Source: Streptomyces sp. HNM0575
GTDB taxonomy: Bacteria; Actinomycetota; Actinomycetes; Streptomycetales; Streptomycetaceae
DNA length: 64,000 nt
Reading direction: 5' to 3'
NCBI RefSeq assembly: GCF_012726265.1
Contig: NZ_JAASAG010000014.1
Coordinates: 1-64,000 of the forward strand
Shown here in pieces: positions 1-64,000 of this stretch. Positions within the stretch are counted from its first letter, which is position 1; each line of letters opens with the position of its first letter. The notes under the pieces were generated by a model. It had not been told where the DNA came from. It made no database searches and saw only the letters and a program-made list of their open reading frames with translations. The position numbers were made by a program, and so were the translations under genes.

Positions 1-1
1 A

Positions 2-97
2 GCCCTCCTCTGCCTCGCGAGACGACGAGCCGACGTGCTCTTCGCCATGCTCCGCGACGGCACCTTCTACGACCCCAAGCCCACCCCCACGGGTTGA
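2..97 (+). CDS. IS110-family transposase, C-terminal fragment (cut by window edge)
   Basis: The first 96 bases read as the open 3' end of a gene closing with TGA at 95-97. The translated tail includes ARRRADVLFAMLRDGTFYD, the typical C-terminus of IS110/IS1111-type transposases, which are DEDD-type recombinases. Only about 31 residues are inside the window, so completeness of the element cannot be judged. The assignment rests on recognising this conserved tail from memory. A partial insertion sequence next to a core gene such as clpB would mark a local insertion point. Confidence 0.6.
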   Translation, partial: ALLCLARRRADVLFAMLRDGTFYDPKPTPTG

Positions 98-134
98 CGA
101 AACCCATAGGGACACCCCCCGATGCCTCCGCGCC

Positions 135-563
135 TCAGCGCATGCTGCCCAGCGTCCGGTCGACGCTGATCTCGATCAGTACGCGCTCGGGGTTGGGGCG
201 CGGCCGGCGTCCGTAGCGTTCCTCGTAGCGTCGCTCGGCGTCCGCCACCGCCGCCGCGCCGGTACGGATGCGAGCGCGGCCCTCCAGGGTGGACCACCGG
301 CCCCGGTCGACCTGGCAGAGGGCGACGCGCATGCCGTCGTCGCCGGCCGCCGCGATGTTCCGCACCTTCTTGCTGCCGCGCCTGGCGACGACCCGCGCCG
401 TGTCCGTGCCGGGTTCGTATGTCGCGCTCACGGGCACCACGTGCGGTGTGCCGTCGGGGCGCTGCGTGGTGAGGGTCGCGTAGTGGCGCTCCTGCCAGAA
501 CGCGATGAGGCCGGACGCCTCCGTCCCCGGGGCTTCGGTGCTGGATGCTTCGGTGCTCGTCAT
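135..563 (-). CDS. PPOX-class F420/FMN-dependent oxidoreductase
   Basis: This 142-aa protein has the short split-barrel fold of the pyridoxamine 5'-phosphate oxidase-like family. The segment FWQERHYATLTTQRPDGTPHVVPV (read here as two overlapping blocks) is the usual N-terminal motif, followed by a K-K-V-R-N stretch and a W-S-T-L-E-G strand. Actinobacterial members with this pattern (TIGR03618-like) bind F420 or flavin and reduce small substrates; the substrate here is unknown. The first 18 residues are low-complexity (T/E/A/S repeats), so the true start could be slightly downstream. It is transcribed divergently from clpB, so the HAIR operator at 588-608 lies between the two start codons and might influence both. 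Confidence 0.8.
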   Translation of the reverse strand: MTSTEASSTEAPGTEASGLIAFWQERHYATLTTQRPDGTPHVVPVSATYEPGTDTARVVARRGSKKVRNIAAAGDDGMRVALCQVDRGRWSTLEGRARIRTGAAAVADAERRYEERYGRRPRPNPERVLIEISVDRTLGSMR

Positions 564-587
564 GGGAACGAATCTAGTCCGTCGATA

Positions 588-608
588 GTTGAGTGGAATA
601 GACTCAAC
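588..608. promoter_or_regulatory. HAIR operator (HspR-binding inverted repeat) upstream of clpB
   Basis: The sequence reads GTTGAGT-N7-ACTCAAC, a perfect 7+7 inverted repeat with a 7-nt spacer. It matches the HspR-associated inverted repeat consensus CTTGAGT-N7-ACTCAAG at all but the outermost base pair. In Streptomyces the dnaK operon, clpB and lon are known HspR targets. The site is about 100 bp upstream of the clpB GTG start and 25 bp upstream of the divergent oxidoreductase start. Confidence 0.9.
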
Positions 609-710
609 TTGCTGGATGCTGAACCTAGCAGTCGCCCGCCGTCGTGCGTACGGTCACGACCGGGGACACACAGCACACAGCCGCAGACGACGAAGGAGGA
701 ACGCACGCCA

Positions 711-3335
711 GTGGACGCGGAGCTGACCAACAAGAGCCGGGAAGCGATCAGTGCGGCGAACGACCGCGCGGTGACGGACGGGCACCCCGACATCACCCCC
801 GCCCACCTGCTCCTCGCTCTGCTCCAGGGCGAGGAGAACGAGAACATCTCCGACCTGATCGCCGCCGTGGAGGCCGACCAGGCCGCCCTGCGCTCGGGCG
901 CCGAGCGCCAGCTCGCCGCCCTGCCCACCGTGCAGGGCTCGACCGTGAGCAAGCCGCAGCCGAACCGTCCGCTGCTGGCCGTCATCGCCGACGCCACGCA
1001 GCGCGCGAAGGAGCTCGGCGACGCCTACGTGTCCACCGAGCACCTGCTCATCGGCATCGCGGCCAAGGGCGGGCAGACGGCCGACCTGCTCAAGGAGCAG
1101 GGAGCGACGGGCGAGAAGCTGCTGGAGGCGTTCCAGGCCGCGCGCGGCAGCCGGCGCGTGACCAACCCCGACCCCGAGGGCACGTACAAGGCGCTGGAGA
1201 AGTTCGGCACCGACCTGACCGCCGCCGCCCGCGAGGGCAAGCTCGACCCCGTCATCGGCCGGGACCAGGAGATCCGGCGCGTGGTGCAGGTGCTCTCGCG
1301 GCGTACGAAGAACAACCCGGTGCTGATCGGCGAGCCCGGCGTCGGCAAGACCGCGGTCGTCGAGGGCCTGGCGCAGCGCGTCGTGAAGGGCGACGTGCCC
1401 GAGTCGCTGCGCGACAAGCGCCTGGTGTCGCTCGACCTCGGCGCGATGGTGGCCGGCGCGAAGTACCGCGGTGAGTTCGAGGAACGCCTCAAGACGGTGC
1501 TGTCGGAGATCAAGGAGAGCGACGGCCAGATCATCACGTTCATCGACGAGCTGCACACGGTCGTCGGCGCGGGCGCCGGAGGCGAGTCCGCCATGGACGC
1601 GGGCAACATGCTCAAGCCGATGCTGGCCCGCGGCGAGCTGCGCATGGTCGGCGCCACGACGCTCGACGAGTACCGCGAGCGCATCGAGAAGGACGCCGCG
1701 CTGGAGCGCCGCTTCCAGCAGGTGCTGGTGGCGGAGCCGACCGTCGAGGACTCCATCGCCATCCTGCGCGGCCTCAAGGGGCGGTACGAGGCGCACCACA
1801 AGGTCCAGATCGCCGACGGCGCGCTGGTCGCCGCCGCCGCGCTCTCCGACCGCTACATCACCTCGCGCTTCCTGCCGGACAAGGCCATCGACCTGGTCGA
1901 CGAGGCCGCGTCCCGGCTGCGCATGGAGATCGACTCCTCGCCCGTCGAGATCGACGAACTCCAGCGCGCCGTCGACCGGTTGAAGATGGAGGAGATGGCG
2001 CTCGCCAACGAGACGGACCCCGGCTCGGTGGAGCGCCTGGAGCGGCTGCGCCGCGAACTCGCCGACCGCGAGGAGGAGTTGCGCGGTCTGACCGCCCGCT
2101 GGGAGAAGGAGAAGCAGAGCCTCAACCGCGTCGGCGAGCTGAAGGAGCGGCTCGACGAGCTGCGCGGGCAGGCCGAACGCGCCCAGCGCGAGGGCGACTT
2201 CGAGGCCGCCTCCCAGCTGCTGTACGGGGAGATCCCGGACGTGGAGCGGGAGTTGGAGGAGGCATCGGCCGCCGAGGAGGAGGCCGCTGCCAAGCCCGAA
2301 CGGGAGACGATGGTCAAGGAGGAGGTCGGCCAGGACGACATCGCCGACGTCGTGGCCTCCTGGACGGGCATCCCCGCGGGCCGGCTGCTGGAGGGCGAGA
2401 CCCGGAAACTGCTGCGCATGGAGGAGGAGCTGGGCAAGCGCCTCATCGGCCAGACCGAGGCCGTGCGCGCCGTCTCCGACGCGGTGCGCCGCACCCGCGC
2501 CGGCGTCGCCGACCCTGACCGCCCCACCGGCTCGTTCCTCTTCCTCGGCCCGACGGGCGTCGGGAAGACCGAACTGGCCAAGGCCCTCGCGGACTTCCTC
2601 TTCGACGACGAGCGGGCCATGGTCCGCATCGATATGAGCGAGTACGGCGAGAAGCACTCCGTGGCCCGGCTGGTCGGGGCGCCTCCCGGCTACGTCGGCT
2701 ACGAGGAGGGCGGCCAGCTCACCGAGACGGTGCGGCGGCGCCCGTACTCCGTCGTGCTCCTGGACGAGGTCGAGAAGGCGCACCACGACGTCTTCGACAT
2801 CCTGCTCCAGGTCCTCGACGACGGGCGCCTCACGGACGGCCAGGGCCGGACGGTCGACTTCCGCAACACCATCCTGGTCCTCACCTCCAACCTGGGCAGC
2901 CAGTACCTGATGGATCCCCTGGACAAGCAGGAGGAGAAGCGCGAGAAGGTGCTCGCCACCGTCCGCTCGTCCTTCCGGCCCGAGTTCCTCAACCGCCTGG
3001 ACGACGTCGTGGTCTTCTCCGCCCTCAGCGAAGAGGAGCTGAGCCGCATCGCGAGGCTCCAGATCGAGGGGCTGCGGCGGCGCCTCGCCGACCGCCGGCT
3101 GGAGCTGGAGGTCACCCCGGAGGCGCTGTCCTGGCTGGCCAGCGAGGGCAACGATCCGGCCTACGGGGCACGGCCGTTGCGGCGTCTGGTGCAGACGGCG
3201 ATCGGCGACCAGCTCGCCCGCGAGATCCTCTCCGGCGAGGTGCGCGACGGCGACACGGTGCGCGTCGACCACGTCGACGGCTGGGACGGGCTGATGGTCG
3301 GCAGCGGCTCGCAGGCGGAGTCCGGGAGCGAGTGA
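711..3335 (+). CDS. clpB: ATP-dependent chaperone ClpB (Hsp100 disaggregase)
   Basis: This 874-aa cytoplasmic AAA+ disaggregase works with DnaK/DnaJ/GrpE to pull polypeptides out of aggregates. The order is a Clp N-domain (about 1-145), a first AAA+ module with Walker [10 protein letters not shown] near residue 206, a coiled-coil middle domain (about 400-520, rich in E/R/L heptads), a second AAA+ module with Walker [10 protein letters not shown] near residue 612, and a ClpB D2-small C-terminal domain. The length is normal for the family. I chose the GTG at 711 because AAGGAGGA sits ten bases upstream and the N-terminus then matches ClpB proteins. The frame stays open further upstream to 441, but that stretch crosses the HAIR operator and is not coding. 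Heat-shock control by HspR is expected from that operator. Confidence 0.97.
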
Positions 3336-3336
3336 C

Positions 3337-3363
3337 GAGCGCGGCGCGCGGGGCCGCGCGCTC
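3337..3363 (+). terminator. GC-rich hairpin after clpB
   Basis: GAGCGCG and CGCGCTC form an inverted repeat immediately after the clpB stop codon, with an alternative inner pairing GCGCGGC/GCCGCGC. There is no strong T-tract, as is usual in streptomycetes. The 260 bp from here to the next gene hold only degenerate GCGTGCGGC-type repeats and no recognised gene. Confidence 0.55.
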
Positions 3364-3625
3364 CTCATGAGCGTGCGGCTCGCGTGCGGCGCGTGTGCGG
3401 CCGGTGGGGGTGGCTCGCGTCCGGCCGTTGCGTGCGGCTTGCGTCCGGACTGTGCGAGCGGCGGCCGGTGCGTGCGGGCGGTGGTGGCCGCCGCTGCCTG
3501 CGGAACGCGGCCGCGGGCCCCTGACCGGCGGCGACGCGTACCGGCGGCGGCCGGTCTCCGCGTCGCTTGCCAGGACGGCCCCGGCATGGGGGAGGATGGC
3601 GGAATCCGTACGAAGGGAATTACAG

Positions 3626-4162
3626 GTGAGCATCGACCCGTCCTCGATCCCGAACTTCGGGGGCCAGGAGCCCGACCCGCAGGAATCCGGTCCGACCGGC
3701 CCTGTCATCCCCGACCAGGACCTGGTCAAGCAGCTCCTGGACCAGATGGAGCTGAAGTACGTCGTCGACGAAGAGGGTGACCTCGCGGCGCCGTGGGAGG
3801 ACTTCCGCACGTACTTCATGTTCCGGGGCGAGGAGGAGCAGCAGGTCTTCTCGGTCCGTACGTTCTACGACCGGCCCCACGCGATCGAGGACAAGCCCAA
3901 GCTGCTGGAGTCCATCGACGACTGGAACCGGCGGACGCTGTGGCCGAAGGTCTACAGCCACACGCACGACGACGGCACGGTCCGGCTGATCGGCGAGGCG
4001 CAACTGCTGATCGGCACCGGCGTCTCGCTGGAGCACTTCGTGTCCAGCGTGGTCAGCTGGGTGCGCGCGTCGATCGAGTTCGACAGGTGGCTCGTGGAGC
4101 AGTTCGGACTGGAGAAGGACGCGGAGTCGGGCGAGAAGGGACCCGACGACGACTCCGAGTGA
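3626..4162 (+). CDS. YbjN-domain protein (putative sensory/chaperone-like)
   Basis: This 178-aa acidic protein has a YbjN-like fold: a helical N-terminal part containing DLVKQLLDQMELKY, then the WEDFRTYFMFRGEEEQQVF block and a C-terminal helix containing FDRWLVEQFGLE. Actinobacterial YbjN proteins resemble type III secretion chaperones in fold but have no proven enzymatic role. I start it at GTG 3626, preceded by AAGGGAA seven bases upstream. An ATG at 3596 in the same frame has a purine tract directly abutting it, which is too close to act as a ribosome binding site. A terminator-like hairpin follows. The gene stands alone between clpB and the NRPS/PKS locus. Confidence 0.82.
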   Translation: MSIDPSSIPNFGGQEPDPQESGPTGPVIPDQDLVKQLLDQMELKYVVDEEGDLAAPWEDFRTYFMFRGEEEQQVFSVRTFYDRPHAIEDKPKLLESIDDWNRRTLWPKVYSHTHDDGTVRLIGEAQLLIGTGVSLEHFVSSVVSWVRASIEFDRWLVEQFGLEKDAESGEKGPDDDSE

Positions 4163-4220
4163 GACGACTTCGCGTGAGACGGCTCGATGCCGGTCGGGTC
4201 GTGACCACGCAGGACGCGGG

Positions 4221-4251
4221 CGGCGGGGCGCGTTTCGAGGGCGCCCCGCCG
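4221..4251 (+). terminator. Hairpin terminator after the YbjN gene
   Basis: CGGCGGGGCGC and GCGCCCCGCCG form a perfect 11-bp stem with a 9-nt loop, followed by TTGTGTGTC. It begins 58 bp after the YbjN stop. Confidence 0.7.
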
Positions 4252-4447
4252 TTGTGTGTCCGGAGGCCCCGGGGGCCGACCGCCCCGTGGGTGCGGCTCT
4301 GGACTCCGGCCCTGACGGCCCCGGTCCCGGCTTCGGGCCGGTCCCGACCTCGGTCCCGGCCCCGTCCGGGCTTCGGTCCTTCCGGCCGCGGCCGGTCCCG
4401 TCGGGCTCCGCTGACGGGCGCCCTCGCTGCTGCGCGGCAGGGCTCCC

Positions 4448-4614
4448 GGTTCCGTGGTCGGCGGGTCAACTGTGGTGTCTGGCAGGCCAGTTGGCTTACG
4501 TGGCCGCTGCCGCGCGCTCAGCGCCGCGCGGTAGGGCCTCGGTTCCGTGGTCGGCTGGTCAACGGTGGTGCCTAGCAGGCCAGTTGGCTTACGTGGCCGC
4601 CGCCGCGCGCTCAG
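4448..4614. repeat. Direct repeat, two ~74-bp copies with a 93-bp period
   Basis: Copies at about 4448-4521 and 4541-4614 both start GGTTCCGTGGTCGGC and share an identical central block with CAGGCCAGTTGGCTTACGTG. They differ at a handful of positions. The repeat fills much of the 519-bp gap (4163-4681) between the YbjN gene and the 3' end of the PKS gene. The rest of that gap, about 4260-4440, is low-complexity CCGGTCCCG-type sequence with no recognised gene. It could be a slippage duplication or a remnant of an insertion junction; no attachment-site tRNA is visible. Confidence 0.75.
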
Positions 4615-4681
4615 TGACGCCCACGACGCCGACGCACGTTCTCGGCGCGGAGGTGTTCGCGTACCCGGCGACGGTGCCCGA

Positions 4682-7600
4682 TCAGCGGCCGCGGGCCGCG
4701 CTCCGCATCGCGTTCCGGGTCTGCGTGACCATCGGGGTCAGCACCCGTCGCCCGCCGATCTCGTGGAACTCCGGGTCGTCGTGGGCGTATACGACCTCCT
4801 CGATCGAACGGCGCCACAGCACGGGGTGGTCGATCTGCGCCACGAGTTCCTCGCGTACCCGGTCCGTCGAGTGCGGCAGCGCCGTCGTGTTGGCGACGAC
4901 CGGGAAGGCGGGCGGTGACCAGGCCGGTTCCATACTGTCCAGCACGGCGCGGAACTCGCGGGCTGCCGGGCTCATGAACCGCGAGTGGAACGGTCCGCCC
5001 ACGTCGAGCCGCCGCACCGACCGCGCCCCGTTCGCGAGCAGCACTGAAGTCAGCGCCTCCAGATCCTCGTCGGGGCCCGCGAGGGTGTGCAGGCGGGGCG
5101 CGTTGGCCGCGGCGAGGTCCACCCGTATCGAATCGCCCTGGGCGTCGAGCAGCGTCCGCAGCTCCTCCTCCGGCAGACCGCTGACGGCGATCATTCCGCC
5201 GCCTCCGATCTTCGCCATCGCGGCGCCGCGCTCCGCGACCAGCCGCAGACCCTCGGCGAACGAGAGGACCCCGGCGGCCTCCAGGGCGTTGTACTCGCCC
5301 AGGCTGTGGCCTAGCGCCACGACCGTACGGTCCCCGTACGGGCCCTGCTCGGCCCGTTCCTCGCGCCATTCGCGAAGCGCCAGCGCGCAGACGACATAGA
5401 GCGCGGGCTGGGTGTACGCGGTGTCGCCCAGGGGGCGTCGCGGATCCCCGGCGCACACGTCCGCGATCCGGTAGCCGAGCACCTCGTCCGCCTCGGCGGT
5501 CAACTCGGGGTAGCGGGCGAGGAGTTCGCGGCCCATGCCCTCGAACTGGCTGCCCTGGCCCGGGAAGAGCAGGGCCACGGGACGCTGTTCACCGTCGCCG
5601 CCGGAGGGGGGCGCCGGAGCGGCGGGTGCGGAGGATGCGGGGGATGCGGCATGTGCGGGGGGTGCGGCGGGCTCGGTGGGCGCCGCGCGTCTGTCGGTAT
5701 GTGCGGCGTGCGGGCGCAGCGCCTCGTCGTACGCCTCCGCCAGGCCCGGCAGCCGGGGCGCGTCGAAGATGCTGAAGTGGTGCCCCGGCACCACCGCCGT
5801 TCGGAACTCCCCGGTCAGCAGCCGGCGCCAGCCCTCCGCCGTCGACGCGCCGCCGCCGTCGCCACCGTGGCCGCCGTCGTCACCGTGACCGCCCTCGCCG
5901 CCGTCAGCACCGGCGCCATCGGTACCGGCGCCGTTCCCTCCGGCGTCGGTGAGCGCAGTCAACGGCCCTTCGGGCAGGGGCTGTTCGGCCGCGAAGAGCT
6001 GCACGGGCCCGCCGTACGGCTCGGGCCGGTACTCCGCCAGGGCACGGTCGCAGACGCGCCACACGTCGTACATGGTGCGCAGCTCATGCACGACGGCGTC
6101 GCTCCAGCCGGGCGGGCGCACCGACTCGATGGCCTCGTCGGGCGTACGGACCCGGGGTTCGGACGGCGGGTCGGGAAGCTTGAACATCAGCCGCAGCAGC
6201 GGGGGATAGAGATCGAGGAACTCCTGCTCGCTGCGGACGCGTTCGCCCGTTTCTTCCGGCGGCAGGGTGTCCCACATCAGCACCCGTTCGACCTGCTCGC
6301 CCGCCGCTGTGAGCAGCCGTGCGGCCTCCAGCGCGACGGCTCCGCCCAGCGAGTAGCCGCCGATCCGGTACGGGCCGTGCTCCTGTGCCCTGCGGATGAG
6401 CCGTACGTAGTGCTCCGCCATGCGCGGAACGGTGGTCAGCGAGCCGGTGAGGGCGGCGGGGTAGGCGATGCCGTAGACGGGGCTCGGATCGCGGCTGTGG
6501 GCGGTGAGCGCCTGGGCGAAGGAGACGGAGCCGCCGGAGGGGTGGATCAGGAAGACCGGCCGGTCCGTGGGGATGCGGTCGGGGCGGCCCTCCTTGACCA
6601 GCGTGAGCGTGTCGCCGGGGTCGCCGTCGCCGCCGCGTTCGCGTTCGCGGTGGCCGACGCCGTCGCCTCGCGCGCCGCCGCTGCCGTTTCCGTTTCCGCC
6701 GCCGTCCGGGTGCGGCGGCGCTGACCGCTCGGCGACCCGTCGCGGCGTTCCGAGGCCGATGAACTGCTCCAGCGTCAACTCCGCGCCCAGGCGCTCCCGC
6801 AGCGCGTCGACGAGGCCGACGGCGTGCAGCGAGTCGCCGCCGAGCGCGAAGAAGTCGTCGTCGGGGCCCGCGGACTCGATGCCGAGGTGGGCGCGGAAGA
6901 CGCCGGTCGCGGTCGCGACGGGGTCCTCGACGGGCTCAGGTCGCTGCCCGGGCTCCGGCCGCCGCCCGGCCCCCGCCGCCCGCTGCCGCCCGGTCGGCTC
7001 CTCCCGGCCGCGCGGCTCCTCCCGGCCGCGCGACTCCTCACGGCCGGGCCGCTCCTCCCGCTCCGGTTCGATCCAGTGGCGTACGCGCCGCAGCCGCAGT
7101 CCCGGCAGCCGGATCTTCCGCGCGTTCCGTACGTCCCCGATCCGCCCCGTGTCCAGGTGCGCGTCACCGTACGATCCGCGTTCCCCGTACGCTCCCAGCT
7201 CCTCGAACCGCCCCTCCCGCACCTCATGCAGCCCCGCGACGGCCTGCCCCACGTCGCCGGCCGTCACCGCGGTGCGGTGCGCCAGCGGGACCCGGCCGTG
7301 CGCCAGCGTGTAGGCGAGATCGTCGAGCCGGGTGCGCGGATGGCGCTCCAGGTGGTCGAGGAGATCGCCGGCCGCCTCCCGTACGCGCTCCGCGTCCGGC
7401 GCGGACAGCAGCAGCACGTAGTCGCCGGCCGCCTCTTCGCGTGTGGGGAGGGCCGGTGCCCTCCGGAGCACGCAGTGCGCGTTCGTACCGCCGATGCCGA
7501 GCGAGGTGACGGCGGCCGCCTCGATGGGGTGCTCGGGCGTGAAGAGCCGCGAGTGCACGGTGAACGGCGTCTCCGGCAGCCGCAGTTCGGGATTGGGCTC

Positions 7601-8764
7601 GGTGAAGTTGGCCTGCGGCGGCACCTCTTGGTGGCGCAGCACCAGCGCCGCCTTGATGAGCCCGGCGACTCCCGCAGCCGCGTCGAGGTGCCCGATGTTG
7701 GCCTTGATGCTGCCGAGGGCGCACTCGGCGGGCGGGTCGCCGGTGCGTTCGTAGGCCTGCTGGAGGGCGGCGACCTCGATGGGGTCGCCGAGATACGTGC
7801 CCGTACCGTGCGCCTCGACGTAGCCGACCGAGGAGGCCGGGACCCCGGAGGCGTCGAGGCAGGCGCGTACGACCTCGTCCTGCCCGGCGGCGCCCGGTGC
7901 GCTGTAACCGGCCTTCGCGGAACCGTCGTTGTTGACGGCCGTGCCCGCGACGACGGCGTGTATGTGGTCGCGGTCGGCGAGCGCGTCGTCGAGGCGCTTG
8001 AGCACGACCACTCCGCAGCCGCTGCCGCGCACCATGCCCGAGGCCGCCGCGTCGAAGGGCCGGCAGTGCCCGTCGCGCGAGAACGTGCCGCCCGCCTGGT
8101 AGCGGTAGCCCGCCGACTGCGGCGTGAACACGCTGACCCCGCCGGCCACCGCGACGTCGCACCGGCCCGCGTGCAGCGCCGCGCCCGCCTGGTCTACGGC
8201 CACCAGCGAGCTGGAGCAGGCCGACTGCACGGCGACGCTCGGGCCGCGCAGGTCGAGCGCGTACGAGACGCGGGTGGCGAGGAAGTCCTTGTCGTTGCCG
8301 AGCAGTACGGGGTAGGTGAACGCCGCGTCGCGGTGCTCGGCGGAGCGCAGCACGTTGTGCAGCAGATACGAGCTGAGGCTCGTGCTGCCGAAGACTCCAA
8401 CCCGGCCCCCGTACGCGCCCGGCGTGGCCCCCGCGTCCTCCAGGGCCGCCCATACGCATTCGAGGAAGATCCGGTGCTGCGGGTCCATGAGCCGTGCCTC
8501 GGCCGGGGTGATGCCGAAGAACTCCGCGTCGAAGTCCTCGATGCCGGGCAGGTCGGCGCCGAAGGGGAGGTGGTCCGGGTCGTCGATGCGGCTGTCGGGC
8601 ACGCCCGCGGCGCGGAGTTCGTCGCGTGAGAAGCGGCGGACGGCCTCGGTGCCCGAGGAGAGCATCGACCACAGCGCGTCCACGTCCGGTGCGCCGGGGA
8701 AGCGCCCCGCCATGCCCACGATCGCGGTACGGGCGGTCGTCTCCGGGGCCGTCGCCGGGGTCAT
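4682..8764 (-). CDS. Type I PKS module with order KS-ACP-TE-AT
   Basis: This 1360-aa megasynthase has an unusual domain order. A ketosynthase (about 12-440) keeps all three catalytic residues: Cys in QSACSSS near residue 181, His in EAHGTGT and His in NIGHLDAAAG. A charged linker of repeated GREEPRGREEP-type units follows. Next come an acyl-carrier domain with the phosphopantetheine serine in GGDSLHAV near 643, a type I thioesterase with GYSLGG near 804 and a GHHFSIFD histidine, and finally a malonyl-type acyltransferase with GQGSQFEGMG and GHSLGEYNAL near 1152. The AT therefore lies after the TE and not between KS and ACP, and its motifs look like stand-alone (trans-AT) enzymes. There is no KR, DH, ER or MT. 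Its ATG overlaps the NRPS stop as ATGA, so it should extend a dipeptidyl chain by one malonate and release it. Confidence 0.92.
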   Translation of the reverse strand: MTPATAPETTARTAIVGMAGRFPGAPDVDALWSMLSSGTEAVRRFSRDELRAAGVPDSRIDDPDHLPFGADLPGIEDFDAEFFGITPAEARLMDPQHRIFLECVWAALEDAGATPGAYGGRVGVFGSTSLSSYLLHNVLRSAEHRDAAFTYPVLLGNDKDFLATRVSYALDLRGPSVAVQSACSSSLVAVDQAGAALHAGRCDVAVAGGVSVFTPQSAGYRYQAGGTFSRDGHCRPFDAAASGMVRGSGCGVVVLKRLDDALADRDHIHAVVAGTAVNNDGSAKAGYSAPGAAGQDEVVRACLDASGVPASSVGYVEAHGTGTYLGDPIEVAALQQAYERTGDPPAECALGSIKANIGHLDAAAGVAGLIKAALVLRHQEVPPQANFTEPNPELRLPETPFTVHSRLFTPEHPIEAAAVTSLGIGGTNAHCVLRRAPALPTREEAAGDYVLLLSAPDAERVREAAGDLLDHLERHPRTRLDDLAYTLAHGRVPLAHRTAVTAGDVGQAVAGLHEVREGRFEELGAYGERGSYGDAHLDTGRIGDVRNARKIRLPGLRLRRVRHWIEPEREERPGREESRGREEPRGREEPTGRQRAAGAGRRPEPGQRPEPVEDPVATATGVFRAHLGIESAGPDDDFFALGGDSLHAVGLVDALRERLGAELTLEQFIGLGTPRRVAERSAPPHPDGGGNGNGSGGARGDGVGHRERERGGDGDPGDTLTLVKEGRPDRIPTDRPVFLIHPSGGSVSFAQALTAHSRDPSPVYGIAYPAALTGSLTTVPRMAEHYVRLIRRAQEHGPYRIGGYSLGGAVALEAARLLTAAGEQVERVLMWDTLPPEETGERVRSEQEFLDLYPPLLRLMFKLPDPPSEPRVRTPDEAIESVRPPGWSDAVVHELRTMYDVWRVCDRALAEYRPEPYGGPVQLFAAEQPLPEGPLTALTDAGGNGAGTDGAGADGGEGGHGDDGGHGGDGGGASTAEGWRRLLTGEFRTAVVPGHHFSIFDAPRLPGLAEAYDEALRPHAAHTDRRAAPTEPAAPPAHAASPASSAPAAPAPPSGGDGEQRPVALLFPGQGSQFEGMGRELLARYPELTAEADEVLGYRIADVCAGDPRRPLGDTAYTQPALYVVCALALREWREERAEQGPYGDRTVVALGHSLGEYNALEAAGVLSFAEGLRLVAERGAAMAKIGGGGMIAVSGLPEEELRTLLDAQGDSIRVDLAAANAPRLHTLAGPDEDLEALTSVLLANGARSVRRLDVGGPFHSRFMSPAAREFRAVLDSMEPAWSPPAFPVVANTTALPHSTDRVREELVAQIDHPVLWRRSIEEVVYAHDDPEFHEIGGRRVLTPMVTQTRNAMRSAARGR

Positions 8765-11700
8765 CTGCGGTCACCCGCTCTCCCCGCCTCCTGCGCCGCC
8801 CTGCCCGTCTGCTGCTCCCTCCCCGTCCTGCGTGCCTGCTCCTCGGCCTCCTCCGCGCACAGCCGGTGCACATGGGCCGCGTACGTACGGACGGTGGGAT
8901 GGCCGAAGAGGTCGATCATGCGCAGCCGGGACAGGCCGAAGTCCTCGGCGACCCGCTGGTGGATGAGCGTGACGTGCAGCGACGCACCGCCGATGTCGAA
9001 GAGCCGCTCGTCGGGGTCGAGGGTGTCGACCGTGACGACGTCGCACCAGATCCTGGTGATCCGGTCCTGTACGGACTCCAGACCGGGAGCGGCGGGACCG
9101 GCAGGAGCGGCGGCACCCGGGGCGCCGGAGCCGCGGGAATCCGCGTCCGCCGCATCCGGCTCGCGCCCCGACTCCACGGCGTCCGGCGCCGCCCCGGCAC
9201 CCGGCGCTCCCTCGGCGTCCCGCGGCGCCGCGTCCGCTCCACCCGCCGCCGCCGACGGCACCGGCAGCGCCGCCCGGTCGGTCTTGCCGCCCGCGGTGAC
9301 CGGGATGCGCTCCAGCTCGGTCAGCACCCGCGGCACCATGTACGAGGGCAGCCGGTCCGCGGCCAGACGCGTCAACTCCCTTGCGGAGACGGCCCGTCCG
9401 GGCGCCGTCGTGTAGTACGCGGCCAGATACGGGCTGCCGGGACGGTCCTCGCGCCTTATCACCACGGCGTGCGTCACGTCCGGATGCGCACGCAGGGCGG
9501 CCTCGACGTCCCCCGGCTCGACGCGGAAGCCGTACAGCTTGATCTGCTCGTCGCCCCGGCCCACGTAGTCGACCGTGCCGTCCGGGCGCCAGCGGACGAG
9601 GTCGCCGGTGGCGTAGAGCCGTTCGCCCGGCGGCCCGTACGGATCCTCGGTGAAGCGCTCGGCCGTCGCCTCGGGACGGCCCAGATAGCCGTCGGCCAAC
9701 CCCGGCCCGCCCAGGTGCAGTTCGCCGACGATCCCGACGGGCACCGGCTGCCCGTGCGGGTCGAGGACACGTACCCGGGTGTTGGGCGTGGGACGGCCGA
9801 TCGGCACCGGCGCGGTCACGTCGGGCACGTCCTCGGGGCCGTTCATGACGTAGTACGTGGCGTAGGTGGTGGCCTCGGTCGGCCCGTACGCATTGATCAG
9901 CCGCATCCCCGGCGCCGCTTCGAGCGCGGCCGCGGCCAGCGCCGGATTGAGCACCTCGCCGCCCACGATCAGTGTGTGCAGCCCGCGCAGCGAGGAGGGC
10001 TCGGTCTCCGCCTGGCGGTGGAAGAGCGCCGTGGGCATGTCGGCGTGCGTGACCTCGTGCCGTGCCATGTGCGCGGCCAGCGCGTCCGGAGTCATGGGCC
10101 CCGTCGGTGGCAGTACGAGCCGTCCGCCGTTGCCGAGCGTGCCCCACATGTCGAAGGTGACGAGGTCGAAGGAGAGCGACGCCGTGAGCAGCAGCCGTGC
10201 GTCTCCGTCGACACCGGCCCAGCGCGGCGCGCCGAGCGCCAGGTCGACGACGGCGCTGTGCGGGATCTGCACGCCCTTGGGCCTCCCCGTGGAGCCCGAC
10301 GTGTAGATGACGTAGGCGATGTCGTCGCCGCGCACGGCGACCGTCGGCGCCCGTGCGGGGCTGCCGCCGATCGCGGCCCGGTCCTCTTCGAGCAGCCCGG
10401 TGGTGAGTTCGACGACGAGGTCCGCGTCCTCCGCCATGAAGGAGAGCCGGTGCTCGGGATAGGCGGGGTCGAGCGGCACGTACGCGGCACCGGTCTTGAG
10501 CACCGCGAGGAAGGCCGCCACCGCGTCGGTGCCGCGCGGCAGCCGCACGCCGACGCGGGTACCGGGCTCCGCGCCCCGCTCGGCGAGATAGTGGGCCAAC
10601 CGGTCGGCCCTGCCGACCAGTTCGCGGTAGGTGAGCGTCTCCGGCTCCTCGTCGCCCGACACCAGGGCGACGGCGTCCGGGGTGGACTCCCCCCAGCGGC
10701 CGACCAGTTCGTGCACGGCGGTCGCCGCGCCCGCCGTGCCGTGCGGTGCGGCGGAGGGCGGCCCGCCCGCGAACGTGCCGAGGATCTGGGCCTGTTCGGC
10801 CCCGGTGAGCATCGGCAGCCGCCGTACGGGCAGCCCGGGATCGGCGACGGCCGACTCCAGCAGCGTGCGGAAGTGCCCGAGCAGCCGCTCCACGGTCGTC
10901 GCGCGGAACAGGTCGGTGCTGTACTCCGCCGTCAGCCGCAGCCCGCCGCCGGGGTCGGGGATGAGGTTGACGGTCAGGTCGAACTTGGCGATGCCCGTGT
11001 CGTAGTACTCGAAGTCCGACTCGATGCCCGCGAACGTCATCTCGTGCCGGTAGACGTCCTCCGGCACCAGGCACACCTGGAGGTAGGGGTTCTCCGCCTG
11101 CGACTGCCTGTGCAGCTCCTCCAGCAGCAGGCCGTACGGGACCTGCTGGTGGGCGTAGGCGTCGGTGACGGTCCGCCGGGTGCGGGCGAGCAACTGCCGG
11201 AAGTCCGGGCCGTCGTCGGTGCCCCGGTCCGTCGCCGTTTCCGTGCCCTCCTGACTCCCGTGCTCCCCGCCGCCCAGATCGGCCCGCAGCGGCAGCATGT
11301 TGAGGTAGTAGCCGACGGAGCGTGCGGTGCGCGGGTGGTCGCGGCCGGAGAAGGGCGCCCCGGCCACCACGTCCTCGGTGCCGCAGTACCGCGACAGCAG
11401 TATGTGCAGCGCCGCGAGGAAGGCGCTGTAGCGCGTCGCCCCCGCCGAGTGGGCCAACTCGTCAATCCGCTCGGTCAGTTCGCGCGACAGCCGGCCTCGT
11501 ACGAGCGCGCCTTGGCCCGAAGGCGTCCGCGGCCGGGGGAAGTCGGCCGGCAGGTCCATGGTCTCCGGCAGCCCTTCGAGCTGCCTGCGCCAGTACGCCA
11601 CGTCCTCGTCCAGATGGCCGCCGGAGACCGACTCCTGCTGCCAGAGCGCGAATTCGGCGTACTGCCCCTCGGGCGGACCGAGCCCGGACGCCTCACCCGT

Positions 11701-14406
11701 GACGTACTCCGTGTACAGCGCGGAGAGTTCACCGAAGAGCACGTCCGCCGAAGCGCCGTCGAACGCGCTGTGGTGCAGCGCCAGCACCAGCACGTGCTCC
11801 TCCTCGCCGCACCGCAGCAGACGCGCCCGCAGATGCGGACCGCGGGAGAGGTCGAAGGGCGCGCGCAGGGTGTCGCGCACCGCCCGCTGCTCGGCCGCCG
11901 CCCGGTCCGCCTCGGGCACGTTGCGCAGGTCCTCGTCGGTCAGCGGCACCGGCCCGGCCGGCCGTACGACCTGCCGCAGCTCGCCGTCGACCGGTTCCAG
12001 GCCGGTGCGCAGCGCCTCGTGCCGCTCCACGACGGTGTCGATTGCGGAGGAGAGCGCGTCACGGTCCAGGGGGCCGCGCAGGCGGAGGGTGAGCGGCTCG
12101 TTGTAGACGGTGCTGCCGGGGTGCAGCGAGTCGTGGAACCACAGGCCGCGCTGCCCGTACGTGGCGGGGACCGGCTCTCCGGGCTCCGGGGCCCGCATCC
12201 GGGGAACCCCCGCCGTCCCGTCCTGCGACCGGCCGCCCTCCAACTGCCCGTCCTGCGACCGTACTTCGGGGGCGGGTGCGGGTGTCTCGGCGAGGGTCCG
12301 CGAGACCACTTCCTGGATGTCGGCGACGTCGTCGGCGAGCAGGACCTCCAGCACCGGCACGGGTCTGCCGAGGCGCTCCGCGAGGTCGACGGCCATCCTG
12401 CCCGCGGCGAGCGAGTCGCCGCCGTTGGCGAGGAAGGAGAGCCCGGGGTCGGGCCGGTTCCCGGAGGCGCCGCCCAGCACCTCGTTCCACAGCCGCAGCA
12501 GTTCGGGTTCGACATCGTTGTGCTGCGGGTGCTCGCTGGGCTGCGGGGCCAGTTCCGGCACGTGGGCGTCGGCGGCGAGCGCCGCCCTGTCGATCTTCCC
12601 GTGCGTCGTCAGCGGCAGCGCGTCGCGCACCACGATCCGGTGCGGGACGGCGTACCAGGGCAGCCGCTCGCGGAGCCGCTTGCGCGCGCCGGCCAGATCG
12701 GGCGAGCCACCGGCCTCGGGGACGACGTACGCGACGAGCTGGTCGGCCCCGTTCCCGCCGCCGGTGCCGTCCGTGCCGTCCGTGCTGCCCGTGCCGTCCG
12801 TGCCGCCCGGCGGGCGCTTGAGCACGACGGCCTGCGCCAGCTCCGGCTCGTCGAGCAGCGCGTGCTCCACATCGCCCGGCTCGACCCGGTGCCCGCGGAT
12901 CTTGATCATGTGGTCGACGCGGCCCAGGAAGGTGAGCATGCCGTCCCTGTCCATGCGTACGACGTCGCCGGTGCGGTAGTACGGCGTGCGCGTGCCGTCC
13001 GCCGCGGTCCGGGTGTAGAAGGCGGGGCGCTCCGCGCTCTCGCCGTGTATGTACCGGCCGACTCCGACGCCGCCGATGTGCAGCTCTCCGCGGGTGCCTC
13101 CGTCCGCGGCGGCCGCGGGGTCCGCGCGCTCGGCGCTCGGCCCGTCGCCGCCGGCGCCCCCGGCCCCGCCGGTCTGCTCGCCCCCGCCGGTCTGTTCGCT
13201 CCCGCCGGTCTGTTCGCTCCCGTCCGCGGTTCCGGCGAGGCCTTCCGGTTCCGTCTCCAGCGGCTCGACGACCAGGTCGGTGCCGCGTATCGCCATGCCG
13301 ATCGGCGTGCGCTCGGGCCCCTCGTCGTCCTCGGTCACCTCGTACATCGACACGCACACCGCCGCCTCGGTGGGCCCGTAGCCGTTGATCAGCGTCAGCG
13401 ACGGCAGCGCCCGCTTGATCTCGCCGAGCAGACCACGGGGTATCGGCTCGACCGCGACGATGATCCGCCGGAGCGACCGCAGATCGAGGCCGTCTCGCAG
13501 CCCCTGCGCCACCGCGGGCAGGAACGCCGCCGGTATGTACGCGTGCGCGATGCGCTCGTCCGCCAGCCACTGTGCGAACTCCGCGGGATGCCAGCGGCGT
13601 TCGTCGGGCGTGACGACCAGCTCGCCGCCCGAGGCCAGCGACGTCCACGTCTCCAGCACCGCCGCGTCGAAGCCCGGGCTCGCGCAGGTGCTGCACCGGC
13701 TGCCAGGGGGGAGTTCGCGGCGGGACTGGGACTCGTCGAGGAGGTTCAGGATGCCGCGGTGCTGGACCACGATGCCCTTGGGGCTGCCCGTCGACCCCGA
13801 CGTGTAGATCACGTAGGCGTCCTCGGCCGTCACCCGCGCCGAGTCCCCCCACTCCCCGCCCGCGACGTCCGGCAGATCCACGTCCGAACCGGTCGCGCCG
13901 CCCGTGCTCGTGCCGCCCGCGCTCGTGCCGCCCGCGCTCGTGCCGCCCACGCTCGGGCCGCCCGTGCTCGCGCCGTCCGCGGTCGCGGCTCCCGCCCCGG
14001 TCACGCCCTGAGCGGAGCCCCGTCCGCCGATCACGGCCGCGGGCGCCGCGTCCGCCAGGATGCTGTCGATGCGCTGCCGCGGATAGGAGAGATCGACCGG
14101 CAGATACGGCTTGCCGCAGCGCATCGCCGCCAGCGCGGAGGCCGCCTGCGACGGACCGGGCTCGATCAGTACGGCGACGGGCCCCGGCCGCCCCGCCACG
14201 AGAGGCTCCAGCCGCCGCGCCAGTGCGCGGGAAGCATCGGCCAGCTCTCCGTACGTCATCGCCGCCGCCCCGGCCCGTACGGCCACGGCCGACGGGTCGC
14301 GCCGGGCCGCAGCGTCGAAGCGGCGCAAGAGCGTGTCCGGCTGGGTGGCGCTGTTCTCCGACTGACTGCCCGGCTGGTCTCCCGGGACCACTGCCTGCTG
14401 TCTCAT
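8761..14406 (-). CDS. Dimodular NRPS, A-PCP-C-A-PCP
   Basis: This 1881-aa nonribosomal peptide synthetase begins with adenylation, so it loads its own first amino acid. A1 (about 25-640) has YTSGSTGSPKG and GYGPTEA. PCP1 has GGDSLAAG near residue 664. The condensation domain carries the intact HHSAFDG motif near 877. A2 (about 1190-1690) has YTSGSTGRPKG and NAYGPTEAT. PCP2 has DIGGASLH near 1808. Hand alignment to GrsA gives specificity residues D-A-L-Y-I-A-G-V-C for A1 and D-L-F-D-I-G-A-T-Y for A2. A1 contains Gly/Ser/Thr-rich insertions (repeats of GGTSA and of GGSEQT). No MbtH-like protein or phosphopantetheinyl transferase gene lies nearby. The ATG at 14406 has only a weak ribosome binding site, so the exact start is uncertain. 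Confidence 0.93.
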   Translation of the reverse strand: MRQQAVVPGDQPGSQSENSATQPDTLLRRFDAAARRDPSAVAVRAGAAAMTYGELADASRALARRLEPLVAGRPGPVAVLIEPGPSQAASALAAMRCGKPYLPVDLSYPRQRIDSILADAAPAAVIGGRGSAQGVTGAGAATADGASTGGPSVGGTSAGGTSAGGTSTGGATGSDVDLPDVAGGEWGDSARVTAEDAYVIYTSGSTGSPKGIVVQHRGILNLLDESQSRRELPPGSRCSTCASPGFDAAVLETWTSLASGGELVVTPDERRWHPAEFAQWLADERIAHAYIPAAFLPAVAQGLRDGLDLRSLRRIIVAVEPIPRGLLGEIKRALPSLTLINGYGPTEAAVCVSMYEVTEDDEGPERTPIGMAIRGTDLVVEPLETEPEGLAGTADGSEQTGGSEQTGGGEQTGGAGGAGGDGPSAERADPAAAADGGTRGELHIGGVGVGRYIHGESAERPAFYTRTAADGTRTPYYRTGDVVRMDRDGMLTFLGRVDHMIKIRGHRVEPGDVEHALLDEPELAQAVVLKRPPGGTDGTGSTDGTDGTGGGNGADQLVAYVVPEAGGSPDLAGARKRLRERLPWYAVPHRIVVRDALPLTTHGKIDRAALAADAHVPELAPQPSEHPQHNDVEPELLRLWNEVLGGASGNRPDPGLSFLANGGDSLAAGRMAVDLAERLGRPVPVLEVLLADDVADIQEVVSRTLAETPAPAPEVRSQDGQLEGGRSQDGTAGVPRMRAPEPGEPVPATYGQRGLWFHDSLHPGSTVYNEPLTLRLRGPLDRDALSSAIDTVVERHEALRTGLEPVDGELRQVVRPAGPVPLTDEDLRNVPEADRAAAEQRAVRDTLRAPFDLSRGPHLRARLLRCGEEEHVLVLALHHSAFDGASADVLFGELSALYTEYVTGEASGLGPPEGQYAEFALWQQESVSGGHLDEDVAYWRRQLEGLPETMDLPADFPRPRTPSGQGALVRGRLSRELTERIDELAHSAGATRYSAFLAALHILLSRYCGTEDVVAGAPFSGRDHPRTARSVGYYLNMLPLRADLGGGEHGSQEGTETATDRGTDDGPDFRQLLARTRRTVTDAYAHQQVPYGLLLEELHRQSQAENPYLQVCLVPEDVYRHEMTFAGIESDFEYYDTGIAKFDLTVNLIPDPGGGLRLTAEYSTDLFRATTVERLLGHFRTLLESAVADPGLPVRRLPMLTGAEQAQILGTFAGGPPSAAPHGTAGAATAVHELVGRWGESTPDAVALVSGDEEPETLTYRELVGRADRLAHYLAERGAEPGTRVGVRLPRGTDAVAAFLAVLKTGAAYVPLDPAYPEHRLSFMAEDADLVVELTTGLLEEDRAAIGGSPARAPTVAVRGDDIAYVIYTSGSTGRPKGVQIPHSAVVDLALGAPRWAGVDGDARLLLTASLSFDLVTFDMWGTLGNGGRLVLPPTGPMTPDALAAHMARHEVTHADMPTALFHRQAETEPSSLRGLHTLIVGGEVLNPALAAAALEAAPGMRLINAYGPTEATTYATYYVMNGPEDVPDVTAPVPIGRPTPNTRVRVLDPHGQPVPVGIVGELHLGGPGLADGYLGRPEATAERFTEDPYGPPGERLYATGDLVRWRPDGTVDYVGRGDEQIKLYGFRVEPGDVEAALRAHPDVTHAVVIRREDRPGSPYLAAYYTTAPGRAVSARELTRLAADRLPSYMVPRVLTELERIPVTAGGKTDRAALPVPSAAAGGADAAPRDAEGAPGAGAAPDAVESGREPDAADADSRGSGAPGAAAPAGPAAPGLESVQDRITRIWCDVVTVDTLDPDERLFDIGGASLHVTLIHQRVAEDFGLSRLRMIDLFGHPTVRTYAAHVHRLCAEEAEEQARRTGREQQTGRAAQEAGRAGDRR

Positions 14407-14732
14407 AGCGGCTGCTCGCTGGATCGGCGTAAGTGCACGCTGGCCACGCCCCCAAGTCCCGGAGCGGACGTTCCCGTTCCGCGGCGCGAGGTTCTACATG
14501 TACATCTACCACCAGCATATGCGCGCAATGCGGCGAAGAGCCTGCGCAGCTTCGGGGGGCTCCGTTGCAGGGCCCTGGGCGCGGGGCTCCGCGGCGCGGA
14601 CTACGGCGCGGACCGAGCGGCATGGACGGGGCGCGGGGAGCCCTGGACCCTGGACGCGACCCCGTGCGCCGACGGGCCCGCATGACGGCGGCCCTGTGAG
14701 ACCCCCTGTGAGACCCCCTGTGAAACCTCGGG
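14407..14732. other. Intergenic region upstream of the NRPS gene
   Basis: These 326 bp separate the NRPS start from the SpoIIE-type gene, which reads in the same direction. An AT-richer patch at 14491-14522 contains two small palindromes, TACATGTA (14495-14502) and GCATATGC (14515-14522). It is the best candidate for the NRPS promoter or operator. No clear -35/-10 pair could be fixed. The distal end holds the tandem repeat listed separately. Confidence 0.4.
14692..14727. repeat. 12-bp tandem repeat, three copies
   Basis: The unit CCCTGTGAGACC occurs twice and is followed by a third copy, CCCTGTGAAACC. The array ends five bases from the stop codon of the SpoIIE-type gene. Confidence 0.85.
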
Positions 14733-17222
14733 TCAGCGGGTGAGCGCCAGCTCGAACCAGACGACCTTGCCCGAGGTGATGGAGCGCGCTCCCCACTTCT
14801 GCGCCAGCTTGTCGACCAGCGTCAGCCCGCGTCCCCACTGGCCCTCGGTGGCCGGCTCCGCCGCCGGTTCGGCCCGGTGCGGCAGGCGCTCGTCCCGGTC
14901 GGAGACCTCCACCACCAGCGTCCCGCCCTTGGCCAGCTGGAGCCCGATGTCTCCTCTCGCGTGCCGGAACGCGTTCGTGACCAGCTCGTTCGTCAACAGC
15001 CTTGCCGTGTCCCGCAGTTCGTCGAGACCCCAGGCGTGCAGTGTCTCGTCCACGAGCGCCCGCGCGCGGGAGGCCGCCCCCGCCTCCGCGGAGATGGTCC
15101 AGCGGGCGCTGCGGTGCTCGGGCATGGGCGTCGCCCGCACCATGAGCACGGCCAGGTCGTCGCCGTCGGTCCAGTCCGTCAGCTTCCCGACCACGCTGTC
15201 GCACCACCGCTGTACGGAGAGGATGGAGGGCCCGGGTGCGGCGAGCGCCGTGCGCAGCGCCTCGATGCCCTCGTCTATGTCCTTGCCGCGGCGCTCGATC
15301 AGGCCGTCGGTGTAGAGGGCGAGCGTGGCGCCCTCCGGCAGCACCAGATCGGTGACGGCGAACTCGGGAGTCCCGAGACCTATGCCCAGCGGGATCCCGG
15401 CGTCCACCGGGATCATCGCGGTGGTGCTGTCCGCGTGCCGCAGCATGGGCGCCGGGTGGCCGGCGTTCGCGATGCTGCACTCCCGGGTCACGGTGTTGTA
15501 CACCGCGTACACGCAGGTGGCGTGCTGCATCGCGGGGCTGAACTCCACGATGTCGTCCAGCCGTTTGAGCAGGTCGACGGGCTCCAGATCGAGTCTGGCC
15601 AGGGTGTGCATGGCGGTGCGCAGCTGGCCCATGCCGGCCGCGGCGTGTATGTCGTGGCCCATCATGTCGCCCACGACGAGGGCGACCCGGTGCCCGGAGA
15701 GCGGTATGACGTCGAACCAGTCGCCGCCCACGTTCGCCGAACGGCTCGTGGACCAGTAGTGGTAGCCGATCTCCAGGCCGGGGCGTACGGGGAGGTCGTT
15801 CTCACCGGGCAGCATGTTGCGCTGGAGCGCGAGCGCTATCCGGCGCTCGTCGTCGTACATCCGGGCGTTGTCGAGGTTCAGTGCTGCACGGCCGGTGAGT
15901 TCCTCGGCCACTAGCCGGTCGTCGTCGTCGAGGGGCTCGCGGTCCACGGACCGGCCGAACGTCACCAGGCCCAGGCACCGCCCCCGGGCGACCAGCGGCA
16001 CCATGACCACCGAGCCGAGACCGTGGTCCCGCAGCCCCGGCTCTCCCTGCGCGGAGGTCAGATCGGCGAGCGGCGCCCCGGCCAGCTTCTCGTCGTGCCA
16101 GGGGCGTCCCGAGGAGAGGCACTTGTGGGCGGGCGAGCCCACGGGGTGTATGTACTCGCCGCCGGTCTCGGAGAAGTGCCAGCGGCTCGCCGGGTCGTCG
16201 AGCTCGCCGCGTCCGGCGACCCTCCTCGTGGCGACGTCCTCGGCGGGGTCGGGGAAGCGGGCGCCGTCGAGGAAGTCCTGGCGCATCTCCACCGTCGTGA
16301 CGTCCGCGAACTCCGGCACGGCGAAGTCGGCCAGCTCGCGCGCGGTCTCCGCCATCTCGAGGGTCGTGCCCACCTTGCTGCCGGCCCGGTTGACCAGGTC
16401 GAGCCGCTGCCGCACGGCGGACGCCTCCAGCAGCGCGGTCTGCCGCTGGGTCACGTCGACGATCAGGCCGCCGAGGCCCAGCACCCGGCCGTCGCCGTAC
16501 GTCAGCCGGAAGAAGGTCACCGACCAGACCCGGTCGCGGTCCCGGTGGCCCTGGGTACGGCCGGATATCAGCACGTTGTGCAGCGGTTCGCCGGTCTCCA
16601 GCACCCTGCGCAGGTGCTTCTCGTACTCGCCCCGGTCCGCGGGCCGCACGACCTCGCTGACGGTGCGGCCGATGTGCTCGCGGGCGGGGATGCCGTTGAA
16701 TTCCGCGAGTGCGTCGTTGACCAGCACGTACCGCAGATCGGCGTCGAGGACGCCCATGCCGTGCGGTGACTTGCGTACGAAGGCGTCCATGAAGGCCGCC
16801 TGGACCTCGTCGGGGCGGGAGAGCAGGCCCGCGGGAGCGGCTTCTTCCCCGGCGCCCGTGGCGCTCCCGGCGTCCGCCGAGTCGTCGCGGACGCCGGGGG
16901 CACCACGGGTGCCGGCCACCTCGCTCACCTGGCACAGCAGGCCCCTGGACCGGCCGTCGCTCTCCGTCAGCGGGGAGCAGTTCAGCAGCACGTCGTGCGG
17001 TGCGCCGTCACCGGCCGTCACCGTCAGCACGCGGCTGTAGTCGTCGCCCAGCGCGGCGTTCGCCGACGCTTCGGCCAGCGCGTACAGCGCCGCGCCTTCG
17101 AAGATCGACCGGCTGTGCCGGCCCAGCACGGCGTCCGGCGGCCGCCCGAACCATGCGGCGGCAGCAGGGCTCCACGAGGTGATGTGCGCCGCGTGATCCA
17201 GCGTGAAAGAGGCTGAAGGCAT
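14733..17222 (-). CDS. SpoIIE-type PP2C phosphatase with PAS/GAF sensors and ATPase domain
   Basis: This 829-aa signalling protein has two PAS-like domains (about 1-110 and 125-265, the second containing NDALAEFNGIPAREHIG), a GAF-like domain (about 270-450), a SpoIIE/PP2C phosphatase domain (about 460-690, with GDWFDV, VVGDMMGHD and LYTDGLIERRG) and a C-terminal HATPase_c anti-sigma-factor-like kinase domain (TNELVTNAFRHA, then GRGLTLVDKLA). Such proteins act on anti-sigma/anti-anti-sigma partner switches. I chose the ATG at 17222 because GGAAG lies just upstream and the PAS domain starts right there; the frame itself stays open to 17396. No membrane segment is visible, so it is probably cytoplasmic. 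No partner sigma-factor gene is next to it. Confidence 0.9.
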   Translation of the reverse strand: MPSASFTLDHAAHITSWSPAAAAWFGRPPDAVLGRHSRSIFEGAALYALAEASANAALGDDYSRVLTVTAGDGAPHDVLLNCSPLTESDGRSRGLLCQVSEVAGTRGAPGVRDDSADAGSATGAGEEAAPAGLLSRPDEVQAAFMDAFVRKSPHGMGVLDADLRYVLVNDALAEFNGIPAREHIGRTVSEVVRPADRGEYEKHLRRVLETGEPLHNVLISGRTQGHRDRDRVWSVTFFRLTYGDGRVLGLGGLIVDVTQRQTALLEASAVRQRLDLVNRAGSKVGTTLEMAETARELADFAVPEFADVTTVEMRQDFLDGARFPDPAEDVATRRVAGRGELDDPASRWHFSETGGEYIHPVGSPAHKCLSSGRPWHDEKLAGAPLADLTSAQGEPGLRDHGLGSVVMVPLVARGRCLGLVTFGRSVDREPLDDDDRLVAEELTGRAALNLDNARMYDDERRIALALQRNMLPGENDLPVRPGLEIGYHYWSTSRSANVGGDWFDVIPLSGHRVALVVGDMMGHDIHAAAGMGQLRTAMHTLARLDLEPVDLLKRLDDIVEFSPAMQHATCVYAVYNTVTRECSIANAGHPAPMLRHADSTTAMIPVDAGIPLGIGLGTPEFAVTDLVLPEGATLALYTDGLIERRGKDIDEGIEALRTALAAPGPSILSVQRWCDSVVGKLTDWTDGDDLAVLMVRATPMPEHRSARWTISAEAGAASRARALVDETLHAWGLDELRDTARLLTNELVTNAFRHARGDIGLQLAKGGTLVVEVSDRDERLPHRAEPAAEPATEGQWGRGLTLVDKLAQKWGARSITSGKVVWFELALTR

Positions 17223-17401
17223 GGTCTTCCATGGCTGTGTTGGACGAATTGCCCGTTTTTGTAGTGTATGAGCGGAGCCCGGCTCCTGCTCGGCGGCCCG
17301 GGCAAGGCCCGATCCACAGCCGCCCCGTACGGGAACCCCAGGTGAGCCGGCTGTGAGCCGGACCGGGACGGCGACGACGCCCCTCGTCGGGGCCACGCCC
17401 C

Positions 17402-18676
17402 TCAGCGGGGCACGACGCCTTTCAGCCGTCTCACCGCGTCCGCGAGCACCTCTTGCTGCTTGCAGAAGGCGAAGCGTACGAAAGGCGCCCCCGCGGCCTC
17501 GTGATCGTAGAAGACCTGCGTCGGCACTGCCACGACTCCGCAGCGCTCGGGGAGCGCGAGGCAGAAGTCGATGCCCGAGCTCTCGCCGAGCGGCCGGATG
17601 TCGGTGGTCACGAAGTACGTGCCGGGTGCGCGGAAGACGCCGAAGCCGGCGTCGGACAGGCCCTGGGAGAGCAGGTCGCGCTGGGCGCGCAGGTCGTCGC
17701 GCAGCCGCGTGTAGTAGTCGTCGGGCAGCGCCAGCGCCTCCGCGACCGCGTACTGGAACGGCCCGGCCGACACATAGGTGAGGAACTGCTTCGCCGACCG
17801 CACCGCCGCCACCAGCTCCGGGGTCGACGTCACCCAGCCGACCTTCCAGCCGGTGAACGAGAAGGTCTTGCCCGCCGAGCTGACGGTGACCGTGCGCTCA
17901 CGCATGCCCGGGAACGAGGCGATGGGGATGTGCTCGCCCTCGTAGACGAGGTGCTCGTAGACCTCGTCGGTCACGGCCAGCAGCCCGCGCTCCACGCAGA
18001 GTTCCGCGATCGCGGCCAGCTCCTCGCGGCTGAGCACGGTGCCGGTGGGGTTGTGCGGGGTGTTGAGCAGGATCAGCCGGGTGCGGTCGGTGACGGCGTT
18101 GCGCAGCTCGTCCAGATCGAGCCGGAAGCGGCCCGCGGGCCGCGCGTCCCCGTCCTCCCCGGCGCTCCCGTCCCCACCGGAGTCCCCGGTGTTCCCTGTG
18201 TCCGGGCGCAGCGTGACGGGGACGCGGGTGCCGCCCGCCATGGCGATGGCCGCGGCGTAGGAGTCGTAGTACGGCTCCAGGGCGATCACCTCGTCGCCGG
18301 GCTCCAGAAGCGCGAGCAGCGCAGCGGTGATGGCCTCGGTGGCCCCCGCGGTGATCAGCACCTCGGTGTCCGGGTCGGGGTCGAGCCCGAGCCTCCCGTA
18401 CCAGCGCCGCTGATGGTCCGCGACGGCCGTGCGCAGCTCGGGGATGCCGGGGCCCGGCGGGTACTGATTGCCGCGGCCGTCGCGCAGCGCTCTCACGGCC
18501 GCTTCGCGCACGGCCTCGGGGCCGTCCGTGTCGGGGAAGCCCTGTCCGAGGTTGATCGCGCCCGTACGCACGGCGAGAGCCGACATCTCCGCGAAGATCG
18601 TGGTGCCGAACTCCGCGAGCCGCCGGTTGAGCAGCGGTCGTCCCGGAGCACGCTGATCAGCAGTCATGGCGGTCAT
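17402..18676 (-). CDS. PLP-dependent class I/II aminotransferase
   Basis: This 424-aa fold-type I enzyme has INLGQGFPDTDGP near the N-terminus, NTPHNPTGTV in the substrate site, TDEVYEHLVYEG, and the PLP lysine in SSAGKTFSFTGWK. The pattern matches the group that contains methionine/kynurenine aminotransferases and enzymes annotated as DapC-like. The natural substrate cannot be fixed from sequence. A low-complexity insert with G/D/S residues lies around 165-185. The start is either 18676 or the ATG nine bases downstream (18667). Its family overlap with kynurenine aminotransferases is notable because a kynurenine pathway operon lies 10 kb away, but the two are not linked here. Confidence 0.87.
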   Translation of the reverse strand: MTAMTADQRAPGRPLLNRRLAEFGTTIFAEMSALAVRTGAINLGQGFPDTDGPEAVREAAVRALRDGRGNQYPPGPGIPELRTAVADHQRRWYGRLGLDPDPDTEVLITAGATEAITAALLALLEPGDEVIALEPYYDSYAAAIAMAGGTRVPVTLRPDTGNTGDSGGDGSAGEDGDARPAGRFRLDLDELRNAVTDRTRLILLNTPHNPTGTVLSREELAAIAELCVERGLLAVTDEVYEHLVYEGEHIPIASFPGMRERTVTVSSAGKTFSFTGWKVGWVTSTPELVAAVRSAKQFLTYVSAGPFQYAVAEALALPDDYYTRLRDDLRAQRDLLSQGLSDAGFGVFRAPGTYFVTTDIRPLGESSGIDFCLALPERCGVVAVPTQVFYDHEAAGAPFVRFAFCKQQEVLADAVRRLKGVVPR

Positions 18677-18754
18677 CCTGCGCGAAGCTCAGCTGTTCCT
18701 CAACTCCCGCGCACGGCACGGGCCGCGCTCAGCCCGTGCACCCGGACCGCGCGG

Positions 18755-18784
18755 CACGGGGCCGCGGTGCGCCGCGGCCCCGTG
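18755..18784 (-). terminator. Strong hairpin terminator after the CHRD gene
   Basis: CACGGGGCCGCGG and CCGCGGCCCCGTG form a perfect 13-bp stem with a TGCG loop. It lies 20 bp beyond the stop of the CHRD gene in its direction of transcription. Confidence 0.8.
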
Positions 18785-18803
18785 GGTGCACGTCAGGGCT
18801 TGA

Positions 18804-19301
18804 TCAGAGTTGACCGCGTACGGCCCCTTCCGTGAACTCCGCGTTGTGGAAGTTGGTGTAGAAGGAGAACGGGTTCCGCTCGATGCCGTCCAGTTCCCAT
18901 CGGGTCAGCACCCGGGCGGCGTTCTGCGCGGTCTGGGTCTGCCGGGCCCGGATGCAGCCGTGCGCCGAGCCGTTCTCGGGAGGCGTCCTGAGCGTGACGG
19001 CGACCGGCCCGGCCTCGCCCCTCGCCCCGAAGTGGATGTGGGCGGCGGTCGGGGGAGCGATGTCGCGGACGGCGAGCGTGTAGCACAACTCGCCATGGTC
19101 GATGCGGTACTTGAGCGTGCCGGTGCCGTCGGGGTCACCGGGGCCGGGCACCTCCTGCCCGCCGTCGAGCCTCACGAGATGCGAGCCGTGGCCCCCGGCG
19201 GGCTCGGCGGCGCCCGGCGCTGCGGCGGCGGTGACGGGCGTGGAGCCGAGCAGGGCCGCGGCACCGAGTGCGGCGGCGACGGCGGCGGTGGATACGCGCA
19301 T
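18804..19301 (-). CDS. Secreted CHRD-domain protein
   Basis: This 165-aa protein begins with a Sec signal peptide: MRVSTAAVAAALGAAALLG, with likely cleavage after an AAA stretch near residue 28. The mature part is one CHRD (chordin) domain with HLVRLDGGQEVPGPG at the start and HIHFGARGEAGPVAVTL in the middle, the usual His-containing core of the fold. CHRD proteins are extracytoplasmic and of mostly unknown function in bacteria. The start at 19301 is supported by GAGGAGGA a short distance upstream; the frame is open further upstream but without signal-peptide character. It is monocistronic, with its own terminator. Confidence 0.85.
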   Translation of the reverse strand: MRVSTAAVAAALGAAALLGSTPVTAAAAPGAAEPAGGHGSHLVRLDGGQEVPGPGDPDGTGTLKYRIDHGELCYTLAVRDIAPPTAAHIHFGARGEAGPVAVTLRTPPENGSAHGCIRARQTQTAQNAARVLTRWELDGIERNPFSFYTNFHNAEFTEGAVRGQL

Positions 19302-19773
19302 GCGGATGCTCCTCCTCGTTACGGTCGTTCGGGGCCGTTCAGATAGTTCCGATCGTTCGGGTCGTTCAGGTCGTCGAGTCGCTGGACTCTCTGCGCCGCC
19401 TGCGCCCGCGTACGCAAAGCGCTCGCTCGGGCACACTCCGTGCACGGCGCGGACCGAGGACGACGGTATGGACGCCGGGGGACATCCGCATCAGCACGGG
19501 GCATTCGGCGTACTCGCGTACTCCCGGACCGAGCGCGGCGTGCGCACGGCCGAAGCTCTGTTCTTGCTCAACTCGCTTTTACGCCAGGGGGCTTCGGGCA
19601 GAAGCGCCTCACACCGGCACGGTGCCGGTGCCCGCGGCCGGGCGTGCGGACCATACGGGCCGTCCCGTCGTACGGACGGACGGAACGGGGAACGCCCGAT
19701 CGGACCGGTGGATGCCGGAGCGCGGGAAGAGCAGCGCAGTGCGAGCCGCACTGCGGAGAACTGGGGGAAGCAC
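19302..19773. other. Intergenic region between the CHRD and Cys/Gly-rich peptide genes
   Basis: This 472-bp gap between divergent genes has no convincing gene. Irregularly spaced CGTTC motifs occur at about 19325-19370, close to the CHRD start. A short palindrome, CACCGGCAC-G-GTGCCGGTG, lies at 19612-19630. An AT-richer stretch near 19560-19595 may hold the promoter of the downstream peptide gene. Confidence 0.4.
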
Positions 19774-20076
19774 ATGAGCAGCGGCGGCGAGATCTTCGTC
19801 TTCATAGGCCTCGTGGTATTGGTCGGCGCGGTCGTCGCGGGCCTCTCCAAGAGCTCCCGCGGTCGCAAGCCGGGCCGCCGCGGCTACTCGGGCGGCCGGT
19901 ATTCGGGCGGCGGCGGCGCGGCGGGCGGCTGGTGGGTCGGCGACTCGGGCGGCGGCCACGGCCACGGGCACGGTCACTCATGCGGTGGCGGCTCGTCCTG
20001 CGGCGGCTCCTCCTGTGGCGGGGGCTCCTCGTGCGGTGGCGGCGGCGGTGGCGGCTGCGGCGGTGGCGGCGGCTGA
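19774..20076 (+). CDS. Small membrane protein with Cys/Gly-rich tail
   Basis: This 100-aa protein starts MSSGGEIFVFIGLVVLVGAV, a single N-terminal membrane segment, followed by a basic stretch (KSSRGRKPGRRG), a Gly/Ser/Trp part, a G-H repeat and a tail of repeated GGGSSC units ending in polyglycine with a final Cys. The six or so cysteines in glycine context could bind metal or be crosslinked, but no function is known. The frame is open far upstream; the ATG at 19774, preceded by GGGGGAAG, gives the sensible N-terminus. The stop codon lies inside the first unit of a 20-bp tandem repeat. It sits upstream of DUF2617 and the spermidine-synthase-like gene. Confidence 0.7.
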   Translation: MSSGGEIFVFIGLVVLVGAVVAGLSKSSRGRKPGRRGYSGGRYSGGGGAAGGWWVGDSGGGHGHGHGHSCGGGSSCGGSSCGGGSSCGGGGGGGCGGGGG

Positions 20077-20130
20077 TACGCCACGGGCCCGGCTGATACG
20101 CCACGGGTCCGGCTGATACGCCACGGGCCC
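20071..20130. repeat. 20-bp tandem repeat, three copies, containing a stop codon
   Basis: The unit GGCTGATACGCCACGGGCCC occurs three times head to tail, the middle copy with one C-to-T change. The first copy contains the last codon and TGA of the upstream gene, so the array seems to have grown from the 3' end of that gene. Confidence 0.9.
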
Positions 20131-20141
20131 GCCCGCGGACC

Positions 20142-20186
20142 ACGAACGACCTGGGCCCCGCACCGCCCGGTGCGGGGCTCGTTCGT
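20142..20186 (+). terminator. Bipartite hairpin terminator
   Basis: Outer arms ACGAACGA/TCGTTCGT and inner arms GCCCCGCACC/GGTGCGGGGC form one long stem-loop. It lies 65 bp after the stop of the Cys/Gly-rich peptide gene. Confidence 0.8.
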
Positions 20187-20316
20187 GCGCGCGGACCCGG
20201 CAGGCGGCGACCGGGCTACGGCAGGCGCATTACACGGCTACCCGTACTTCCGTCGAGCGTCCGGCAGTTGAACATCTGAACTGCCCGGCCCCCGGGGGGA
20301 TGGAAACCCGGAGAAG

Positions 20317-20346
20317 TTGGACCATTGAGCTGTGGCAGCATAAATT
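20317..20346 (+). promoter_or_regulatory. Putative HrdB/sigma-70-type promoter for the DUF2617 operon
   Basis: TTGGAC (20317-20322) and TAAATT (20341-20346) are 18 bp apart in a region that is strikingly AT-rich for this genome. Transcription from here would give a leader of about 185 nt before the DUF2617 start. The 20187-20535 interval otherwise holds no convincing gene. Confidence 0.45.
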
Positions 20347-20535
20347 TCATGATTCGGTGACTCTGTATTACCGGACTTGGCGTGGGTACGAGCCGGCCCC
20401 GGACGCACACGAGATCCGACCACAGTTCAGCGGTCCCGTCCTGCCCCACTCATGGACCGCTGAGCACCGGTCGCCCAACTCGTCGACGGAGGCACCCGGC
20501 TGACCCCTCCACCGTGCAGCTTGCGGAGCCGACCC

Positions 20536-21126
20536 ATGCTCACCACTCTCTCCACCCCTTACACCGACACCCGTGCCGGCGATCTCGGCTGGGCGCTCGG
20601 TCTCGGACCGCTGCCGGCCCTGGCCCGTCGGACGCTCGAATTAGACGGCGCCACAGTGGAGTTGAGACTGCTCGGCGCCTCCCATCAGGTGCTGCTCGAA
20701 GAGGACGGGCGCGTCTGCTCCGAGACCGTCGCCTGCATGACGGGCAGTTCCACGCCCCTGCCGCTCGGCGTCTCCAGAAGCACCGGCGACTGGGAGTACG
20801 ACTTCGCGGCCCGCGTCGAGACGCTCTCCCCGACCGCATTCGCAAGCCGCGCACAGGAGTTGATCGAGCTCGTCTCCGACCATCCGGGCGGTCTCGCGGG
20901 TACGTTCCCGGGCGACGCGCAGGCGTTCACCGCGCTCCTGGTGCAGCGGCCCCCCGGACACGTCCGCTGGCGCACGTGGCACTCGTATCCGCAGGAGGGC
21001 CGGCTGGTCTCCACCCGTACCCGGGTGGCACGTACCGGAGCCGGAGCCGGCGCCGCCGTGACCGCACCCCCCGACGCGGTCGCGGCGCTCGCCGCGGCGG
21101 CCGAACACACCGCGTCCGCCCGGTAG
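20536..21126 (+). CDS. DUF2617 family protein
   Basis: This 196-aa protein matches the actinobacterial DUF2617 family, with LGWALGLGPLPALARR near the N-terminus, HQVLLEEDGRVCSETVAC, and the C-terminal segment RWRTWHSYPQEGRLVSTRTRV. The function is unknown. In streptomycetes the family is typically found beside a membrane-fused spermidine synthase and small DUF proteins, as here. The ATG at 20536 is preceded by GCGGAG. It is a soluble cytoplasmic protein by composition; no signal or membrane segment is visible. An intergenic stretch of 180 bp separates it from the next gene. Confidence 0.82.
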   Translation: MLTTLSTPYTDTRAGDLGWALGLGPLPALARRTLELDGATVELRLLGASHQVLLEEDGRVCSETVACMTGSSTPLPLGVSRSTGDWEYDFAARVETLSPTAFASRAQELIELVSDHPGGLAGTFPGDAQAFTALLVQRPPGHVRWRTWHSYPQEGRLVSTRTRVARTGAGAGAAVTAPPDAVAALAAAAEHTASAR

Positions 21127-21306
21127 TCGGCCGTCGTACACGGACACCCGGAGGGGCTGCGCCACGGGCACCCCGGACCGGATGGGGACACCCGGGAGAC
21201 CGGAAGCGGACGCCGTGCTTCCTGTCGCTTCCTTGCGCGTGTTTTGCCTCCACACAAGGCGTGTAGGTGGCGAAGAGCACAGAAGGTGTCACGTAGCGTT
21301 CGCGAC

Positions 21307-22980
21307 ATGACGGAGCGCTCCCTCGCCGAGCCGCAGCAGGTGCGGCTTCCGGTTCCCGCCGGGCTCGGGCGCGGGCTCGTCCTCGCCTCGGTCTTCGTCT
21401 GCGCCGCGTGCGGCCTCGTCTACGAGCTCGAATTCGTCGCGCTCGCCTCGTACTTGGCGGGCGACTCGGTGACGCAGGCATCCGTCGTGCTGTCCGTGAT
21501 GGTCTTCGCGATGGGCATCGGCTCGCTCCTCGCCAAGCGGCTGCGCTGCCGGGCGGCCACCGGATTCGCCGCGGTGGAGGCGATGTTGGCGCTCACCGGC
21601 GGCGGTTCGGCGATGGCGCTCTACGCGAGCTTCGCCTGGCTGGGCGGTGCGCGCGCCGCGCTCGTCGGCTTCTCCTTCGTCATCGGGGCGCTGATCGGCG
21701 CCGAGATGCCGCTGCTGATGACCCTCATCCAGCGCATCCGGCAGCAGGACGCGGGCGGCGCGGTCGCCGACCTGTTCGCCGCGGACTACGTGGGCGCGCT
21801 CGTCGGCGGACTGACCTTCCCCTTTCTGCTGCTGCCGTTCTACGGCCAGTTGACGGGCGCTCTGCTGACGGGAGTCGTGAACGCGACCGCCGGCGGAGTC
21901 GTCGTGCTGTGGCTATTCCGCCGCGACGTGAGCGCCCGCACGCGCTGGGGGCTGTTCGCGGTGAACGGCGCGGTCGTGCTGCTGCTCGTCGCCGGCACCG
22001 CCTTCGTCGGCTCCTTCGAACGGGCGGCGCGGGAGGCGGTCTACGGCCACGAGGTACGGGTCGCCGTGCGCACCGGCGCCCAGGAGGCCGTGATCACCGG
22101 CGACGCGGACCCCACCGCGTATCTGCGCGGCGGCGAGCCGCTGCGCTTCTACCTCGACGGACGGCTGCGGGCCTCCTCGGCGGACGGCAACCGCTACCAC
22201 GCCTCGCTCGTGCGTCCCGCCCTGTCGAGCGGCCCGCACGCGCGGGTGCTGATCCTCGGAGGCGCGGACGGGCTGGCGCTGCGCGAAGTGCTGGACCATC
22301 CGGGCGTGCGTGATGTGACCGTGCTCCAACAGGACGCCGAGGCAGTGAAGTTGGCGCGTACGGACCCGGGCCTGCGCAGGCTCAACGAGGACGCCTACGA
22401 GGATCCTCGGGTACGCCTCGAAGCGGCCGGCGACGCCTTCGCCCGGCTGCGCGAGCGGGCACGCACACCGGGCGCCCCGCCGTACGACGTCGTCGTCTCC
22501 GATCTGCCCGACCCGGCCGCGCAGGAGTTCGCGAAGCTCTACTCGCAGGAGTTCTACGGGCTGGTGGAGCGTGTGCTGGCGCCGGACGGCCGTCTCGCCG
22601 TGCACGCGGGAGCGGCGGCGGCGCATCCGCGCAGGTTCTGGACGGTGGAGGCGACGCTGCGCCGGGCCGGGCTGCACACGTCGCCGTACGTGGTCCGGCG
22701 GCCCAGGGACTGGGGGTTCGTGCTCGCCTCGCGGGGCCGCCTGCACGGGGCGGGCCTTGCCGGCTCCCTGAGCGACCGGGACTTGGCCTCGCTGAGCGGG
22801 ATCGGGAGCGGGAGCGGAGGTTCAGGCGCGGGTGCGCGCGCGGGTTCCGGCACGGTCGCCGGCGCGGCACCGGGCATGCGACGGCTGACCCCGCGTCAGC
22901 TGCGCGTCGCCGGGCTGCGCGCGGAGCGCGACCGCATGACGGGCCTTCCGCCTTCCACGCTCACGCACCCGCGGTACTAG
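21307..22980 (+). CDS. speE: Membrane-fused spermidine synthase-like protein
   Basis: This 557-aa protein joins an N-terminal domain of about seven membrane helices (residues 15-250) to a C-terminal spermidine-synthase Rossmann domain (about 255-520). The aminopropyltransferase part has [15 protein letters not shown] (usual form GGGDG), the acidic loop [10 protein letters not shown], and VVVSDLPDP. Classical enzymes move an aminopropyl group from decarboxylated S-adenosylmethionine to putrescine. The long membrane-fused form is common in actinobacteria and its real substrate is not settled. The Ala in place of the middle Gly of GGGDG is worth noting. A Gly/Ser-rich insertion lies around 500-520. 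The ATG at 21307 is the first that precedes the membrane region without basic low-complexity sequence. Confidence 0.82.
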
Positions 22981-23105
22981 GGCGCGTCCGCGAAGTCCCA
23001 CCGGCCGCCGCCGCTGGAACCGGCGCAAGCCCAGGCGGGTACGGTGCGCGGCGGAACAGCGCCGACCGGTCACATGTACGGGGTGCGATGGGTAGGCTCG
23101 CCCCC

Positions 23106-24296
23106 ATGGAGCACGAGGTGAACGTTCCGTTTCCCGTCGGGTCGGTACGGGCGGCACTCGCCGAGCCCGAGCGTGTGGCGCACTGCGTCCCCGGTCTGCA
23201 ACTCGACGCCGACGGCAGCGGGAGCGCGAAGAGTGCGAAGAGCGGCAGCGGCGCCAAGAGCGGGAAGGGCGCGGACGGCGCGAAGGCCGGGGGCGCCGGG
23301 ACCACCACCGAGGGGCGGCTCCGCGTCCGCGTCGGCGGTTCCACGATCACCTACCGGGGCAGCCTGACCGTCACGCCGCAGGGCGAGGAGTTCACCGTCA
23401 AGGGCCGCGGCACGGAGGCACGCGGCACCGGCTCCGTACGGCTGGACCTCACCGTCGTACCGAGGCGGTCCAAGGAGGGCGAGGGCACCCGCCTCGTCTG
23501 CACGGGCACGGTCAAGGGCGGCGGACGCATCAAGGACGTCGAGCAGAAGACGGCGACGGCGGCAGGACAGCGGCTGCTGGAACGCTTCGGCAAGGCGCTC
23601 GGCGAGAGCATCCAGCAGGACCCGCCCCGCGGACTCGACGCTCCCGAAGCCCCCGCCGCCGAGCCGGCCACCGACGAGCCCGTCGCGGGACCCTCGGGCG
23701 GCATCGGCGAGCCCGGCGACAACGACCGCGTCATCCCCGGCATCCCGGCCCCCGACAAGAGCGCGGACCGTGCCGGGACGGAGGACGCGGGCACCGGAAC
23801 CCAAGCCGGGCAGAGCGCGCAGGCCGGGCAGAGCGCGGACGAGCAGGCCGCGGACGAGCGGACCCGGCAGGACAAGGAAGCGGCGGGCCAGGAGCAGGAG
23901 ACGCCTGAGCAGCAGCCCGCCGAGCAGGAGACCTCCGAGGAGCCTTCGGAACAGCCGCCGGGGCAGGAGCCGTCGGGGCAGGAGCCCTCGGAGCGCGGCG
24001 GCGTCTTCGGTGCCGAGATCCCCCCGTCCTCACTCGACCCGCTCCACGACGACGAGCCCCTCGACGAGGCCGATGTGGAGGCCGCGGCGGAGGCCGAGGC
24101 CGCACACGCACGCCGCACGATGATCGGGCGCAGCGCCGAGGAGGTCGACCACGCGCCGCCGCGCGGGCGTTACGCCCCCGTACCCCTGCCCGAGCCCATC
24201 GCCAACTCGGCCGCGCTGCGCTGGATCGCGCCCGCAGCCGCAGCCGTGGTCGCGGGGGCCGTCGTCATCGGCCGTGCGCTGCGCCGCCGCCGCTGA
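23106..24296 (+). CDS. CoxG/SRPBCC-like protein with acidic repeat and C-terminal anchor
   Basis: This 396-aa protein starts MEHEVNVPFPVGSVRAALAEPERVAHCVPGL, the START/SRPBCC-type N-terminus of CO dehydrogenase subunit G-like proteins. The domain is interrupted by a Lys/Gly/Ser insert (about 39-65). After residue 180 comes a long low-complexity region rich in E, Q, P and G (many GQE, EQE and PSE units), and the protein ends in one membrane helix and RRRR. CoxG proteins recruit or assist molybdenum hydroxylases, yet no cox genes are nearby, so this is probably a lipid-binding or structural relative anchored to the membrane with a disordered stalk. Confidence 0.72.
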   Translation: MEHEVNVPFPVGSVRAALAEPERVAHCVPGLQLDADGSGSAKSAKSGSGAKSGKGADGAKAGGAGTTTEGRLRVRVGGSTITYRGSLTVTPQGEEFTVKGRGTEARGTGSVRLDLTVVPRRSKEGEGTRLVCTGTVKGGGRIKDVEQKTATAAGQRLLERFGKALGESIQQDPPRGLDAPEAPAAEPATDEPVAGPSGGIGEPGDNDRVIPGIPAPDKSADRAGTEDAGTGTQAGQSAQAGQSADEQAADERTRQDKEAAGQEQETPEQQPAEQETSEEPSEQPPGQEPSGQEPSERGGVFGAEIPPSSLDPLHDDEPLDEADVEAAAEAEAAHARRTMIGRSAEEVDHAPPRGRYAPVPLPEPIANSAALRWIAPAAAAVVAGAVVIGRALRRRR

Positions 24297-24483
24297 GCGG
24301 GCAGCACACCGGCCGAACGCCGACCGCACACCGGTGGAAGGCCGATCGCAGACCGGTCACACGCGGACCGCACGCCCGCCGCACACGGGCCGCCGGCGGG
24401 GCGCGGTGCCCGGGTGTGCGCCGCGGTGCGCCGTACGGCCGGGTCGCACTCTGCCGGGAAGTACCGAGGTTTAGGGTCGCGTC

Positions 24484-25302
24484 ATGACTGACACCGCCAC
24501 CACCGACGCCGATGTCACGCTTCGCGCGGGAGACGCCGAGTTGACGGTCGAACCGCACCGAGGAGGCCGTCTGGGCTCGCTGAAGGTCAGCGGTACGGAA
24601 CTGCTGCGGCAGGGCAACAGGTACGGCGCGTTCGTCATGGTCCCGTGGTGCGGACGCACCGATCAGGGACGCTTCCGCAGCGGCGGCGAGCTGTACCAAC
24701 TGCCCCTGGACAGCGGCCCACACGCGATCCACGGCACCGTGCGCGACGCCGCCTGGCGCACCGTGCGGCAGGACGAGCGGTTGGCGGTCTTCAGCTGCGA
24801 ACTGAGCGACCCCTGGCCGTGGGAGGGCCGGGTGACGCACATCGTCGAACTCGGCGAGGACGGCGAGAGCCTCACCCTCACCCTGGGCGTCGAGGCGACC
24901 GACGCCAGCTTCCCCGCGCAGGCCGGCTGGCACCCCTGGTTCCTGCGCGATCCGTACGGACGTGGCGGCGACGTGCGCATCGGCTTCGAGCCGGAGTGGC
25001 AGGAGGAGCGCGGCGTCGACCACCTGCCCACCGGCAAGCGCGTCCCGCCACGGTCCGGGCCGTGGGACGACTGCTTCGGGATGCCGGACGGCGTCGACGT
25101 CACCCTGACCTGGCCGGAGAGGCTGGAGCTGAAGGTCGCGAGCCGTGCCGAGTGGGTCGTCGTATTCGACGAGCAGCCCGACGCCGTGTGCGTGGAGCCG
25201 CAGACCGGACCGCCCAACGGCCTCAACTCCCATCCGCACCTGGTCACTCCGATCCAGCCGCTGGAGGTCTCCACCACGTGGAGCTGGCGGGCGCTCTCCT
25301 AG
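24484..25302 (+). CDS. Aldose 1-epimerase-like protein
   Basis: This 272-aa protein has the galactose-mutarotase fold. Visible landmarks are EPHRGGRLGSLKVSG at the start, the catalytic-region histidines in HAIHGTV and GWHPWFL, and the catalytic glutamate in VEPQTGPPNGLN. It should interconvert alpha and beta anomers of a hexose or a related sugar phosphate; the exact sugar is not evident. It lies 70 bp upstream of pyrE in the same direction. The preceding 187 bp after the CoxG-like gene hold degenerate GACCGCACACCGG repeats and no gene. Confidence 0.85.
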   Translation: MTDTATTDADVTLRAGDAELTVEPHRGGRLGSLKVSGTELLRQGNRYGAFVMVPWCGRTDQGRFRSGGELYQLPLDSGPHAIHGTVRDAAWRTVRQDERLAVFSCELSDPWPWEGRVTHIVELGEDGESLTLTLGVEATDASFPAQAGWHPWFLRDPYGRGGDVRIGFEPEWQEERGVDHLPTGKRVPPRSGPWDDCFGMPDGVDVTLTWPERLELKVASRAEWVVVFDEQPDAVCVEPQTGPPNGLNSHPHLVTPIQPLEVSTTWSWRALS

Positions 25303-25374
25303 CCCTCCTCCTGGCCCTCCTCCTGTTCCGGACTCCTGTGCGTCCTCCGGCGCCGCCCGCATAGGCTCCGGCAC

Positions 25375-25920
25375 ATGAGCACTGTGAGCACCTCAGACGC
25401 CCTGCTGCGGCAGATCAAGGAAAAGGCCGTCGTGCACGGCAGGGTCATCCTCTCCTCCGGCCAGGAGGCCGACTTCTACATCGACCTGCGCCGCGTCACC
25501 CTCGACGGCGAGGCCGGGCCGCTCGCCGGTCAGGTCATGCTGGACCTCACCGGGAGTCTCGACTTCGACGCCGTCGGCGGGCTGACGCTCGGTGCCGACC
25601 CCGTGGCCTCGGCGATGCTGCACGCGGCCGCCGCGAGGGGCCGCAAGCTGGACGCGTTCGTCGTGCGGAAGGCGGGCAAGGCACACGGTCTCCAGCGCCG
25701 CATCGAGGGGCCCGACATCGCCGGGCGGCGGGTGCTGATCGTCGAGGACACCTCCACCACCGGCAACTCTCCGCTCACCGCCGTGGAGGCGGCCAGGGCC
25801 GCCGGTGCGGAGGTCGTCGCGGTGGCGACGATCGTCGAGCGCGGGGCGGCGGTGGCCGTGGAGCAGGCGGATCTGCCGTATCTGTACGCGTACGACCTGA
25901 CGGATCTCGGACTGGGCTGA
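25375..25920 (+). CDS. pyrE: Orotate phosphoribosyltransferase
   Basis: This 181-aa enzyme of de novo pyrimidine synthesis transfers the ribose 5-phosphate group from PRPP to orotate to give OMP. The PRPP-binding motif VLIVEDTSTTGNS is intact, and the N-terminal block with VILSSGQEADFYIDLRRVTLD is typical of the actinobacterial form. The length fits the family. It starts at ATG 25375 and appears to be co-transcribed with the upstream epimerase-like gene. Confidence 0.95.
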   Translation: MSTVSTSDALLRQIKEKAVVHGRVILSSGQEADFYIDLRRVTLDGEAGPLAGQVMLDLTGSLDFDAVGGLTLGADPVASAMLHAAAARGRKLDAFVVRKAGKAHGLQRRIEGPDIAGRRVLIVEDTSTTGNSPLTAVEAARAAGAEVVAVATIVERGAAVAVEQADLPYLYAYDLTDLGLG

Positions 25921-26200
25921 CGCGGCCCCGGAAGCGCCCGCACGGGACCCGGGCGGGCGGCGGCGGACCTCCTGCCTGAGGGAACTCCGGCTACGCGCGG
26001 GTACGGCTGAGGCGCGGCTCACGTGCCGGTGTCCGTCTGGGAGGATGGGACGCGACGATGACGTCGTTCCGTTGACTCCGTCGATTCGGATTCCCGGCGA
26101 TCCGGTTCCGGGTCTTCGTCGATCCGGTACGGACGCCGCTGAGAATCCTGACGCCGCAGCAGAGCCGAAACGCACCCCGAGGACCCCAAGGAGCGGACAG

Positions 26201-27223
26201 ATGCCCATCGCGACCCCCGAGGTCTACAACGAGATGTTCGACCGGGCGAAGGCGGGCAAGTTCGCCTACCCAGCCATCAACGTCACCTCGACGCAGACCC
26301 TGCACGCGGCGCTCCGCGGCTTCGCGGAGGCGGAGAGCGACGGCATCGTCCAGATCTCCACCGGCGGCGCCGAGTTCCTCGGCGGTCAGTACAGCAAGGA
26401 CATGGTGAGCGGTGCCGTCGCGCTGGCCGAGTTCGCGCACATCGTCGCGAAGAAGTACCCGGTCAACGTCGCCCTGCACACCGACCACTGCCCGAAGGAC
26501 AAGCTCGACGGGTACGTACGTCCGCTGCTGGCCGTCTCCAAGGAGCGCGTGGACGCCGGCCGGGACCCGCTCTTCCAGTCGCACATGTGGGACGGCTCCG
26601 CCGAGACGCTGAAGGACAACCTGGACATCGGCGAGGAGCTGCTGGCGCAGGCCGTCGCCGCGAAGATCATCCTCGAGGTCGAGATCACCCCGACCGGCGG
26701 CGAGGAGGACGGCGTCAGCCACGAGATCAACGACGAGCTGTACACGACCGTCGACGACGCGCTGCGCACCGCCGAGGCCCTGGGCCTGGGCGAGAAGGGC
26801 CGCTACCTGCTGGCCGCCTCGTTCGGCAACGTGCACGGCGTCTACAAGCCGGGCAACGTCGTGCTCCGCCCCGAGCTGCTGAAGGACCTCCAGGAGGGCG
26901 TCGCCGCGAAGTCCGGCAAGCAGAACCCGTTCGACTTCGTCTTCCACGGCGGCTCCGGCTCCACGGACACGGAGATCGCCACGGCGCTGGAGAACGGCGT
27001 CGTGAAGATGAACCTCGACACCGACACCCAGTACGCCTTCTCGCGGCCCGTCGCGGACCACATGTTCCGCAACTACGACGGCGTGCTGAAGGTCGACGGC
27101 GAGGTCGGCGACAAGAAGACCTACGACCCGCGCAGCTGGGGCAAGGCCGCCGAGAAGGGCATGGCCGAGCGGGTGCAGCAGGCGTGTGCCAACCTGCGCT
27201 CGACCGGCACCCGGCTGAAGTAG
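26201..27223 (+). CDS. fba: Class II fructose-bisphosphate aldolase
   Basis: This 340-aa zinc-dependent aldolase cleaves fructose 1,6-bisphosphate into dihydroxyacetone phosphate and glyceraldehyde 3-phosphate. The zinc ligands are visible in LHTDHCPKDKLDGY (two His), in ASFGNVHGVYKPG and in FHGGSGST, and the phosphate-binding NLDTDTQYAF block follows. I start it at ATG 26201 behind AAGGAG; the frame is open upstream but without family similarity. The 280-bp gap upstream holds a small dyad, CGACGATGACGTCG (around 26054-26067), and no gene. A strong terminator follows. Confidence 0.97.
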   Translation: MPIATPEVYNEMFDRAKAGKFAYPAINVTSTQTLHAALRGFAEAESDGIVQISTGGAEFLGGQYSKDMVSGAVALAEFAHIVAKKYPVNVALHTDHCPKDKLDGYVRPLLAVSKERVDAGRDPLFQSHMWDGSAETLKDNLDIGEELLAQAVAAKIILEVEITPTGGEEDGVSHEINDELYTTVDDALRTAEALGLGEKGRYLLAASFGNVHGVYKPGNVVLRPELLKDLQEGVAAKSGKQNPFDFVFHGGSGSTDTEIATALENGVVKMNLDTDTQYAFSRPVADHMFRNYDGVLKVDGEVGDKKTYDPRSWGKAAEKGMAERVQQACANLRSTGTRLK

Positions 27224-27302
27224 GGCCGTACCGCGGGCCGCACCGCTTCGCGCGGTCGATCCCCGGCGTTCCGCATCCGCTTCACGGTTCCACCGCTTCA
27301 CC

Positions 27303-27338
27303 GGGAGGGCCGGCTGTGCTCGCGCGGCCGGCCCTCCC
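27303..27338 (+). terminator. Hairpin terminator after the aldolase gene
   Basis: GGGAGGGCCGGC and GCCGGCCCTCCC make a perfect 12-bp stem with a 12-nt loop, 80 bp after the stop codon. Confidence 0.78.
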
Positions 27339-27445
27339 ATGCTGTGCGGGCCCGTGCCGTACGCCCGCCGGCTCGTGTCCGGCGTGCGCCCGCGGGTTCG
27401 CGCACTCGGGACTGTGTTCCGTACCGACAAGGCAGACTGGAAAGC

Positions 27446-27859
27446 ATGAGCATTCACGAGAATCTGCTCGGGGGGCCGCCCCCGACCCACCTGCCCGACG
27501 ACCCCGGCCCGCGCGAGCTGCTCGCGTCCGGGGCCGCGCCCGTCGAGGTGGCCGCCGAGTATCCCGCGTCGTCGCTGGCGTGGGCGCTGCTCGCGGACGA
27601 CGCCTTCGAGGCGGGACGGGTCGTCGAGTCCTACGCGTACGCGCGCACCGGCTACCACCGCGGCCTCGACGCGCTGCGCCGCAGCGGCTGGAAGGGCCAC
27701 GGGCCCGTCCCGTTCGAGCACGAGCCGAACCGCGGCTTCCTGCGCTCGCTGCACGCGCTGGCGCGGGCCGCGGGCGCGATCGGGGAGCACGAGGAGTACG
27801 AGCGCTGCTCGTCCTTCCTCAAGGAGAGTTCGCCAACCGCGGCGGCGACCCTCTCGTAG
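27446..27859 (+). CDS. DUF3151 family protein
   Basis: This 137-aa protein matches the actinobacterial DUF3151 family: it starts MSIHENLLGGPPPTHLPDDP, continues with SSLAWALLADDAFEAGR and YAYARTGYHRGLDALRRSGWKG, and ends with a helix around EHEEYERCSSFL. It is soluble, mostly helical and of unknown function. In streptomycetes and mycobacteria it is commonly found right after the aldolase gene, as here. The start at 27446 gives the conserved N-terminus. Confidence 0.85.
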   Translation: MSIHENLLGGPPPTHLPDDPGPRELLASGAAPVEVAAEYPASSLAWALLADDAFEAGRVVESYAYARTGYHRGLDALRRSGWKGHGPVPFEHEPNRGFLRSLHALARAAGAIGEHEEYERCSSFLKESSPTAAATLS

Positions 27860-27895
27860 CCGGAAGGTCCGCAGCCTGCGGTTTTCAGCTGCGTA

Positions 27896-27952
27896 CGGCC
27901 CGCCGGGCATATGACCAGGGCGCTGACCAGGTGCTCTTGTACCGGCGGGCCG
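27896..27952 (+). promoter_or_regulatory. Long stem-loop in the kynA upstream region
   Basis: CGGCCCGCCGG and CCGGCGGGCCG form a perfect 11-bp stem with a 35-nt loop that contains two TGACCAGG direct repeats. It could be the terminator of the DUF3151 gene or a structured leader of the tryptophan-degradation operon, which starts 128 bp downstream. Confidence 0.5.
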
Positions 27953-28079
27953 GCTCCCCGATGATGAGTGTCAGGCCCGTGCGCCCGGAGATCCGGGGCG
28001 GGCCTGAGGGGACCGGGGCTCCATTGCCGAGAGAGAGAAGGAGCGGACCGCTACCCGGACACCACGTTGAGGAGAAGCG

Positions 28080-28961
28080 ATGTCGCACGACGTCGAAGAC
28101 CCCGCGGCCGGTACGCAGGCACCCGATCTGGACTTCGAAGGCACCACTCCGTACGAGGACTATGTGCAGGCGGACGTCCTCACCCATCTCCAGCACCCGC
28201 TCTCCGAGGACCCGGGCGAGATGGTGTTCCTGGTCACGACGCAGGTGATGGAGCTGTGGTTCACCGTCGTCGTGCACGAGTGGGAGACCGCCGCGAAGGC
28301 GCTGCGCGAGGACGATCTGCCGGGTGCGCTGGCCGCGTTGAAGCGCTCCGCGTACGAACTCCTGTCGCTGAACGCGTCCTGGGAGCCGCTCGCCCATCTG
28401 ACCCCGGCGCAGTTCAACTCCTACCGCTCGGCGCTCGGTGAGGGCTCGGGCTTCCAGTCCGCGATGTACCGGCGGATGGAGTTCCTGCTCGGTGAGAAGT
28501 CCGCGTCGATGCTCGTACCGCACCGCGGAGCGCCGCGAGTGCACGACGAGTTGGCGAAGGCGCTGCATGAACCGAGCCTGTACGACGAGGTGTTGAGCTA
28601 CCTCGCGCGGCGGGGCGAGGCCGTGCCGCCCGAGGTGCTGTCGAGGGACGTCTCGGAGCCGTACCGGCCGCACCCCGGGGTGGAGGCCGTGTGGGCGGCG
28701 GCGTATGCGCGGCAGGAGGACGGCGGCCTGGGCACGGGCGCCGGAGCGGGCGGCGGTGAGAACGAGGTCGTACGGCTCGGCGAGGCGCTGACCGAGGTCG
28801 CCGAGCTGGTGTGGCGCTGGCGCAACGACCATCTCGTCGCCACCCGGCGGGCGATGGGCTCCAAGGTCGGCACCGGCGGCTCGGCCGGTGTGGCCTGGCT
28901 GGAGAAGCGTGCCGCGAAGAACGTCTTCCCGGAGCTGTGGACGGCGCGCAGCCATGTCTGA
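28080..28961 (+). CDS. kynA: Tryptophan 2,3-dioxygenase
   Basis: This 293-aa haem enzyme opens the indole ring of L-tryptophan to N-formylkynurenine. The N-terminal YEDYVQADVLTHLQHP, the helix with FLVTTQVMELWFTVVVHEW, and the C-terminal block NDHLVATRRAMGSKVGTGGS, which supplies the haem-ligand histidine near residue 251 and the carboxylate-binding loop, are all present. A Gly-rich insert lies around 222-232. GAGGAG precedes the ATG. The stop overlaps the start region of the kynureninase gene (ATG at 28954), so the operon is translationally coupled. Confidence 0.93.
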   Translation: MSHDVEDPAAGTQAPDLDFEGTTPYEDYVQADVLTHLQHPLSEDPGEMVFLVTTQVMELWFTVVVHEWETAAKALREDDLPGALAALKRSAYELLSLNASWEPLAHLTPAQFNSYRSALGEGSGFQSAMYRRMEFLLGEKSASMLVPHRGAPRVHDELAKALHEPSLYDEVLSYLARRGEAVPPEVLSRDVSEPYRPHPGVEAVWAAAYARQEDGGLGTGAGAGGGENEVVRLGEALTEVAELVWRWRNDHLVATRRAMGSKVGTGGSAGVAWLEKRAAKNVFPELWTARSHV

Positions 28962-30417
28962 CGCGGTGGGTGTGCGCGCCGGCGAGCCCTCCGAGTCCCA
29001 CCGCGGTAGCGAGTCCGGGTCCGGGCGTGGTCCCGGGCGCGGTCCCGGCCCTGGTTCGGCGCTCTCGGCCGGGGAGCTGGACGCGCTCGACGAACTCGCC
29101 TTCCGCCGCGAGGACTTCGTCCTCGACGGGCCGGACGGTCATGGCGGCGGCACGGCCGCGGACTCGGGCCGGACCGTGTATCTCGACGGCAACTCCCTTG
29201 GTGCGCTGCCCCGTTCGGTGCCCGCGCGCCTCGCCGAGGTCGTCGAGCGTGAGTGGGGGCGGCTGCGCATCCGTTCCTGGAGCGAGTCGGGCTGGTGGTC
29301 CGCGCCGGAGCGGATCGGCGACCGTATCGCGCCGCTGGTGGGCGCGGGCGAGGGCCGGATCGTCGTGGGGGACTCGACAAGCGTCAACGTCTTCAAGGCG
29401 GTTGTGGGCGCGGTGCGTCTCGCACGCGAGGAGCACGGCGAGGGGCGCGACGAGATCCTCGTCGACGCCGCCACCTTCCCCACCGACGGCTATATCGCCC
29501 GCTCCGCGGCCCGGATGACGGGTGCGACGGTGCGGGCCGTGCCCGTCGCGGAGACCGCGGCCGCGGTGGGGCAGTCCACCGCCGCCGTGCTCGTCAACCA
29601 TGTCGACTACCGCACGGGCGAGTTGCACGACCTGGCGGCGCTCACGGAGGCGGTGCACCGCGCGGGAGCCCGCGCCGTGTGGGACGTCTGCCACAGCGCG
29701 GGGGCGCTGCCCGTCGAACTCGACGCTCGCGGGGCGGACTTCGCCGTCGGCTGTACGTACAAGTACCTGAACGGCGGCCCCGGCTCGCCCGCGTTCCTCT
29801 ACGTACGGCGCGAGTTGCAGGACAGGTTCGACAGCCCGCTGCCCGGCTGGACCTCGCACGCGGATCCGTTCGCCATGGCGGACGGCTATGTGCCCGGCGA
29901 CGGGGCGGCGCGCGGGCGGGTCGGCACGCCGGACATCCTCTCCATGCTCGCGCTGGAGGAGGCGCTGAGGGTCTGGGACGGCGTCGGCATCGCGTCCGTA
30001 CGCGCCAAGAGCCTGGCTCTCACCGACTTCTTCCTGCGGGAGCTGCGTGCGCACGTGCCCGGGGGCCGGGCCGGGCGGCTGCGGCTGCGCTCGCTGACCC
30101 CGGAGGAGCATGAGCGGCGCGGCAGCCAGATCTCGCTGCTGTGCGAGGACGCTTCGAGCGCGGGCGCGGGCCCTTCGGGCGCGGGCGGCGACGGGGACGC
30201 GGAGGCAGAAGGTGACGCGGACCGGGATGACGCCGGGGATGTGGCCGGGGAGGTGATGGCGGAGCTGCACCGGCGGGGCGTCGTGGGCGACTTCCGCCGT
30301 CCCGGCGTGCTGCGCTTCGGATTCACTCCGCTGTACACGTCCTTCGCCGACGCGGGCCGCGCGGCGCGGGTGCTCGCGGAGGTGGTGCACGAATACGGGC
30401 AGGAGGCGGGGAGTTGA
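28954..30417 (+). CDS. kynU: Kynureninase
   Basis: This 487-aa PLP enzyme hydrolyses kynurenine to anthranilate and alanine. The fold-type I landmarks are VYLDGNSLGALPRS at the start, VNHVDYRTGELHDL, WDVCHSAGALPV, and the PLP lysine in GCTYKYLNGGPGSPAFLYV near residue 270. A Gly/Ala/Asp/Glu-rich insert (about 405-430) makes it longer than the usual 400-420 residues, and the first 40 residues are low-complexity. It overlaps kynA by 8 bp and the next gene by 4 bp. Confidence 0.93.
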   Translation: MSDAVGVRAGEPSESHRGSESGSGRGPGRGPGPGSALSAGELDALDELAFRREDFVLDGPDGHGGGTAADSGRTVYLDGNSLGALPRSVPARLAEVVEREWGRLRIRSWSESGWWSAPERIGDRIAPLVGAGEGRIVVGDSTSVNVFKAVVGAVRLAREEHGEGRDEILVDAATFPTDGYIARSAARMTGATVRAVPVAETAAAVGQSTAAVLVNHVDYRTGELHDLAALTEAVHRAGARAVWDVCHSAGALPVELDARGADFAVGCTYKYLNGGPGSPAFLYVRRELQDRFDSPLPGWTSHADPFAMADGYVPGDGAARGRVGTPDILSMLALEEALRVWDGVGIASVRAKSLALTDFFLRELRAHVPGGRAGRLRLRSLTPEEHERRGSQISLLCEDASSAGAGPSGAGGDGDAEAEGDADRDDAGDVAGEVMAELHRRGVVGDFRRPGVLRFGFTPLYTSFADAGRAARVLAEVVHEYGQEAGS

Positions 30418-31187
30418 CCGGAGCGGGGAACGAGCGGGAGGAGAACGCGCTGCTGGATCTGAGTCCGGTGCCGCCGGAGCGGACCCTCTCCTACGGCGAA
30501 CACCCCTCCCAGATCGTCGACTTGTACGGCACGGGCGCGACCGGCCCGCGCATCACGGTGCTCCACGGCGGCTATTGGCGCGAGGCGTACGACCGCGCAC
30601 ATCTCTCGCCCTTCGCCGCCGCGCTCGCGCAGCGGGGCATGACCGTCGCACTCGTCGAGTACCGGCGGGTCGGCGGAGGCGGCGGATGGCCCGAGACCGC
30701 GGAGGACGTGGCCGCCGCGCTCGGACTGCTGGGGCACGCGGACGTACTGCTCGGCCACTCGGCGGGCGGCCAGCTCGCGCTGTGGGCGGCGGCCGGCACG
30801 GGCGGCGCGGACTCGCGGCCGGGGCTCGACCGCGCCGCGGACCGCGTCGTCGCAGTCGCTCCCGTGGCCGACCTCGAACGGGCACACCGGCTCCGGCTCA
30901 GCGACGGCGCGGTGAACGAGTTCCTGGGCGCGGGCGGGGACTCCCGTGAGCAGGCCGAGGCGCTCATCCACGCCAGGCTGCCCGAGGCCGACCCGATGCG
31001 GCTGCCGCCGAAGGTGCCGGTCGAGCTGCTGCACGGCACCGCCGACGAGGTGGTCCCGCTGGAGCTGTCGCGCCGCTACGCCAACGACTGGGGCGCGCGC
31101 CTCAACCTGCTTACCGGCGTGGGCCACTACGCGGCGTTCACACCGGGCACGCCGGCCTTCGGCGTGCTGGTGGACGCGCTTCGGTGA
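30414..31187 (+). CDS. Alpha/beta hydrolase, probable kynurenine formamidase
   Basis: This 257-aa alpha/beta hydrolase has the oxyanion motif HGGYWRE and the nucleophile elbow GHSAGGQ. The HGGxW signature and the operon context (tryptophan dioxygenase and kynureninase) point to removal of the formyl group from N-formylkynurenine, completing tryptophan to anthranilate. It is not of the metal-dependent KynB type. The start is a TTG at 30414 overlapping the kynU stop (TTGA). AGGAGG at 30401-30406 lies seven bases upstream and decides this start. The catalytic acid and histidine should be in LLHGTADEVVPLE and GVGHYAAF. Confidence 0.85.
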   Translation: MTGAGNEREENALLDLSPVPPERTLSYGEHPSQIVDLYGTGATGPRITVLHGGYWREAYDRAHLSPFAAALAQRGMTVALVEYRRVGGGGGWPETAEDVAAALGLLGHADVLLGHSAGGQLALWAAAGTGGADSRPGLDRAADRVVAVAPVADLERAHRLRLSDGAVNEFLGAGGDSREQAEALIHARLPEADPMRLPPKVPVELLHGTADEVVPLELSRRYANDWGARLNLLTGVGHYAAFTPGTPAFGVLVDALR

Positions 31188-31295
31188 GCCGACCCGCCGT
31201 ACCGAGCCGTACCGAGTCGAAGCCGAACGGTGCGGGGTTGCGGGGCCCGGGCCGGGGCAGCGGCGGGCGGGGCCCCACCCCGGGCTCCGCCGGGT

Positions 31296-31736
31296 TCACG
31301 GCAGCATGCGGAAGTCGGCGAAGTCGAAGCCCGGCGAGACGATGCAGCTGACCAGCGTCTCCCCTGCGCGGTCCACGGGCCGTGCCCGTTGCCACGCCCC
31401 CGGCGGCACGACCGCCTGCGGCAGCTCGCCGCCCGCGACGTCGGAGCCGAGGGTGATGGTCGTCGGCTCGTCCCCGGGAGCCTCGCCGTCGCCGCCGAGT
31501 TGCAGAAGCAGCGGCGACCCGGAGTGCCACAGCCAGATCTCCGCGGAACGTACGGCGTGCCAGCGGGACTCGTCACCGGGCCCCAGCAGGAAGTAGATCG
31601 CGGTGGCGCTGGCCCGCTCACCGTCGTAACCGCCGGGCCGCATCGTCACGTCGCTGCGCCAGGTCTCCCTGAACCAGCCGCCCTCCGGGTGCGGTTGGAG
31701 ACCGAGTTCGTCGATGAGGGTGGAGTGATCTGCCAT
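31296..31736 (-). CDS. Cupin, DUF985 family
   Basis: This 146-aa protein matches the DUF985 cupin family: LGLQPHPEGGWFRETWRSD at the start, then SRWHAVRSAEIWLWHSG, which holds the histidine of the first cupin motif, and VVPPGAWQRARP. The related yeast and plant proteins have no agreed enzymatic role; sugar binding or epimerase-like functions have been suggested. I use the ATG at 31736 because family similarity begins there; the frame is open to 31820. It converges with the formamidase gene. Confidence 0.82.
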   Translation of the reverse strand: MADHSTLIDELGLQPHPEGGWFRETWRSDVTMRPGGYDGERASATAIYFLLGPGDESRWHAVRSAEIWLWHSGSPLLLQLGGDGEAPGDEPTTITLGSDVAGGELPQAVVPPGAWQRARPVDRAGETLVSCIVSPGFDFADFRMLP

Positions 31737-31822
31737 GGGGACATCATCGGCTCGGCCGCGTCCCGCGCACCAGCCCGCCCGTCCCGTCGGCGTCCGGCGG
31801 TTCCCCGGCAGGGCGCACACGC

Positions 31823-31852
31823 CGGAACCCCGGCCCGCGGGCCGGGGTTCCG
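31823..31852 (-). terminator. Perfect palindromic terminator after purA
   Basis: A 30-nt perfect palindrome, CGGAACCCCGGCCC followed by GCGGGCCGGGGTTCCG, lies 43 bp after the purA stop on the minus strand. Confidence 0.78.
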
Positions 31853-31894
31853 TACGCGGGGAACGCGGGGACGCGGAGAACGCGCTGCGCGCGC

Positions 31895-33178
31895 TCAGAG
31901 GAACGAGTTGATCTGGATCGTCTCGTCCCGGCCCGGGCCGACGCCGACGGCCGAGACCGGGGCGCCCGACATCTCCTCGACGGCCTTCACATAGCCCTGC
32001 GCGTTCTTCGGCAGGTCGGAGAAGGACTTGGCCTTGGTGATGTCCTCGGACCAGCCCGGCAGATACTCGTAGACCGGGGTGGCGTGGTGGAAGTCGCTCT
32101 GGCTGAAGGGGAGTTCGGTCACGCGCCGGCCCTCGATCTCGTATGCGACGCAGACCGGCACGCGCTCCCAGCCCGTCAGCACGTCCAGCTTGGTGAGGAA
32201 GAAGTCGGTGAGGCCGTTGACGCGGGTCGCGTAGCGGGCGATGACCGCGTCGAACCAGCCGCAGCGGCGGTCGCGGCCCGTGGTGACGCCCCGTTCGCCG
32301 CCGATCTCGCGCAGCGCCTCGCCGTCGGCGTCGAGGAGCTCGGTGGGGAAGGGGCCCGCGCCCACGCGGGTCGTGTACGCCTTGAGGATCCCGATGACCC
32401 GGCTGATCTTCGTCGGCCCGACGCCCGATCCCGTACAGGCGCCGCCCGCCGTGGGGTTGGAGGAGGTGACGAAGGGATACGTGCCGTGGTCGACGTCGAG
32501 CAGCGTGCCCTGGCCGCCCTCGAAGAGGACCACCTTCCCCTGCTCCACCGCGTCGTTGAGGATCAGGCTGGTGTCGGCGACGTAACCGCGCAGCGCGTCC
32601 GCGTAGCCCAGCAGCTCCTCGACGATCTGCTCGGTGCGCACGGCACGGCGGTTGTAGAGCTTGGCGAGCACCTGGTTCTTGAAGTCGAGGGCGGCCTCGA
32701 CCTTCTGCGTCAGGATCGACTCGTCGAAGAGGTCCTGCACGCGGATGCCCGTCCGGTTGATCTTGTCCGCGTAGGCGGGGCCGATGCCGCGCCCGGTGGT
32801 GCCGATCTTCCGCTGCCCGAGGAACCGTTCCGTCACCTTGTCGACCTCGGTGTGGTACGGCGTGATCAGGTGTGCGTTGCCGCTGATGAGAAGGCCGGAG
32901 GTGTCCACGCCGCGCTCGTTCAGGCCGCTCAGCTCGGAGAGCAGGACCGACGGGTCGACGACGACGCCGTTACCGATGACGGGTACGCAGCCCGGCGAGA
33001 GGATGCCCGAAGGCAGCAGGTGCAGCGCGTACTTCTGGTCGCCGACGACGACCGTGTGGCCGGCGTTGTTGCCGCCCTGGTAGCGCACCACGTAGTCCAC
33101 CGACCCGCCGAGGAGGTCGGTGGCCTTCCCTTTGCCCTCGTCACCCCACTGAGCACCGAGCAGCACAAGTGCGGGCAC
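31895..33178 (-). CDS. purA: Adenylosuccinate synthetase
   Basis: This 427-aa GTP-dependent enzyme converts IMP and aspartate to adenylosuccinate, the first committed step to AMP. The P-loop [17 protein letters not shown] opens the protein, followed by the IMP-binding [14 protein letters not shown] and the GTP-binding SIMKLDVL-type block (here TKLDVLTGW). The length is exactly typical. I start it at GTG 33178, preceded by GGAAGGGG. The frame is open for another 1.2 kb upstream, but that part has no family similarity and runs antisense to the next gene. Confidence 0.97.
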
Positions 33179-33265
33179 AGGCGTACACCCCTTCCGGGCG
33201 GGGCATGTCCCACGTGCGCGGCGAGTGCCGTCGCAGAGCCGCGGACCGGTGCCCCAGATAGCGGA

Positions 33266-33294
33266 AGCCCCTAGTCGCAACAGCGACAGGGGCT
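33266..33294. promoter_or_regulatory. Hairpin between purA and the DGK-like gene
   Basis: AGCCCCT/AGGGGCT and GTCGC/GCGAC form a stem with one bulged A and an AACA loop. It sits between two divergent genes, 88 bp from the purA start and 35 bp from the other. It may act as an attenuator, an operator or a transcript-stabilising structure. Confidence 0.5.
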
Positions 33295-33328
33295 CTTGCA
33301 CCGAGAGGTTACCTGAGAGAGGAACAAG

Positions 33329-34177
33329 GTGTCGGCTCCAGATCCCGCGGGGACCTCGCAGCCCTCGCTGCTCCTGGTCATCGACCCCGTCGCCAAGCTT
33401 TGGGACGGGGAGTCCGTACGCATCGCACGCGATGTGCTGTGCGCGGGCGCACCGGGCGTGAAGCTGTGCCTGCCGGACGGCCCGGAGGAGACCGAGCGTG
33501 CGCTCGCCCGCCGCGGCAGCCGCCGGCCGGTGGTGGTGGGCGACGACAGAGCGCTGCTGCGGGCGGTCCGACTGCTCCACAGGGAGCGGGAGTTGGACGA
33601 GGCGGTGCTCTCGGTGGTCCCGGTGGGCGCCGCGGAGACCATCGCCGTGACGTGCGGACTCGGCGTGCCGGCGGACGCGGTCTCGGCGGCGCGCACGGTG
33701 CTCGACGGCGTACGGCAGCGGCTGGGCCTGCTGATAGACGACAGCGGCGGTGTGGTGCTGGGCGGCATCCGGATCCCGGGACCGCCGTACGCGGAGGAGA
33801 CCGCGGGCCTCGGCGGAGCGCTGCGGGCGAAGGCGGCGCTGTCGCGTGCGTGCCGTTCGCGGGCCGCCGCGCAGCGGCTCCGGGTCGAGGCCGACGGCGA
33901 GCTGCTGGCCGATCTGGACCGGCCGGTGCGGGAGGTGTCGGTGAGCTCCCCCGGCTCCTCGAACCGGCCGAGCGCCGGCGGTGCGCCGAGCCTGGCGCAG
34001 GTGACCGTGCGGCCCGAGGGGCGGGGCCGTGCCGGTCTGGTGCGTACGCGGGCGAATTCCGTGACGGTGTCGGGCCCGGACTTCCGCTACCGGGCGGACG
34101 CCCTGGTGGGCGGCCCGGTCCGGGTGCGTACGTGGACGGCGCTGGCGGGGGCCTGGAGCCTCACGCTTCCGGGGTGA
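33329..34177 (+). CDS. Diacylglycerol-kinase-like protein lacking the GGDGT motif
   Basis: This 282-aa protein resembles the small actinobacterial proteins annotated as diacylglycerol kinase catalytic domain: [14 protein letters not shown] at the start, [20 protein letters not shown] in the nucleotide-loop position, and a beta-rich C-terminal half. The nucleotide-binding GGDGT of true lipid kinases is replaced by GDDRA, and a clear catalytic aspartate motif is not visible, so it may be inactive or have another role. GTG 33329 follows GAGAGGAA. The 3' end overlaps the convergent GbsR-type gene by 17 bp. Confidence 0.68.
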
Positions 34178-34901
34178 AGTCGTCGTCCGGCTTGAAGTCC
34201 TCGTCCCGCTTGGGGTCTTCGTCCCGCTTGAGGTCCTCGGCCTGTTTGAAGTCCTCGTTCCGCCGGACGCCGTCGTGCTCACCGCCGTCGTGCTCACCGC
34301 CGTCGCGGGCGGTGCGGTGGGCGCGGAAGCGGTCCAGCATTCCCTCCAGTTCGGACTGCATGAACTCCAGGAAGTCGTGGGTGTCCCGTACGCGGCGGCC
34401 CGCCGGGGTGTCCGGGCCCAGGGCGTGCTCACCGGTCCGCAGCGTGGTCGTCCAGCGGGTCAGCAACTGGTCGCGGTCGAGCAGGGCCTCGTACCAGACG
34501 TTCTCGTGCACGCGGTACAGCTCGCGGCGTGAGCCCGGTTCGCGCTCGCGGCTGACCATGTGGACCTGGGAGAGATAGCGGACCGCGCCGGAGACCGCCG
34601 CCGGGCTGATGCGGAGGCGTGCCGCGAGCTGTGCCGAGCTGAGCGAGCCGTCGCGGGAGGCCAGCAGGCAGGCGAAGACTCGGGACGCCATGCGCTGCAT
34701 GCCGGCCTCGGTCATGTCGGCGGCGAAGCGTTCGACGAAGGAGGCCGCGGCGGGGCCGTAGTCGTCGGGCTCGGACTCGGGTGCCGGGCCGGGGCCGGTG
34801 TCGGCCGCGGACGTGTACCCGGACCGGGGCTCGGAGCCGGGCACCGGCCCGGGCACGGGCACGGGGGCCCGCTCGCGCTCTGGTCTCTCTCTGGGGGTCA
34901 C
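34161..34901 (-). CDS. GbsR/MarR-family transcriptional regulator
   Basis: This 246-aa protein has a winged-helix core (about 50-160) with [26 protein letters not shown], the recognition helix [22 protein letters not shown] and the wing [10 protein letters not shown]. The first 45 residues are Pro/Glu/Gly-rich. The last 40 are charged repeats (KRDED, GEHDG), which look disordered. GTG 34901 has GGAGGAG upstream. It is divergent from an ABC exporter operon, and the palindrome at 34992-35009 between them is the probable operator. The likely role is to repress the exporter until a ligand binds. Confidence 0.88.
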
Positions 34902-34991
34902 CGCTCCGGTGTCTCCTCCCTGTTCGTCCCTGCTGATCGCTCGGCTCGTCCCTGCTCGGCGTGCGTACCGCAGATACTAACGCTTCCTTAA

Positions 34992-35009
34992 CTTCACAAA
35001 TTTGTGAAG
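34992..35009. promoter_or_regulatory. 18-bp perfect palindromic operator
   Basis: CTTCACAAATTTGTGAAG is a perfect palindrome ending 19 bp before the ABC transporter start, in an AT-rich island between the GbsR-type regulator and its divergent target operon. The position and symmetry fit a MarR/GbsR dimer site that blocks transcription of the exporter and possibly autoregulates. Confidence 0.82.
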
Positions 35010-35028
35010 CGAGCGTACCGTCCCTCGC

Positions 35029-36003
35029 ATGGACACATCCGCCACCGCGATCTCTGTATCCGGTCTCGTGAAGACCTTCGGACGGGTACGTGCGCTCGAC
35101 GGCCTCGACCTGGAGGTGCGCACCGGAGAGGTGCACGGCTTCCTCGGGCCCAACGGAGCAGGGAAGTCGACCACCATCCGCGTACTGCTCGGCCTGCTGC
35201 GCGCCGACTCCGGCACCGCCCGTCTGCTCGGCCACGACCCGTGGGAGGACGCCGTCGCCCTCCACCGCCGCCTCGCCTACGTGCCGGGCGACGTCGAGCT
35301 GTGGCCGTCGCTCACCGGCGGCGAGGCGATCGACCTGCTGGCCCGGCTGCGGGGCGGCCTCGACGCCGCACGCCGGGACGAGCTGATCGAGCGCTTCGAC
35401 CTCGACCCGACGAAGAAGGGCCGCACCTACTCCAAGGGCAACCGGCAGAAGGTCGCCATCATCGCCGCCCTCGCCTCCGACGCCGAGCTGCTGCTGCTCG
35501 ACGAACCCACCGCGGGGCTCGACCCGTTGATGGAGGTGGTCTTCCAGGACGTCATCTTCCAGGCGAAGGCCGCGGGCAAGACCGTGCTGCTCTCCAGCCA
35601 CATCCTCGCCCAGGTCGAGAAGCTGGCCGACCGCGTGAGCATCATCCGGCTCGGGCGCATCGTGCAGTCGGGGACGCTGAGCGACATGCGCCATCTGACG
35701 CGCACGACGATCGAGGCCGAGACGGAGCGTCCCGTCACCGGGCTCGACGGGCTGCCGGGGGTGCACGACGTACGCACGGACGAGGGGCGTGTGCACTTCG
35801 CCGTCGACGGCTCCCACCTCGACGAGGCCGTACGGCATCTCAGCACGCTCGGCGTCCGCAGCCTCACCAGCCATCCGCCGACGCTGGAGGAGCTGATGCT
35901 GCGGCACTACGGCGACGAGCTGGCGGCCAACGGGCACGCGCACGCTGCCGCCGGGCAGGGCGCGGGCGGACAGGGCGTCAACGGGTCCGTGGGAGCCGTG
36001 TGA
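35029..36003 (+). CDS. ABC exporter ATP-binding protein
   Basis: This 324-aa nucleotide-binding subunit has Walker [11 protein letters not shown], a signature region [12 protein letters not shown] in place of the standard LSGGQ (as seen in drug-resistance type exporters), Walker [14 protein letters not shown] and the switch histidine in LLSSHI. A C-terminal accessory domain (about 230-300) and a Gly/Ala-rich tail follow. It pairs with the permease whose ATG overlaps its stop (TGATG). The operon probably exports a hydrophobic compound under control of the divergent GbsR-type regulator. Confidence 0.92.
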
Positions 36004-37751
36004 TGGCCGCGAAGGCAGGCTCGACCACCGCGGGTGCCGCGGGTGCCGCGCCCTCCGCGGGCGGCGCCGCAGCGGAGGGCCACCGTCCGGAGCACGGTCC
36101 GCACGGCCCCCACGGTCCGCACGGGGTCAACGGCCGCCGCGGCCCCCGTGGTTCGCTGACCGGCACCGGCACCCTGATCCGGTTCGCCGTACGGCGCGAC
36201 CGCGTCCGCATCCCCGCCTGGGTCGCGGCGCTCGCGCTCGTCGGCCTCTCCACCGTCGGCAAGCTCGAAGGGCTCTACCCCGAGGCCGCCGACCGCGCCT
36301 CCGTCGCGAAGACCATGGGCAGTCCCGCAGCGCTCGCCATGACCGGGCCCCGCCACTACCTGGAGGGCGGCTACAACCTGGGCGCGATGCTCAGCCACCA
36401 GGTGATCGGCTTCTACGGGGTGCTCGCGGCGCTCATGGCCGTGCTCACCGTCGTACGCCACACCCGCGCCGAGGAGGAGAGCGGCCGTGCCGAACTGGTC
36501 CGCTCGACCGTCGTCGGCCGCCATGCCGCGCTGACCGCCGCGCTCACCGTCGCCGTCGGCGCCTCGCTGCTGCTCGGCGGGCTGCTCGCGCTCGGCCTCG
36601 GGACCTCCGGCATCGAGGGCGTGAACTGGGAGGGATCGCTGCTGTACGGGGCGGCGTTCGCGGGCCTCGGCACCGTCTTCGCCGGGGTCGCGGCCGTCAC
36701 CGTGCAGATCACGGAGCACGCGCGGGGCGCCTCGGGGATGGCGCTGGGCGTGATCGGACTCGCGTACGTACTGCGTGCGGCGGGCGACGTCGGTGACGGC
36801 ACGCTCTCCTGGCTGTCGCCGATCGGCTGGGCGCAGCGCTGCTACCCCTTCGTCGACGACCTGTGGTGGCCGCTGCTGCCGATGGCGGTCACGGCCGCCG
36901 TCGCGTGCGCCGCCGGCTTCGCGCTCAGCGTGCGGCGCGACGTGGGCGAGGGCCTGCGCGATACGCGGCCCGGGCGGCGCACGGCGTCGGCGGCGCTGAC
37001 GCGGCCCTTCGGGTTCGCGCTGCGCCTGCACCGCGGGACGATCGCGGGCTTCGGCGCGGGCGTCTTCCTGCTCGGGACGATGTACGGGGCGATCCTCGGC
37101 GACGTCGACGACATGCTGAAGGACGTCCACGTGATGGACGAGGTCCTCGCCAAGACCGGCGGCTCTTCCCTCGTGGAGTCCTTCGCGTCCGTGGTGATGA
37201 TCGTCAACGCGGTCATCGCCGCCGTCTACGTGGTGCTGGCCGCGCTCCGCCCCCGCGCGGAGGAGGGCGCCGGACGGGCCGAACCGCTGCTGGCCACGGG
37301 CCTCTCCCGCGCGAGGTGGGCCTGGAGCCATCTGTCGGTGACGCTCGCCGGCGGCACGTTCACGCTGCTGCTGGCGGGCCTCGGCTTCGGCGTCGCGGGC
37401 GCCGCGTCCACGGGCGACGGCGGTCTGGTGCTGTCGCTGGCCGGTGCGGCGCTGGCGTACGCACCGGCGCTGTGGGTCACCGTCGGCGTCGTGGCCGTGC
37501 TCTTCGGGTGGCTGCCGCGGATCGCGGCGGCGGCGTGGCTCGTACCGGCGTACGCGTTCCTCGTCGGCTACCTCGGGCAGATCCTCCAGTTCCCGGACTG
37601 GATGAACGACCTCTCACCGTTCGGGCACGTACCGCAGCTGCCCGCGAAGGAGATGGACTGGACGCCGATGGCGGCGCTCACGGCCGTCGCCGCGCTGCTG
37701 CTCGCGGCGGGCCTCGTGGGCTTCCGCCGCAGGGACCTGGAGACGAAGTAG
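36003..37751 (+). CDS. ABC exporter permease
   Basis: This 582-aa membrane protein has an N-terminal low-complexity stretch with GPHGPHGPHG, then two similar halves of about six membrane helices each (roughly residues 70-320 and 340-580). Each half contains a TRAEEESGRAELV- or PRAEEGAGRAEPL-type loop. This internal duplication is usual for the permease family sometimes called polyketide-antibiotic transporters. The ATG overlaps the stop of the ATPase gene. A long imperfect inverted repeat between 37754 and 37830 probably terminates the operon. Confidence 0.9.
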   Translation: MAAKAGSTTAGAAGAAPSAGGAAAEGHRPEHGPHGPHGPHGVNGRRGPRGSLTGTGTLIRFAVRRDRVRIPAWVAALALVGLSTVGKLEGLYPEAADRASVAKTMGSPAALAMTGPRHYLEGGYNLGAMLSHQVIGFYGVLAALMAVLTVVRHTRAEEESGRAELVRSTVVGRHAALTAALTVAVGASLLLGGLLALGLGTSGIEGVNWEGSLLYGAAFAGLGTVFAGVAAVTVQITEHARGASGMALGVIGLAYVLRAAGDVGDGTLSWLSPIGWAQRCYPFVDDLWWPLLPMAVTAAVACAAGFALSVRRDVGEGLRDTRPGRRTASAALTRPFGFALRLHRGTIAGFGAGVFLLGTMYGAILGDVDDMLKDVHVMDEVLAKTGGSSLVESFASVVMIVNAVIAAVYVVLAALRPRAEEGAGRAEPLLATGLSRARWAWSHLSVTLAGGTFTLLLAGLGFGVAGAASTGDGGLVLSLAGAALAYAPALWVTVGVVAVLFGWLPRIAAAAWLVPAYAFLVGYLGQILQFPDWMNDLSPFGHVPQLPAKEMDWTPMAALTAVAALLLAAGLVGFRRRDLETK

Positions 37752-37873
37752 CGGGGCGGGCCCGGGACGGACGCGTTGTTCGCAGGAGAGGGCGGGGGCG
37801 CGAGCCGTGTCCGTTCCGGGCCGGGCCCCGCGCCGCGGTACGGGCGGCGGTACCGGCGGCGCTACGGGCGGCG

Positions 37874-39829
37874 TCACTGCGACCGCGTGTAGGCGAACTC
37901 CTTGCCGGTCTTCTCGAACGTCCGCACAAGACCCCCGTCTCGGGTCTCCAGCGCCGCCGACGGACCCGTGGCGCACTCGCCCGACGAGGCGGCCCTGTCG
38001 ATGCGGGGCGGGCCCAGGCGTACGGGCTCTCCGTCGCCGCCGACGGAGAAGACGTCGGCGTTGGCCTCGCAGTGCTCTTCGGGCGCCTCGGAGACCATGC
38101 GTACGGACATGCTGCCCGCCTCGACCTGCTTGACCGTCAGCGTCTGCTCGCCGCCGCCCGGCAGCGGGCGCCGCCAGGTGCCGAGGTACTCCTCCGGCAG
38201 CCTCTCCGGCTCCTTGACGCGGTGCAGCGTGGCGGTGCGGCCGGCCGCCGACCAGCGCAGCGTCGAGCGCGACTTGCCGGTGAGCGTGTGCGAACCGAGC
38301 GCCGAGCACTTCTCCTCGGGCACGCTCTTGACGACCTTGGTGTCCAGCTCGATCGACTTGCCCGCGGAGACGAGCTTGCCGTCGCTCTTGCACTCGTAGT
38401 CGGTGCCGAGGCTGATGCTGTTGGCCACGACCTCGCCGACGTTGCCGTGTGAGACCACGAACCGTCGGTACTGGCCGGTGGGTTCGCCGTCCCGTTCGAC
38501 CTCTCCGGTCCACGTGCCGACGTAACTCTCGGGAACGTCCGACGACTCGGTGGTCCCGCCGGTCTTCTCCGAGCCCAGCAGGGGGAGTTCGGCGCCGGAC
38601 GCGGCGAAGGCGGCGACCGCCACGGCGACGGCGGCCAGCGCGCCCACCACGATGCGGTTGCGCCGGCGGCGGGCCGGGAGTCCGGTCCCGGGCTCGGGCG
38701 CCTGTTCCGCACCCGCGGACTGCGCGCCCGCGAGCTTCGTCCCCGGCTGCCGTGGGGTGTCCTGCCCGGACGCGGACGACGCCGCCTCCGCGCCGTCCGT
38801 ACGGGGCAGCGCCGACGTGTGCGCCTCCGAGGACTGCTCACCGCCGGGGACGTCGGGCGCCCCCGAGCCCGAGGGCGGGGTGTCGGTGTCGAGCAACTGC
38901 ACTGCGTGACGGCCCAGTTCGGCGATGAGCGTCGCGGGCAGCCACGGCGCGGAGGCCGTGCCGGTGGAGATCGGCTGCACGCCCGCGATGACGTCCTCGG
39001 GCGCCGGACGGTCGGCCGGGTCCTTCTCCAGGCACGAGGCGATCAGTCCGCGCAGCGGCTCCTCGATGCCCTCCAGATCGGGCTCGCCGGAGGCGATGTT
39101 GAACATCACCGCGTGCATGCCGCCGCCCTCGCTGCCGAAGGGCGTACGACCGGTCGCGGCGTACGCGAGCACCGAGCCCATGCAGAAGACGTCGCTGGCC
39201 GGAGTGACCGGCTGGGCGCGGATCTGCTCCGGCGACATGTAGCTGGGGGAGCCCACGACGACCCCCGTGCCGGTCACCGTGGACTCGGGAAGGGCGTCCA
39301 GCGCGCGCACGATGCCGAAGTCGATGACGCGGGGACCGTCGATGGTGACGAGGACGTTGGACGGCTTCAGGTCGCGGTGGACCACTCCTGCGCCGTGGAT
39401 GTCGAGGAGAGCGCTGGCGAGTCCGTACGCGAGGGTGCGGATGGTGTTCTCGGGGAGCGGGCCCTCGCCCTCTCCGGCGCCCTCGGCACGCGAGGAACTC
39501 CCGGACTGCGTACGGGCGGTGACGACCTGTTCCAGGGACGGTCCCGCGATGTAGCCGGTGGCGACCCACGGGTTCTCGGCCTCGGTGTCCGCGTCGAGCA
39601 CGGGAGCGGTCCAGCGCTCTCCCACCCGGCGTGCGGCCGCCACCTCCAGCCGGAAGCGCGAGCGGAACTCCGACTCGGCCGCCAGCTCGGCCTTGATCAG
39701 CTTCACGGCGACCGTGCGTCCGCCCTCGGAACGGGCAAGGTAGACACGGCCCATGCCGCCGGAGCCGAGCCTGTTCAGCAGGCGGTATCGGCCGATGGTC
39801 CGCGGGTCGTCCGCCGCCAGCGGTGCCAT
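37874..39829 (-). CDS. Receptor-like Ser/Thr protein kinase
   Basis: This 651-aa Hanks-type kinase has a catalytic domain at about 10-290: GSGGMGRVYLA loop, invariant Lys in VAVKLIK, HRDLKPSN catalytic loop, DFG and SPSYMSPEQ. A Ser/Gln/Gly-rich linker and one membrane helix (about 395-415) follow, then a C-terminal domain of about 230 residues with several cysteines predicted outside the cell. No PASTA repeats are present, so the sensor is of a different kind. GGGGGGACGAC precedes the ATG. It is in tandem with a second kinase reading in the same direction. Confidence 0.92.
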   Translation of the reverse strand: MAPLAADDPRTIGRYRLLNRLGSGGMGRVYLARSEGGRTVAVKLIKAELAAESEFRSRFRLEVAAARRVGERWTAPVLDADTEAENPWVATGYIAGPSLEQVVTARTQSGSSSRAEGAGEGEGPLPENTIRTLAYGLASALLDIHGAGVVHRDLKPSNVLVTIDGPRVIDFGIVRALDALPESTVTGTGVVVGSPSYMSPEQIRAQPVTPASDVFCMGSVLAYAATGRTPFGSEGGGMHAVMFNIASGEPDLEGIEEPLRGLIASCLEKDPADRPAPEDVIAGVQPISTGTASAPWLPATLIAELGRHAVQLLDTDTPPSGSGAPDVPGGEQSSEAHTSALPRTDGAEAASSASGQDTPRQPGTKLAGAQSAGAEQAPEPGTGLPARRRRNRIVVGALAAVAVAVAAFAASGAELPLLGSEKTGGTTESSDVPESYVGTWTGEVERDGEPTGQYRRFVVSHGNVGEVVANSISLGTDYECKSDGKLVSAGKSIELDTKVVKSVPEEKCSALGSHTLTGKSRSTLRWSAAGRTATLHRVKEPERLPEEYLGTWRRPLPGGGEQTLTVKQVEAGSMSVRMVSEAPEEHCEANADVFSVGGDGEPVRLGPPRIDRAASSGECATGPSAALETRDGGLVRTFEKTGKEFAYTRSQ

Positions 39830-39920
39830 GTCGTCCCCCCAGTCGTTCTTCGGCCTTCGTGCGCTGGAACCCTCTCACTCTCCGTCGCGAAGGTCACGGT
39901 CGGGCTGCCAACGCGTTCCC

Positions 39921-39962
39921 TTATTGATGCGCCGCTATTGATGCGCCGCTATTGATGCGCCG
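39921..39962. repeat. 14-bp tandem repeat, three copies
   Basis: The unit CTATTGATGCGCCG occurs three times, the first copy starting with T. It lies in the 200-bp gap between the two kinase genes, upstream of the first kinase start, and may affect its promoter. Confidence 0.88.
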
Positions 39963-40010
39963 CGCGCCCCTCCGACGCGACGCGCACGCCGCGCGCGCAG
40001 CCGCACTTCC

Positions 40011-40044
40011 CGTCAGGCGGTACGTCCCGTCAGGCGGTACGTCC
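40011..40044. repeat. 17-bp tandem duplication spanning a kinase stop codon
   Basis: CGTCAGGCGGTACGTCC occurs twice head to tail. The copy nearer the gene encodes the last residues (G-R-T-A) and stop of the DUF4328-fused kinase; the second copy repeats the same codons and a second TGA outside the gene. Confidence 0.88.
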
Positions 40045-42012
40045 CGAGAGCCTGCCGTCCTGCATGTTCGTGAGCCGGCTGACGACGACCATCGCGAGGA
40101 TCGCGGCGGGGATGCCGAACAGGTCGTTGAACATGGCGATCGAGACGGTCTCCTGCGCCGAGCCGACGCCGTCCTGCTCGTACCAGCTCTCCCAGTTGGA
40201 GTTGAAGAAGACGAAGTAGATCAGCCACATCGTCCACCAGGCGGTGACCAGGCCCCGCTTCGCCGGGGGACGCGGGCCGTATCCGTACCACTGGGCCGCG
40301 GACGGATCGCTCGCCGTCCACACGTCGTTGATGATCTGCTTCGGCATGAAGAGATTGCACACCGGGATGAACCAGCAGCACACGGACATCGCGGACGAGT
40401 AGCGGATACGGCCGGGCGCGAAGGTCTCGGCGTTCACCCGCATCCGCCAGAACCACGTGAGCCACAGCACGATCACGGCGACGCTCAGCAGGAAGCCGAT
40501 GACCTCGACGGCGATGGTGGCGCCCTGAAGTCCCCCGTATCCGCTGATGCGGTCGAGGTCGTAGTGGTAGCCGGAGCGCGCGTCGGAGGCGCTGAGCGCG
40601 TTGACCACGAAGACGTCCACGATCACGGCGATCACGCCGGCGAGCAGATGAAGGCTCATCAGCACCGTGATGGACTGCGAGAGCTTGCGCGCGGAGCGCG
40701 GCGGCACGGCGGGGCGTGCGGACTGGCTGTGCGGTGCCGGGTGACCGGGCGGGCCCGGATGGCCCGGCTGGGGCGGAACCGGCGCGTGCCCCGGCACGCC
40801 TCCCGGACCCGGCCCCGGACCCGGTCCCGGTCCCGGCGCTCCCGGCCCGAACCCCGGCTGCCACGGCGGCTGTTGACCGGGCGGCGTCGAGTACGGGCTG
40901 CTCGCGGGCGGCCCGTACCCGCCGGAGGGCGGCGGAGTGGAGGGCCCCGACGGTCCGGGCGGCGGCGTCGAGGGGACCGAAGAGGTCGACGGCGCCGACG
41001 GTCCCGAAGGCCCGGGCGGCGGAGTGGAGGGCAGGGCCCCGGGCGGTGCCGGCGACGCCGTGGCGGCGGAGGCCGCGGCGGCCGCGGGACGCGCCTCCTC
41101 CACGCTCTCCGGGTCCTCGCTGTCGAGGAGTTGCACGGCGTGCCGCCCCAGCTGCGCGAGCACCTCGCCCGGCAGCCAGGTGCCCTTCAGCCCGCCCTCG
41201 GTGTGCTGGAGCAGCATCTCGACGGTCGGCCGGTCCGCCGGGTCCTTAGCGAGGCACGCGGCGACGATGTCGAGCAACGGGCCCTCCAGCCCGGCCAGTT
41301 CGGGCGCCTCCTCGGCGATGCGGAACAGCAGCGCGTGCACACCGCTGTCCGCCGTGCCGAACGGCATCCGCCCGGTCGCCGCGTACGCCAGCACCGCGCC
41401 GAGGCAGAAGACGTCGCTCGCGGCCGTCGTCTGCAGCCCCCGCACCTGCTCGGGCGACATGAAGCCGGGCGAGCCGACGAGCGCGCCCGTACGCGTCAGA
41501 CCACCGGCCGACTGCACCGCCGAGTCCAGGGCGCGTGCGATGCCGAAGTCGATGACGCGCGGACCGTCGATGGTGATGAGGACGTTGGACGGCTTGAGGT
41601 CGCGGTGGACCAGCCCGGCCCGGTGGATGTCGTGCAGCGCGCGCACCAGCCCGGAGGCGAGCGCCGTGACGGACTCGACCGGCAGCGGCCCGTACTGGTC
41701 GTCGACGACCTCCGCGAGGGACGGCCCCGCGATGTAACCCGTCGCCACCCAGGGCGTCTCGGCGTCGGTGTCGGCGTCCAGGACGGGCGCCGTCCACTCG
41801 CCGCCGACCTTGCGGGCCGCCGTGATCTCCTGCGCGAAGCGGCGGCGGAAGTCGGCCTGGCGGGCCAGTTCGTTCTGCACCGCCTTCACCGCGACCGTGC
41901 GTCCGCGCTTGGAGCGGGCCAGGTAGACCCGGCCCATCCCGCCCTCGCCCAGCCTGCCCAGCAGCCGGAAGTCACCGATCCAGCGCGGGTCTTCGGCGCC
42001 GAGCCGCTTCAT
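40030..42012 (-). CDS. Ser/Thr protein kinase fused to a DUF4328 membrane domain
   Basis: This 660-aa protein has a Hanks-type kinase domain (about 10-275: GEGGMGRVYLA, VAVKAVQ, HRDLKPSN, DFG, SPGFMSPEQ), a long Pro/Gly/Ser-rich linker (about 310-435) and a C-terminal membrane domain of about four to five helices carrying FWRMRVNAETF, IRYSSAMSVCCWFIPVCNLF and PKQIINDVW, the DUF4328 signature. The DUF4328 part may be a membrane sensor or anchor. The ATG at 42012 is preceded by GGGGGAAGAGG; an open frame upstream is not coding. It is paralogous in its kinase domain to the kinase downstream. Confidence 0.9.
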   Translation of the reverse strand: MKRLGAEDPRWIGDFRLLGRLGEGGMGRVYLARSKRGRTVAVKAVQNELARQADFRRRFAQEITAARKVGGEWTAPVLDADTDAETPWVATGYIAGPSLAEVVDDQYGPLPVESVTALASGLVRALHDIHRAGLVHRDLKPSNVLITIDGPRVIDFGIARALDSAVQSAGGLTRTGALVGSPGFMSPEQVRGLQTTAASDVFCLGAVLAYAATGRMPFGTADSGVHALLFRIAEEAPELAGLEGPLLDIVAACLAKDPADRPTVEMLLQHTEGGLKGTWLPGEVLAQLGRHAVQLLDSEDPESVEEARPAAAAASAATASPAPPGALPSTPPPGPSGPSAPSTSSVPSTPPPGPSGPSTPPPSGGYGPPASSPYSTPPGQQPPWQPGFGPGAPGPGPGPGPGPGGVPGHAPVPPQPGHPGPPGHPAPHSQSARPAVPPRSARKLSQSITVLMSLHLLAGVIAVIVDVFVVNALSASDARSGYHYDLDRISGYGGLQGATIAVEVIGFLLSVAVIVLWLTWFWRMRVNAETFAPGRIRYSSAMSVCCWFIPVCNLFMPKQIINDVWTASDPSAAQWYGYGPRPPAKRGLVTAWWTMWLIYFVFFNSNWESWYEQDGVGSAQETVSIAMFNDLFGIPAAILAMVVVSRLTNMQDGRLSGRTA

Positions 42013-42167
42013 GTGCCTACCTCTTCCCCCCGGGTATTCGCCTGTCACGAGAATAGGTCGGCTGACGGCGGGCTTTGGGCGGAGCCCGGGATCCGATCCG
42101 ATAACACGTACCGCCGCGGGGCCCGGTATCCGTCCGGAAGCCGCCCACGTCGCCTCATTTGAGATGC

Positions 42168-42191
42168 AATTGAGATGACAAGCTCTCAATT
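42168..42191. promoter_or_regulatory. Inverted repeat upstream of the DUF4956 gene
   Basis: AATTGAGA-N8-TCTCAATT is a perfect 8+8 inverted repeat. An additional TTGAGATG half-site lies 11 bp upstream (42159-42166), one helical turn away. It sits between the divergent kinase and DUF4956 genes. It resembles a HAIR element but has 8 rather than 7 bp between arms and a different inner base. Confidence 0.65.
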
Positions 42192-42257
42192 CGCCCTTAT
42201 CGGTGGGCTGGTGACCGTAGCGGTCCCCAGGTCCACGGCCTCCCTTAACTTCCCGAT

Positions 42258-42944
42258 ATGGACCTGATAAGCGAGATTCTCGCCCATTTCATCCTGGACT
42301 TCGCCGCCGTCTGCGTGCTGACTTTCGCCGTCTACTATCCGCGGCACCGGCGGCGGGATCTGATTCCCGGCTATCTCGCGATGAACGTCTCGCTCTTCGC
42401 CCTCGCCGCGGCGCTCGGCCGCAGCGGCGACAAGGGGGGCATCGCGCTCGGGTTCGGTCTGATCGGGGTGCTGTCGATCGTCGGGCTGCGCTCGGAGTCC
42501 ATGCAGAGCGAAGAGGTCGCGTACTACTTCACGACGCTCGTCCTGGGTCTCATCTCCGGCCTGCCGAACGTGAGTCTGCCGCTCGCCGGGCTCCTGTGCG
42601 CGCTGCCGCTCGCGGTGGTGTACGTCGCCGGGCATCCGCGACTCTTCGCCCGCACGCAGCGCGCTCTCGTCACGATCGACGCGGCGGTCACCGAGCCCGA
42701 CGCCATCGAGGCGTTCGTACGGGACCGGCTGGGGGAGCCGCTGTCCTGGAAGATCCAGGAGGTCGACTACGGCCGGAACCTCACCGTCGTCGACGTGCGC
42801 TACCGGGGGTCGCGCGGCGGCGGAGCGGGCCGTGCGCGGCGGATCCTCAGGATCGTACGGCCGCCGAGGCTCAAGCGGACGGCGCGGAACGGGCGCGCGC
42901 GGGCGGCCGACGGGCGGACCACGCTGTTCTCGGACAAGCCCTGA
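42258..42944 (+). CDS. DUF4956 membrane protein
   Basis: This 228-aa protein has four to five N-terminal membrane helices (residues 8-130) with the family block HRRRDLIPGYLAMNVSLFALAAAL and LRSESMQSEEVAYYFTTL, and a soluble C-terminal domain (about 135-200) ending in a basic tail. DUF4956 proteins often neighbour VTC-type polyphosphate polymerases; none is seen here. The function is unknown. A 22-bp tandem repeat follows its 3' end. Confidence 0.85.
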   Translation: MDLISEILAHFILDFAAVCVLTFAVYYPRHRRRDLIPGYLAMNVSLFALAAALGRSGDKGGIALGFGLIGVLSIVGLRSESMQSEEVAYYFTTLVLGLISGLPNVSLPLAGLLCALPLAVVYVAGHPRLFARTQRALVTIDAAVTEPDAIEAFVRDRLGEPLSWKIQEVDYGRNLTVVDVRYRGSRGGGAGRARRILRIVRPPRLKRTARNGRARAADGRTTLFSDKP

Positions 42945-42981
42945 GAAACCCGCTGTTTCCCAGGCCCCAACTCCCGGTCCT

Positions 42982-43047
42982 GGCCCGCGAACCGCAGGCT
43001 CTCGGCCCGCGTGCCGCAGGTCCCGGGCCCGCGTGCCGCAGGTCCCG
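42982..43047. repeat. 22-bp tandem repeat, three copies
   Basis: GGCCCGCGTGCCGCAGGTCCCG occurs twice perfectly and once in diverged form (first copy). It lies 37 bp after the DUF4956 stop and before the aminotransferase operon. Confidence 0.85.
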
Positions 43048-43187
43048 GTCCCGCGGTGTCACGGCGTACCGCCGGACGCTGTCAGCAACCGTGTTCGGCC
43101 GATTCCCGCGACGGGCTCTAGGCTGTGGGCCGTCCCATGGCCGTGGGCAGCACCACCGGCGCCTTCCCCGAGCTGAGGAGCCAGCAC

Positions 43188-44594
43188 GTGACCGACACGA
43201 GCACGAACACACCGTCCCCCGCCGCAGGCCCTCCCGCCTCCGTCCCCGATCCCGCCGCCGGCGAGGCCGTACGGGCCGCGGACCGCGCCCACGTCTTCCA
43301 CTCCTGGTCCGCGCAGGGACTGATCGAACCGCTGCCGGTCGCCGGCGGCGAGGGCTCGTACTTCTGGGACTACGACGGCAACCGCTACCTCGACTTCTCG
43401 TCCCAGCTGGTCAACACCAACATCGGTCACCAGCACCCCAAGGTCGTCGCCGCCATCCAGGAGCAGGCGGCCCGCATGTGCACCATGGCGCCCGGCTTCG
43501 CCGTCGACGTGCGTGCGGAGGCCGCGCGGCTCGTCGCCGAGCGCACCCCCGGCGACCTCGACAAGATCTTCTGGACGAACGGCGGCGCCGAGGCCGTCGA
43601 GAACGCCGTCCGCATGGCGAAGCTGCACACCGGCCGCCCCAAGGTGCTGAGCACCTACCGCTCGTACCACGGCCACACCGCGGCGGCGATCCACATCACC
43701 GGCGAACCGCGCCGCTGGGCCAACGACACGGGAGCCGCGGGCGCCGTGCACTTCTTCGGCCCGCATCTGTACCGGTCGCACTTCTACGCCGAGACCCAGG
43801 AGCAGGAGTCCGCCCGGGCTTTGGCGCACCTGGAGGAGACCATCGCCTACGAGGGCCCCGGCACGATAGCCGCGGTGATCCTCGAGACCGTGCCCGGCAC
43901 CGCCGGCGTCCTCGTGCCGCCGCCGGGCTATCTCGCGGGCGTCCGCGAGCTGTGCGACCGGCACGGCATCGTCTTCATCCTCGACGAGGTGATGGCCGGA
44001 TTCGGGCGTACGGGCGCCTGGTTCGCCGCCGACCACTTCGGCGTCACCCCGGACCTCATCACCTTCGCCAAGGGCGTCAACTCCGGCTATGTGCCGCTGG
44101 GCGGCGTGGCCATCTCCGCCGAGATCGCGGCCACCTTCGACAAGCGCCCCTACCCGGGCGGTCTGACCTACTCCGGGCATCCGCTGGCGTGCGGCTCGGC
44201 CGTCGCGACGATCAACGCCATGGCGGAGGAGGGCATCGTCGAGCACGCGGCCCGGATCGGCGAGGACGTCATCGGCCCGGCGCTGCGGGAGATCGCGGCC
44301 CGCCACCCGTCGGTCGGCGAGGTGCGCGGCATGGGCGTCTTCTGGGCGCTGGACCTCGTACGGGACGAGACGACCCGCGAGCCCCTCGTGCCGTACAACG
44401 CGAGCGGCGCCGACAACAAGCCGATGGCCGACTTCGCGGCGGCCTGCAAGCGCGGCGGTCTGTGGCCGTTCGTGAACATGAACCGCACCCACGTCGTGCC
44501 GCCGTGCACCGTCAGCGAGGCGGAGGCCAAGGAGGGCCTGGCCGTGCTGGACGAGGCGCTCGCCGCCGCGGACGCGCACACGACCGCCGGGTGA
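43188..44594 (+). CDS. Class III PLP aminotransferase
   Basis: This 468-aa fold-type I omega-aminotransferase has DYDGNRYLDFSSQLVNTNIGH at the start, FWTNGGAEAVENAVRMAK, SYHGHT, FILDEVMAGFGRTG and the PLP lysine in FAKGVNSGYVPLGG. The second half has FVNMNRTHVVPPCT. Such enzymes move amino groups from beta-alanine, taurine, GABA or similar donors to pyruvate or 2-oxoglutarate; the donor is not predictable here. GTG 43188 is preceded by GAGGAG. Its stop overlaps the GntR regulator start (TGATG), so that regulator probably controls its own operon. Confidence 0.9.
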   Translation: MTDTSTNTPSPAAGPPASVPDPAAGEAVRAADRAHVFHSWSAQGLIEPLPVAGGEGSYFWDYDGNRYLDFSSQLVNTNIGHQHPKVVAAIQEQAARMCTMAPGFAVDVRAEAARLVAERTPGDLDKIFWTNGGAEAVENAVRMAKLHTGRPKVLSTYRSYHGHTAAAIHITGEPRRWANDTGAAGAVHFFGPHLYRSHFYAETQEQESARALAHLEETIAYEGPGTIAAVILETVPGTAGVLVPPPGYLAGVRELCDRHGIVFILDEVMAGFGRTGAWFAADHFGVTPDLITFAKGVNSGYVPLGGVAISAEIAATFDKRPYPGGLTYSGHPLACGSAVATINAMAEEGIVEHAARIGEDVIGPALREIAARHPSVGEVRGMGVFWALDLVRDETTREPLVPYNASGADNKPMADFAAACKRGGLWPFVNMNRTHVVPPCTVSEAEAKEGLAVLDEALAAADAHTTAG

Positions 44595-45265
44595 TGATCA
44601 AGCGAAGTACGCTGCGGTCGCAGATCGCCTCGGCGCTGCGTGACGAGATCCTGGCCGGGAGGCTCCCGGCCGGGAGTCACTTCACGGTCAAGGAGATCGC
44701 CGAGCAGTACGGGGTGTCGGCGACGCCCGTGCGCGAGGCGCTCGTCGACCTCGCCGCGCAGGGGCTGCTGGACGTGGAGCAGCACCGGGGCTTCCGCGTC
44801 CACGAGTTCACCGTCGACGACTACCGGGCGATGGTGAAGGCCCGGATGGTCGTCCTGGACGGACTCGTACACGGCTACATCTCCGACGAAGGGCCCGTGC
44901 CGGTCGTCGCGCCCGACGAGCCCGCCCTCGCGTCGGTGCGCCGCCGGGCGGAGGCGGCGGTGCGGGCGGCCCGCGCCGGCGATCTCGACGTGCTGATCGG
45001 CTACGACCTGCGCTACTGGCGGGAGTTGGGCGAGACCATCGGGAACCGCTACATCTGCGACTTCCTCGACCGGCTCCGAGTGCAGTGCTGGGTCTACGCC
45101 GTGCCGTGCCTGCGCAGGGAGCACCACGTCGGCAAGCGGTTGTGGGCGGGGCACCGGGATCTGCTGGACGCCGTGGAGCGCGAGGACGCGGAGGCGGCCC
45201 GGCGCATCGTCGGCGAGCAGCACCGGCACGCGCTCGCGATCGCGGAGAAGTCGCCGCGATGGTGA
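44594..45265 (+). CDS. GntR-family (FadR-like) transcriptional regulator
   Basis: This 223-aa protein has an N-terminal GntR winged helix (about 5-70: LRSQIASALRDEILAGRLPAG, VKEIAEQYGVSATPVREAL) and an all-helical FCD-type ligand domain with conserved polar residues in DLRYWRELGETIGNRY and GHRDLLDAVEREDA. It is fused by overlap to the aminotransferase gene, suggesting it senses the substrate or product of that enzyme. Confidence 0.88.
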   Translation: MIKRSTLRSQIASALRDEILAGRLPAGSHFTVKEIAEQYGVSATPVREALVDLAAQGLLDVEQHRGFRVHEFTVDDYRAMVKARMVVLDGLVHGYISDEGPVPVVAPDEPALASVRRRAEAAVRAARAGDLDVLIGYDLRYWRELGETIGNRYICDFLDRLRVQCWVYAVPCLRREHHVGKRLWAGHRDLLDAVEREDAEAARRIVGEQHRHALAIAEKSPRW

Positions 45266-45311
45266 ACGGGCGGCCCGTGCACGGCATTACGCTGACACTC
45301 CCAGGCTGCGG

Positions 45312-45977
45312 ATGGAGTATCCCTTGGCATGTGACCTCTGGCTGGTCCCCCTCGTCGACGTGCTGTGCCACAGCCCCGACAACCCCTTCGCCGAGGAGAT
45401 CGCTTCGTATGACAAGGCCCTGACCGAGGCCGGACTGCCGCCGGTGCCCGTCTACAACTACATGCCGGGCCTGTCGGGGGACGTCGCGCCGATCGCCGGA
45501 TTCGACTACGAGGCACTGCACTTCCTGCGCCGCGCGCACATCCTCCAGCTGTGCGGCCTGGAGGTCACTCCGGTCGACGAACTCGGCGGCGACTACGAGC
45601 AGTTGCTGGAGATGTTCGAGACGACGGTGCAGCAGTCGCACCTGGTGTGGCACTACGACCACGCGGGCGCGTACGTGCCCCTCGACTTCCCCGTGCCGCT
45701 CGCCAACGACGAACTGATAGACGGCGGCGGGCCGTTGGGCTCCAGCCACGGCCTGCTTCGCGAACTGGAGGCCGTGGCACCGTACTTGGGCCTCGATCCG
45801 GCGGCACCGCCGCCCGCTCCGGCGTCCCCCTCGCGGCCCACGGACCTCGCGGAGCCCGCGGAGACGCCGGTCGCCTACGGGGACGAGCCGTTCGCGCAGG
45901 AGCGCCACGTATGGCTGGGGCTGCACGCGGCGGCGACCCGGAGCCTGGCGCAGGGCTCGATGATCGTCTTCAGCTAG
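45312..45977 (+). CDS. Hypothetical actinobacterial protein
   Basis: This 221-aa protein is not recognised. It has a hydrophobic N-terminal strand (DLWLVPLVDVLCHSPDNPF), an acidic middle with ELGGDYEQLLEMFETTVQQSHLVWHYDHAGAYVPL (several histidines that could bind metal), and a Pro/Ala-rich linker before a C-terminal helix with FAQERHVWLGLHAAATRSLAQG. Codon use is typical of the neighbours, supporting real coding. No signal peptide. The start ATG at 45312 has only a weak ribosome binding site; a TTG at 45324 is possible. Confidence 0.7.
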   Translation: MEYPLACDLWLVPLVDVLCHSPDNPFAEEIASYDKALTEAGLPPVPVYNYMPGLSGDVAPIAGFDYEALHFLRRAHILQLCGLEVTPVDELGGDYEQLLEMFETTVQQSHLVWHYDHAGAYVPLDFPVPLANDELIDGGGPLGSSHGLLRELEAVAPYLGLDPAAPPPAPASPSRPTDLAEPAETPVAYGDEPFAQERHVWLGLHAAATRSLAQGSMIVFS

Positions 45978-46024
45978 CGCCCGCGCCGGCGCCCGCACAC
46001 GGGGCGGCCCCGCCCCGCCCCGGC

Positions 46025-46732
46025 TCAGTTCGGGGTGTCCTCGGGCGGCCGCTGGCGCGGCATGCTCGGGCGGAAGCCAGGGGACTTCGGGAAGCGGTGC
46101 ACGTTCTGCGCGGCGACGCACACCTCGGCCGGACGGACCTGCGGCGAGGTGTCCGGCTGCGACGGCGACGGGGCGAAGCCGGGCCTGAACTCCAGCATCC
46201 AGTCGGCCGTTTCGGCCCGTACGACCTCCGAGACGTCCTCCGTGAAGCGGCGCAGCAAGGTCAGGCCGCGCTCGGCGGCCTCGTTCGCACCGCCCTCCTT
46301 GGGGCCGAGCATCTCCCGCACCGACTCCGACGCCCACTCGTACTGCAAGGTCTCCAGCCTCCGCTGAATCGCCTGCGCCGTCGCGACGTCCCTGATCCAG
46401 CCCGTCGTGAGCCCGAAGCAGCGGTCGGCGCACACGCACACCACCGCGCCCAGCAGCGCCACATAGCCCCACGAGGCATGGCCCGCGGACACCGTGTCCG
46501 TGAGGGCCAGCAGCGGCAGCAGCGCGGCGGCCGTCGCCCCGACCGAGGCGCCGGCGCGCAGCACCCGCGCGCCGCGGCGCTTGCGGGTGCGGTCGGCCAG
46601 ATACCAGTCGGCGATGAACAGCGCCCGCTGCTCCACCCATACGTACAGCTCGTCGAGGCGTTCCCCGGGCTCTCCCCAGTCCCCGAGCGGGAACGCCCGT
46701 CCCGCCCCGGGTCGCAACTCCGGCTTGCTCAC
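46025..46732 (-). CDS. SLATT-like two-helix membrane protein
   Basis: This 235-aa protein has the arrangement of SLATT-domain proteins: a helix with LYVWVEQRALFIADWYLADRTRKRRGARVLR, two membrane helices (about 70-110), and a long helical C-terminal part with IQRRLETLQYEWASESVREM. SLATT domains are proposed 2TM effectors in nucleotide-dependent conflict systems. Here no SMODS, SLOG or other partner is adjacent, and the gene is divergent from purD, so a housekeeping role is equally possible. I use GTG 46732 because a GGGG tract lies at a proper distance; GTG 46738 or the ATG further upstream are alternatives. Confidence 0.65.
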   Translation of the reverse strand: MSKPELRPGAGRAFPLGDWGEPGERLDELYVWVEQRALFIADWYLADRTRKRRGARVLRAGASVGATAAALLPLLALTDTVSAGHASWGYVALLGAVVCVCADRCFGLTTGWIRDVATAQAIQRRLETLQYEWASESVREMLGPKEGGANEAAERGLTLLRRFTEDVSEVVRAETADWMLEFRPGFAPSPSQPDTSPQVRPAEVCVAAQNVHRFPKSPGFRPSMPRQRPPEDTPN

Positions 46733-46772
46733 TGCCACACCCCACAACACATGAACACGACCACGACCGCTT

Positions 46773-46786
46773 GGAAGGGCCCTTCC
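46773..46786. promoter_or_regulatory. 14-bp palindrome in the SLATT/purD intergenic region
   Basis: GGAAGGGCCCTTCC is a perfect palindrome in the 196-bp gap between the divergent SLATT-like and purD genes. Its GAAGGGCCCTT core also occurs in the palindrome at 53288-53315, upstream of another regulator gene. Confidence 0.45.
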
Positions 46787-46928
46787 TACCGCCGTAAGTG
46801 GGGACGCAACACCACTTTGCGGCTGATCTCCCACGGAATTGTGCACTGTTCAGGTATAGGAGCGATTCCGCTCTCACTCGAAAGAGTGCCCGGCGAAGAC
46901 CGCGGAGGACGACGTCTAGGCTGCTCCC

Positions 46929-48242
46929 GTGAGGATTCTGGTCATCGGCGGCGGCGCCCGCGAACACGCCCTGTGCCGCTCCCTTTCGCTCGACCCCGAG
47001 GTCACCGCGCTCCACTGCGCGCCCGGCAACGCCGGCATCGCGGAGGTCGCCACGGTGCACGCCGTCGACCCGACGGACGGCGCGGCCGTCGCCGCGCTCG
47101 CCGAGACGCCGCAGGTGAACGCCGATTTCGTCGTCATCGGGCCGGAGGCGCCGCTCGTCGCGGGGGTCGCGGACGCCCTGCGGGCGCGCGGCGTCGCGGT
47201 GTTCGGGCCGTCGGCCGAGGCGGCGCGGCTGGAGGGATCGAAGGCGTTCGCCAAGGACGTGATGGCCTCGGCGGGAGTGCCGACGGCGCGCAGCCACGTG
47301 TGCACGACGCCGGAGGAGGCCGACGAGGCGCTGGACGCCTTCGGTCCCCCGTACGTGGTGAAGGACGACGGCCTGGCCGCCGGCAAGGGCGTCGTGGTGA
47401 CCGGGGACCTGGAGCAGGCCCGCGCCCATGCGCGCGCCTGCGAGCGGGTCGTCATCGAGGAGTTCCTGGACGGCCCGGAGGTCTCGCTCTTCGCGGTCAC
47501 CGACGGCGAGACCGTGGTCCCGCTTCAGCCCGCGCAGGACTTCAAGCGCGCCTACGACGGAGACCAGGGCCCCAATACCGGTGGCATGGGCGCCTATTCG
47601 CCCCTCCCGTGGGCCGCGCTCGACCTGGTTGAGGAGATCGAGCGGACGGTGCTCAGGCCGACCGTCGACGAACTGCGGCGCCGCGGCACGCCGTTCTCCG
47701 GGCTGCTGTACGCGGGGCTCGCGATCACCCCGCGCGGTCTGCGCGTCATCGAGTTCAACGCCCGCTTCGGCGACCCGGAGACCCAGGCCGTACTGGCGCG
47801 GCTGCGCACGCCCCTCGCCCGGCTGCTGCACGCTGCGGCCACGCGGCGGCTGGCGGACGTGCCGCCGCTGCGCTGGAGCGACGAGGCGGCCGTGACCGTC
47901 GTGGTCGCGGCGCGCGACTACCCGGCGGCGCCCCGCACCGGTGACGTCGTCGAGGGCCTGGACGAGGTGGCGCGTGAGGACGCCCCCGAGGCGTACGTGC
48001 TGCACGCGGGCACCAAGCGCGACGGTGAGGGCCGCGTCGTCAGCGCGGGCGGGCGGGTGCTGTCGGTGACGGCGACCGGGCCGGGGCTGTCGGGGGCACG
48101 TGAGCGGGCGTACGAGGCGCTGGGGCGCATCCGGCTCGACGGGTCGCACCACCGCAGCGACATCGCGGCGGAGGCGGCGGACGCGGAGGCCGCGGCCGGC
48201 GGCGGGCCCGGGAGGGCCGGGCAGCGGACGACGGCTCCCTGA
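46929..48242 (+). CDS. purD: Phosphoribosylamine-glycine ligase
   Basis: This 437-aa ATP-grasp enzyme makes GAR from phosphoribosylamine and glycine, the second step of purine synthesis. It opens with [14 protein letters not shown], followed by GPEAPLVAG, the ATP-grasp loop [37 protein letters not shown] and [12 protein letters not shown]. All are intact. It starts with GTG 46929 and has a short low-complexity tail. It belongs to a local purine group with purC, although two unrelated genes intervene. Confidence 0.97.
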
Positions 48243-48272
48243 ACACGGCCCTGCCCACGGCCCCTTGATCAC

Positions 48273-48326
48273 GGCCCAGCCCCATGGCCCAGCCCCATGG
48301 TCCCGTGACTGCGGTCCCGTGACCGC
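48273..48326. repeat. Back-to-back short tandem duplications after purD
   Basis: GGCCCAGCCCCAT (13 bp) occurs twice at 48273-48298, directly followed by GGTCCCGTGACTGC/GGTCCCGTGACCGC (14 bp) at 48299-48326. The surrounding 425-bp gap between purD and the next gene (48243-48667) contains no recognised gene. Confidence 0.82.
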
Positions 48327-48667
48327 GGCCGCTGACCGGCTGCCCGCGGTCGTCTCTGCCTCTCGCGACAAATGGGGCTGATCGGGATTCTCCGGGCACT
48401 CCTCTCAGCCCCGCAGATGCAAGAGCTCTCCCCAAAGCCATTCCATCGAGTGACCGGAAAGCGGAGCGGCTGACGGTCGGGAGGGCCCCAACTATGGTGC
48501 CGCGCAAGCCGCATGGGGCGTTACGACCGTATGCCCGGCGGTGTCCCGAGTGGCCCCTCGCACATTGCGGTGTCGGTGCGCGGTGCCACAGTGGGGACCA
48601 TCGAAGCCCGGGACTCCGGGCCCGTCGCCCGGGAGTCCGGGTCCGTCGTGATGGGGGTGAGCAGTCG

Positions 48668-50296
48668 GTGGTGGGCCGCCAGGCAGGTACGCGCTCCGCG
48701 CGCTCGCACGCTCTCTCCGTGCTCCGCATCCGCGGCACGGCGCTCGCGCTCGCGCTGCTGCCCGCCGCGGCCGCGGTGATCGTCTTCGCCGCGGAGACGA
48801 CGGGCCGTGTCGGCGGCTCCGGCTGGGCGGGCGTGCGGCTCGCGCTGAGCTGTCTCGCGGTGCTGGTGCTGGCGACGGCGGCGGGTGTCGCCGCGGTGAT
48901 CGCCTGGTCGCGCCCGGCCGTGTCCCCCACGGTGTCCGTCGAGGAGAGCGCCGCCCCGGATCTGTACGACCTGGTGCGGGACCTGGCCGAGCGGCTGGAG
49001 GTCCCCGTGCCCTCGGCGGTTGCCCTCACCCCGGACTGCGACAGCTGGCTTGAGGACCGCTCGCACCGCACGCGCGGCCGGATTCCGCCGGTGCTGGTCA
49101 TCGGCTCGCCGTTCCTGTGGTGGATGAGGGTGGCGGAGCTGCGCGCCCTGCTGGCTCCGGTCGTCGCGGGCACCGGGCCGTCCGTGCACCCGGACATAGC
49201 GGCGTCCCGCAGGTTCGTACGGGGCCTGGACGCGGCGGTCGCGGTCGCCGACAAGGCACGGTCCGTGCGGTCCGGAGGCGCCGTGCGCCGGGCCGTGCTG
49301 CGCTTCGCGGGGCTCTGTGCGCGCATGATGCTCCGCGCGTGCGCGCCGCACGCGGCCGAGATGGAGCGGGGCGTCGCCGCGGCGGCGGCCTCCCGTGCAC
49401 AGGGTGTGGATCTCGCGCTGCGCACGGCGGCTCAGGAGCAGGTCGGCCTCGCCTACGCCGGCTGGGACAGGCTGCTCACGAGGGTGGCGCTGCCCGCCTG
49501 GCGCATCGGCCGCTGGCCCGTCCGGCTCGACGCCGGTGTGGTCTCCGCGCTGACCGAGCTCTCCCACCGCGACCGGCTCGCGGAGGGCTTCACCTCGCGT
49601 CTCGGCGAGCGGCCCGCCTGCGATCTGCTGGACGAGCCGGGCGCAGTCGACGAAGCCGTTTCGCTGCTGGCCGCCCGGCTCTTCCACGGCGGCCCGCCGG
49701 AGCCCGGCCCGTACTGGGCGCCCGTGGACTGGCAGGCGTATCCGGAAGAGGTCGTCGACCGCATCTGGCGCACCCGCGCCGCCCGCCTCTTCACCCAGCT
49801 CGACGCGCTGGACCGTCCCGGCGGCGGCCCCGCGGACGGCGGTGCCACCCCCGCCCGGATCATGAAGTGGCTGGCGGACGGCGGCGCGGGCCGCACCGAG
49901 GAGCTGGCCGCGCGCATAGGGGCCGACGCCGCGCGCGAGCAGGCCCGCCAGTCCTGGGAGGACCCGCTCGTGGCGCCGCTCATAGCCGGGGCGGGCGACG
50001 GACCCGGCGGATCCGGGGTGACGCCCATGGGCCTTCCGCTCCAGGCGCCCCGCAGCGGGCGGGAGTTGATGACGGAGCACATCACGGCGGTGATCTGCTG
50101 CGCGGCCGTGGACAGCGCGGGCGCCGCCCCGGGCCTGGACTGGCTCGACGGTCCGGCGCTGCTGCTGGACGGGGCGAGCACGGCGGATCTGACGGGCCCG
50201 GTGCTGGAGCTCGTCGAGGACGGCGACGGTCGGGCGCTGCGGGACTGGATGGCCGCCGTCGGCGTCAGGCCTGACAAGCCGGTCCGCCTCGTCTGA
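48668..50296 (+). CDS. Degenerate M48-like membrane protein (no HExxH)
   Basis: This 542-aa protein has two N-terminal membrane helices (about 18-75) and then a region that follows the layout of M48 zinc peptidases: LYDLVRDLAERLEVPVPSAVAL, then ELRALLAPVVAGTG at the place where active enzymes have ELRAVLAHELAH. The zinc-binding HExxH is therefore gone. The remaining 350 residues are helical with conserved tryptophans (PYWAPVDWQAYPEEVVDRIW). It is probably a catalytically dead, membrane-bound paralogue with a structural or regulatory role. GTG 48668, preceded by GGGGGTGAG, is the chosen start; the open frame reaches 48494. Confidence 0.62.
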   Translation: MVGRQAGTRSARSHALSVLRIRGTALALALLPAAAAVIVFAAETTGRVGGSGWAGVRLALSCLAVLVLATAAGVAAVIAWSRPAVSPTVSVEESAAPDLYDLVRDLAERLEVPVPSAVALTPDCDSWLEDRSHRTRGRIPPVLVIGSPFLWWMRVAELRALLAPVVAGTGPSVHPDIAASRRFVRGLDAAVAVADKARSVRSGGAVRRAVLRFAGLCARMMLRACAPHAAEMERGVAAAAASRAQGVDLALRTAAQEQVGLAYAGWDRLLTRVALPAWRIGRWPVRLDAGVVSALTELSHRDRLAEGFTSRLGERPACDLLDEPGAVDEAVSLLAARLFHGGPPEPGPYWAPVDWQAYPEEVVDRIWRTRAARLFTQLDALDRPGGGPADGGATPARIMKWLADGGAGRTEELAARIGADAAREQARQSWEDPLVAPLIAGAGDGPGGSGVTPMGLPLQAPRSGRELMTEHITAVICCAAVDSAGAAPGLDWLDGPALLLDGASTADLTGPVLELVEDGDGRALRDWMAAVGVRPDKPVRLV

Positions 50297-50345
50297 CGCG
50301 TACGCCCCCCGCTCGGCGTACGGCCTCCGGCCCGTGGCGTGCGCC

Positions 50346-50370
50346 AACGCCCCCTTGTCCGTGGGGCGTT
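50346..50370 (+). terminator. Hairpin terminator after the M48-like gene
   Basis: AACGCCCC and GGGGCGTT pair over a 9-nt loop, 50 bp after the stop codon. Confidence 0.68.
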
Positions 50371-50505
50371 CAAGGTCGTTAGCGGTGGTTCGCGGGGTCG
50401 TTCATGGCGGTTTCGCGGGGCCGTCCCCGGGTCCGTCCGCCGGGGGCACTGATGCGGGGGGTGACGTACTGCTCGCGTAATGTGATGGGGTGACCCCGTC
50501 GGGGG

Positions 50506-52035
50506 GTGTCGACAGGAGTGGGGGTCGGGTCACAGGTGGGGAAGGGAAACGAGATCCGGCGCTGGGAGTCGGGAGCGCTGGCGCACGCGGTCACCGACCC
50601 GTTCGGGCAGGGGCCGCTCCCCTGGCTCCGGTTCGGGGAGCAGTACTTCGACAACGGACGCATGATCCCGTGGTACGTGGACCACACCGGCCTGGACGAC
50701 GTGCTCTCCGGCGAGCGGATCCACCGCAGCCCGGGCGTGGGCCGCCCCCGTACCGCCGACGATCTGCACTGCCAGATCAAGGGCTTCGCCGGAAGCGACG
50801 GCGGCACCGCACCTGGCGAGTCGATCGACTTCCGCATCACCGTCGATCCGCCGCAGTCCTTCGGCGTCGACATCTACCGCATCGGCCACTATCAGGGCGA
50901 CGGCGCACGCAAGATCACCACGAGCCCGCGCCTGTCGGGCATCAGACAGCCGGCACCGCTCAGCGCCGGCAAGACCGTCTCCTGCCATCACTGGTGGCTC
51001 TCCTGGCGCCTCCAGATCCCCGAGCACTGGACCACCGGCGCATATGTCGCGGTCCTCACCACCGCGGACGGGCGGCACCGTTCGCACATCCCGTTCACCG
51101 TCCGCGACCGAGCGCCCGCCGACCTGCTCCTCGTGCTGCCGGACATCACGTGGCAGGCGTACAACCTCTTCCCGGAGGACGGCCGCACGGGCGCCAGCCT
51201 CTACCACGCCTGGGACGAGGACGGGCGCCTGCTGGGCGAGGCGGACGCGGCCGACACCGTCTCCTTCGACCGCCCCTTCGCCGGCGCCGGACTGCCCCTG
51301 CACGTGGGCCACGCCTACGACTTCATCCGCTGGGCCGAGCGCCACGGATACGACATCGCCTACGCCGACGCCCGCGATCTGCACTCCGGCCGAGTCGACC
51401 CGTCCGGCTGCCGCGGCGTCGTCTTCCCGGGGCACGACGAGTACTGGACGGTGCCCATGCGCCGTGCCGTGGAGCGGGCGCGCGACAAGGGCACCTCGCT
51501 GGTCTTCCTCTCCGCCAACACCATGTACTGGCAGGTGCAGTTGGACCCGTTGCCCGGCGGCGCCCCCGACCGGCTGCTGACCTGCCGGAAGCGCCGCGGC
51601 CCCGGTCGCTCCGTGCAGTGGCGAGCCCAGGGCGAGCCCGAGCAGCGCGTGCTGGGCATCCAGTACGCCGGGCAGGTGCCCGAGCCGCACCCGCTGGTCG
51701 TGCGGAACAGCGACCACTGGCTGTGGGAGTCCACCGGCATGCGCGAGGGCGACGGACTGCCCGGCCTGGTCGCCGGCGAGGCCGACTGCTACCACCCGCG
51801 TACGAGCCTGCCGGCCCACTCCGAGCGTGTGCTGCTCGCGCACTCCCCGTACCGGGACGCGCGCGGCGTCCGCCGCCACCAGGAGACGTCCCTCTACCGG
51901 GCCCCGTCGGGGGCGCTGGTCTTCTGCTCCGGCACCTTCGCCTGGTCGCCCGCTCTCGACCGCCCCGGCCACGTGGACCCTCGCGTCCAGCGGGCCACGG
52001 CCAACCTCCTCGACCGGGTCCGCAAGGGCAGCTGA
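50506..52035 (+). CDS. N,N-dimethylformamidase beta-subunit-like protein
   Basis: This 509-aa protein shows the large C-terminal domain of N,N-dimethylformamidase large subunits: SIDFRITVDPPQSFGVDIYRIGHYQGDGARK, LLVLPDITWQAYNLF, HAYDFIRWAERHGYDIAYADARDLH, VVFPGHDEYWTVPMRRAVERA and SANTMYWQVQ. In that enzyme the domain carries the iron site and active cleft. No small subunit gene is present, so the substrate is open. The first 10 residues from GTG 50506 are glycine/valine repeats; family similarity starts near GTG 50536, which may be the true start. Confidence 0.72.
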   Translation: MSTGVGVGSQVGKGNEIRRWESGALAHAVTDPFGQGPLPWLRFGEQYFDNGRMIPWYVDHTGLDDVLSGERIHRSPGVGRPRTADDLHCQIKGFAGSDGGTAPGESIDFRITVDPPQSFGVDIYRIGHYQGDGARKITTSPRLSGIRQPAPLSAGKTVSCHHWWLSWRLQIPEHWTTGAYVAVLTTADGRHRSHIPFTVRDRAPADLLLVLPDITWQAYNLFPEDGRTGASLYHAWDEDGRLLGEADAADTVSFDRPFAGAGLPLHVGHAYDFIRWAERHGYDIAYADARDLHSGRVDPSGCRGVVFPGHDEYWTVPMRRAVERARDKGTSLVFLSANTMYWQVQLDPLPGGAPDRLLTCRKRRGPGRSVQWRAQGEPEQRVLGIQYAGQVPEPHPLVVRNSDHWLWESTGMREGDGLPGLVAGEADCYHPRTSLPAHSERVLLAHSPYRDARGVRRHQETSLYRAPSGALVFCSGTFAWSPALDRPGHVDPRVQRATANLLDRVRKGS

Positions 52036-52241
52036 GCCGGCACCGGTCCGGCACCGGTCCGGCCCGGCTCGGGCACGGTCCCGGCATCGACCGGGCACGG
52101 TCCCCGCACGGGCCCGGGAGGTGTGCGAAGCCGCCGTACGGGACAATCGGGAGCTGAAGCGCGCCTGCTCGCGTGCCGCCGCACCGTCCGGTGCCGCCCC
52201 GCACCGGCTTGCACCGACCCGTACCGACCCCGGAGGACCCC

Positions 52242-53180
52242 GTGTCCGGATTCGTGGAGAAGCCCGACCCCGTACAGGTTCCGGGCCTGCTGCACCTGCA
52301 CACCGGCAAGGTGCGCGACCTGTACCGCAACGAGGCGGGCGACCTGGTCATGGTGGCCAGCGACCGCATCTCCGCGTACGACTGGGTGCTGCCCACCGAG
52401 ATCCCCGACAAGGGCAGGATCCTCACGCAGCTGTCCCTGTGGTGGTTCGAGCAGCTGGCCGACCTCGTCCCCAACCACGTCCTCGGCACCGACGTTCCGG
52501 AGGGCGCGCCCGCAGACTGGGAGGGGCGCACCATGGTGTGCCGTTCGCTGCGCATGATCCCGGTGGAGTGCGTCGCGCGCGGCTATCTGACGGGCTCGGG
52601 CCTCGCGGAGTACGAGCAGACGCGTACGGTCTGCGGCCTGGCGCTGCCCGAAGGGCTCACCGACGGCTCGGAGTTGCCCGGCCCGATCTTCACGCCCGCC
52701 ACGAAGGCGGCCGTCGGCGACCACGACGAGAACGTCAGCTACGAGGAGGTCGCACGCGAGGTCGGTGCCGAAACCGCCGCGCAGCTGCGCCAGTTGACGC
52801 TCGCCGTCTACCAGCGGGCCCGTGACGTCGCCCTGGACCGGGGCATCATCCTCGCCGACACCAAGTTCGAGTTCGGGCACGGCGGGGCCGAAGGCGAGGA
52901 CGGGATCGGCGTGCACGCCGAGTCGGACGTCGGGCTCGTACTCGGCGACGAGGTGCTCACCCCCGACTCGTCCCGCTTCTGGCCCGCGGAGCAGTGGGAG
53001 CCGGGCAGGCGGCAGCCGTCGTTCGACAAGCAGTTCGTGCGCGACTGGCTCTCCGGTCCGGACTCCGGCTGGGACAGGCAGGGCCAGGAGCCACCGCCGC
53101 CGCTGCCCGACCGGATCGTGGAACGGACCCGCGAGAAGTACGTGCAGGCGTACCGAATGCTCACGGGCCTCGACTGGTGA
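52242..53180 (+). CDS. purC: SAICAR synthetase
   Basis: This 312-aa enzyme joins CAIR and aspartate to form SAICAR in purine synthesis. HLHTGKVRDLYRN, VASDRISAYDWVLPTEIPDKG, PVECVARGYLTGSG, IFTPATKA and ILADTKFEFG are all present, and the C-terminus KYVQAYRMLTGLDW is typical. GTG 52242 follows GGAGGA. The 206-bp gap upstream holds CCGGCACCGGT duplicated in tandem and a possible promoter. Confidence 0.96.
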   Translation: MSGFVEKPDPVQVPGLLHLHTGKVRDLYRNEAGDLVMVASDRISAYDWVLPTEIPDKGRILTQLSLWWFEQLADLVPNHVLGTDVPEGAPADWEGRTMVCRSLRMIPVECVARGYLTGSGLAEYEQTRTVCGLALPEGLTDGSELPGPIFTPATKAAVGDHDENVSYEEVAREVGAETAAQLRQLTLAVYQRARDVALDRGIILADTKFEFGHGGAEGEDGIGVHAESDVGLVLGDEVLTPDSSRFWPAEQWEPGRRQPSFDKQFVRDWLSGPDSGWDRQGQEPPPPLPDRIVERTREKYVQAYRMLTGLDW

Positions 53181-53287
53181 CGCCACGGTCCGGTCGCCGA
53201 ACACGCCAGTTGCCGAACACGCGGACAGTTTCCCGGAGTCGGTTCCTCCGCCCGGACCGGCCCATAGAGGGGCAGACCCGCACCATA

Positions 53288-53315
53288 TGAAGGGCCCTTT
53301 CGAAATGGTCCTTCA
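53288..53315. promoter_or_regulatory. 28-bp imperfect palindrome upstream of the TrmB/LuxR-type gene
   Basis: TGAAGGGCCCTTTC is followed directly by GAAATGGTCCTTCA, whose reverse complement matches the first arm at 12 of 14 positions. It lies 128 bp upstream of the regulator start, in a 263-bp gap with no gene, and is a likely operator. Confidence 0.68.
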
Positions 53316-53443
53316 ATGAGGGGTGTTGGACGCCTTCGTTTTTTCTATGCTCGGAAGCCTGTTCAGGCACGTGGGTTGCCAAGCTTTGACCATCCGCCCA
53401 TGTGCACGGGGTCTGGCGGGCGACCGGACAGGGGGAAACGGCC

Positions 53444-54466
53444 TTGGGTACGAACGAGATGTCGTATCTCGGTCTCACCGAGGAACAGGAACAGATTTAC
53501 CGGCTCTGTCTGAGGGAGCCCGGCATAGGTCTCGACGGTCTCATCGACCAGCTCCGGCTGCCCCCCAACGCGGCGCGGCGAGAGCTTCGCCGGCTGCGTG
53601 AGCTGGGTCTGCTGCGGAACGAGGGCTTCTCCCCCGGTCGGAGCGCGGCGGACGACGAGGGCCTGGCCGCCGCGGACCCGGACGTGGCGGTCGCCAGGCT
53701 CCTCGATCTGCGGCTGCACGAGCTGCACGAGAAGCTCCAACGGGTCACCCAGCTCCAGCCGTTGGTGGCGTCGCTGCGTGCGGAGCGCGGCGAGGTGCGC
53801 GAGCCGGCGGTCGTCGGCATCGAGCAGGTCACGGACGTGCCGAAGATCCGCGACCGCATCGACGACCTGGCGTTCTTCGCCCGCGAGGAGGTGGCGGTCG
53901 TGGAACCGGGCGTCGCGCTGCGGCAGGACGAGATCGACCAGGCACGCCCGCGGGTGCTGCGCTGTCTGCGAAGAGGACTCTCGGTGCGGACGGTCATGGT
54001 CCGCAAGGCCCTCGACCACCCGCCGACCGTTGCGTATCTGCGGGAGCTGGAGTCGCACGGGGCGCGCGTACGGCTGGTCACCCACACCACGGCCCGTATC
54101 CAGATGTACGACCGCCGCACCGCGGTCGTGCCCGTCGATCCCGAAGAGGACGCGCGGGGCGCGCTGTTCGCGCAGGAGACGGGCCTGGTCTCCAACATCC
54201 TCGCCCTGTTCGAGTCGATCTGGGCCGAGTCGGAGGACCTGGGCACGCTGCTCGGCGAGTGGCGGCCCGAGGAGAGCGCGCCCTCCGAACTGGAGCGGAT
54301 GGTGCTGCGGGCCATGTGCTCAGGGGGCAAGGACGAGGCGGGGGCGCGCGACCTGGGAGTCTCCGTACGCACCTATCGGCGATACGTCGCGGACCTGATG
54401 CAGCTGCTCGGCGCCGGCAACCGGCCGCAGGCGGCGCTGCTCGCCCGCGAGCGCGGCTGGATCTGA
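53444..54466 (+). CDS. TrmB/LuxR-type transcriptional regulator
   Basis: This 340-aa protein has an N-terminal TrmB-like helix-turn-helix (about 5-65: LTEEQEQIYRLCLREPGIGLDGLIDQLRLPPNAARRELRRL), a middle domain with a helix LHELHEKLQRV and a ligand-binding-like fold (about 105-255), and a C-terminal LuxR-type HTH (ARDLGVSVRTYRRYVADLMQLLGAGNRPQAALLARERGWI). The TTG at 53444 is preceded by GGGGGAAA at a proper distance. It converges with the presumed RiPP oxidoreductase, so a link to that locus is possible but unproven. Confidence 0.8.
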   Translation: MGTNEMSYLGLTEEQEQIYRLCLREPGIGLDGLIDQLRLPPNAARRELRRLRELGLLRNEGFSPGRSAADDEGLAAADPDVAVARLLDLRLHELHEKLQRVTQLQPLVASLRAERGEVREPAVVGIEQVTDVPKIRDRIDDLAFFAREEVAVVEPGVALRQDEIDQARPRVLRCLRRGLSVRTVMVRKALDHPPTVAYLRELESHGARVRLVTHTTARIQMYDRRTAVVPVDPEEDARGALFAQETGLVSNILALFESIWAESEDLGTLLGEWRPEESAPSELERMVLRAMCSGGKDEAGARDLGVSVRTYRRYVADLMQLLGAGNRPQAALLARERGWI

Positions 54467-54637
54467 GAGCGCGGCGGGAAGCGGGGCCGAACCGATGCCG
54501 CAACTGCGGCCGGAATTGCGGCAGTCGCGGGATCCGGGGCAGTCGCTGGATCCGGGGCGCGGCGGATGTGAGGCCGCGGCCCGCCGCGAGGGCCGAGAGC
54601 CGGGAACGGTGCCCGGTCTTCGGGCGTCCGTGCCGTC

Positions 54638-56170
54638 TCAGCCCCGGCCCGCCGGGCCCTCCCGGTCCGCCGGATCCGCGGGGCCTCCCGGCGCCGACGT
54701 GGGCGACGCGGACGGCGGCGCCGGCTCCGGCCCAAGTGACGGCGCCTCGCGGATGCCGAAGCGGTGACGCAGCGCGGAGAGCGCCGCGAGGTGGCCGCAC
54801 ATTCCGTGCACGCCCGGCCCGGGCGGCGTCGACGCCGAGCACAGGAAGACCCCGGGCAGCGGGGTGCGCCACGGGTCGAGGCGTGGGACGGGCCGGGCGA
54901 CCGACTGGTACAGCGTCATCGCACCGGCACCGATGTCGCCGCCCCTGTAGTTGGGGTTGTACGTCTCCAGGTCGCCGGCGGGCACGCCGCGCGCCGCGAG
55001 GACGGTGTCGGAGAAGCCCGGCGCGTACTTCTCGACGCGTGAGCGCACCAGGTCGACCGGGTCGCGCGGATCGCCGTTCGGCACGTGCGCGTACGCCCAC
55101 ACGGGACGCCTGCCCTCGCGTGCGCGCCCGGGGTCGGTGGCCGCCGGGTCGACGAGCAGTACGAACGGCTCGCCGGTGGGTGTGCCCCGTACCGTCAGCC
55201 CTTCCTGGCGGGCGATCGCGGTGTGGCTTCCGCCGAGGTGGACGGTGCCGGCGCGCCCCACCTCCGGGTTGGTCCACGGGATCGGACCGGAGACCAGGAA
55301 GTCGGCCTTCGCGGCGCCCGGCCCGTAGCGGAAGCGCCTCAACTGCCGTGCGTAGCGCGCCGGGAGGCGGTCCCCGGCGAGGCGGAGCAGCTGGTCGGGC
55401 CCGGTGTCGAGGAGGACGGCGCGGGCGTGGTCCAGCTCGTGCAGGGAGGTGATGAGGGAGCCGGTGTGGAGGGTGCCGCCGTGTGCGCGTACGTCGTCGG
55501 CCATGGCGTGCGCGATGCGTTCGCTGCCGCCGCGCGGCAGCGGCCAGCCCGCGCCGTGCGCGAGCTGGCCCAGCAGCATCGCCACCGCGTCCGAGGCGAG
55601 GGACGGCAGCTTGCCCACGGCGTGCGCGGCGACCCCGGTGAGCAGCGCCGGCGCGACATCGCCGCGGAAGCCCCGGATCAGCCGGCGGGGCAGCAGCCGT
55701 GCCGCCAGCAGCAGCGGCGCGACGGGGTCGCCGGGCAGGGAGCGCTGGCCGTCCATGAAGAAGTCGACCAGCCCGGTGGAGTGTTCGAGCAGCGGTTCCA
55801 TCAGCTGCCGCCAGCGCGGCCCGTCGGCGCCGAGGCCGTCGCACGTGGCGTCGAGACCGGGGAAGGCGAGGCCCGCGCGCCCGTCGTCGAGCGGATGCGC
55901 GTAACCGATGTCGGGGCCGATCAGTTCGACCCCGCGCGCCGCGAGGTCGAACTCCCGGAAGAATCGCGACGCGGCGGCCATCGGATGGACGGCCGAGCAC
56001 ACGTCGTGCCGGATGTCGCCGTCGAAGTACGCCTCGCAGCGCAGGCCGCCGCCCACGGACCCGGCGGCCTCGTGCATCTCGACCCGCAGACCCGCGCGGG
56101 CCAGAGTCACCGCCGCCGCGAGGCCGTTCGGGCCGCTGCCGACGACCGCCGCGTCGACGGTGTACGTCAC
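54638..56170 (-). CDS. Phytoene-desaturase-like FAD oxidoreductase (last gene of the linaridin-like locus)
   Basis: This 510-aa flavoprotein has the dinucleotide-binding AAVVGSGPNGLAAAVTLARAGL and the C-terminal FAD-contact PGPGVHGMCGHLAALSAL of phytoene-desaturase-like amine oxidases, ending in a Pro/Ser/Ala-rich tail. It lacks carotenoid neighbours. Instead it overlaps the exporter gene by GTGA (start 56170, exporter stop 56167), so it belongs to the same operon as the precursor peptides. Some linaridin clusters encode such an oxidoreductase, with redox tailoring as the probable job; this family assignment is from memory. Confidence 0.8.
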   Translation of the reverse strand: MTYTVDAAVVGSGPNGLAAAVTLARAGLRVEMHEAAGSVGGGLRCEAYFDGDIRHDVCSAVHPMAAASRFFREFDLAARGVELIGPDIGYAHPLDDGRAGLAFPGLDATCDGLGADGPRWRQLMEPLLEHSTGLVDFFMDGQRSLPGDPVAPLLLAARLLPRRLIRGFRGDVAPALLTGVAAHAVGKLPSLASDAVAMLLGQLAHGAGWPLPRGGSERIAHAMADDVRAHGGTLHTGSLITSLHELDHARAVLLDTGPDQLLRLAGDRLPARYARQLRRFRYGPGAAKADFLVSGPIPWTNPEVGRAGTVHLGGSHTAIARQEGLTVRGTPTGEPFVLLVDPAATDPGRAREGRRPVWAYAHVPNGDPRDPVDLVRSRVEKYAPGFSDTVLAARGVPAGDLETYNPNYRGGDIGAGAMTLYQSVARPVPRLDPWRTPLPGVFLCSASTPPGPGVHGMCGHLAALSALRHRFGIREAPSLGPEPAPPSASPTSAPGGPADPADREGPAGRG

Positions 56171-58380
56171 CGGGGCCCGCCGACGGGCGTGCCGTCCCGC
56201 GTGGACGCGGGCGTGGACGCACCGTCGCCGTTCTGCCCCGCCGCACCCGCCGCGCCCGCCGCACCCGCCGCGCCCGCCGCGCCGGACGGGTCCGTGGGCC
56301 AGGAGGCCGCCGAAGTGGCCGCCTGTAGCTGGGAGTTGGCGAGCCGGTAGTAGAGCGGGTCCCGCTTCACCAGTTCCTCGTGCTTGCCGCTGGCCTGCAC
56401 ACGGCCCTCGTTCATCACCACGATGGTGTCGGCGTCGACGACGGTCGAGATGCGGTGCGCGATCGCGATCACCGCGCAGCGGGCCGAGACCTTGCGCAGG
56501 GTTTCGCGGAACTCCCGCTCGGAGTCGGAGTCGAGATGCGACGTCGCCTCGTCGAGCAGGAGCACCGCCGGCTTCTGGAGCAGGGCGCGTGCGATGCACA
56601 GCCGCTGCCGCTGCCCGCCGGACAAGCCGCTTCCCTGGTCGCCCAGTTCGGTGTCGAGGCCCGCGGGCAGCTCCTCGACGACCTTGGTGAGACCCGCCAG
56701 TTCGATGACCTCGCGGATGTCCTGCTCGCGGGCCTCGGGCTGGGCGTAGACGACGTTCTCGCGCACGGTGCCGCGCATCGCCGCGGTGTCCTGCTGTACG
56801 TAGCCGACGAGCCCGCGGAGCGTGGCCAGCGGCATCGTCTCGATGTCCTTGCCGCCGACGGCGATGCTTCCGGAGTCCAGCGCGTGGAAGCGTTCGATCA
56901 GCTGGAAGAGCGTGGTCTTGCCCGCGCCGGACGGGCCGACCACCGCGGTCATTCCGCGGGAGGCGACGGAGAAGGTGATGTCGGAGAGCGTCGCCGCCCG
57001 CTCCGCGGCCTGTTCGCCGTTCGCGCCGGCCGCGCCCCCACCGCCCGCGTCCTTGCCGCCGTACGTGAAGTGCACCCCGCGGAACTCGACGGCGTACTGG
57101 TCCGCCGAGAGCGAGGACTTGGCGGGCGGCGGCTTCGGCCGGTGCCGCATCCTGTCGAGCACGCCGCCCTCCTGCGGGAGGGTGGTGAGTTCGTCGACCC
57201 TGCGGATCGCGGCCCGTCCCTGCTGGAACTGGCCGATGGCCAGGAAGAAGAGCACCAGCGGGGAGACCATGTAGAAGAGATACATCACGAAGGCGGTGAG
57301 GTCCGCCATCGACATCGTCCCGCGGGTGACCCGGGTCATGCCGACGCCGACGACGACGGCGAGCGCCGCCTGCGTACCGACGTTCATGGCAGGCATGAAC
57401 AGCGCGTTGAGGCCGTTGACCCGCACCCCGGAGTTACGGGCCCGCCAGGCCAGCAGGCCGATCCGGTGCGTCTCGCGGTCCTCAGCGCGGGAGGCCTTCA
57501 CCGTGGGCAGCGCGGACAGCGCCCGCTGCACGTCCGAGCCGTATGCGCTGGTGTCCTCGCGGTTGACGACGGCGGCCTTGCGGACGCTGCGCGCCAGCAC
57601 CAGCGAGACGCCGCTGGCGATGCCGAGGCAGGCCAGCGTGATGAGCATCATCCACACGTCGATCAGGAACATCACGACGACGCCGCCGACCACCGTGAAT
57701 CCGTTGATCACCAGCTGCGCCAGGCTCTGCGACAGCGCGATCTTCGCGAGTGAGGTGTCGGCGACCGTACGCGTCAGCACGTCGCCCTGCTGCTGCTTGC
57801 CGTACGCGGCCAGATCGACGCGCAGCAGCCGCTTGGTGAGCAGCATCCGCACGTCGTACACGACGTTCTCGCCCGCGCGTCCGATCAGATACGACTGGAG
57901 CGCCGAGAAGCCGCCGTCGACGCAGAACAGCGCCACGAGGACGAGGACCGCCGCCGTCAGCGGCTTGTGCGCACCGGCCTGCTTGATCAACTCTCCGATC
58001 GCGTACGGCTGGGCGAGCTGCGCCGTCACGCCGACGAGGCCGATGACGATGCCCGCGAGAAGCAGCCCCCGGTGGCGCCGCGCCAGGTACCAGACGGCTG
58101 CCGGACCGTTTCCGCCACCCCGTCTGCGTGCGTGGGCCGGGCCGAGGTGCGCCTCCAGCGGTTCGTCGGCGCGGAGCGTCCGGGAACCGGAGCCCGGGTC
58201 CGGAGCCGGACCGGAACCGGAACCGGACCCCGTGCCGGAGCCGGATCCCGCGCCGGAGCCGGATCCCGCACCGGAGCCGGATCCCGCACCGGAGCCGGGA
58301 CCGCGGCCCGTGCCGGATTCGCGCCCCTCGCCCGAACTCGCCGCGTCCTGCGTGTCCTTCGCCTCCAGGGTGCTGCTCAT
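56167..58380 (-). CDS. linT: ABC exporter of the linaridin-like locus (fused membrane/ATPase)
   Basis: This 737-aa half-transporter starts with an 80-residue Gly/Ser-rich stretch (GSGAGSGSGAGSG), then six membrane helices (about 95-400) and a nucleotide-binding domain with Walker A GPSGAGKTT, LSGGQRQR signature and VLLLDEATSHLD. No C39 peptidase domain is present at the N-terminus, so it would export the peptide but not cut the leader. The C-terminus is again Gly/Ala-rich. It lies 7 bp after the methyltransferase gene and overlaps the oxidoreductase, giving a tight operon. Confidence 0.85.
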   Translation of the reverse strand: MSSTLEAKDTQDAASSGEGRESGTGRGPGSGAGSGSGAGSGSGAGSGSGTGSGSGSGPAPDPGSGSRTLRADEPLEAHLGPAHARRRGGGNGPAAVWYLARRHRGLLLAGIVIGLVGVTAQLAQPYAIGELIKQAGAHKPLTAAVLVLVALFCVDGGFSALQSYLIGRAGENVVYDVRMLLTKRLLRVDLAAYGKQQQGDVLTRTVADTSLAKIALSQSLAQLVINGFTVVGGVVVMFLIDVWMMLITLACLGIASGVSLVLARSVRKAAVVNREDTSAYGSDVQRALSALPTVKASRAEDRETHRIGLLAWRARNSGVRVNGLNALFMPAMNVGTQAALAVVVGVGMTRVTRGTMSMADLTAFVMYLFYMVSPLVLFFLAIGQFQQGRAAIRRVDELTTLPQEGGVLDRMRHRPKPPPAKSSLSADQYAVEFRGVHFTYGGKDAGGGGAAGANGEQAAERAATLSDITFSVASRGMTAVVGPSGAGKTTLFQLIERFHALDSGSIAVGGKDIETMPLATLRGLVGYVQQDTAAMRGTVRENVVYAQPEAREQDIREVIELAGLTKVVEELPAGLDTELGDQGSGLSGGQRQRLCIARALLQKPAVLLLDEATSHLDSDSEREFRETLRKVSARCAVIAIAHRISTVVDADTIVVMNEGRVQASGKHEELVKRDPLYYRLANSQLQAATSAASWPTDPSGAAGAAGAAGAAGAAGQNGDGASTPASTRDGTPVGGPR

Positions 58381-58387
58381 GCCGGTG

Positions 58388-59146
58388 TCACCTCGCCGTG
58401 TAGGTGCTGACGAACATGGGGGAGTCCTCCGCCCAGGGCGTCTCCTGCCAGTCCGCCCAGCGGTCGGCCGGCTTCAGCCCGGCGGCGGCCGCGTACTCGT
58501 CCACCTCCTCCGGCGTGGTGAGCCGCGCCAGTTCGGATCCGACGGAGGACCTGCCGTCCTCGAACCAGATGTGCGACGCGTGCCACAGGCGCTTCTCCTC
58601 GAAGACCGTGGAGTACGTCAGCAGCCCGGTGTTCGGCTCCGGATAGGGGATGAAGTACGAGGTGCGCTGCTGCCCCTCGTGCAGGGCGCGCAGCCCGCCC
58701 GGGTTGGAGGTCTCCACGACCAGCGTGCCGCCGGGCGCGAGCCGGTCCGCGGCGCACCGCATCGCGGCCCGCTGGTCGTCGGGGTCGAGGAGCATGGAGA
58801 AGGTCGCGCAGACGCAGTAGACGAGTCCGTACCGCGCGTCGTCGGTGTACTTGCGGATGTCGCCGTGCACCGCCTCCACGTCGGCGTCGGCCTCCTTCGC
58901 CTTCGTCCGCAGCTGCTGGAGCATCTCGGGCGAGGAGTCGACGCCGGTGACGGGGAAGGCCCGCCGGGCCAGGGGTATCGCCACCCGGCCGGTGCCCACG
59001 CCGAGTTCAAGGGCGCGTTCACCGGGGCTGGGGTGCAGGTCGGCGAGCTTGCGTACGGTCGGCTCGGTGTAGGCGCCGCTCGGAAAGATCCGGTCGTAGA
59101 AGTCTCCGAACTGCCGCCCGTAGCCTATGTCGTCCACAGAACTCAT
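58388..59146 (-). CDS. linM: SAM-dependent methyltransferase (LinM-like candidate)
   Basis: This 252-aa class I methyltransferase has motif I LELGVGTGRVAIPLA, motif II VTGVDSSPEML, and VYCVCATFSMLL followed by LAPGGTLVVET. Linaridins such as cypemycin are N,N-dimethylated at the first residue of the core by a methyltransferase encoded in the cluster, so this is the obvious candidate for that reaction. I use the ATG at 59146, which has GAGAGGGGG upstream, and not the GTG three bases earlier. Confidence 0.8.
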   Translation of the reverse strand: MSSVDDIGYGRQFGDFYDRIFPSGAYTEPTVRKLADLHPSPGERALELGVGTGRVAIPLARRAFPVTGVDSSPEMLQQLRTKAKEADADVEAVHGDIRKYTDDARYGLVYCVCATFSMLLDPDDQRAAMRCAADRLAPGGTLVVETSNPGGLRALHEGQQRTSYFIPYPEPNTGLLTYSTVFEEKRLWHASHIWFEDGRSSVGSELARLTTPEEVDEYAAAAGLKPADRWADWQETPWAEDSPMFVSTYTAR

Positions 59147-59208
59147 CACGGCCCCCTCTCGGTCTCGTTGTGCGGGCCTTCCGCTGTGCTTCCTTGCCTG
59201 CCGTGCCG

Positions 59209-59301
59209 TTACTTCTTCTTGCTGTTCTTCGAGACGTTCAGCGCGATCGCGGCGACGATCACGATGGCGATGACGGAGATGACGATCGAGCCGGTGGACA
59301 T
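59209..59301 (-). CDS. 30-aa membrane peptide within the linaridin-like locus
   Basis: This ORF encodes a 30-aa peptide: MSTGSIVISVIAIVIVAAI, one continuous hydrophobic helix, followed by a short tail ending KNSKKK. GGAAGGGG lies about nine bases before the ATG, and spacing to the neighbours (62 bp after, 82 bp before) fits an operon member. It is too short for the usual ORF thresholds. It could be an immunity peptide, a small subunit of the LinH/LinL membrane complex, or unrelated; no homologue is recalled with certainty. An in-frame ATG at 59307 is less well placed. Confidence 0.68.
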   Translation of the reverse strand: MSTGSIVISVIAIVIVAAIALNVSKNSKKK

Positions 59302-59383
59302 GTGCATCGACCCCTTCCGGGTTCCGGTCGGTGATTCACCCGCCGCCGCGGCAGCGGAGGCGGACGTGTGGTGCGTGCCTGGA

Positions 59384-60073
59384 TCAGGCCGGTCGTGCGG
59401 GGACCTCCCCGCGTGAGTCGTCGCGTATGTGCGAGTCGTAGGAGGGCCGTGCGGAGCCGGGGACGCCGGTCCCGTGGCCGCCCGCCTCGCCGGGCCCGGC
59501 CATCGGGGTGTACGGGGAGACGAAGACGATCTCCGGGTCGGTCTCCTCGTAGCCGGTGGCCCGTACGAGCGTGAACTGGAAGCCCTTCACGCCCTCCGCC
59601 GCGCCGTCCTCGCGGATGCGGTGGCGCAGATACGCGCAGAGCATCCGGTAGGAGGGCAGCTTCTTCATCCCGCCGAAGCCCTTGTCGAGCTGGGTGGTCA
59701 GCTCGGTGACGATGTCGAAGACGGCCTTCTCGGGCCTGCGGCCCGGGAACCAGAGCATCTGCGCCTTCCTGCGGCCGACGATGACCTGCACCATCCGCCA
59801 AGAGGACGTCTCCCCTTCGTCGTTCAGCGTCCGGTAGAGGATGTGGTAGTCGTGTTGCGCCGGAGTGGGCGCGAAGAAGCGCCAGTTGGGGAAGAGCGCC
59901 GAGAAGATGTCCATCTTCTGCGCCCTGTTGAACAGCGGATTCGGATGCTGCGCCGAGAGCGTGCCCAGCAGCAGGGCGGCCCCTGCGGCCCGGGTGAGAC
60001 CGCCCGGCCCGGTGAAGGCGCGGGAGAGAGCCCTGGGGATGCTCCCCCTCGCTGCGCTCGGGGTGCTCTTCAT
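59384..60073 (-). CDS. linL: LinL-like protein
   Basis: This 229-aa protein starts at an ATG overlapping the linH stop (ATGA) and preceded by GAGGAGG. It has one probable N-terminal membrane segment (LTRAAGAALLLGTLSAQ) followed by FSALFPNWRFFAPTPAQHDYHILYRTLNDEGE, a motif also seen at the end of HTTM/vitamin K carboxylase-like membrane proteins. The C-terminal third is soluble. In linaridin systems LinL pairs with LinH and both are needed for dehydration; the biochemical role is still unclear. The frame is open upstream within linH but only from ATG 60073 does it make sense. Confidence 0.68.
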   Translation of the reverse strand: MKSTPSAARGSIPRALSRAFTGPGGLTRAAGAALLLGTLSAQHPNPLFNRAQKMDIFSALFPNWRFFAPTPAQHDYHILYRTLNDEGETSSWRMVQVIVGRRKAQMLWFPGRRPEKAVFDIVTELTTQLDKGFGGMKKLPSYRMLCAYLRHRIREDGAAEGVKGFQFTLVRATGYEETDPEIVFVSPYTPMAGPGEAGGHGTGVPGSARPSYDSHIRDDSRGEVPARPA

Positions 60074-61968
60074 CGTGCCTCCTCGGACTGGTTCCCGTCG
60101 GTGCGGCTGACCTCGCCGCCCTGCCGTCCCTCCGCCTCGCGGAGGAAGTCCAGGATCCGGCGCCCCACCTCCCCGCCCAGGCGGGCGTCGGTGAGCATCG
60201 TGTCGTGGTCGGCCCCTTCGATCACTGAGTTGTGCACGACGCGCCCCTCGCCCCTGTGCGCCGCGCCCAACTCGTTGTGCATCAGCAGCTGTTCGGGATC
60301 GCGGTCGACGGTGCGCTGCGCGGACAGCACCAGCGCATGCCCGCCGATCGCGGGCAGGTCCCCGCGGAAGCAGCGGAAGTCGGCCTCCGTGGCGTCCCAT
60401 TCGCGCATCCCGGCCCGCCACATCCTGCTGTCCGCGTACTGCGCGAAGGCCCGGCTGCGCACCTCCGCGGGCAGGTCCTGCACCCACTTGGGACGTACGA
60501 GCGTGGCCCCGAGCCCCGCACGCAGGCTGCGCGTGAACATGTTGAGCCCGTCCTTGAGCCGGTCCGCCGCCTCCTGCTGCTGCTTGGAGCGGGTCAGCTC
60601 GTCCGGGTGGGAGCTGTCGAGGTAGATCACGCCCTTTACGCGGTCGCCGAGTTCGGCGGCGGCGCGCCGCGCGATCTCCCCGCCCAGCGAGTGGCCGGCC
60701 AGATACACCTCACGGCCGTCGGCCACCGCTCCGCCGACCAGGTCGACCAGATCGTCGACCGACTCCTGGAGGGAGTACGCGCCGCCGCTGCGGCGCCTGC
60801 TCGGGCCGTAACCGGCCCGGCTGTAGCTGATGATCCCGTAGTCGCTCTCCTCGACGAGCTTGTCGGTGATCCAGCCGAAGTGCTCCGTCGTGGAGATCAT
60901 GCCGGTGCCGAAGACCAGCACCGGCGACGTCTCGTCCTCGGACACCCGCTCGTTGTAGTGGAGTTCGTTGCCGTGCCGGGAGGTGAGCACCTTCCCGTGC
61001 GGCCACGGGTCGGTGGCCCGCATCCGGCGCATCGCGGCCAGGAAACCCGCAATGGTCGCACCGATGGCGGCCATTGAGGCCGTGGCCTTCAGCATCCGGT
61101 CGTCGCGTCCGGCGACCGCCGGGTGGTCCTTGGGCGCGCTGGTGTACGCGACCATCGGGTGCATCGCCTCGAAGGCGGTGACGAACCGGCCGAGGCCCAT
61201 GAAGTAGCCGTTGGCCACGTGGAAGGCCGCGGCGCTCGCCATGACCGGACGTGCGAGCGCACCGCCCCTTGCGTACGCCACCGGGAAGAGGCACTCCAGG
61301 GCGAGCACCCCGTGCGCCAGGTAACGGGCGGGCACCGGGTGGCGGTTGGTCAGCCTGTACATGCCCTCGTGCCCGTACGTACGGGTGCGCATGATGCCGT
61401 TGAGCGCGGAGCCGTCACGCCAGGGCTCGCCCAGCAGCTTCACCCAGCCGGAGACCAGGTAGGAGAGGTTGGCCTGGAGCGCCACGTACCACAACAGGGC
61501 GTCCTGCACCGCGGGTTGACGTGACATGCGGGCCAGCCCGGCCGCCGTCTGCACGAACGAGGAGACCTGGTCGGAGCCGTCCGTTCCGTAGCGGTGGCGC
61601 GGGTAGAGGGCGGCGTTGCTCACCCCGAGGAAGATGTTGGCGGCGCCCCGCCAGCGGGCGTTTCCGGGGGCCAGCAGCGCGGCGCTCGCCGCGATTCGCG
61701 CGATGTGCAGGGCCTGCGTGGTCCGCTGATTGCCGACGGCGTCGAGAATTCGCCTGGTCGGCCGCGTCGACGACGCGTGCATCTTCCGCGCGATCGTCCA
61801 GTCGTTGAGGCCTCCACGGCGTATCTGCCGCTGGTGGGTGATGTATTCGAGACTCGATGTGAGGGACGTCATCGCCGTCAGCCGCTCCGAAATGGCGAGC
61901 GCACGGCTGCGGGAGATCGGTACCGGCCCCAGAAATGTCGAGGTCAGCTTTTTGGCGAGGGATTTCAC
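60070..61968 (-). CDS. linH: LinH-like membrane/alpha-beta hydrolase fusion
   Basis: This 632-aa protein joins an N-terminal membrane domain (about 1-330, roughly six helices, with a WYVALQANLSYLVSGWVKLLG-EPWRDGSAL region typical of HTTM-like proteins) to a C-terminal alpha/beta hydrolase (about 350-610). The hydrolase part has the nucleophile elbow LAGHSLGGEI, a DSSHPDE segment and the histidine in GADHDTML. This fused architecture is characteristic of LinH in linaridin biosynthesis. GTG 61968 is preceded by GAGGAG. It is the first biosynthetic gene after the precursor peptides and overlaps linL, supporting a LinH/LinL complex in the membrane. Confidence 0.8.
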   Translation of the reverse strand: MKSLAKKLTSTFLGPVPISRSRALAISERLTAMTSLTSSLEYITHQRQIRRGGLNDWTIARKMHASSTRPTRRILDAVGNQRTTQALHIARIAASAALLAPGNARWRGAANIFLGVSNAALYPRHRYGTDGSDQVSSFVQTAAGLARMSRQPAVQDALLWYVALQANLSYLVSGWVKLLGEPWRDGSALNGIMRTRTYGHEGMYRLTNRHPVPARYLAHGVLALECLFPVAYARGGALARPVMASAAAFHVANGYFMGLGRFVTAFEAMHPMVAYTSAPKDHPAVAGRDDRMLKATASMAAIGATIAGFLAAMRRMRATDPWPHGKVLTSRHGNELHYNERVSEDETSPVLVFGTGMISTTEHFGWITDKLVEESDYGIISYSRAGYGPSRRRSGGAYSLQESVDDLVDLVGGAVADGREVYLAGHSLGGEIARRAAAELGDRVKGVIYLDSSHPDELTRSKQQQEAADRLKDGLNMFTRSLRAGLGATLVRPKWVQDLPAEVRSRAFAQYADSRMWRAGMREWDATEADFRCFRGDLPAIGGHALVLSAQRTVDRDPEQLLMHNELGAAHRGEGRVVHNSVIEGADHDTMLTDARLGGEVGRRILDFLREAEGRQGGEVSRTDGNQSEEAR

Positions 61969-62163
61969 ATCGGACTCCTCGTGCCCGTACCCGAAGGGGG
62001 TGGCGGTCTGAATCGCGGTGAATGGCAGGAGTGCTGGCGTGGTGCGGAAATCATTGGTCGCACCGGTCGCGAAGACGAGTGCGGAGAACCGGGAAAGAGT
62101 GAGGAAATACCAGGCAGTTGGTCCGGGCCGACTTGAAAGAAACCTTCATCGGTGATGGTGTTA

Positions 62164-62197
62164 CCCGGTCGGCCGGTGTCAGGACCGGCCGACCGGG
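62164..62197 (-). terminator. Attenuator-type hairpin between precursor and biosynthetic genes
   Basis: CCCGGTCGGCCGGT and ACCGGCCGACCGGG form a perfect 14-bp stem with a GTCAGG loop, 75 bp after the downstream precursor gene and about 200 bp before linH. RiPP operons commonly use such partial terminators to make more precursor than enzyme. The surrounding 61969-62271 gap contains no convincing gene. Confidence 0.75.
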
Positions 62198-62271
62198 CGG
62201 AGCCCCGAAGTCACCCGGCCGCGCAGAAGGGGGTACCACGTGGCCGTGTGATCAGCGGTTCAGTTGCCTGC

Positions 62272-62451
62272 TCAGCTGTTGCCCTGCTCGAAGGCGGCAA
62301 CCGTCGCGGAGGCGATGGCGACGCCGCCGAGGAAGGCGCCGGGGGTGCCCATCACCGGGGTGTAGTCGGTGAAGATGACACCCTCGGCGTCGTCGATCCC
62401 GACGGAGGACAGCTCCGCCGTCTCGTTGATGTGCGAGGTCACATCGGTCAT
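62272..62451 (-). CDS. Putative linaridin precursor peptide 1
   Basis: This ORF (59 aa) has AGGAG seven bases before its ATG. The N-terminal part is acidic, containing ELSSVGIDDAEGVIFTD, as expected of a leader. The motif PVMGTP (residues 32-37) fits PxxxTP, the conserved linaridin motif at the leader/core boundary. By analogy with cypemycin, cleavage before G35 would release a 25-residue core that contains GTPGAFLGGVAIA and ends FEQGNS. The core has Thr36 and Thr50 as possible dehydrobutyrine sites, Ser48 and Ser59, and no Cys. It shares GAFxGGxA with the second precursor. It lies 303 bp upstream of linH. Confidence 0.82.
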   Translation of the reverse strand: MTDVTSHINETAELSSVGIDDAEGVIFTDYTPVMGTPGAFLGGVAIASATVAAFEQGNS

Positions 62452-62554
62452 GTGCGCACTCCTGTTCTGTCGGCCGCCCGGGACGTCGCCGTCCGCGGGA
62501 GGGCAAGTGGTCGACGGCCGGACCGAGTTGACCGGCCGCGTCTGGTGCCGGTGG

Positions 62555-62728
62555 TCAGCCGACGGCCTTGCCGGCGGCGTAGGCGCCGGTCACCACGGCC
62601 GCGCCGCCGACGAAGGCGCCCGCGAGAGCGGGGGTGGCGAGGACGGGAGCCGCCTCCTCGGCGATCTCGCCGGCGTGCTCTTCGTGCAGCTGGTCCTGAA
62701 TTTTCAGATTCAGCTTCTCTTCCAGCAT
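62555..62728 (-). CDS. Putative linaridin precursor peptide 2
   Basis: This ORF (57 aa) starts at an ATG with GGAGGAATCAC in front, a near-ideal ribosome binding site. The leader is strongly charged, starting MLEEKLNLKIQDQLHEEHAG. PVLATP at residues 28-33 fits the PxxxTP motif. Predicted cleavage before A31 yields a very hydrophobic 27-residue core starting ATPALAGAFVGGAAVV with only Thr32 and Thr47, no Ser and no Cys. It is the first gene of the operon. A CGGCCGG/CCGGCCG inverted repeat (62515-62538) separates it from precursor 1. Confidence 0.82.
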   Translation of the reverse strand: MLEEKLNLKIQDQLHEEHAGEIAEEAAPVLATPALAGAFVGGAAVVTGAYAAGKAVG

Positions 62729-63336
62729 GTGATTCCTCCGAGCTTTTGAGACATGACTGGCTGTTGCTCGCGAAAGTGGTCGAAGCCAGGAAGCTCGGGT
62801 CGGTCACCGGGCCCGTATCCCCCGTCGGTGAGCTTTCGGTCGTCACCGTAAACTTCAGCGAAGCGGGTCGAGCGCACGCTTGCCTCCCCGTTAATGCCCG
62901 GGTTCGCTTCCGCAGGGATGAAGATGCCAGCACGTGATGCGCGGCAGAAGAGGAATCCGTGACAGTTTGTTGCAGCGCGATGCGGCAGCTTTATGCCACG
63001 CGCGGGGATGGCCTGGACCTATTCGCTACCGGCCAGTGCCTGTTTTCCAGGTTCCCGGTCGCCATGCTCAAGTAAACCTCAATCTTTGGGAATTGGCACA
63101 AGGGCCGGGTATCGGATAGGGACAGATATCCGCCTCGCAACGCTTTTCCGGCTTGGTGGCGCAGCCGCTGGATGGTCCCAATTCGACCGTTGTGAGCGGC
63201 TGTCGGCGTTGTACGGGCCGTTCGCGGGGTCTCGCGGGGTCGGCGCCGTGCGGTTCGCGGGCCGTCCGTGCTGTGCGTTGGTTCGCGGGGCCGGCCGGTT
63301 CGCGGGGCGCCCGACGGTTCAGGGACCGGCCGCGGG
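62729..63336. other. Intergenic region upstream of the precursor genes
   Basis: This 608-bp gap lies between the response regulator and the precursor peptides. It is AT-richer than average around 62940-63140 and presumably contains the precursor promoter (minus strand). A 24-aa ORF at 62991-63065 has only a distant GAGG and is not called. Repeated GTTCGCGGGG-like motifs (about 63220-63310) lie close to the response regulator 3' end. No other gene is seen. Confidence 0.45.
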
Positions 63337-64000
63337 TCAGAGCCAGCCGCGTTCCCGGGCCATGCGCGCGGCCGCGTGCCTGTTCTCCGCACCGAGCTTC
63401 GCGGTCGCCGCCGAGAGGTAGTTGCGCACGGTCCCGGGGGTGAGCGAGACGCGCTCCGCGATCTCCGCCACGGGCGCACCGTTCGCCGCCAGGTTCAGCA
63501 GCTCGGCCTCGCGTGCGGTGAGCGGCGAGTCGCCCGTACTGATCGCGTCGGCCGCCAACTCCGGGTCCACATAACGGGTTCCGGCGTGCACGGCACGGAT
63601 GATCTCCGCGAGCTGCTGCGCCGACGCCGTCTTGGGCACGAAGCCGCGGACGCCCGCGGCGAGCGCACGCTTGAGATGCCCGGGACGCGCGTGACTGGTC
63701 ACGATCATCGTCCGGCAGGCGGGCAGTTCGTCGCGCAGCTCCGTCGCGACCTGCACGCCGTCGGCGCCCGGCATCTGAAGGTCGAGCACGGCCACGTCGG
63801 GTGCGTGCGCACGGGCCATCGCCACCGCCTCCGGTCCGGACGCGGCCTCCGCGACGACCGTCAGGTCCTCCTCCAGCGCGAGCAGCGCGGCCAGGGCGCC
63901 CCGGATCAGATGCTCGTCGTCGGCGAGCAGTACGCGGATGCCGCGGCCCGTGCCGCCACCCGTGCCGCCACTCGCACCACCGCCCGTGCCGCCGGCCGAT
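63337..64000 (-). CDS. LuxR-type (NarL/FixJ) response regulator, 5' end cut by window
   Basis: The open frame runs to the window edge. The receiver domain has IRVLLADDEHLIRG with the acidic pair, the phospho-acceptor aspartate in VAVLDLQMPGADG, and the switch lysine in GFVPKTAS. The C-terminal LuxR HTH is LTAREAELLNLAANGAPVAEIAERVSLTPGTVRNYLSAATAKLGA. A Gly/Thr-rich stretch precedes the receiver, so either the start lies further upstream or a spacer is fused. The pattern is of DesR-like two-component regulators. Its kinase is presumably beyond the edge. A role for the linaridin-like operon is possible by position only. Confidence 0.85.
   Translation of the reverse strand, partial: SAGGTGGGASGGTGGGTGRGIRVLLADDEHLIRGALAALLALEEDLTVVAEAASGPEAVAMARAHAPDVAVLDLQMPGADGVQVATELRDELPACRTMIVTSHARPGHLKRALAAGVRGFVPKTASAQQLAEIIRAVHAGTRYVDPELAADAISTGDSPLTAREAELLNLAANGAPVAEIAERVSLTPGTVRNYLSAATAKLGAENRHAAARMARERGWL

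Follow-up and report, generated by a model that had tools for sequence, protein, structure and literature searches.

The PKS gene at 4682-8764 of the window analysed here (64,000 nucleotides, bases 1-64000 of contig 6 from Streptomyces sp. HNM0575; genome total 7.38 Mb) encodes a module of the order KS-ACP-TE-AT, in which an acyltransferase (AT) of trans-AT lineage follows the thioesterase (TE). Together with the adjoining NRPS gene, we read it as a two-gene NRPS-PKS line that combines a tethered, trans-lineage malonyl-AT, a self-loading module, tetramate release and an origin by C-terminal fusion, and we give this combined reading a probability of roughly 0.7. Established directly are the architecture, its conservation, the lineage of the AT and the integrity of the active-site residues.

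The PKS lies on the minus strand as a single open reading frame of 1360 aa, and the domain order and coordinates proposed from the DNA by an earlier, sequence-only reading are borne out by Pfam and recur in two other Streptomyces. The KS (residues 13-437, 7454-8728; ketoacyl-synt 13-261, Ketoacyl-synt_C 269-387) keeps its ACSSS, EAHGTGT and IGHLDAAAG motifs and is followed by a linker (residues 438-565, 7070-7453) with remnants of the KS-AT linker families PF22336, PF16197 and PF22621, which reach residue ~518. Between KS and ACP, Pfam finds this linker alone and no AT match, so that the same reading was also right about a complete KS and ACP lacking an intervening AT. The ACP (residues about 615-680, 6725-6922; PP-binding 627-679) has an intact GGDSL motif, and the TE (residues about 723-1017, 5714-6598; Thioesterase core 735-841) an intact active site with Ser805 in GYSLGG, Asp832 and His996. 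An Ala/Pro-rich linker (residues 1018-1060, 5585-5713), weakly conserved in comparison with the orthologue from strain WMMB 322, leads into the AT (residues about 1061-1346, 4727-5584; Acyl_transf_1 1066-1324, 92.8 bits), where Ser1154, Arg1179 and the PFHS motif (Phe1259-His1260) are in place. An AlphaFold model of ACP-TE-AT built on three sequences is of low confidence (mean pLDDT 47.6).

Had this order been a fusion or misassembly confined to HNM0575, as the sequence-only reading allowed, it should not recur, yet its call for further proteins with TE followed by AT was answered twice. A genome contig scan found a full-length KS-ACP-TE-AT orthologue of 1324 aa in Streptomyces sp. WMMB 322 (locus L009), 74% identical over the aligned stretch (68% in the best tblastn segment), and both strains share the order 135-563 gene, clpB, ybjN, PKS, NRPS, SpoIIE-type regulator and aminotransferase, with identities of 94% for ClpB, 96% for YbjN and 63-80% for the PKS-NRPS pair. 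In a third Streptomyces (G162, locus L126) the genes are ordered differently; there a KS-ACP-TE-AT protein of 1252 aa precedes an NRPS with A-PCP-C-A-PCP. Beside this third PKS (L126:11019-12064 and 17434-18981) lie genes for SnoaL-like, polyketide-cyclase-like and glutathione peroxidase proteins and two unassigned small proteins.

Since two other Streptomyces genomes share the arrangement, KS-ACP-TE-AT is a real and conserved architecture rather than a product of chance or misassembly. Between HNM0575 and WMMB 322, dN/dS is ~0.17 for the KS (dN 0.076, dS 0.458), ~0.45 for the TE core (dN 0.155, dS 0.344) and ~0.25 for the AT (dN 0.156, dS 0.628), and it is near or above 0.65 for the inter-domain linkers. 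By these rates KS, TE core and AT are constrained, the AT under purifying selection, and the linkers much less so. What might still speak for a fusion artefact, a frameshift, a misassembly or a displaced ordinary cis-AT is rarity: across 393 Streptomyces genomes searched at the DNA level, TE and AT matches lie side by side in just two, HNM0575 itself and G162. Against this stand the single open frame, the syntenic orthologue in WMMB 322, the third member in a different context and an AT that falls outside the cis clade (see below), and we regard such an explanation as scarcely credible. The fused form was absent from 247 sampled Actinomycetes genomes, the window's own excepted, and a plasmid search returned no place covering 80% of the TE-AT stretch. 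Eight other Streptomyces genomes carry clpB-ybjN without the PKS-NRPS pair, which suggests that the pair occupies a variable spot adjoining core genes; in the same eight, an aminotransferase homologue lies at most 10 kb beyond clpB-ybjN, at varying distance.

The lineage of the AT is clear from both similarity and phylogeny. Compared on its own with solved structures, it scores best with the trans-ATs DisD (206 bits), PksE (197) and PksC (184), followed by FabD-type enzymes (132), while cis-ATs reach no more than 97. A maximum-likelihood tree built from 74 AT domains groups the three fused ATs in a single clade (support 100/100), which nests within a clade of 15 rows (100/100) together with discrete ATs of Streptomyces trans-AT clusters, and a 99/98 branch separates them from the cis-ATs. 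The placement in the cis-AT clade that could have undone the sequence-only reading was therefore not seen, and a cis-AT origin is ruled out by this tree. That reading had also pointed to GHSLGEYNAL as a trans-AT-like motif; the lineage it was meant to indicate is upheld by tree and bit scores, but the motif alone is not diagnostic because FabD, too, has GHSLGE. A FabD duplicate as the source of the AT is ruled out by the position of the genome's FabD-like gene (L148) outside the fused-AT clade; at L194 the FabD-like gene adjoins genes whose size and order match FabH and FabF. The PKS resembles trans-AT PKSs in having no AT between KS and ACP, and departs from them in that its AT is not a separate polypeptide but shares the frame with KS-ACP-TE; nor is it a cis-AT modular PKS, with an AT neither between KS and ACP nor in the cis clade. 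One of the trans-AT clusters with a related discrete AT, from S. xanthii, contains HMG-CoA-synthase and enoyl-CoA-hydratase genes, which are typical of trans-AT PKS. On a S. xanthii plasmid (L146:16625-17794), a gene for a TnpB-type RNA-guided endonuclease separates the NRPS of a trans-AT cluster from its discrete AT.

AT-like acyl hydrolases do occur in trans-AT clusters, and it could be argued that the C-terminal domain is one of these, or proofreads, or serves other carriers in trans, while its own ACP is loaded by FabD. Residue criteria distinguishing malonyl-ATs from acyl hydrolases have been published (PMC11775670): in hydrolases of the PedC/PksD type the malonyl-binding Arg is replaced, usually by Gln or His, and the His preceding the catalytic Ser is often replaced as well (PMC11775670). 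The oxyanion Gln, GHSLGE, the Arg that binds malonyl (Arg1179) and PFHS are retained in all three fused ATs. The first domains of AT-AT proteins, which are acyl-hydrolase-like and lack these residues, group apart in a clade of their own, with GASLG, GCSLG or GSSLG and an altered Arg region. On these residues the fused AT is a malonyl AT, and with Arg1179 and His-Ser kept and a separate clade for the hydrolases, we rule out the latter identity. As for service in trans, an AT-less KS-ACP gene (687 aa) is found elsewhere in the HNM0575 genome (L193:3454-5517; G000:C12, about 338453-340516), with an A-domain gene (5514-7196) immediately after it, and the AT could also act on this KS-ACP; moreover, the AT-less sisters of the PKS described below (L010, L163) have no AT gene nearby within the stretches read. 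However, a cis-AT follows most modular KS domains of the genome, which leaves no obvious AT-less PKS of several modules that this AT could serve, and no such cluster was seen in the HNM0575 genome. That three species have kept the fusion also fits use in cis. We therefore consider a hydrolytic, proofreading or purely trans-serving domain improbable and favour an AT that loads the ACP of its own module.

Where did the module come from? In a quick tree with SH-aLRT support only, the KSs of the three fused proteins form a clade with that of an AT-less KS-ACP-TE from S. blattellae (L010:9998-12793, 931 aa). The large clade around them consists mostly of cis KSs, many of them from loci with an NRPS, and stands apart from the majority of KSs in trans-AT clusters. 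By this same quick tree (SH-aLRT), the KS belongs to the NRPS/PKS-hybrid group and not to the classical trans-AT KS clade. A second AT-less KS-ACP-TE (947 aa) adjoins a C-A-PCP NRPS in another genome (G034, L163:8836-11679); these two are the nearest AT-less relatives found of the HNM0575 module, L010 being the KS sister, and they differ from it in the missing AT, a C-A-PCP partner NRPS and other neighbours. The S. blattellae genes run in a row as formyltransferase-A-PCP, C-A-PCP, KS-ACP-TE and an LCM-family methyltransferase (L010:2717-13745), and this looks like a pathway to a formylated, possibly O-methylated tetramate. Around the G034 module (L163:631-16950) we read genes for acyl-CoA-dehydrogenase-like, aldehyde-dehydrogenase-like, class III aminotransferase and alpha-oxoamine-synthase-like proteins, and the locus is likely an unexplored NRPS-PKS cluster.

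The most economical history is that an AT-less KS-ACP-TE module, dependent on an AT in trans, would have gained one of trans lineage by C-terminal gene fusion in Streptomyces, although with present sampling the AT-less sisters may instead have lost theirs. The sequence-only reading had pictured an AT-less module and the trans-acting AT belonging to it as captured jointly in one fusion. Gain of a trans-lineage AT is supported by our data; that it was the module's own does not follow from them, given a hybrid-type KS and an AT that finds its closest relatives in large trans-AT clusters elsewhere.

The partner NRPS (8761-14406, minus strand, 1881 aa) ends 4 bases into the PKS gene and has the order A-PCP-C-A-PCP: a loading A domain (A1, 12547-14334), PCP1 (GGDSL, 12292-12501, approximate bounds, assigned from sequence and homology), a condensation domain with HHxxxDG (10780-12171), A2 (9253-10716) and PCP2 (8869-9066). 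It contains no epimerase and no starter C domain, and the A1 and A2 pocket codes, read by eye as DALYIAGVCK and DLFDIGATYK, gave no confident match to any specificity. In the line we propose, the NRPS would build a PCP-bound dipeptide, the C-terminal AT would place malonyl-CoA on the ACP of the same module - by stretching back beyond the TE or crossing the KS dimer - and the KS would join dipeptidyl-PCP to malonyl-ACP. The TE would then free the resulting beta-keto thioester; most likely the amide nitrogen of residue 2 would attack it, giving an N-aminoacyl pyrrolidine-2,4-dione (tetramate) much as in MucE. Since the two proteins between them offer a dipeptide, a single malonate and a TE, this is probably the product.

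Support for this comes from MucE of the mutanocyclin pathway, a KS-ACP-TE without AT that joins malonyl-ACP to an N-acyl-Leu thioester and forms a lactam to close the tetramate; in the assay, PksC added in trans loaded its malonyl group (PMC10161427). MucE and the reutericyclin PKS resemble the HNM0575 module as terminal post-NRPS modules of KS-ACP-TE order with an AT-free KS-ACP and a malonyl extender, the comparison with MucE being one of architecture: in both, KS-ACP-TE comes after an NRPS. They part where the HNM0575 module brings its own malonyl AT, where MucD, the partner of MucE, is a starter C-A-PCP instead of A-PCP-C-A-PCP, and where MucE takes an N-acylated D-Leu (PMC10161427), for which the HNM0575 NRPS has neither epimerase nor starter C domain. 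In althiomycin Alb5/AlmB, too, an NRPS leads into a single malonate PKS module with TE, giving a pyrrolinone, albeit in a much larger line with tailoring enzymes and an AT in the domain key; the passages considered here report no AT after the TE (PMC3445576).

It is conceivable, if rather doubtful to our minds, that architecture and AT role stand as described but the TE simply hydrolyses the beta-keto thioester to a beta-keto acid, so that a decarboxylated dipeptidyl methyl ketone results or cyclisation takes place elsewhere and no tetramate is made; this is the chief alternative for the product. In its favour, the TE matches type I thioesterases of the ordinary sort and its triad is intact, and methyltransferase or other tailoring genes of the kind that signal tetramate biosynthesis are missing from the window locus. 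Set against this, the post-NRPS KS-ACP-TE with a known product, MucE, yields a pyrrolidine-2,4-dione (PMC10161427), the terminal PKS module of althiomycin yields a pyrrolinone (PMC3445576), and a methyltransferase-family gene (Pfam LCM) adjoins the KS-ACP-TE of S. blattellae. We thus keep tetramate release as the preferred reading.

Trans-AT acyltransferase fusions on record comprise AT-ER, AT-AH, AH-AT, AH-AT-ER and AT-TEII (PMC11775670). DisD, PksC, PksE and KirCI share the lineage of the HNM0575 AT, which bears the malonyl-AT signature, but the trans-ATs known so far stand alone or are joined to ER, AH or TEII (PMC11775670), whereas here the AT stands behind a complete KS-ACP-TE. In a search of the open full-text literature, the order KS-ACP-TE-AT turned up only as a fungal annotation (PMC12634532): IgPKS3 of Inonotus glomeratus shares the label, yet it is fungal and automatically annotated and gives no sign of common origin. 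Whether we have before us a trans-AT turned cis-acting that loads its own ACP from behind a TE - a geometry that none of the papers found describes - and hence a group of self-sufficient tetramate synthases in Streptomyces, we consider evenly balanced.

With few trans-AT acyltransferase fusions described so far (PMC11775670), a trans-lineage AT placed C-terminally to a TE suggests that an AT can serve a module from outside the KS-AT linker fold. The pair may offer a compact natural NRPS-PKS system for AT-ACP recognition tests and engineering, possibly towards tetramate-type products, and having AT-less and AT-fused relatives within one genus makes the transition from trans to cis directly testable. 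Finally, both PKS and NRPS (4682-14406) hold Gly/Ala/Thr-rich insertions that are much shorter in WMMB 322; among them, a Gly-rich insert in the TE (PKS residues about 936-975) is specific to the HNM0575 genome.

What the first reader, a model, noticed from the sequence alone, without database searches (positions are those of the whole stretch)
62272..62728. Precursor cores are Thr-poor, Cys-free and glycine/alanine-rich
Known linaridins carry many Thr residues that become dehydrobutyrines, and cypemycin ends in Cys for aminovinylcysteine formation. Here each predicted core has only two Thr and no Cys, but both share GAF[LV]GG[VA]A. At most two dehydrations each are expected, giving long hydrophobic helical peptides. 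The shared GAFxGG block may be the functional part.
Basis: partly seen in the sequence, partly recalled or inferred. Interest (0 to 1): 0.78.

Follow-up and report, generated by a model that had tools for sequence, protein, structure and literature searches.

The report
Paired low-threonine linaridin-type peptide precursors
Next to a bacterial peptide-modifying gene cluster lie two tiny genes for a matched pair of alanine/glycine-rich peptides with almost none of the threonines that define the known members of this antibiotic-like family, and the same kind of pair recurs in dozens of actinobacteria, suggesting that the best-studied examples are the exception.

Summary
Window 62555-62728(-) and 62272-62451(-) encode 57- and 59-aa precursors, both with the linaridin PxxxTP motif (PVLATP, PVMGTP). 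If cut as in cypemycin-type precursors (PVx|xTP), the cores are ATPALAGAFVGGAAVVTGAYAAGKAVG and GTPGAFLGGVAIASATVAAFEQGNS: two Thr each, no Cys; B also has two Ser. They head a linaridin-type operon: fused LinH, LinL, N-methyltransferase, ABC exporter, FAD enzyme; the last three are 57-69% identical to those at the locus I take to be legonaridin in Streptomyces sp. CT34. Of 40 loci with identified precursors, 35 carry the same A/B pair. The A core is identical in six Streptomyces species that differ only at synonymous codons. In a survey of 392 Streptomyces genomes, 32 of 39 LinL loci with typable precursors were Thr-poor; 7 were legonaridin or cypemycin types. Two points are new: the precursors form a conserved A/B pair with opposite C-terminal charges, and Thr-poor cores are the majority. 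Best reading: a Thr-poor, probably two-peptide linaridin variant with few dehydrations. Modifications, cleavage and pairing are inferred. I could not read the 2020 survey of 561 linaridin clusters.

The parts
62555..62728 (-). preA, 57-aa A-type precursor; predicted leader residues 1-30, motif PVLATP
   Evidence: homologues at most related loci; A core has 0 non-synonymous codon differences in 15 of 15 species pairs
62558..62638 (-). predicted A core ATPALAGAFVGGAAVVTGAYAAGKAVG (27 aa, 2 Thr, 0 Ser, 0 Cys)
   Evidence: cut placed by homology to PAM|ATP of cypemycin-type precursors (that the cypemycin core starts ATP is from my own knowledge) and by the PxxxTP motif (PMC9927463); not shown experimentally
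62272..62451 (-). preB, 59-aa B-type precursor; predicted leader residues 1-34, motif PVMGTP
   Evidence: sub-threshold match to NF033402 linaridin_RiPP (12.9 bits, cut-off 35); homologues at most related loci
62275..62349 (-). predicted B core GTPGAFLGGVAIASATVAAFEQGNS (25 aa, 2 Thr, 2 Ser, 0 Cys)
   Evidence: as for core A; inferred cleavage site
62164..62197 (-). hairpin with a 14-bp perfect stem between preB and linH; candidate partial terminator or processing site
   Evidence: 14-bp stem versus at most 8 bp in 20 shuffles; perfect stems of 10 bp or more in the same interval in many, not all, related loci
60070..61968 (-). linH: fused HTTM-type membrane domain (about residues 1-292) and alpha/beta-hydrolase domain (GHSLGG nucleophile motif)
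   Evidence: hydrolase by Pfam and PDB fold match; HTTM assignment by homology to the cypemycin-type fused LinH and to separate HTTM-like genes at legonaridin-type loci
59384..60073 (-). linL (229 aa, ATG 60073), the linaridin hallmark protein
   Evidence: 15 invariant columns across 41 homologues including that of the CT34 legonaridin-type locus; weak DUF5819
59209..59307 (-). 32-aa single-membrane-span peptide ending KKK
   Evidence: similar short ORFs at the same position in several relatives
58388..59149 (-). SAM methyltransferase, predicted N-terminal (di)methylation
   Evidence: 57% identical to the methyltransferase of the CT34 legonaridin-type locus; NF041820 daptide_MTase 93 bits, below its cut-off of 175
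56167..58380 (-). ABC transporter/permease, predicted peptide exporter
   Evidence: Pfam; 62% identical to the CT34 legonaridin-type transporter
54638..56170 (-). FAD-dependent oxidoreductase, phytoene-desaturase-like; step unknown
   Evidence: 69% identical to the FAD enzyme of the CT34 legonaridin-type locus
63337..63999 (-). LuxR-type response regulator (ORF runs off the window), possible pathway regulator
   Evidence: homologue upstream of the precursors in several close relatives

Best explanation
preA and preB are the two precursors of a linaridin-type RiPP. Shown by sequence: related leaders and a conserved PxxxTP motif shared with linaridin precursors; LinH, LinL, methyltransferase, exporter and FAD enzyme in one operon; strong conservation of the A core; an A/B pair at most related loci. 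Inferred: LinH and LinL act on both cores, dehydrate the near-invariant Thr at core position 2 (giving Xaa-Dhb-Pro) and perhaps the few other Thr/Ser, and may epimerise Ala/Val residues, since GrmL (a LinL) has been proposed as an epimerase; the leader is cut at PVx|xTP; the methyltransferase dimethylates the new N-terminus; the ABC protein exports both. Inferred with less certainty: A (Lys/Arg near the C-terminus) and B (Glu/Asp near the C-terminus), each with small-xxx-small motifs, act together as a two-peptide membrane-active pair. So this is a Thr-poor, probably two-component variant of linaridins, and in Streptomyces the commonest kind among the loci I could type.
For: PxxxTP in 72 of 86 precursors. 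Profile comparison: B versus legonaridin-type precursors probability 91.8, E 7.3e-7; A versus the same 87.0, E 4.1e-6; A versus B 97.3, E 2.5e-11. LinL invariant residues shared with the legonaridin-type homologue. FAD 69%, ABC 62%, MT 57% identical to the legonaridin-type locus of CT34. 35 of 40 loci with A+B. A core under purifying selection. K/R at the aligned A position in 19 of 24, E/D at the aligned B position in 22 of 26 of the window clade. GxxxG above shuffled expectation: A 21 versus 11.6, B 20 versus 13.0. In Streptomyces 32 of 39 typed LinL loci are Thr-poor (after removing one spurious hit). GrmL as possible epimerase and N,N-dimethylation in characterised linaridins: PMC10373908.
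Against: No precursor passes the curated NCBIfam linaridin cut-offs. No product, mass or activity is known here. Complementary charges fail in the L073-type clade, and some loci have only B-like, only A-like or three to five precursors, so a strict 1:1 pair is not universal. The GxxxG test ignores relatedness. LinL gave no fold match, so no enzyme function is supported by structure. The cleavage position rests on homology.
Confidence: 0.68

Rival explanations
1. A and B are independent products of duplicated precursor genes sharing one set of enzymes (a small library), with no cooperation between them.
For: A and B are paralogous. Some loci carry three to five precursors (L060 five, L085 four, L075/L078/L079 three) or only B-like or A-like ones. 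Complementary charges are missing in the L073-type clade.
Against: 35 of 40 loci keep one of each type, across several actinobacterial genera, and opposite charges are kept in the window clade.
Confidence: 0.35
2. The main work of LinH/LinL on these cores is not dehydration but epimerisation of Ala/Val, giving D-residue-containing hydrophobic peptides; the single TP Thr is kept for recognition or cleavage.
For: Only the TP Thr is near-invariant. In L057 and L059 even the TP is gone while LinH and LinL remain. GrmL is proposed to be an epimerase and type-A linaridins hold several D-residues (PMC10373908).
Against: In corynaridin all Thr and Ser are dehydrated (PMC9927463). No epimerase evidence for this LinL; no fold match. 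The GrmL claim was read second-hand in a review.
Confidence: 0.25
3. They are unmodified two-peptide (class IIb-like) bacteriocins or other small membrane peptides, and the linaridin genes serve another precursor.
For: Thr-poor cores; small-xxx-small motifs; two paralogous peptides.
Against: They directly precede linH in the window and in most relatives; leader and PxxxTP are related to legonaridin-type precursors; no other candidate precursor was noticed around the window's linH.
Confidence: 0.06
4. They are daptide precursors, because the methyltransferase's best NCBIfam match is the daptide methyltransferase.
For: NF041820 is the top hit of the methyltransferase (2e-26); daptide precursors are also hydrophobic and multiple (own knowledge).
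Against: Score 93 versus cut-off 175; the methyltransferase is 57% identical to that of the CT34 legonaridin-type locus; the cores end in Gly and Ser, not the C-terminal Thr that daptides need (own knowledge).
Confidence: 0.02

Closest known systems
Legonaridin-type (type B) linaridins; CT34 legonaridin-type locus L098, G319:C1:4619500-4639400
   Same: Same gene set: FAD 69%, ABC 62%, MT 57% identical; LinL and HTTM about 30%; leader and PxxxTP related; no Cys decarboxylase on the window's contig
   Different: One precursor with 8 Thr in the core versus a pair with 2 Thr each; HTTM and hydrolase are separate genes there but fused here; the LinL tree puts the legonaridin type in a separate clade while the FAD tree intermixes them
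Cypemycin/grisemycin-type (type A) linaridins (L105, L188, L189, L201)
   Same: Fused HTTM-hydrolase LinH, LinL, methyltransferase, PAM|ATP cut site like PVL|ATP
   Different: Type A has a C-terminal Cys and a Cys decarboxylase (PMC9927463) and 2-5 Thr in a core of about 24 residues; the window has neither Cys nor a decarboxylase nearby
Corynaridin (Corynebacterium lactis)
   Same: Type B, LinL, HTTM protein, alpha/beta hydrolase, PxxxTP cut (PMC9927463)
   Different: 7 Thr and 1 Ser in the core, all dehydrated; no methyltransferase; single precursor
Class IIb two-peptide bacteriocins
   Same: Works-like only: two small membrane-active peptides with GxxxG motifs (own knowledge)
   Different: No linaridin enzymes there; no activity data here

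Membership tests
Linaridin RiPP cluster | LinL homologue | tested here: met
   15 invariant columns shared with the CT34 legonaridin-type LinL
Linaridin RiPP cluster | LinH or its parts: HTTM membrane protein plus alpha/beta hydrolase | tested here: met
   hydrolase; fold; HTTM homology to legonaridin and cypemycin loci
Linaridin RiPP cluster | PxxxTP motif in the precursor | tested here: met
   PVLATP and PVMGTP; 72 of 86 precursors in the set
Linaridin RiPP precursor | Passes curated NCBIfam models NF033402, NF033403 or NF033752 | tested here: not met
   sub-threshold only
Linaridin RiPP precursor | Core rich in Thr that become dehydrobutyrine | tested here: not met
   2 Thr per core; Thr density about 0.07-0.11 in A/B versus 0.16 in legonaridin and cypemycin types
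Linaridin product | Dehydrated residues in the mature peptide | not testable with these tools
   needs mass spectrometry
Type A linaridin | C-terminal Cys and Cys decarboxylase | tested here: not met
   no Cys in either precursor; no PF02441 match on contig C6
Type B linaridin | No decarboxylase; methyltransferase and oxidoreductase as at the legonaridin locus | tested here: met
Daptide | Daptide methyltransferase above cut-off and C-terminal Thr core | tested here: not met
   93 versus 175 bits; cores end in G and S
Two-peptide bacteriocin | Two peptides needed together for full activity | not testable with these tools
   only indirect: conserved pair, opposite charges

The most novel reading that the evidence does not exclude
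A widespread family of two-peptide linaridins in which LinH and LinL chiefly epimerise Ala/Val rather than dehydrate Thr, yielding paired D-residue-containing membrane peptides; the Thr-rich characterised linaridins would then be a derived minority.
Probability: 0.15. Interest if true: 0.85.

Novelty: new variant of a known kind. Interest (0 to 1): 0.6.

Why it matters
Linaridins are described by their dehydrobutyrines and known from a handful of products. Here the commonest typable LinL-bearing clusters in a 392-genome Streptomyces survey encode Thr-poor precursors, mostly in pairs. That gives natural substrates with only one or two dehydratable residues, which would let the unresolved roles of LinH and LinL (dehydration, epimerisation, leader removal) be separated, and it predicts a class of paired membrane peptides that Thr-based mining would tend to miss.

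Tried and rejected
Fold search of LinL: model pLDDT 79.8, no PDB match better than E 0.18, so no function from fold. Curated precursor models do not catch these peptides. NF033403 'linaridin-like RiPP' looked like a possible home for them but matched only legonaridin-type loci, below its cut-off. Daptide and type A readings were tested and rejected. The 2020 survey of 561 linaridin clusters and the 2010 cypemycin paper are not held, so prior description of Thr-poor pairs could not be excluded. One 'long' survey hit (L163) came from a masked, Arg-rich stretch and is left out of my counts.

Full report
Observation. The two ORFs are present at the stated places on the - strand. preA, 62555-62728: MLEEKLNLKIQDQLHEEHAGEIAEEAAPVL|ATPALAGAFVGGAAVVTGAYAAGKAVG. 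preB, 62272-62451: MTDVTSHINETAELSSVGIDDAEGVIFTDYTPVM|GTPGAFLGGVAIASATVAAFEQGNS. The bar marks the predicted cut. Both carry PxxxTP, the motif named as the linaridin cleavage site in the corynaridin paper (PMC9927463). A cypemycin-type precursor found here reads ...CETPAM|ATPATPT; the exact cut before ATP in cypemycin is from my own knowledge. The composition claims are right, except that core B holds two Ser, and Ser is dehydrated in corynaridin, so 'at most two dehydrations' applies to A only.

Setting. On the same strand follow a fused LinH (60070-61968), LinL (ATG at 60073, overlapping the LinH stop), a 32-aa membrane peptide, a methyltransferase, an ABC exporter and a phytoene-desaturase-like FAD enzyme. 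CT34 is the strain from which legonaridin is known; a strong NF033402 match lies at G319:C1:4629080, and the surrounding locus L098 has FAD 69%, ABC 62%, MT 57% identity to the window but LinL and HTTM only about 30% and hydrolase 25%. I take L098 to be the legonaridin cluster; I did not check it against the published gene table. The LinL alignment keeps 15 invariant columns across all 41 rows. No Cys-decarboxylase family member lies on the window's contig. This makes the operon type-B-like in gene content, with the fused LinH seen in type A.

Relatives. One scan of genome contigs with the HTTM alignment gave 44 loci in Streptomyces, Amycolatopsis, Nesterenkonia, Aeromicrobium, Actinacidiphila, Goekera, Paractinoplanes and Micromonospora. 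From these and the window I read 86 precursors at 40 loci, each confirmed as an exact translation of the locus; the choice of start codons was mine. 35 of 40 loci have an A-type and a B-type. The other five are L053 (two B-like), L055 (B only, contig end), L059 (two unlike either), L062 (one short Thr-rich) and L064 (A only). L049, L065, L070, L071 and L086 gave none in that count: L049 and L070 are cut close upstream of linH, L065 has an odd precursor read later, and I found none for L071 and L086. Cores with a recognisable cut: A, n = 38, mean Thr 2.97, 32 without Cys; B, n = 37, mean Thr 2.08, Ser 1.0, 32 without Cys; four legonaridin-type cores, mean Thr 6.0. Several A-type cores of the L073-like clade begin ATPALIATP and hold more Thr than the window's.

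Selection. In the six closest species the A core is identical while 2-8 codons per pair differ silently (15 of 15 pairs, no non-synonymous change); B shows 0-4 non-synonymous codons. I read this as purifying selection on the A core.

Kinship of the precursors. Profile comparison joins B to legonaridin-type precursors (91.8, E 7.3e-7), A to them (87.0, E 4.1e-6) and A to B (97.3, E 2.5e-11). The first two alignments rest mainly on leader and PxxxTP. None passes the curated NCBIfam models.

How common. A LinL profile built from these loci was run on 392 Streptomyces genomes drawn evenly from the genus. I fetched the regions around the strong hits (with earlier loci) and typed 62 of them by precursor models: 20 A+B, 6 B only, 1 A only, 6 'long', 4 legonaridin-type, 3 cypemycin-type, 22 with none found. 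One 'long' hit (L163) is spurious, leaving 39 typed, of which 32 are Thr-poor. The Thr densities are 0.065 (B), 0.106 (A), 0.031 (long), 0.162 (legonaridin) and 0.164 (cypemycin). Limits: the A and B models came from the window-like set, the untyped loci are mostly distant LinL and could hold other precursors, the LinL profile itself is built largely from window-like rows, and one genome stands for one species. The phylum-wide search found far fewer LinL loci (9 of 396 genomes).

Trees. LinL separates the five legonaridin-type rows from the window type with good support, while in the FAD tree they are intermixed. So LinL differs with precursor class more than the FAD enzyme does. Long branches are flagged in that output, and the HTTM tree was partly cut from the printout.

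Pair hypothesis. In the window's clade a Lys/Arg follows GAYxxG-like sequence in 19 of 24 A-types and a Glu/Asp follows A[FY] in 22 of 26 B-types. GxxxG is more frequent than in shuffled cores (A 21 versus 11.6, p 0.0016; B 20 versus 13.0, p 0.019), but related sequences are not independent. I read this as suggestive of two helices that pack together; it is not shown, and the L073-type clade lacks the charge pattern.

Structure. LinL gave a fair model and no fold match. LinH gave a good model (pLDDT 87.3) whose C-terminal half matches alpha/beta hydrolases.

Conclusion. A real, conserved precursor pair of a linaridin-type cluster, Thr-poor by conservation rather than accident. Modification state, cleavage and activity need experiments. 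Whether the 2020 survey of 561 linaridin clusters already lists such pairs I could not check.

Noticed in passing
window 62164-62197, between preB and linH: Hairpin with a 14-bp perfect stem (CCCGGTCGGCCGGT); comparable stems in many related loci. A second hairpin with a conserved GTACCCCCTTCTGC-like loop lies nearby in L044-L048.
   Followed up: partly
window 59209-59307 and L044-L052, L056, L069: Short single-span membrane peptide, often ending in Lys residues, between linL and the methyltransferase gene in several relatives; possible immunity or complex subunit.
   Followed up: partly
L059 / L031 (same genome, Actinobacteria bacterium OK074): Close LinH relative (56-62%) with two tandem precursors lacking PxxxTP, with identical C-termini ACFDAADGGAGVCG holding two Cys.
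   Followed up: no
L165, L167, L171, L173, L174: Long Thr-poor precursors with PTLGTP and a 60+ residue Ala/Gly/Asn-rich core beside LinH/LinL.
   Followed up: no
L060 (S. abyssomicinicus): Five tandem precursor-like ORFs upstream of linH.
   Followed up: no
L065 (Streptomyces sp. CT34), about 9730-9890: A 53-aa precursor-like ORF without TP, ending in NINNHGCVVGW, beside linH and linL in the strain that also carries the legonaridin-type locus.
   Followed up: no
L035 (window contig upstream), 5512-7376 -: ABC-2 membrane protein and ATPase genes upstream of the response regulator; could be self-protection, not tested.
   Followed up: partly
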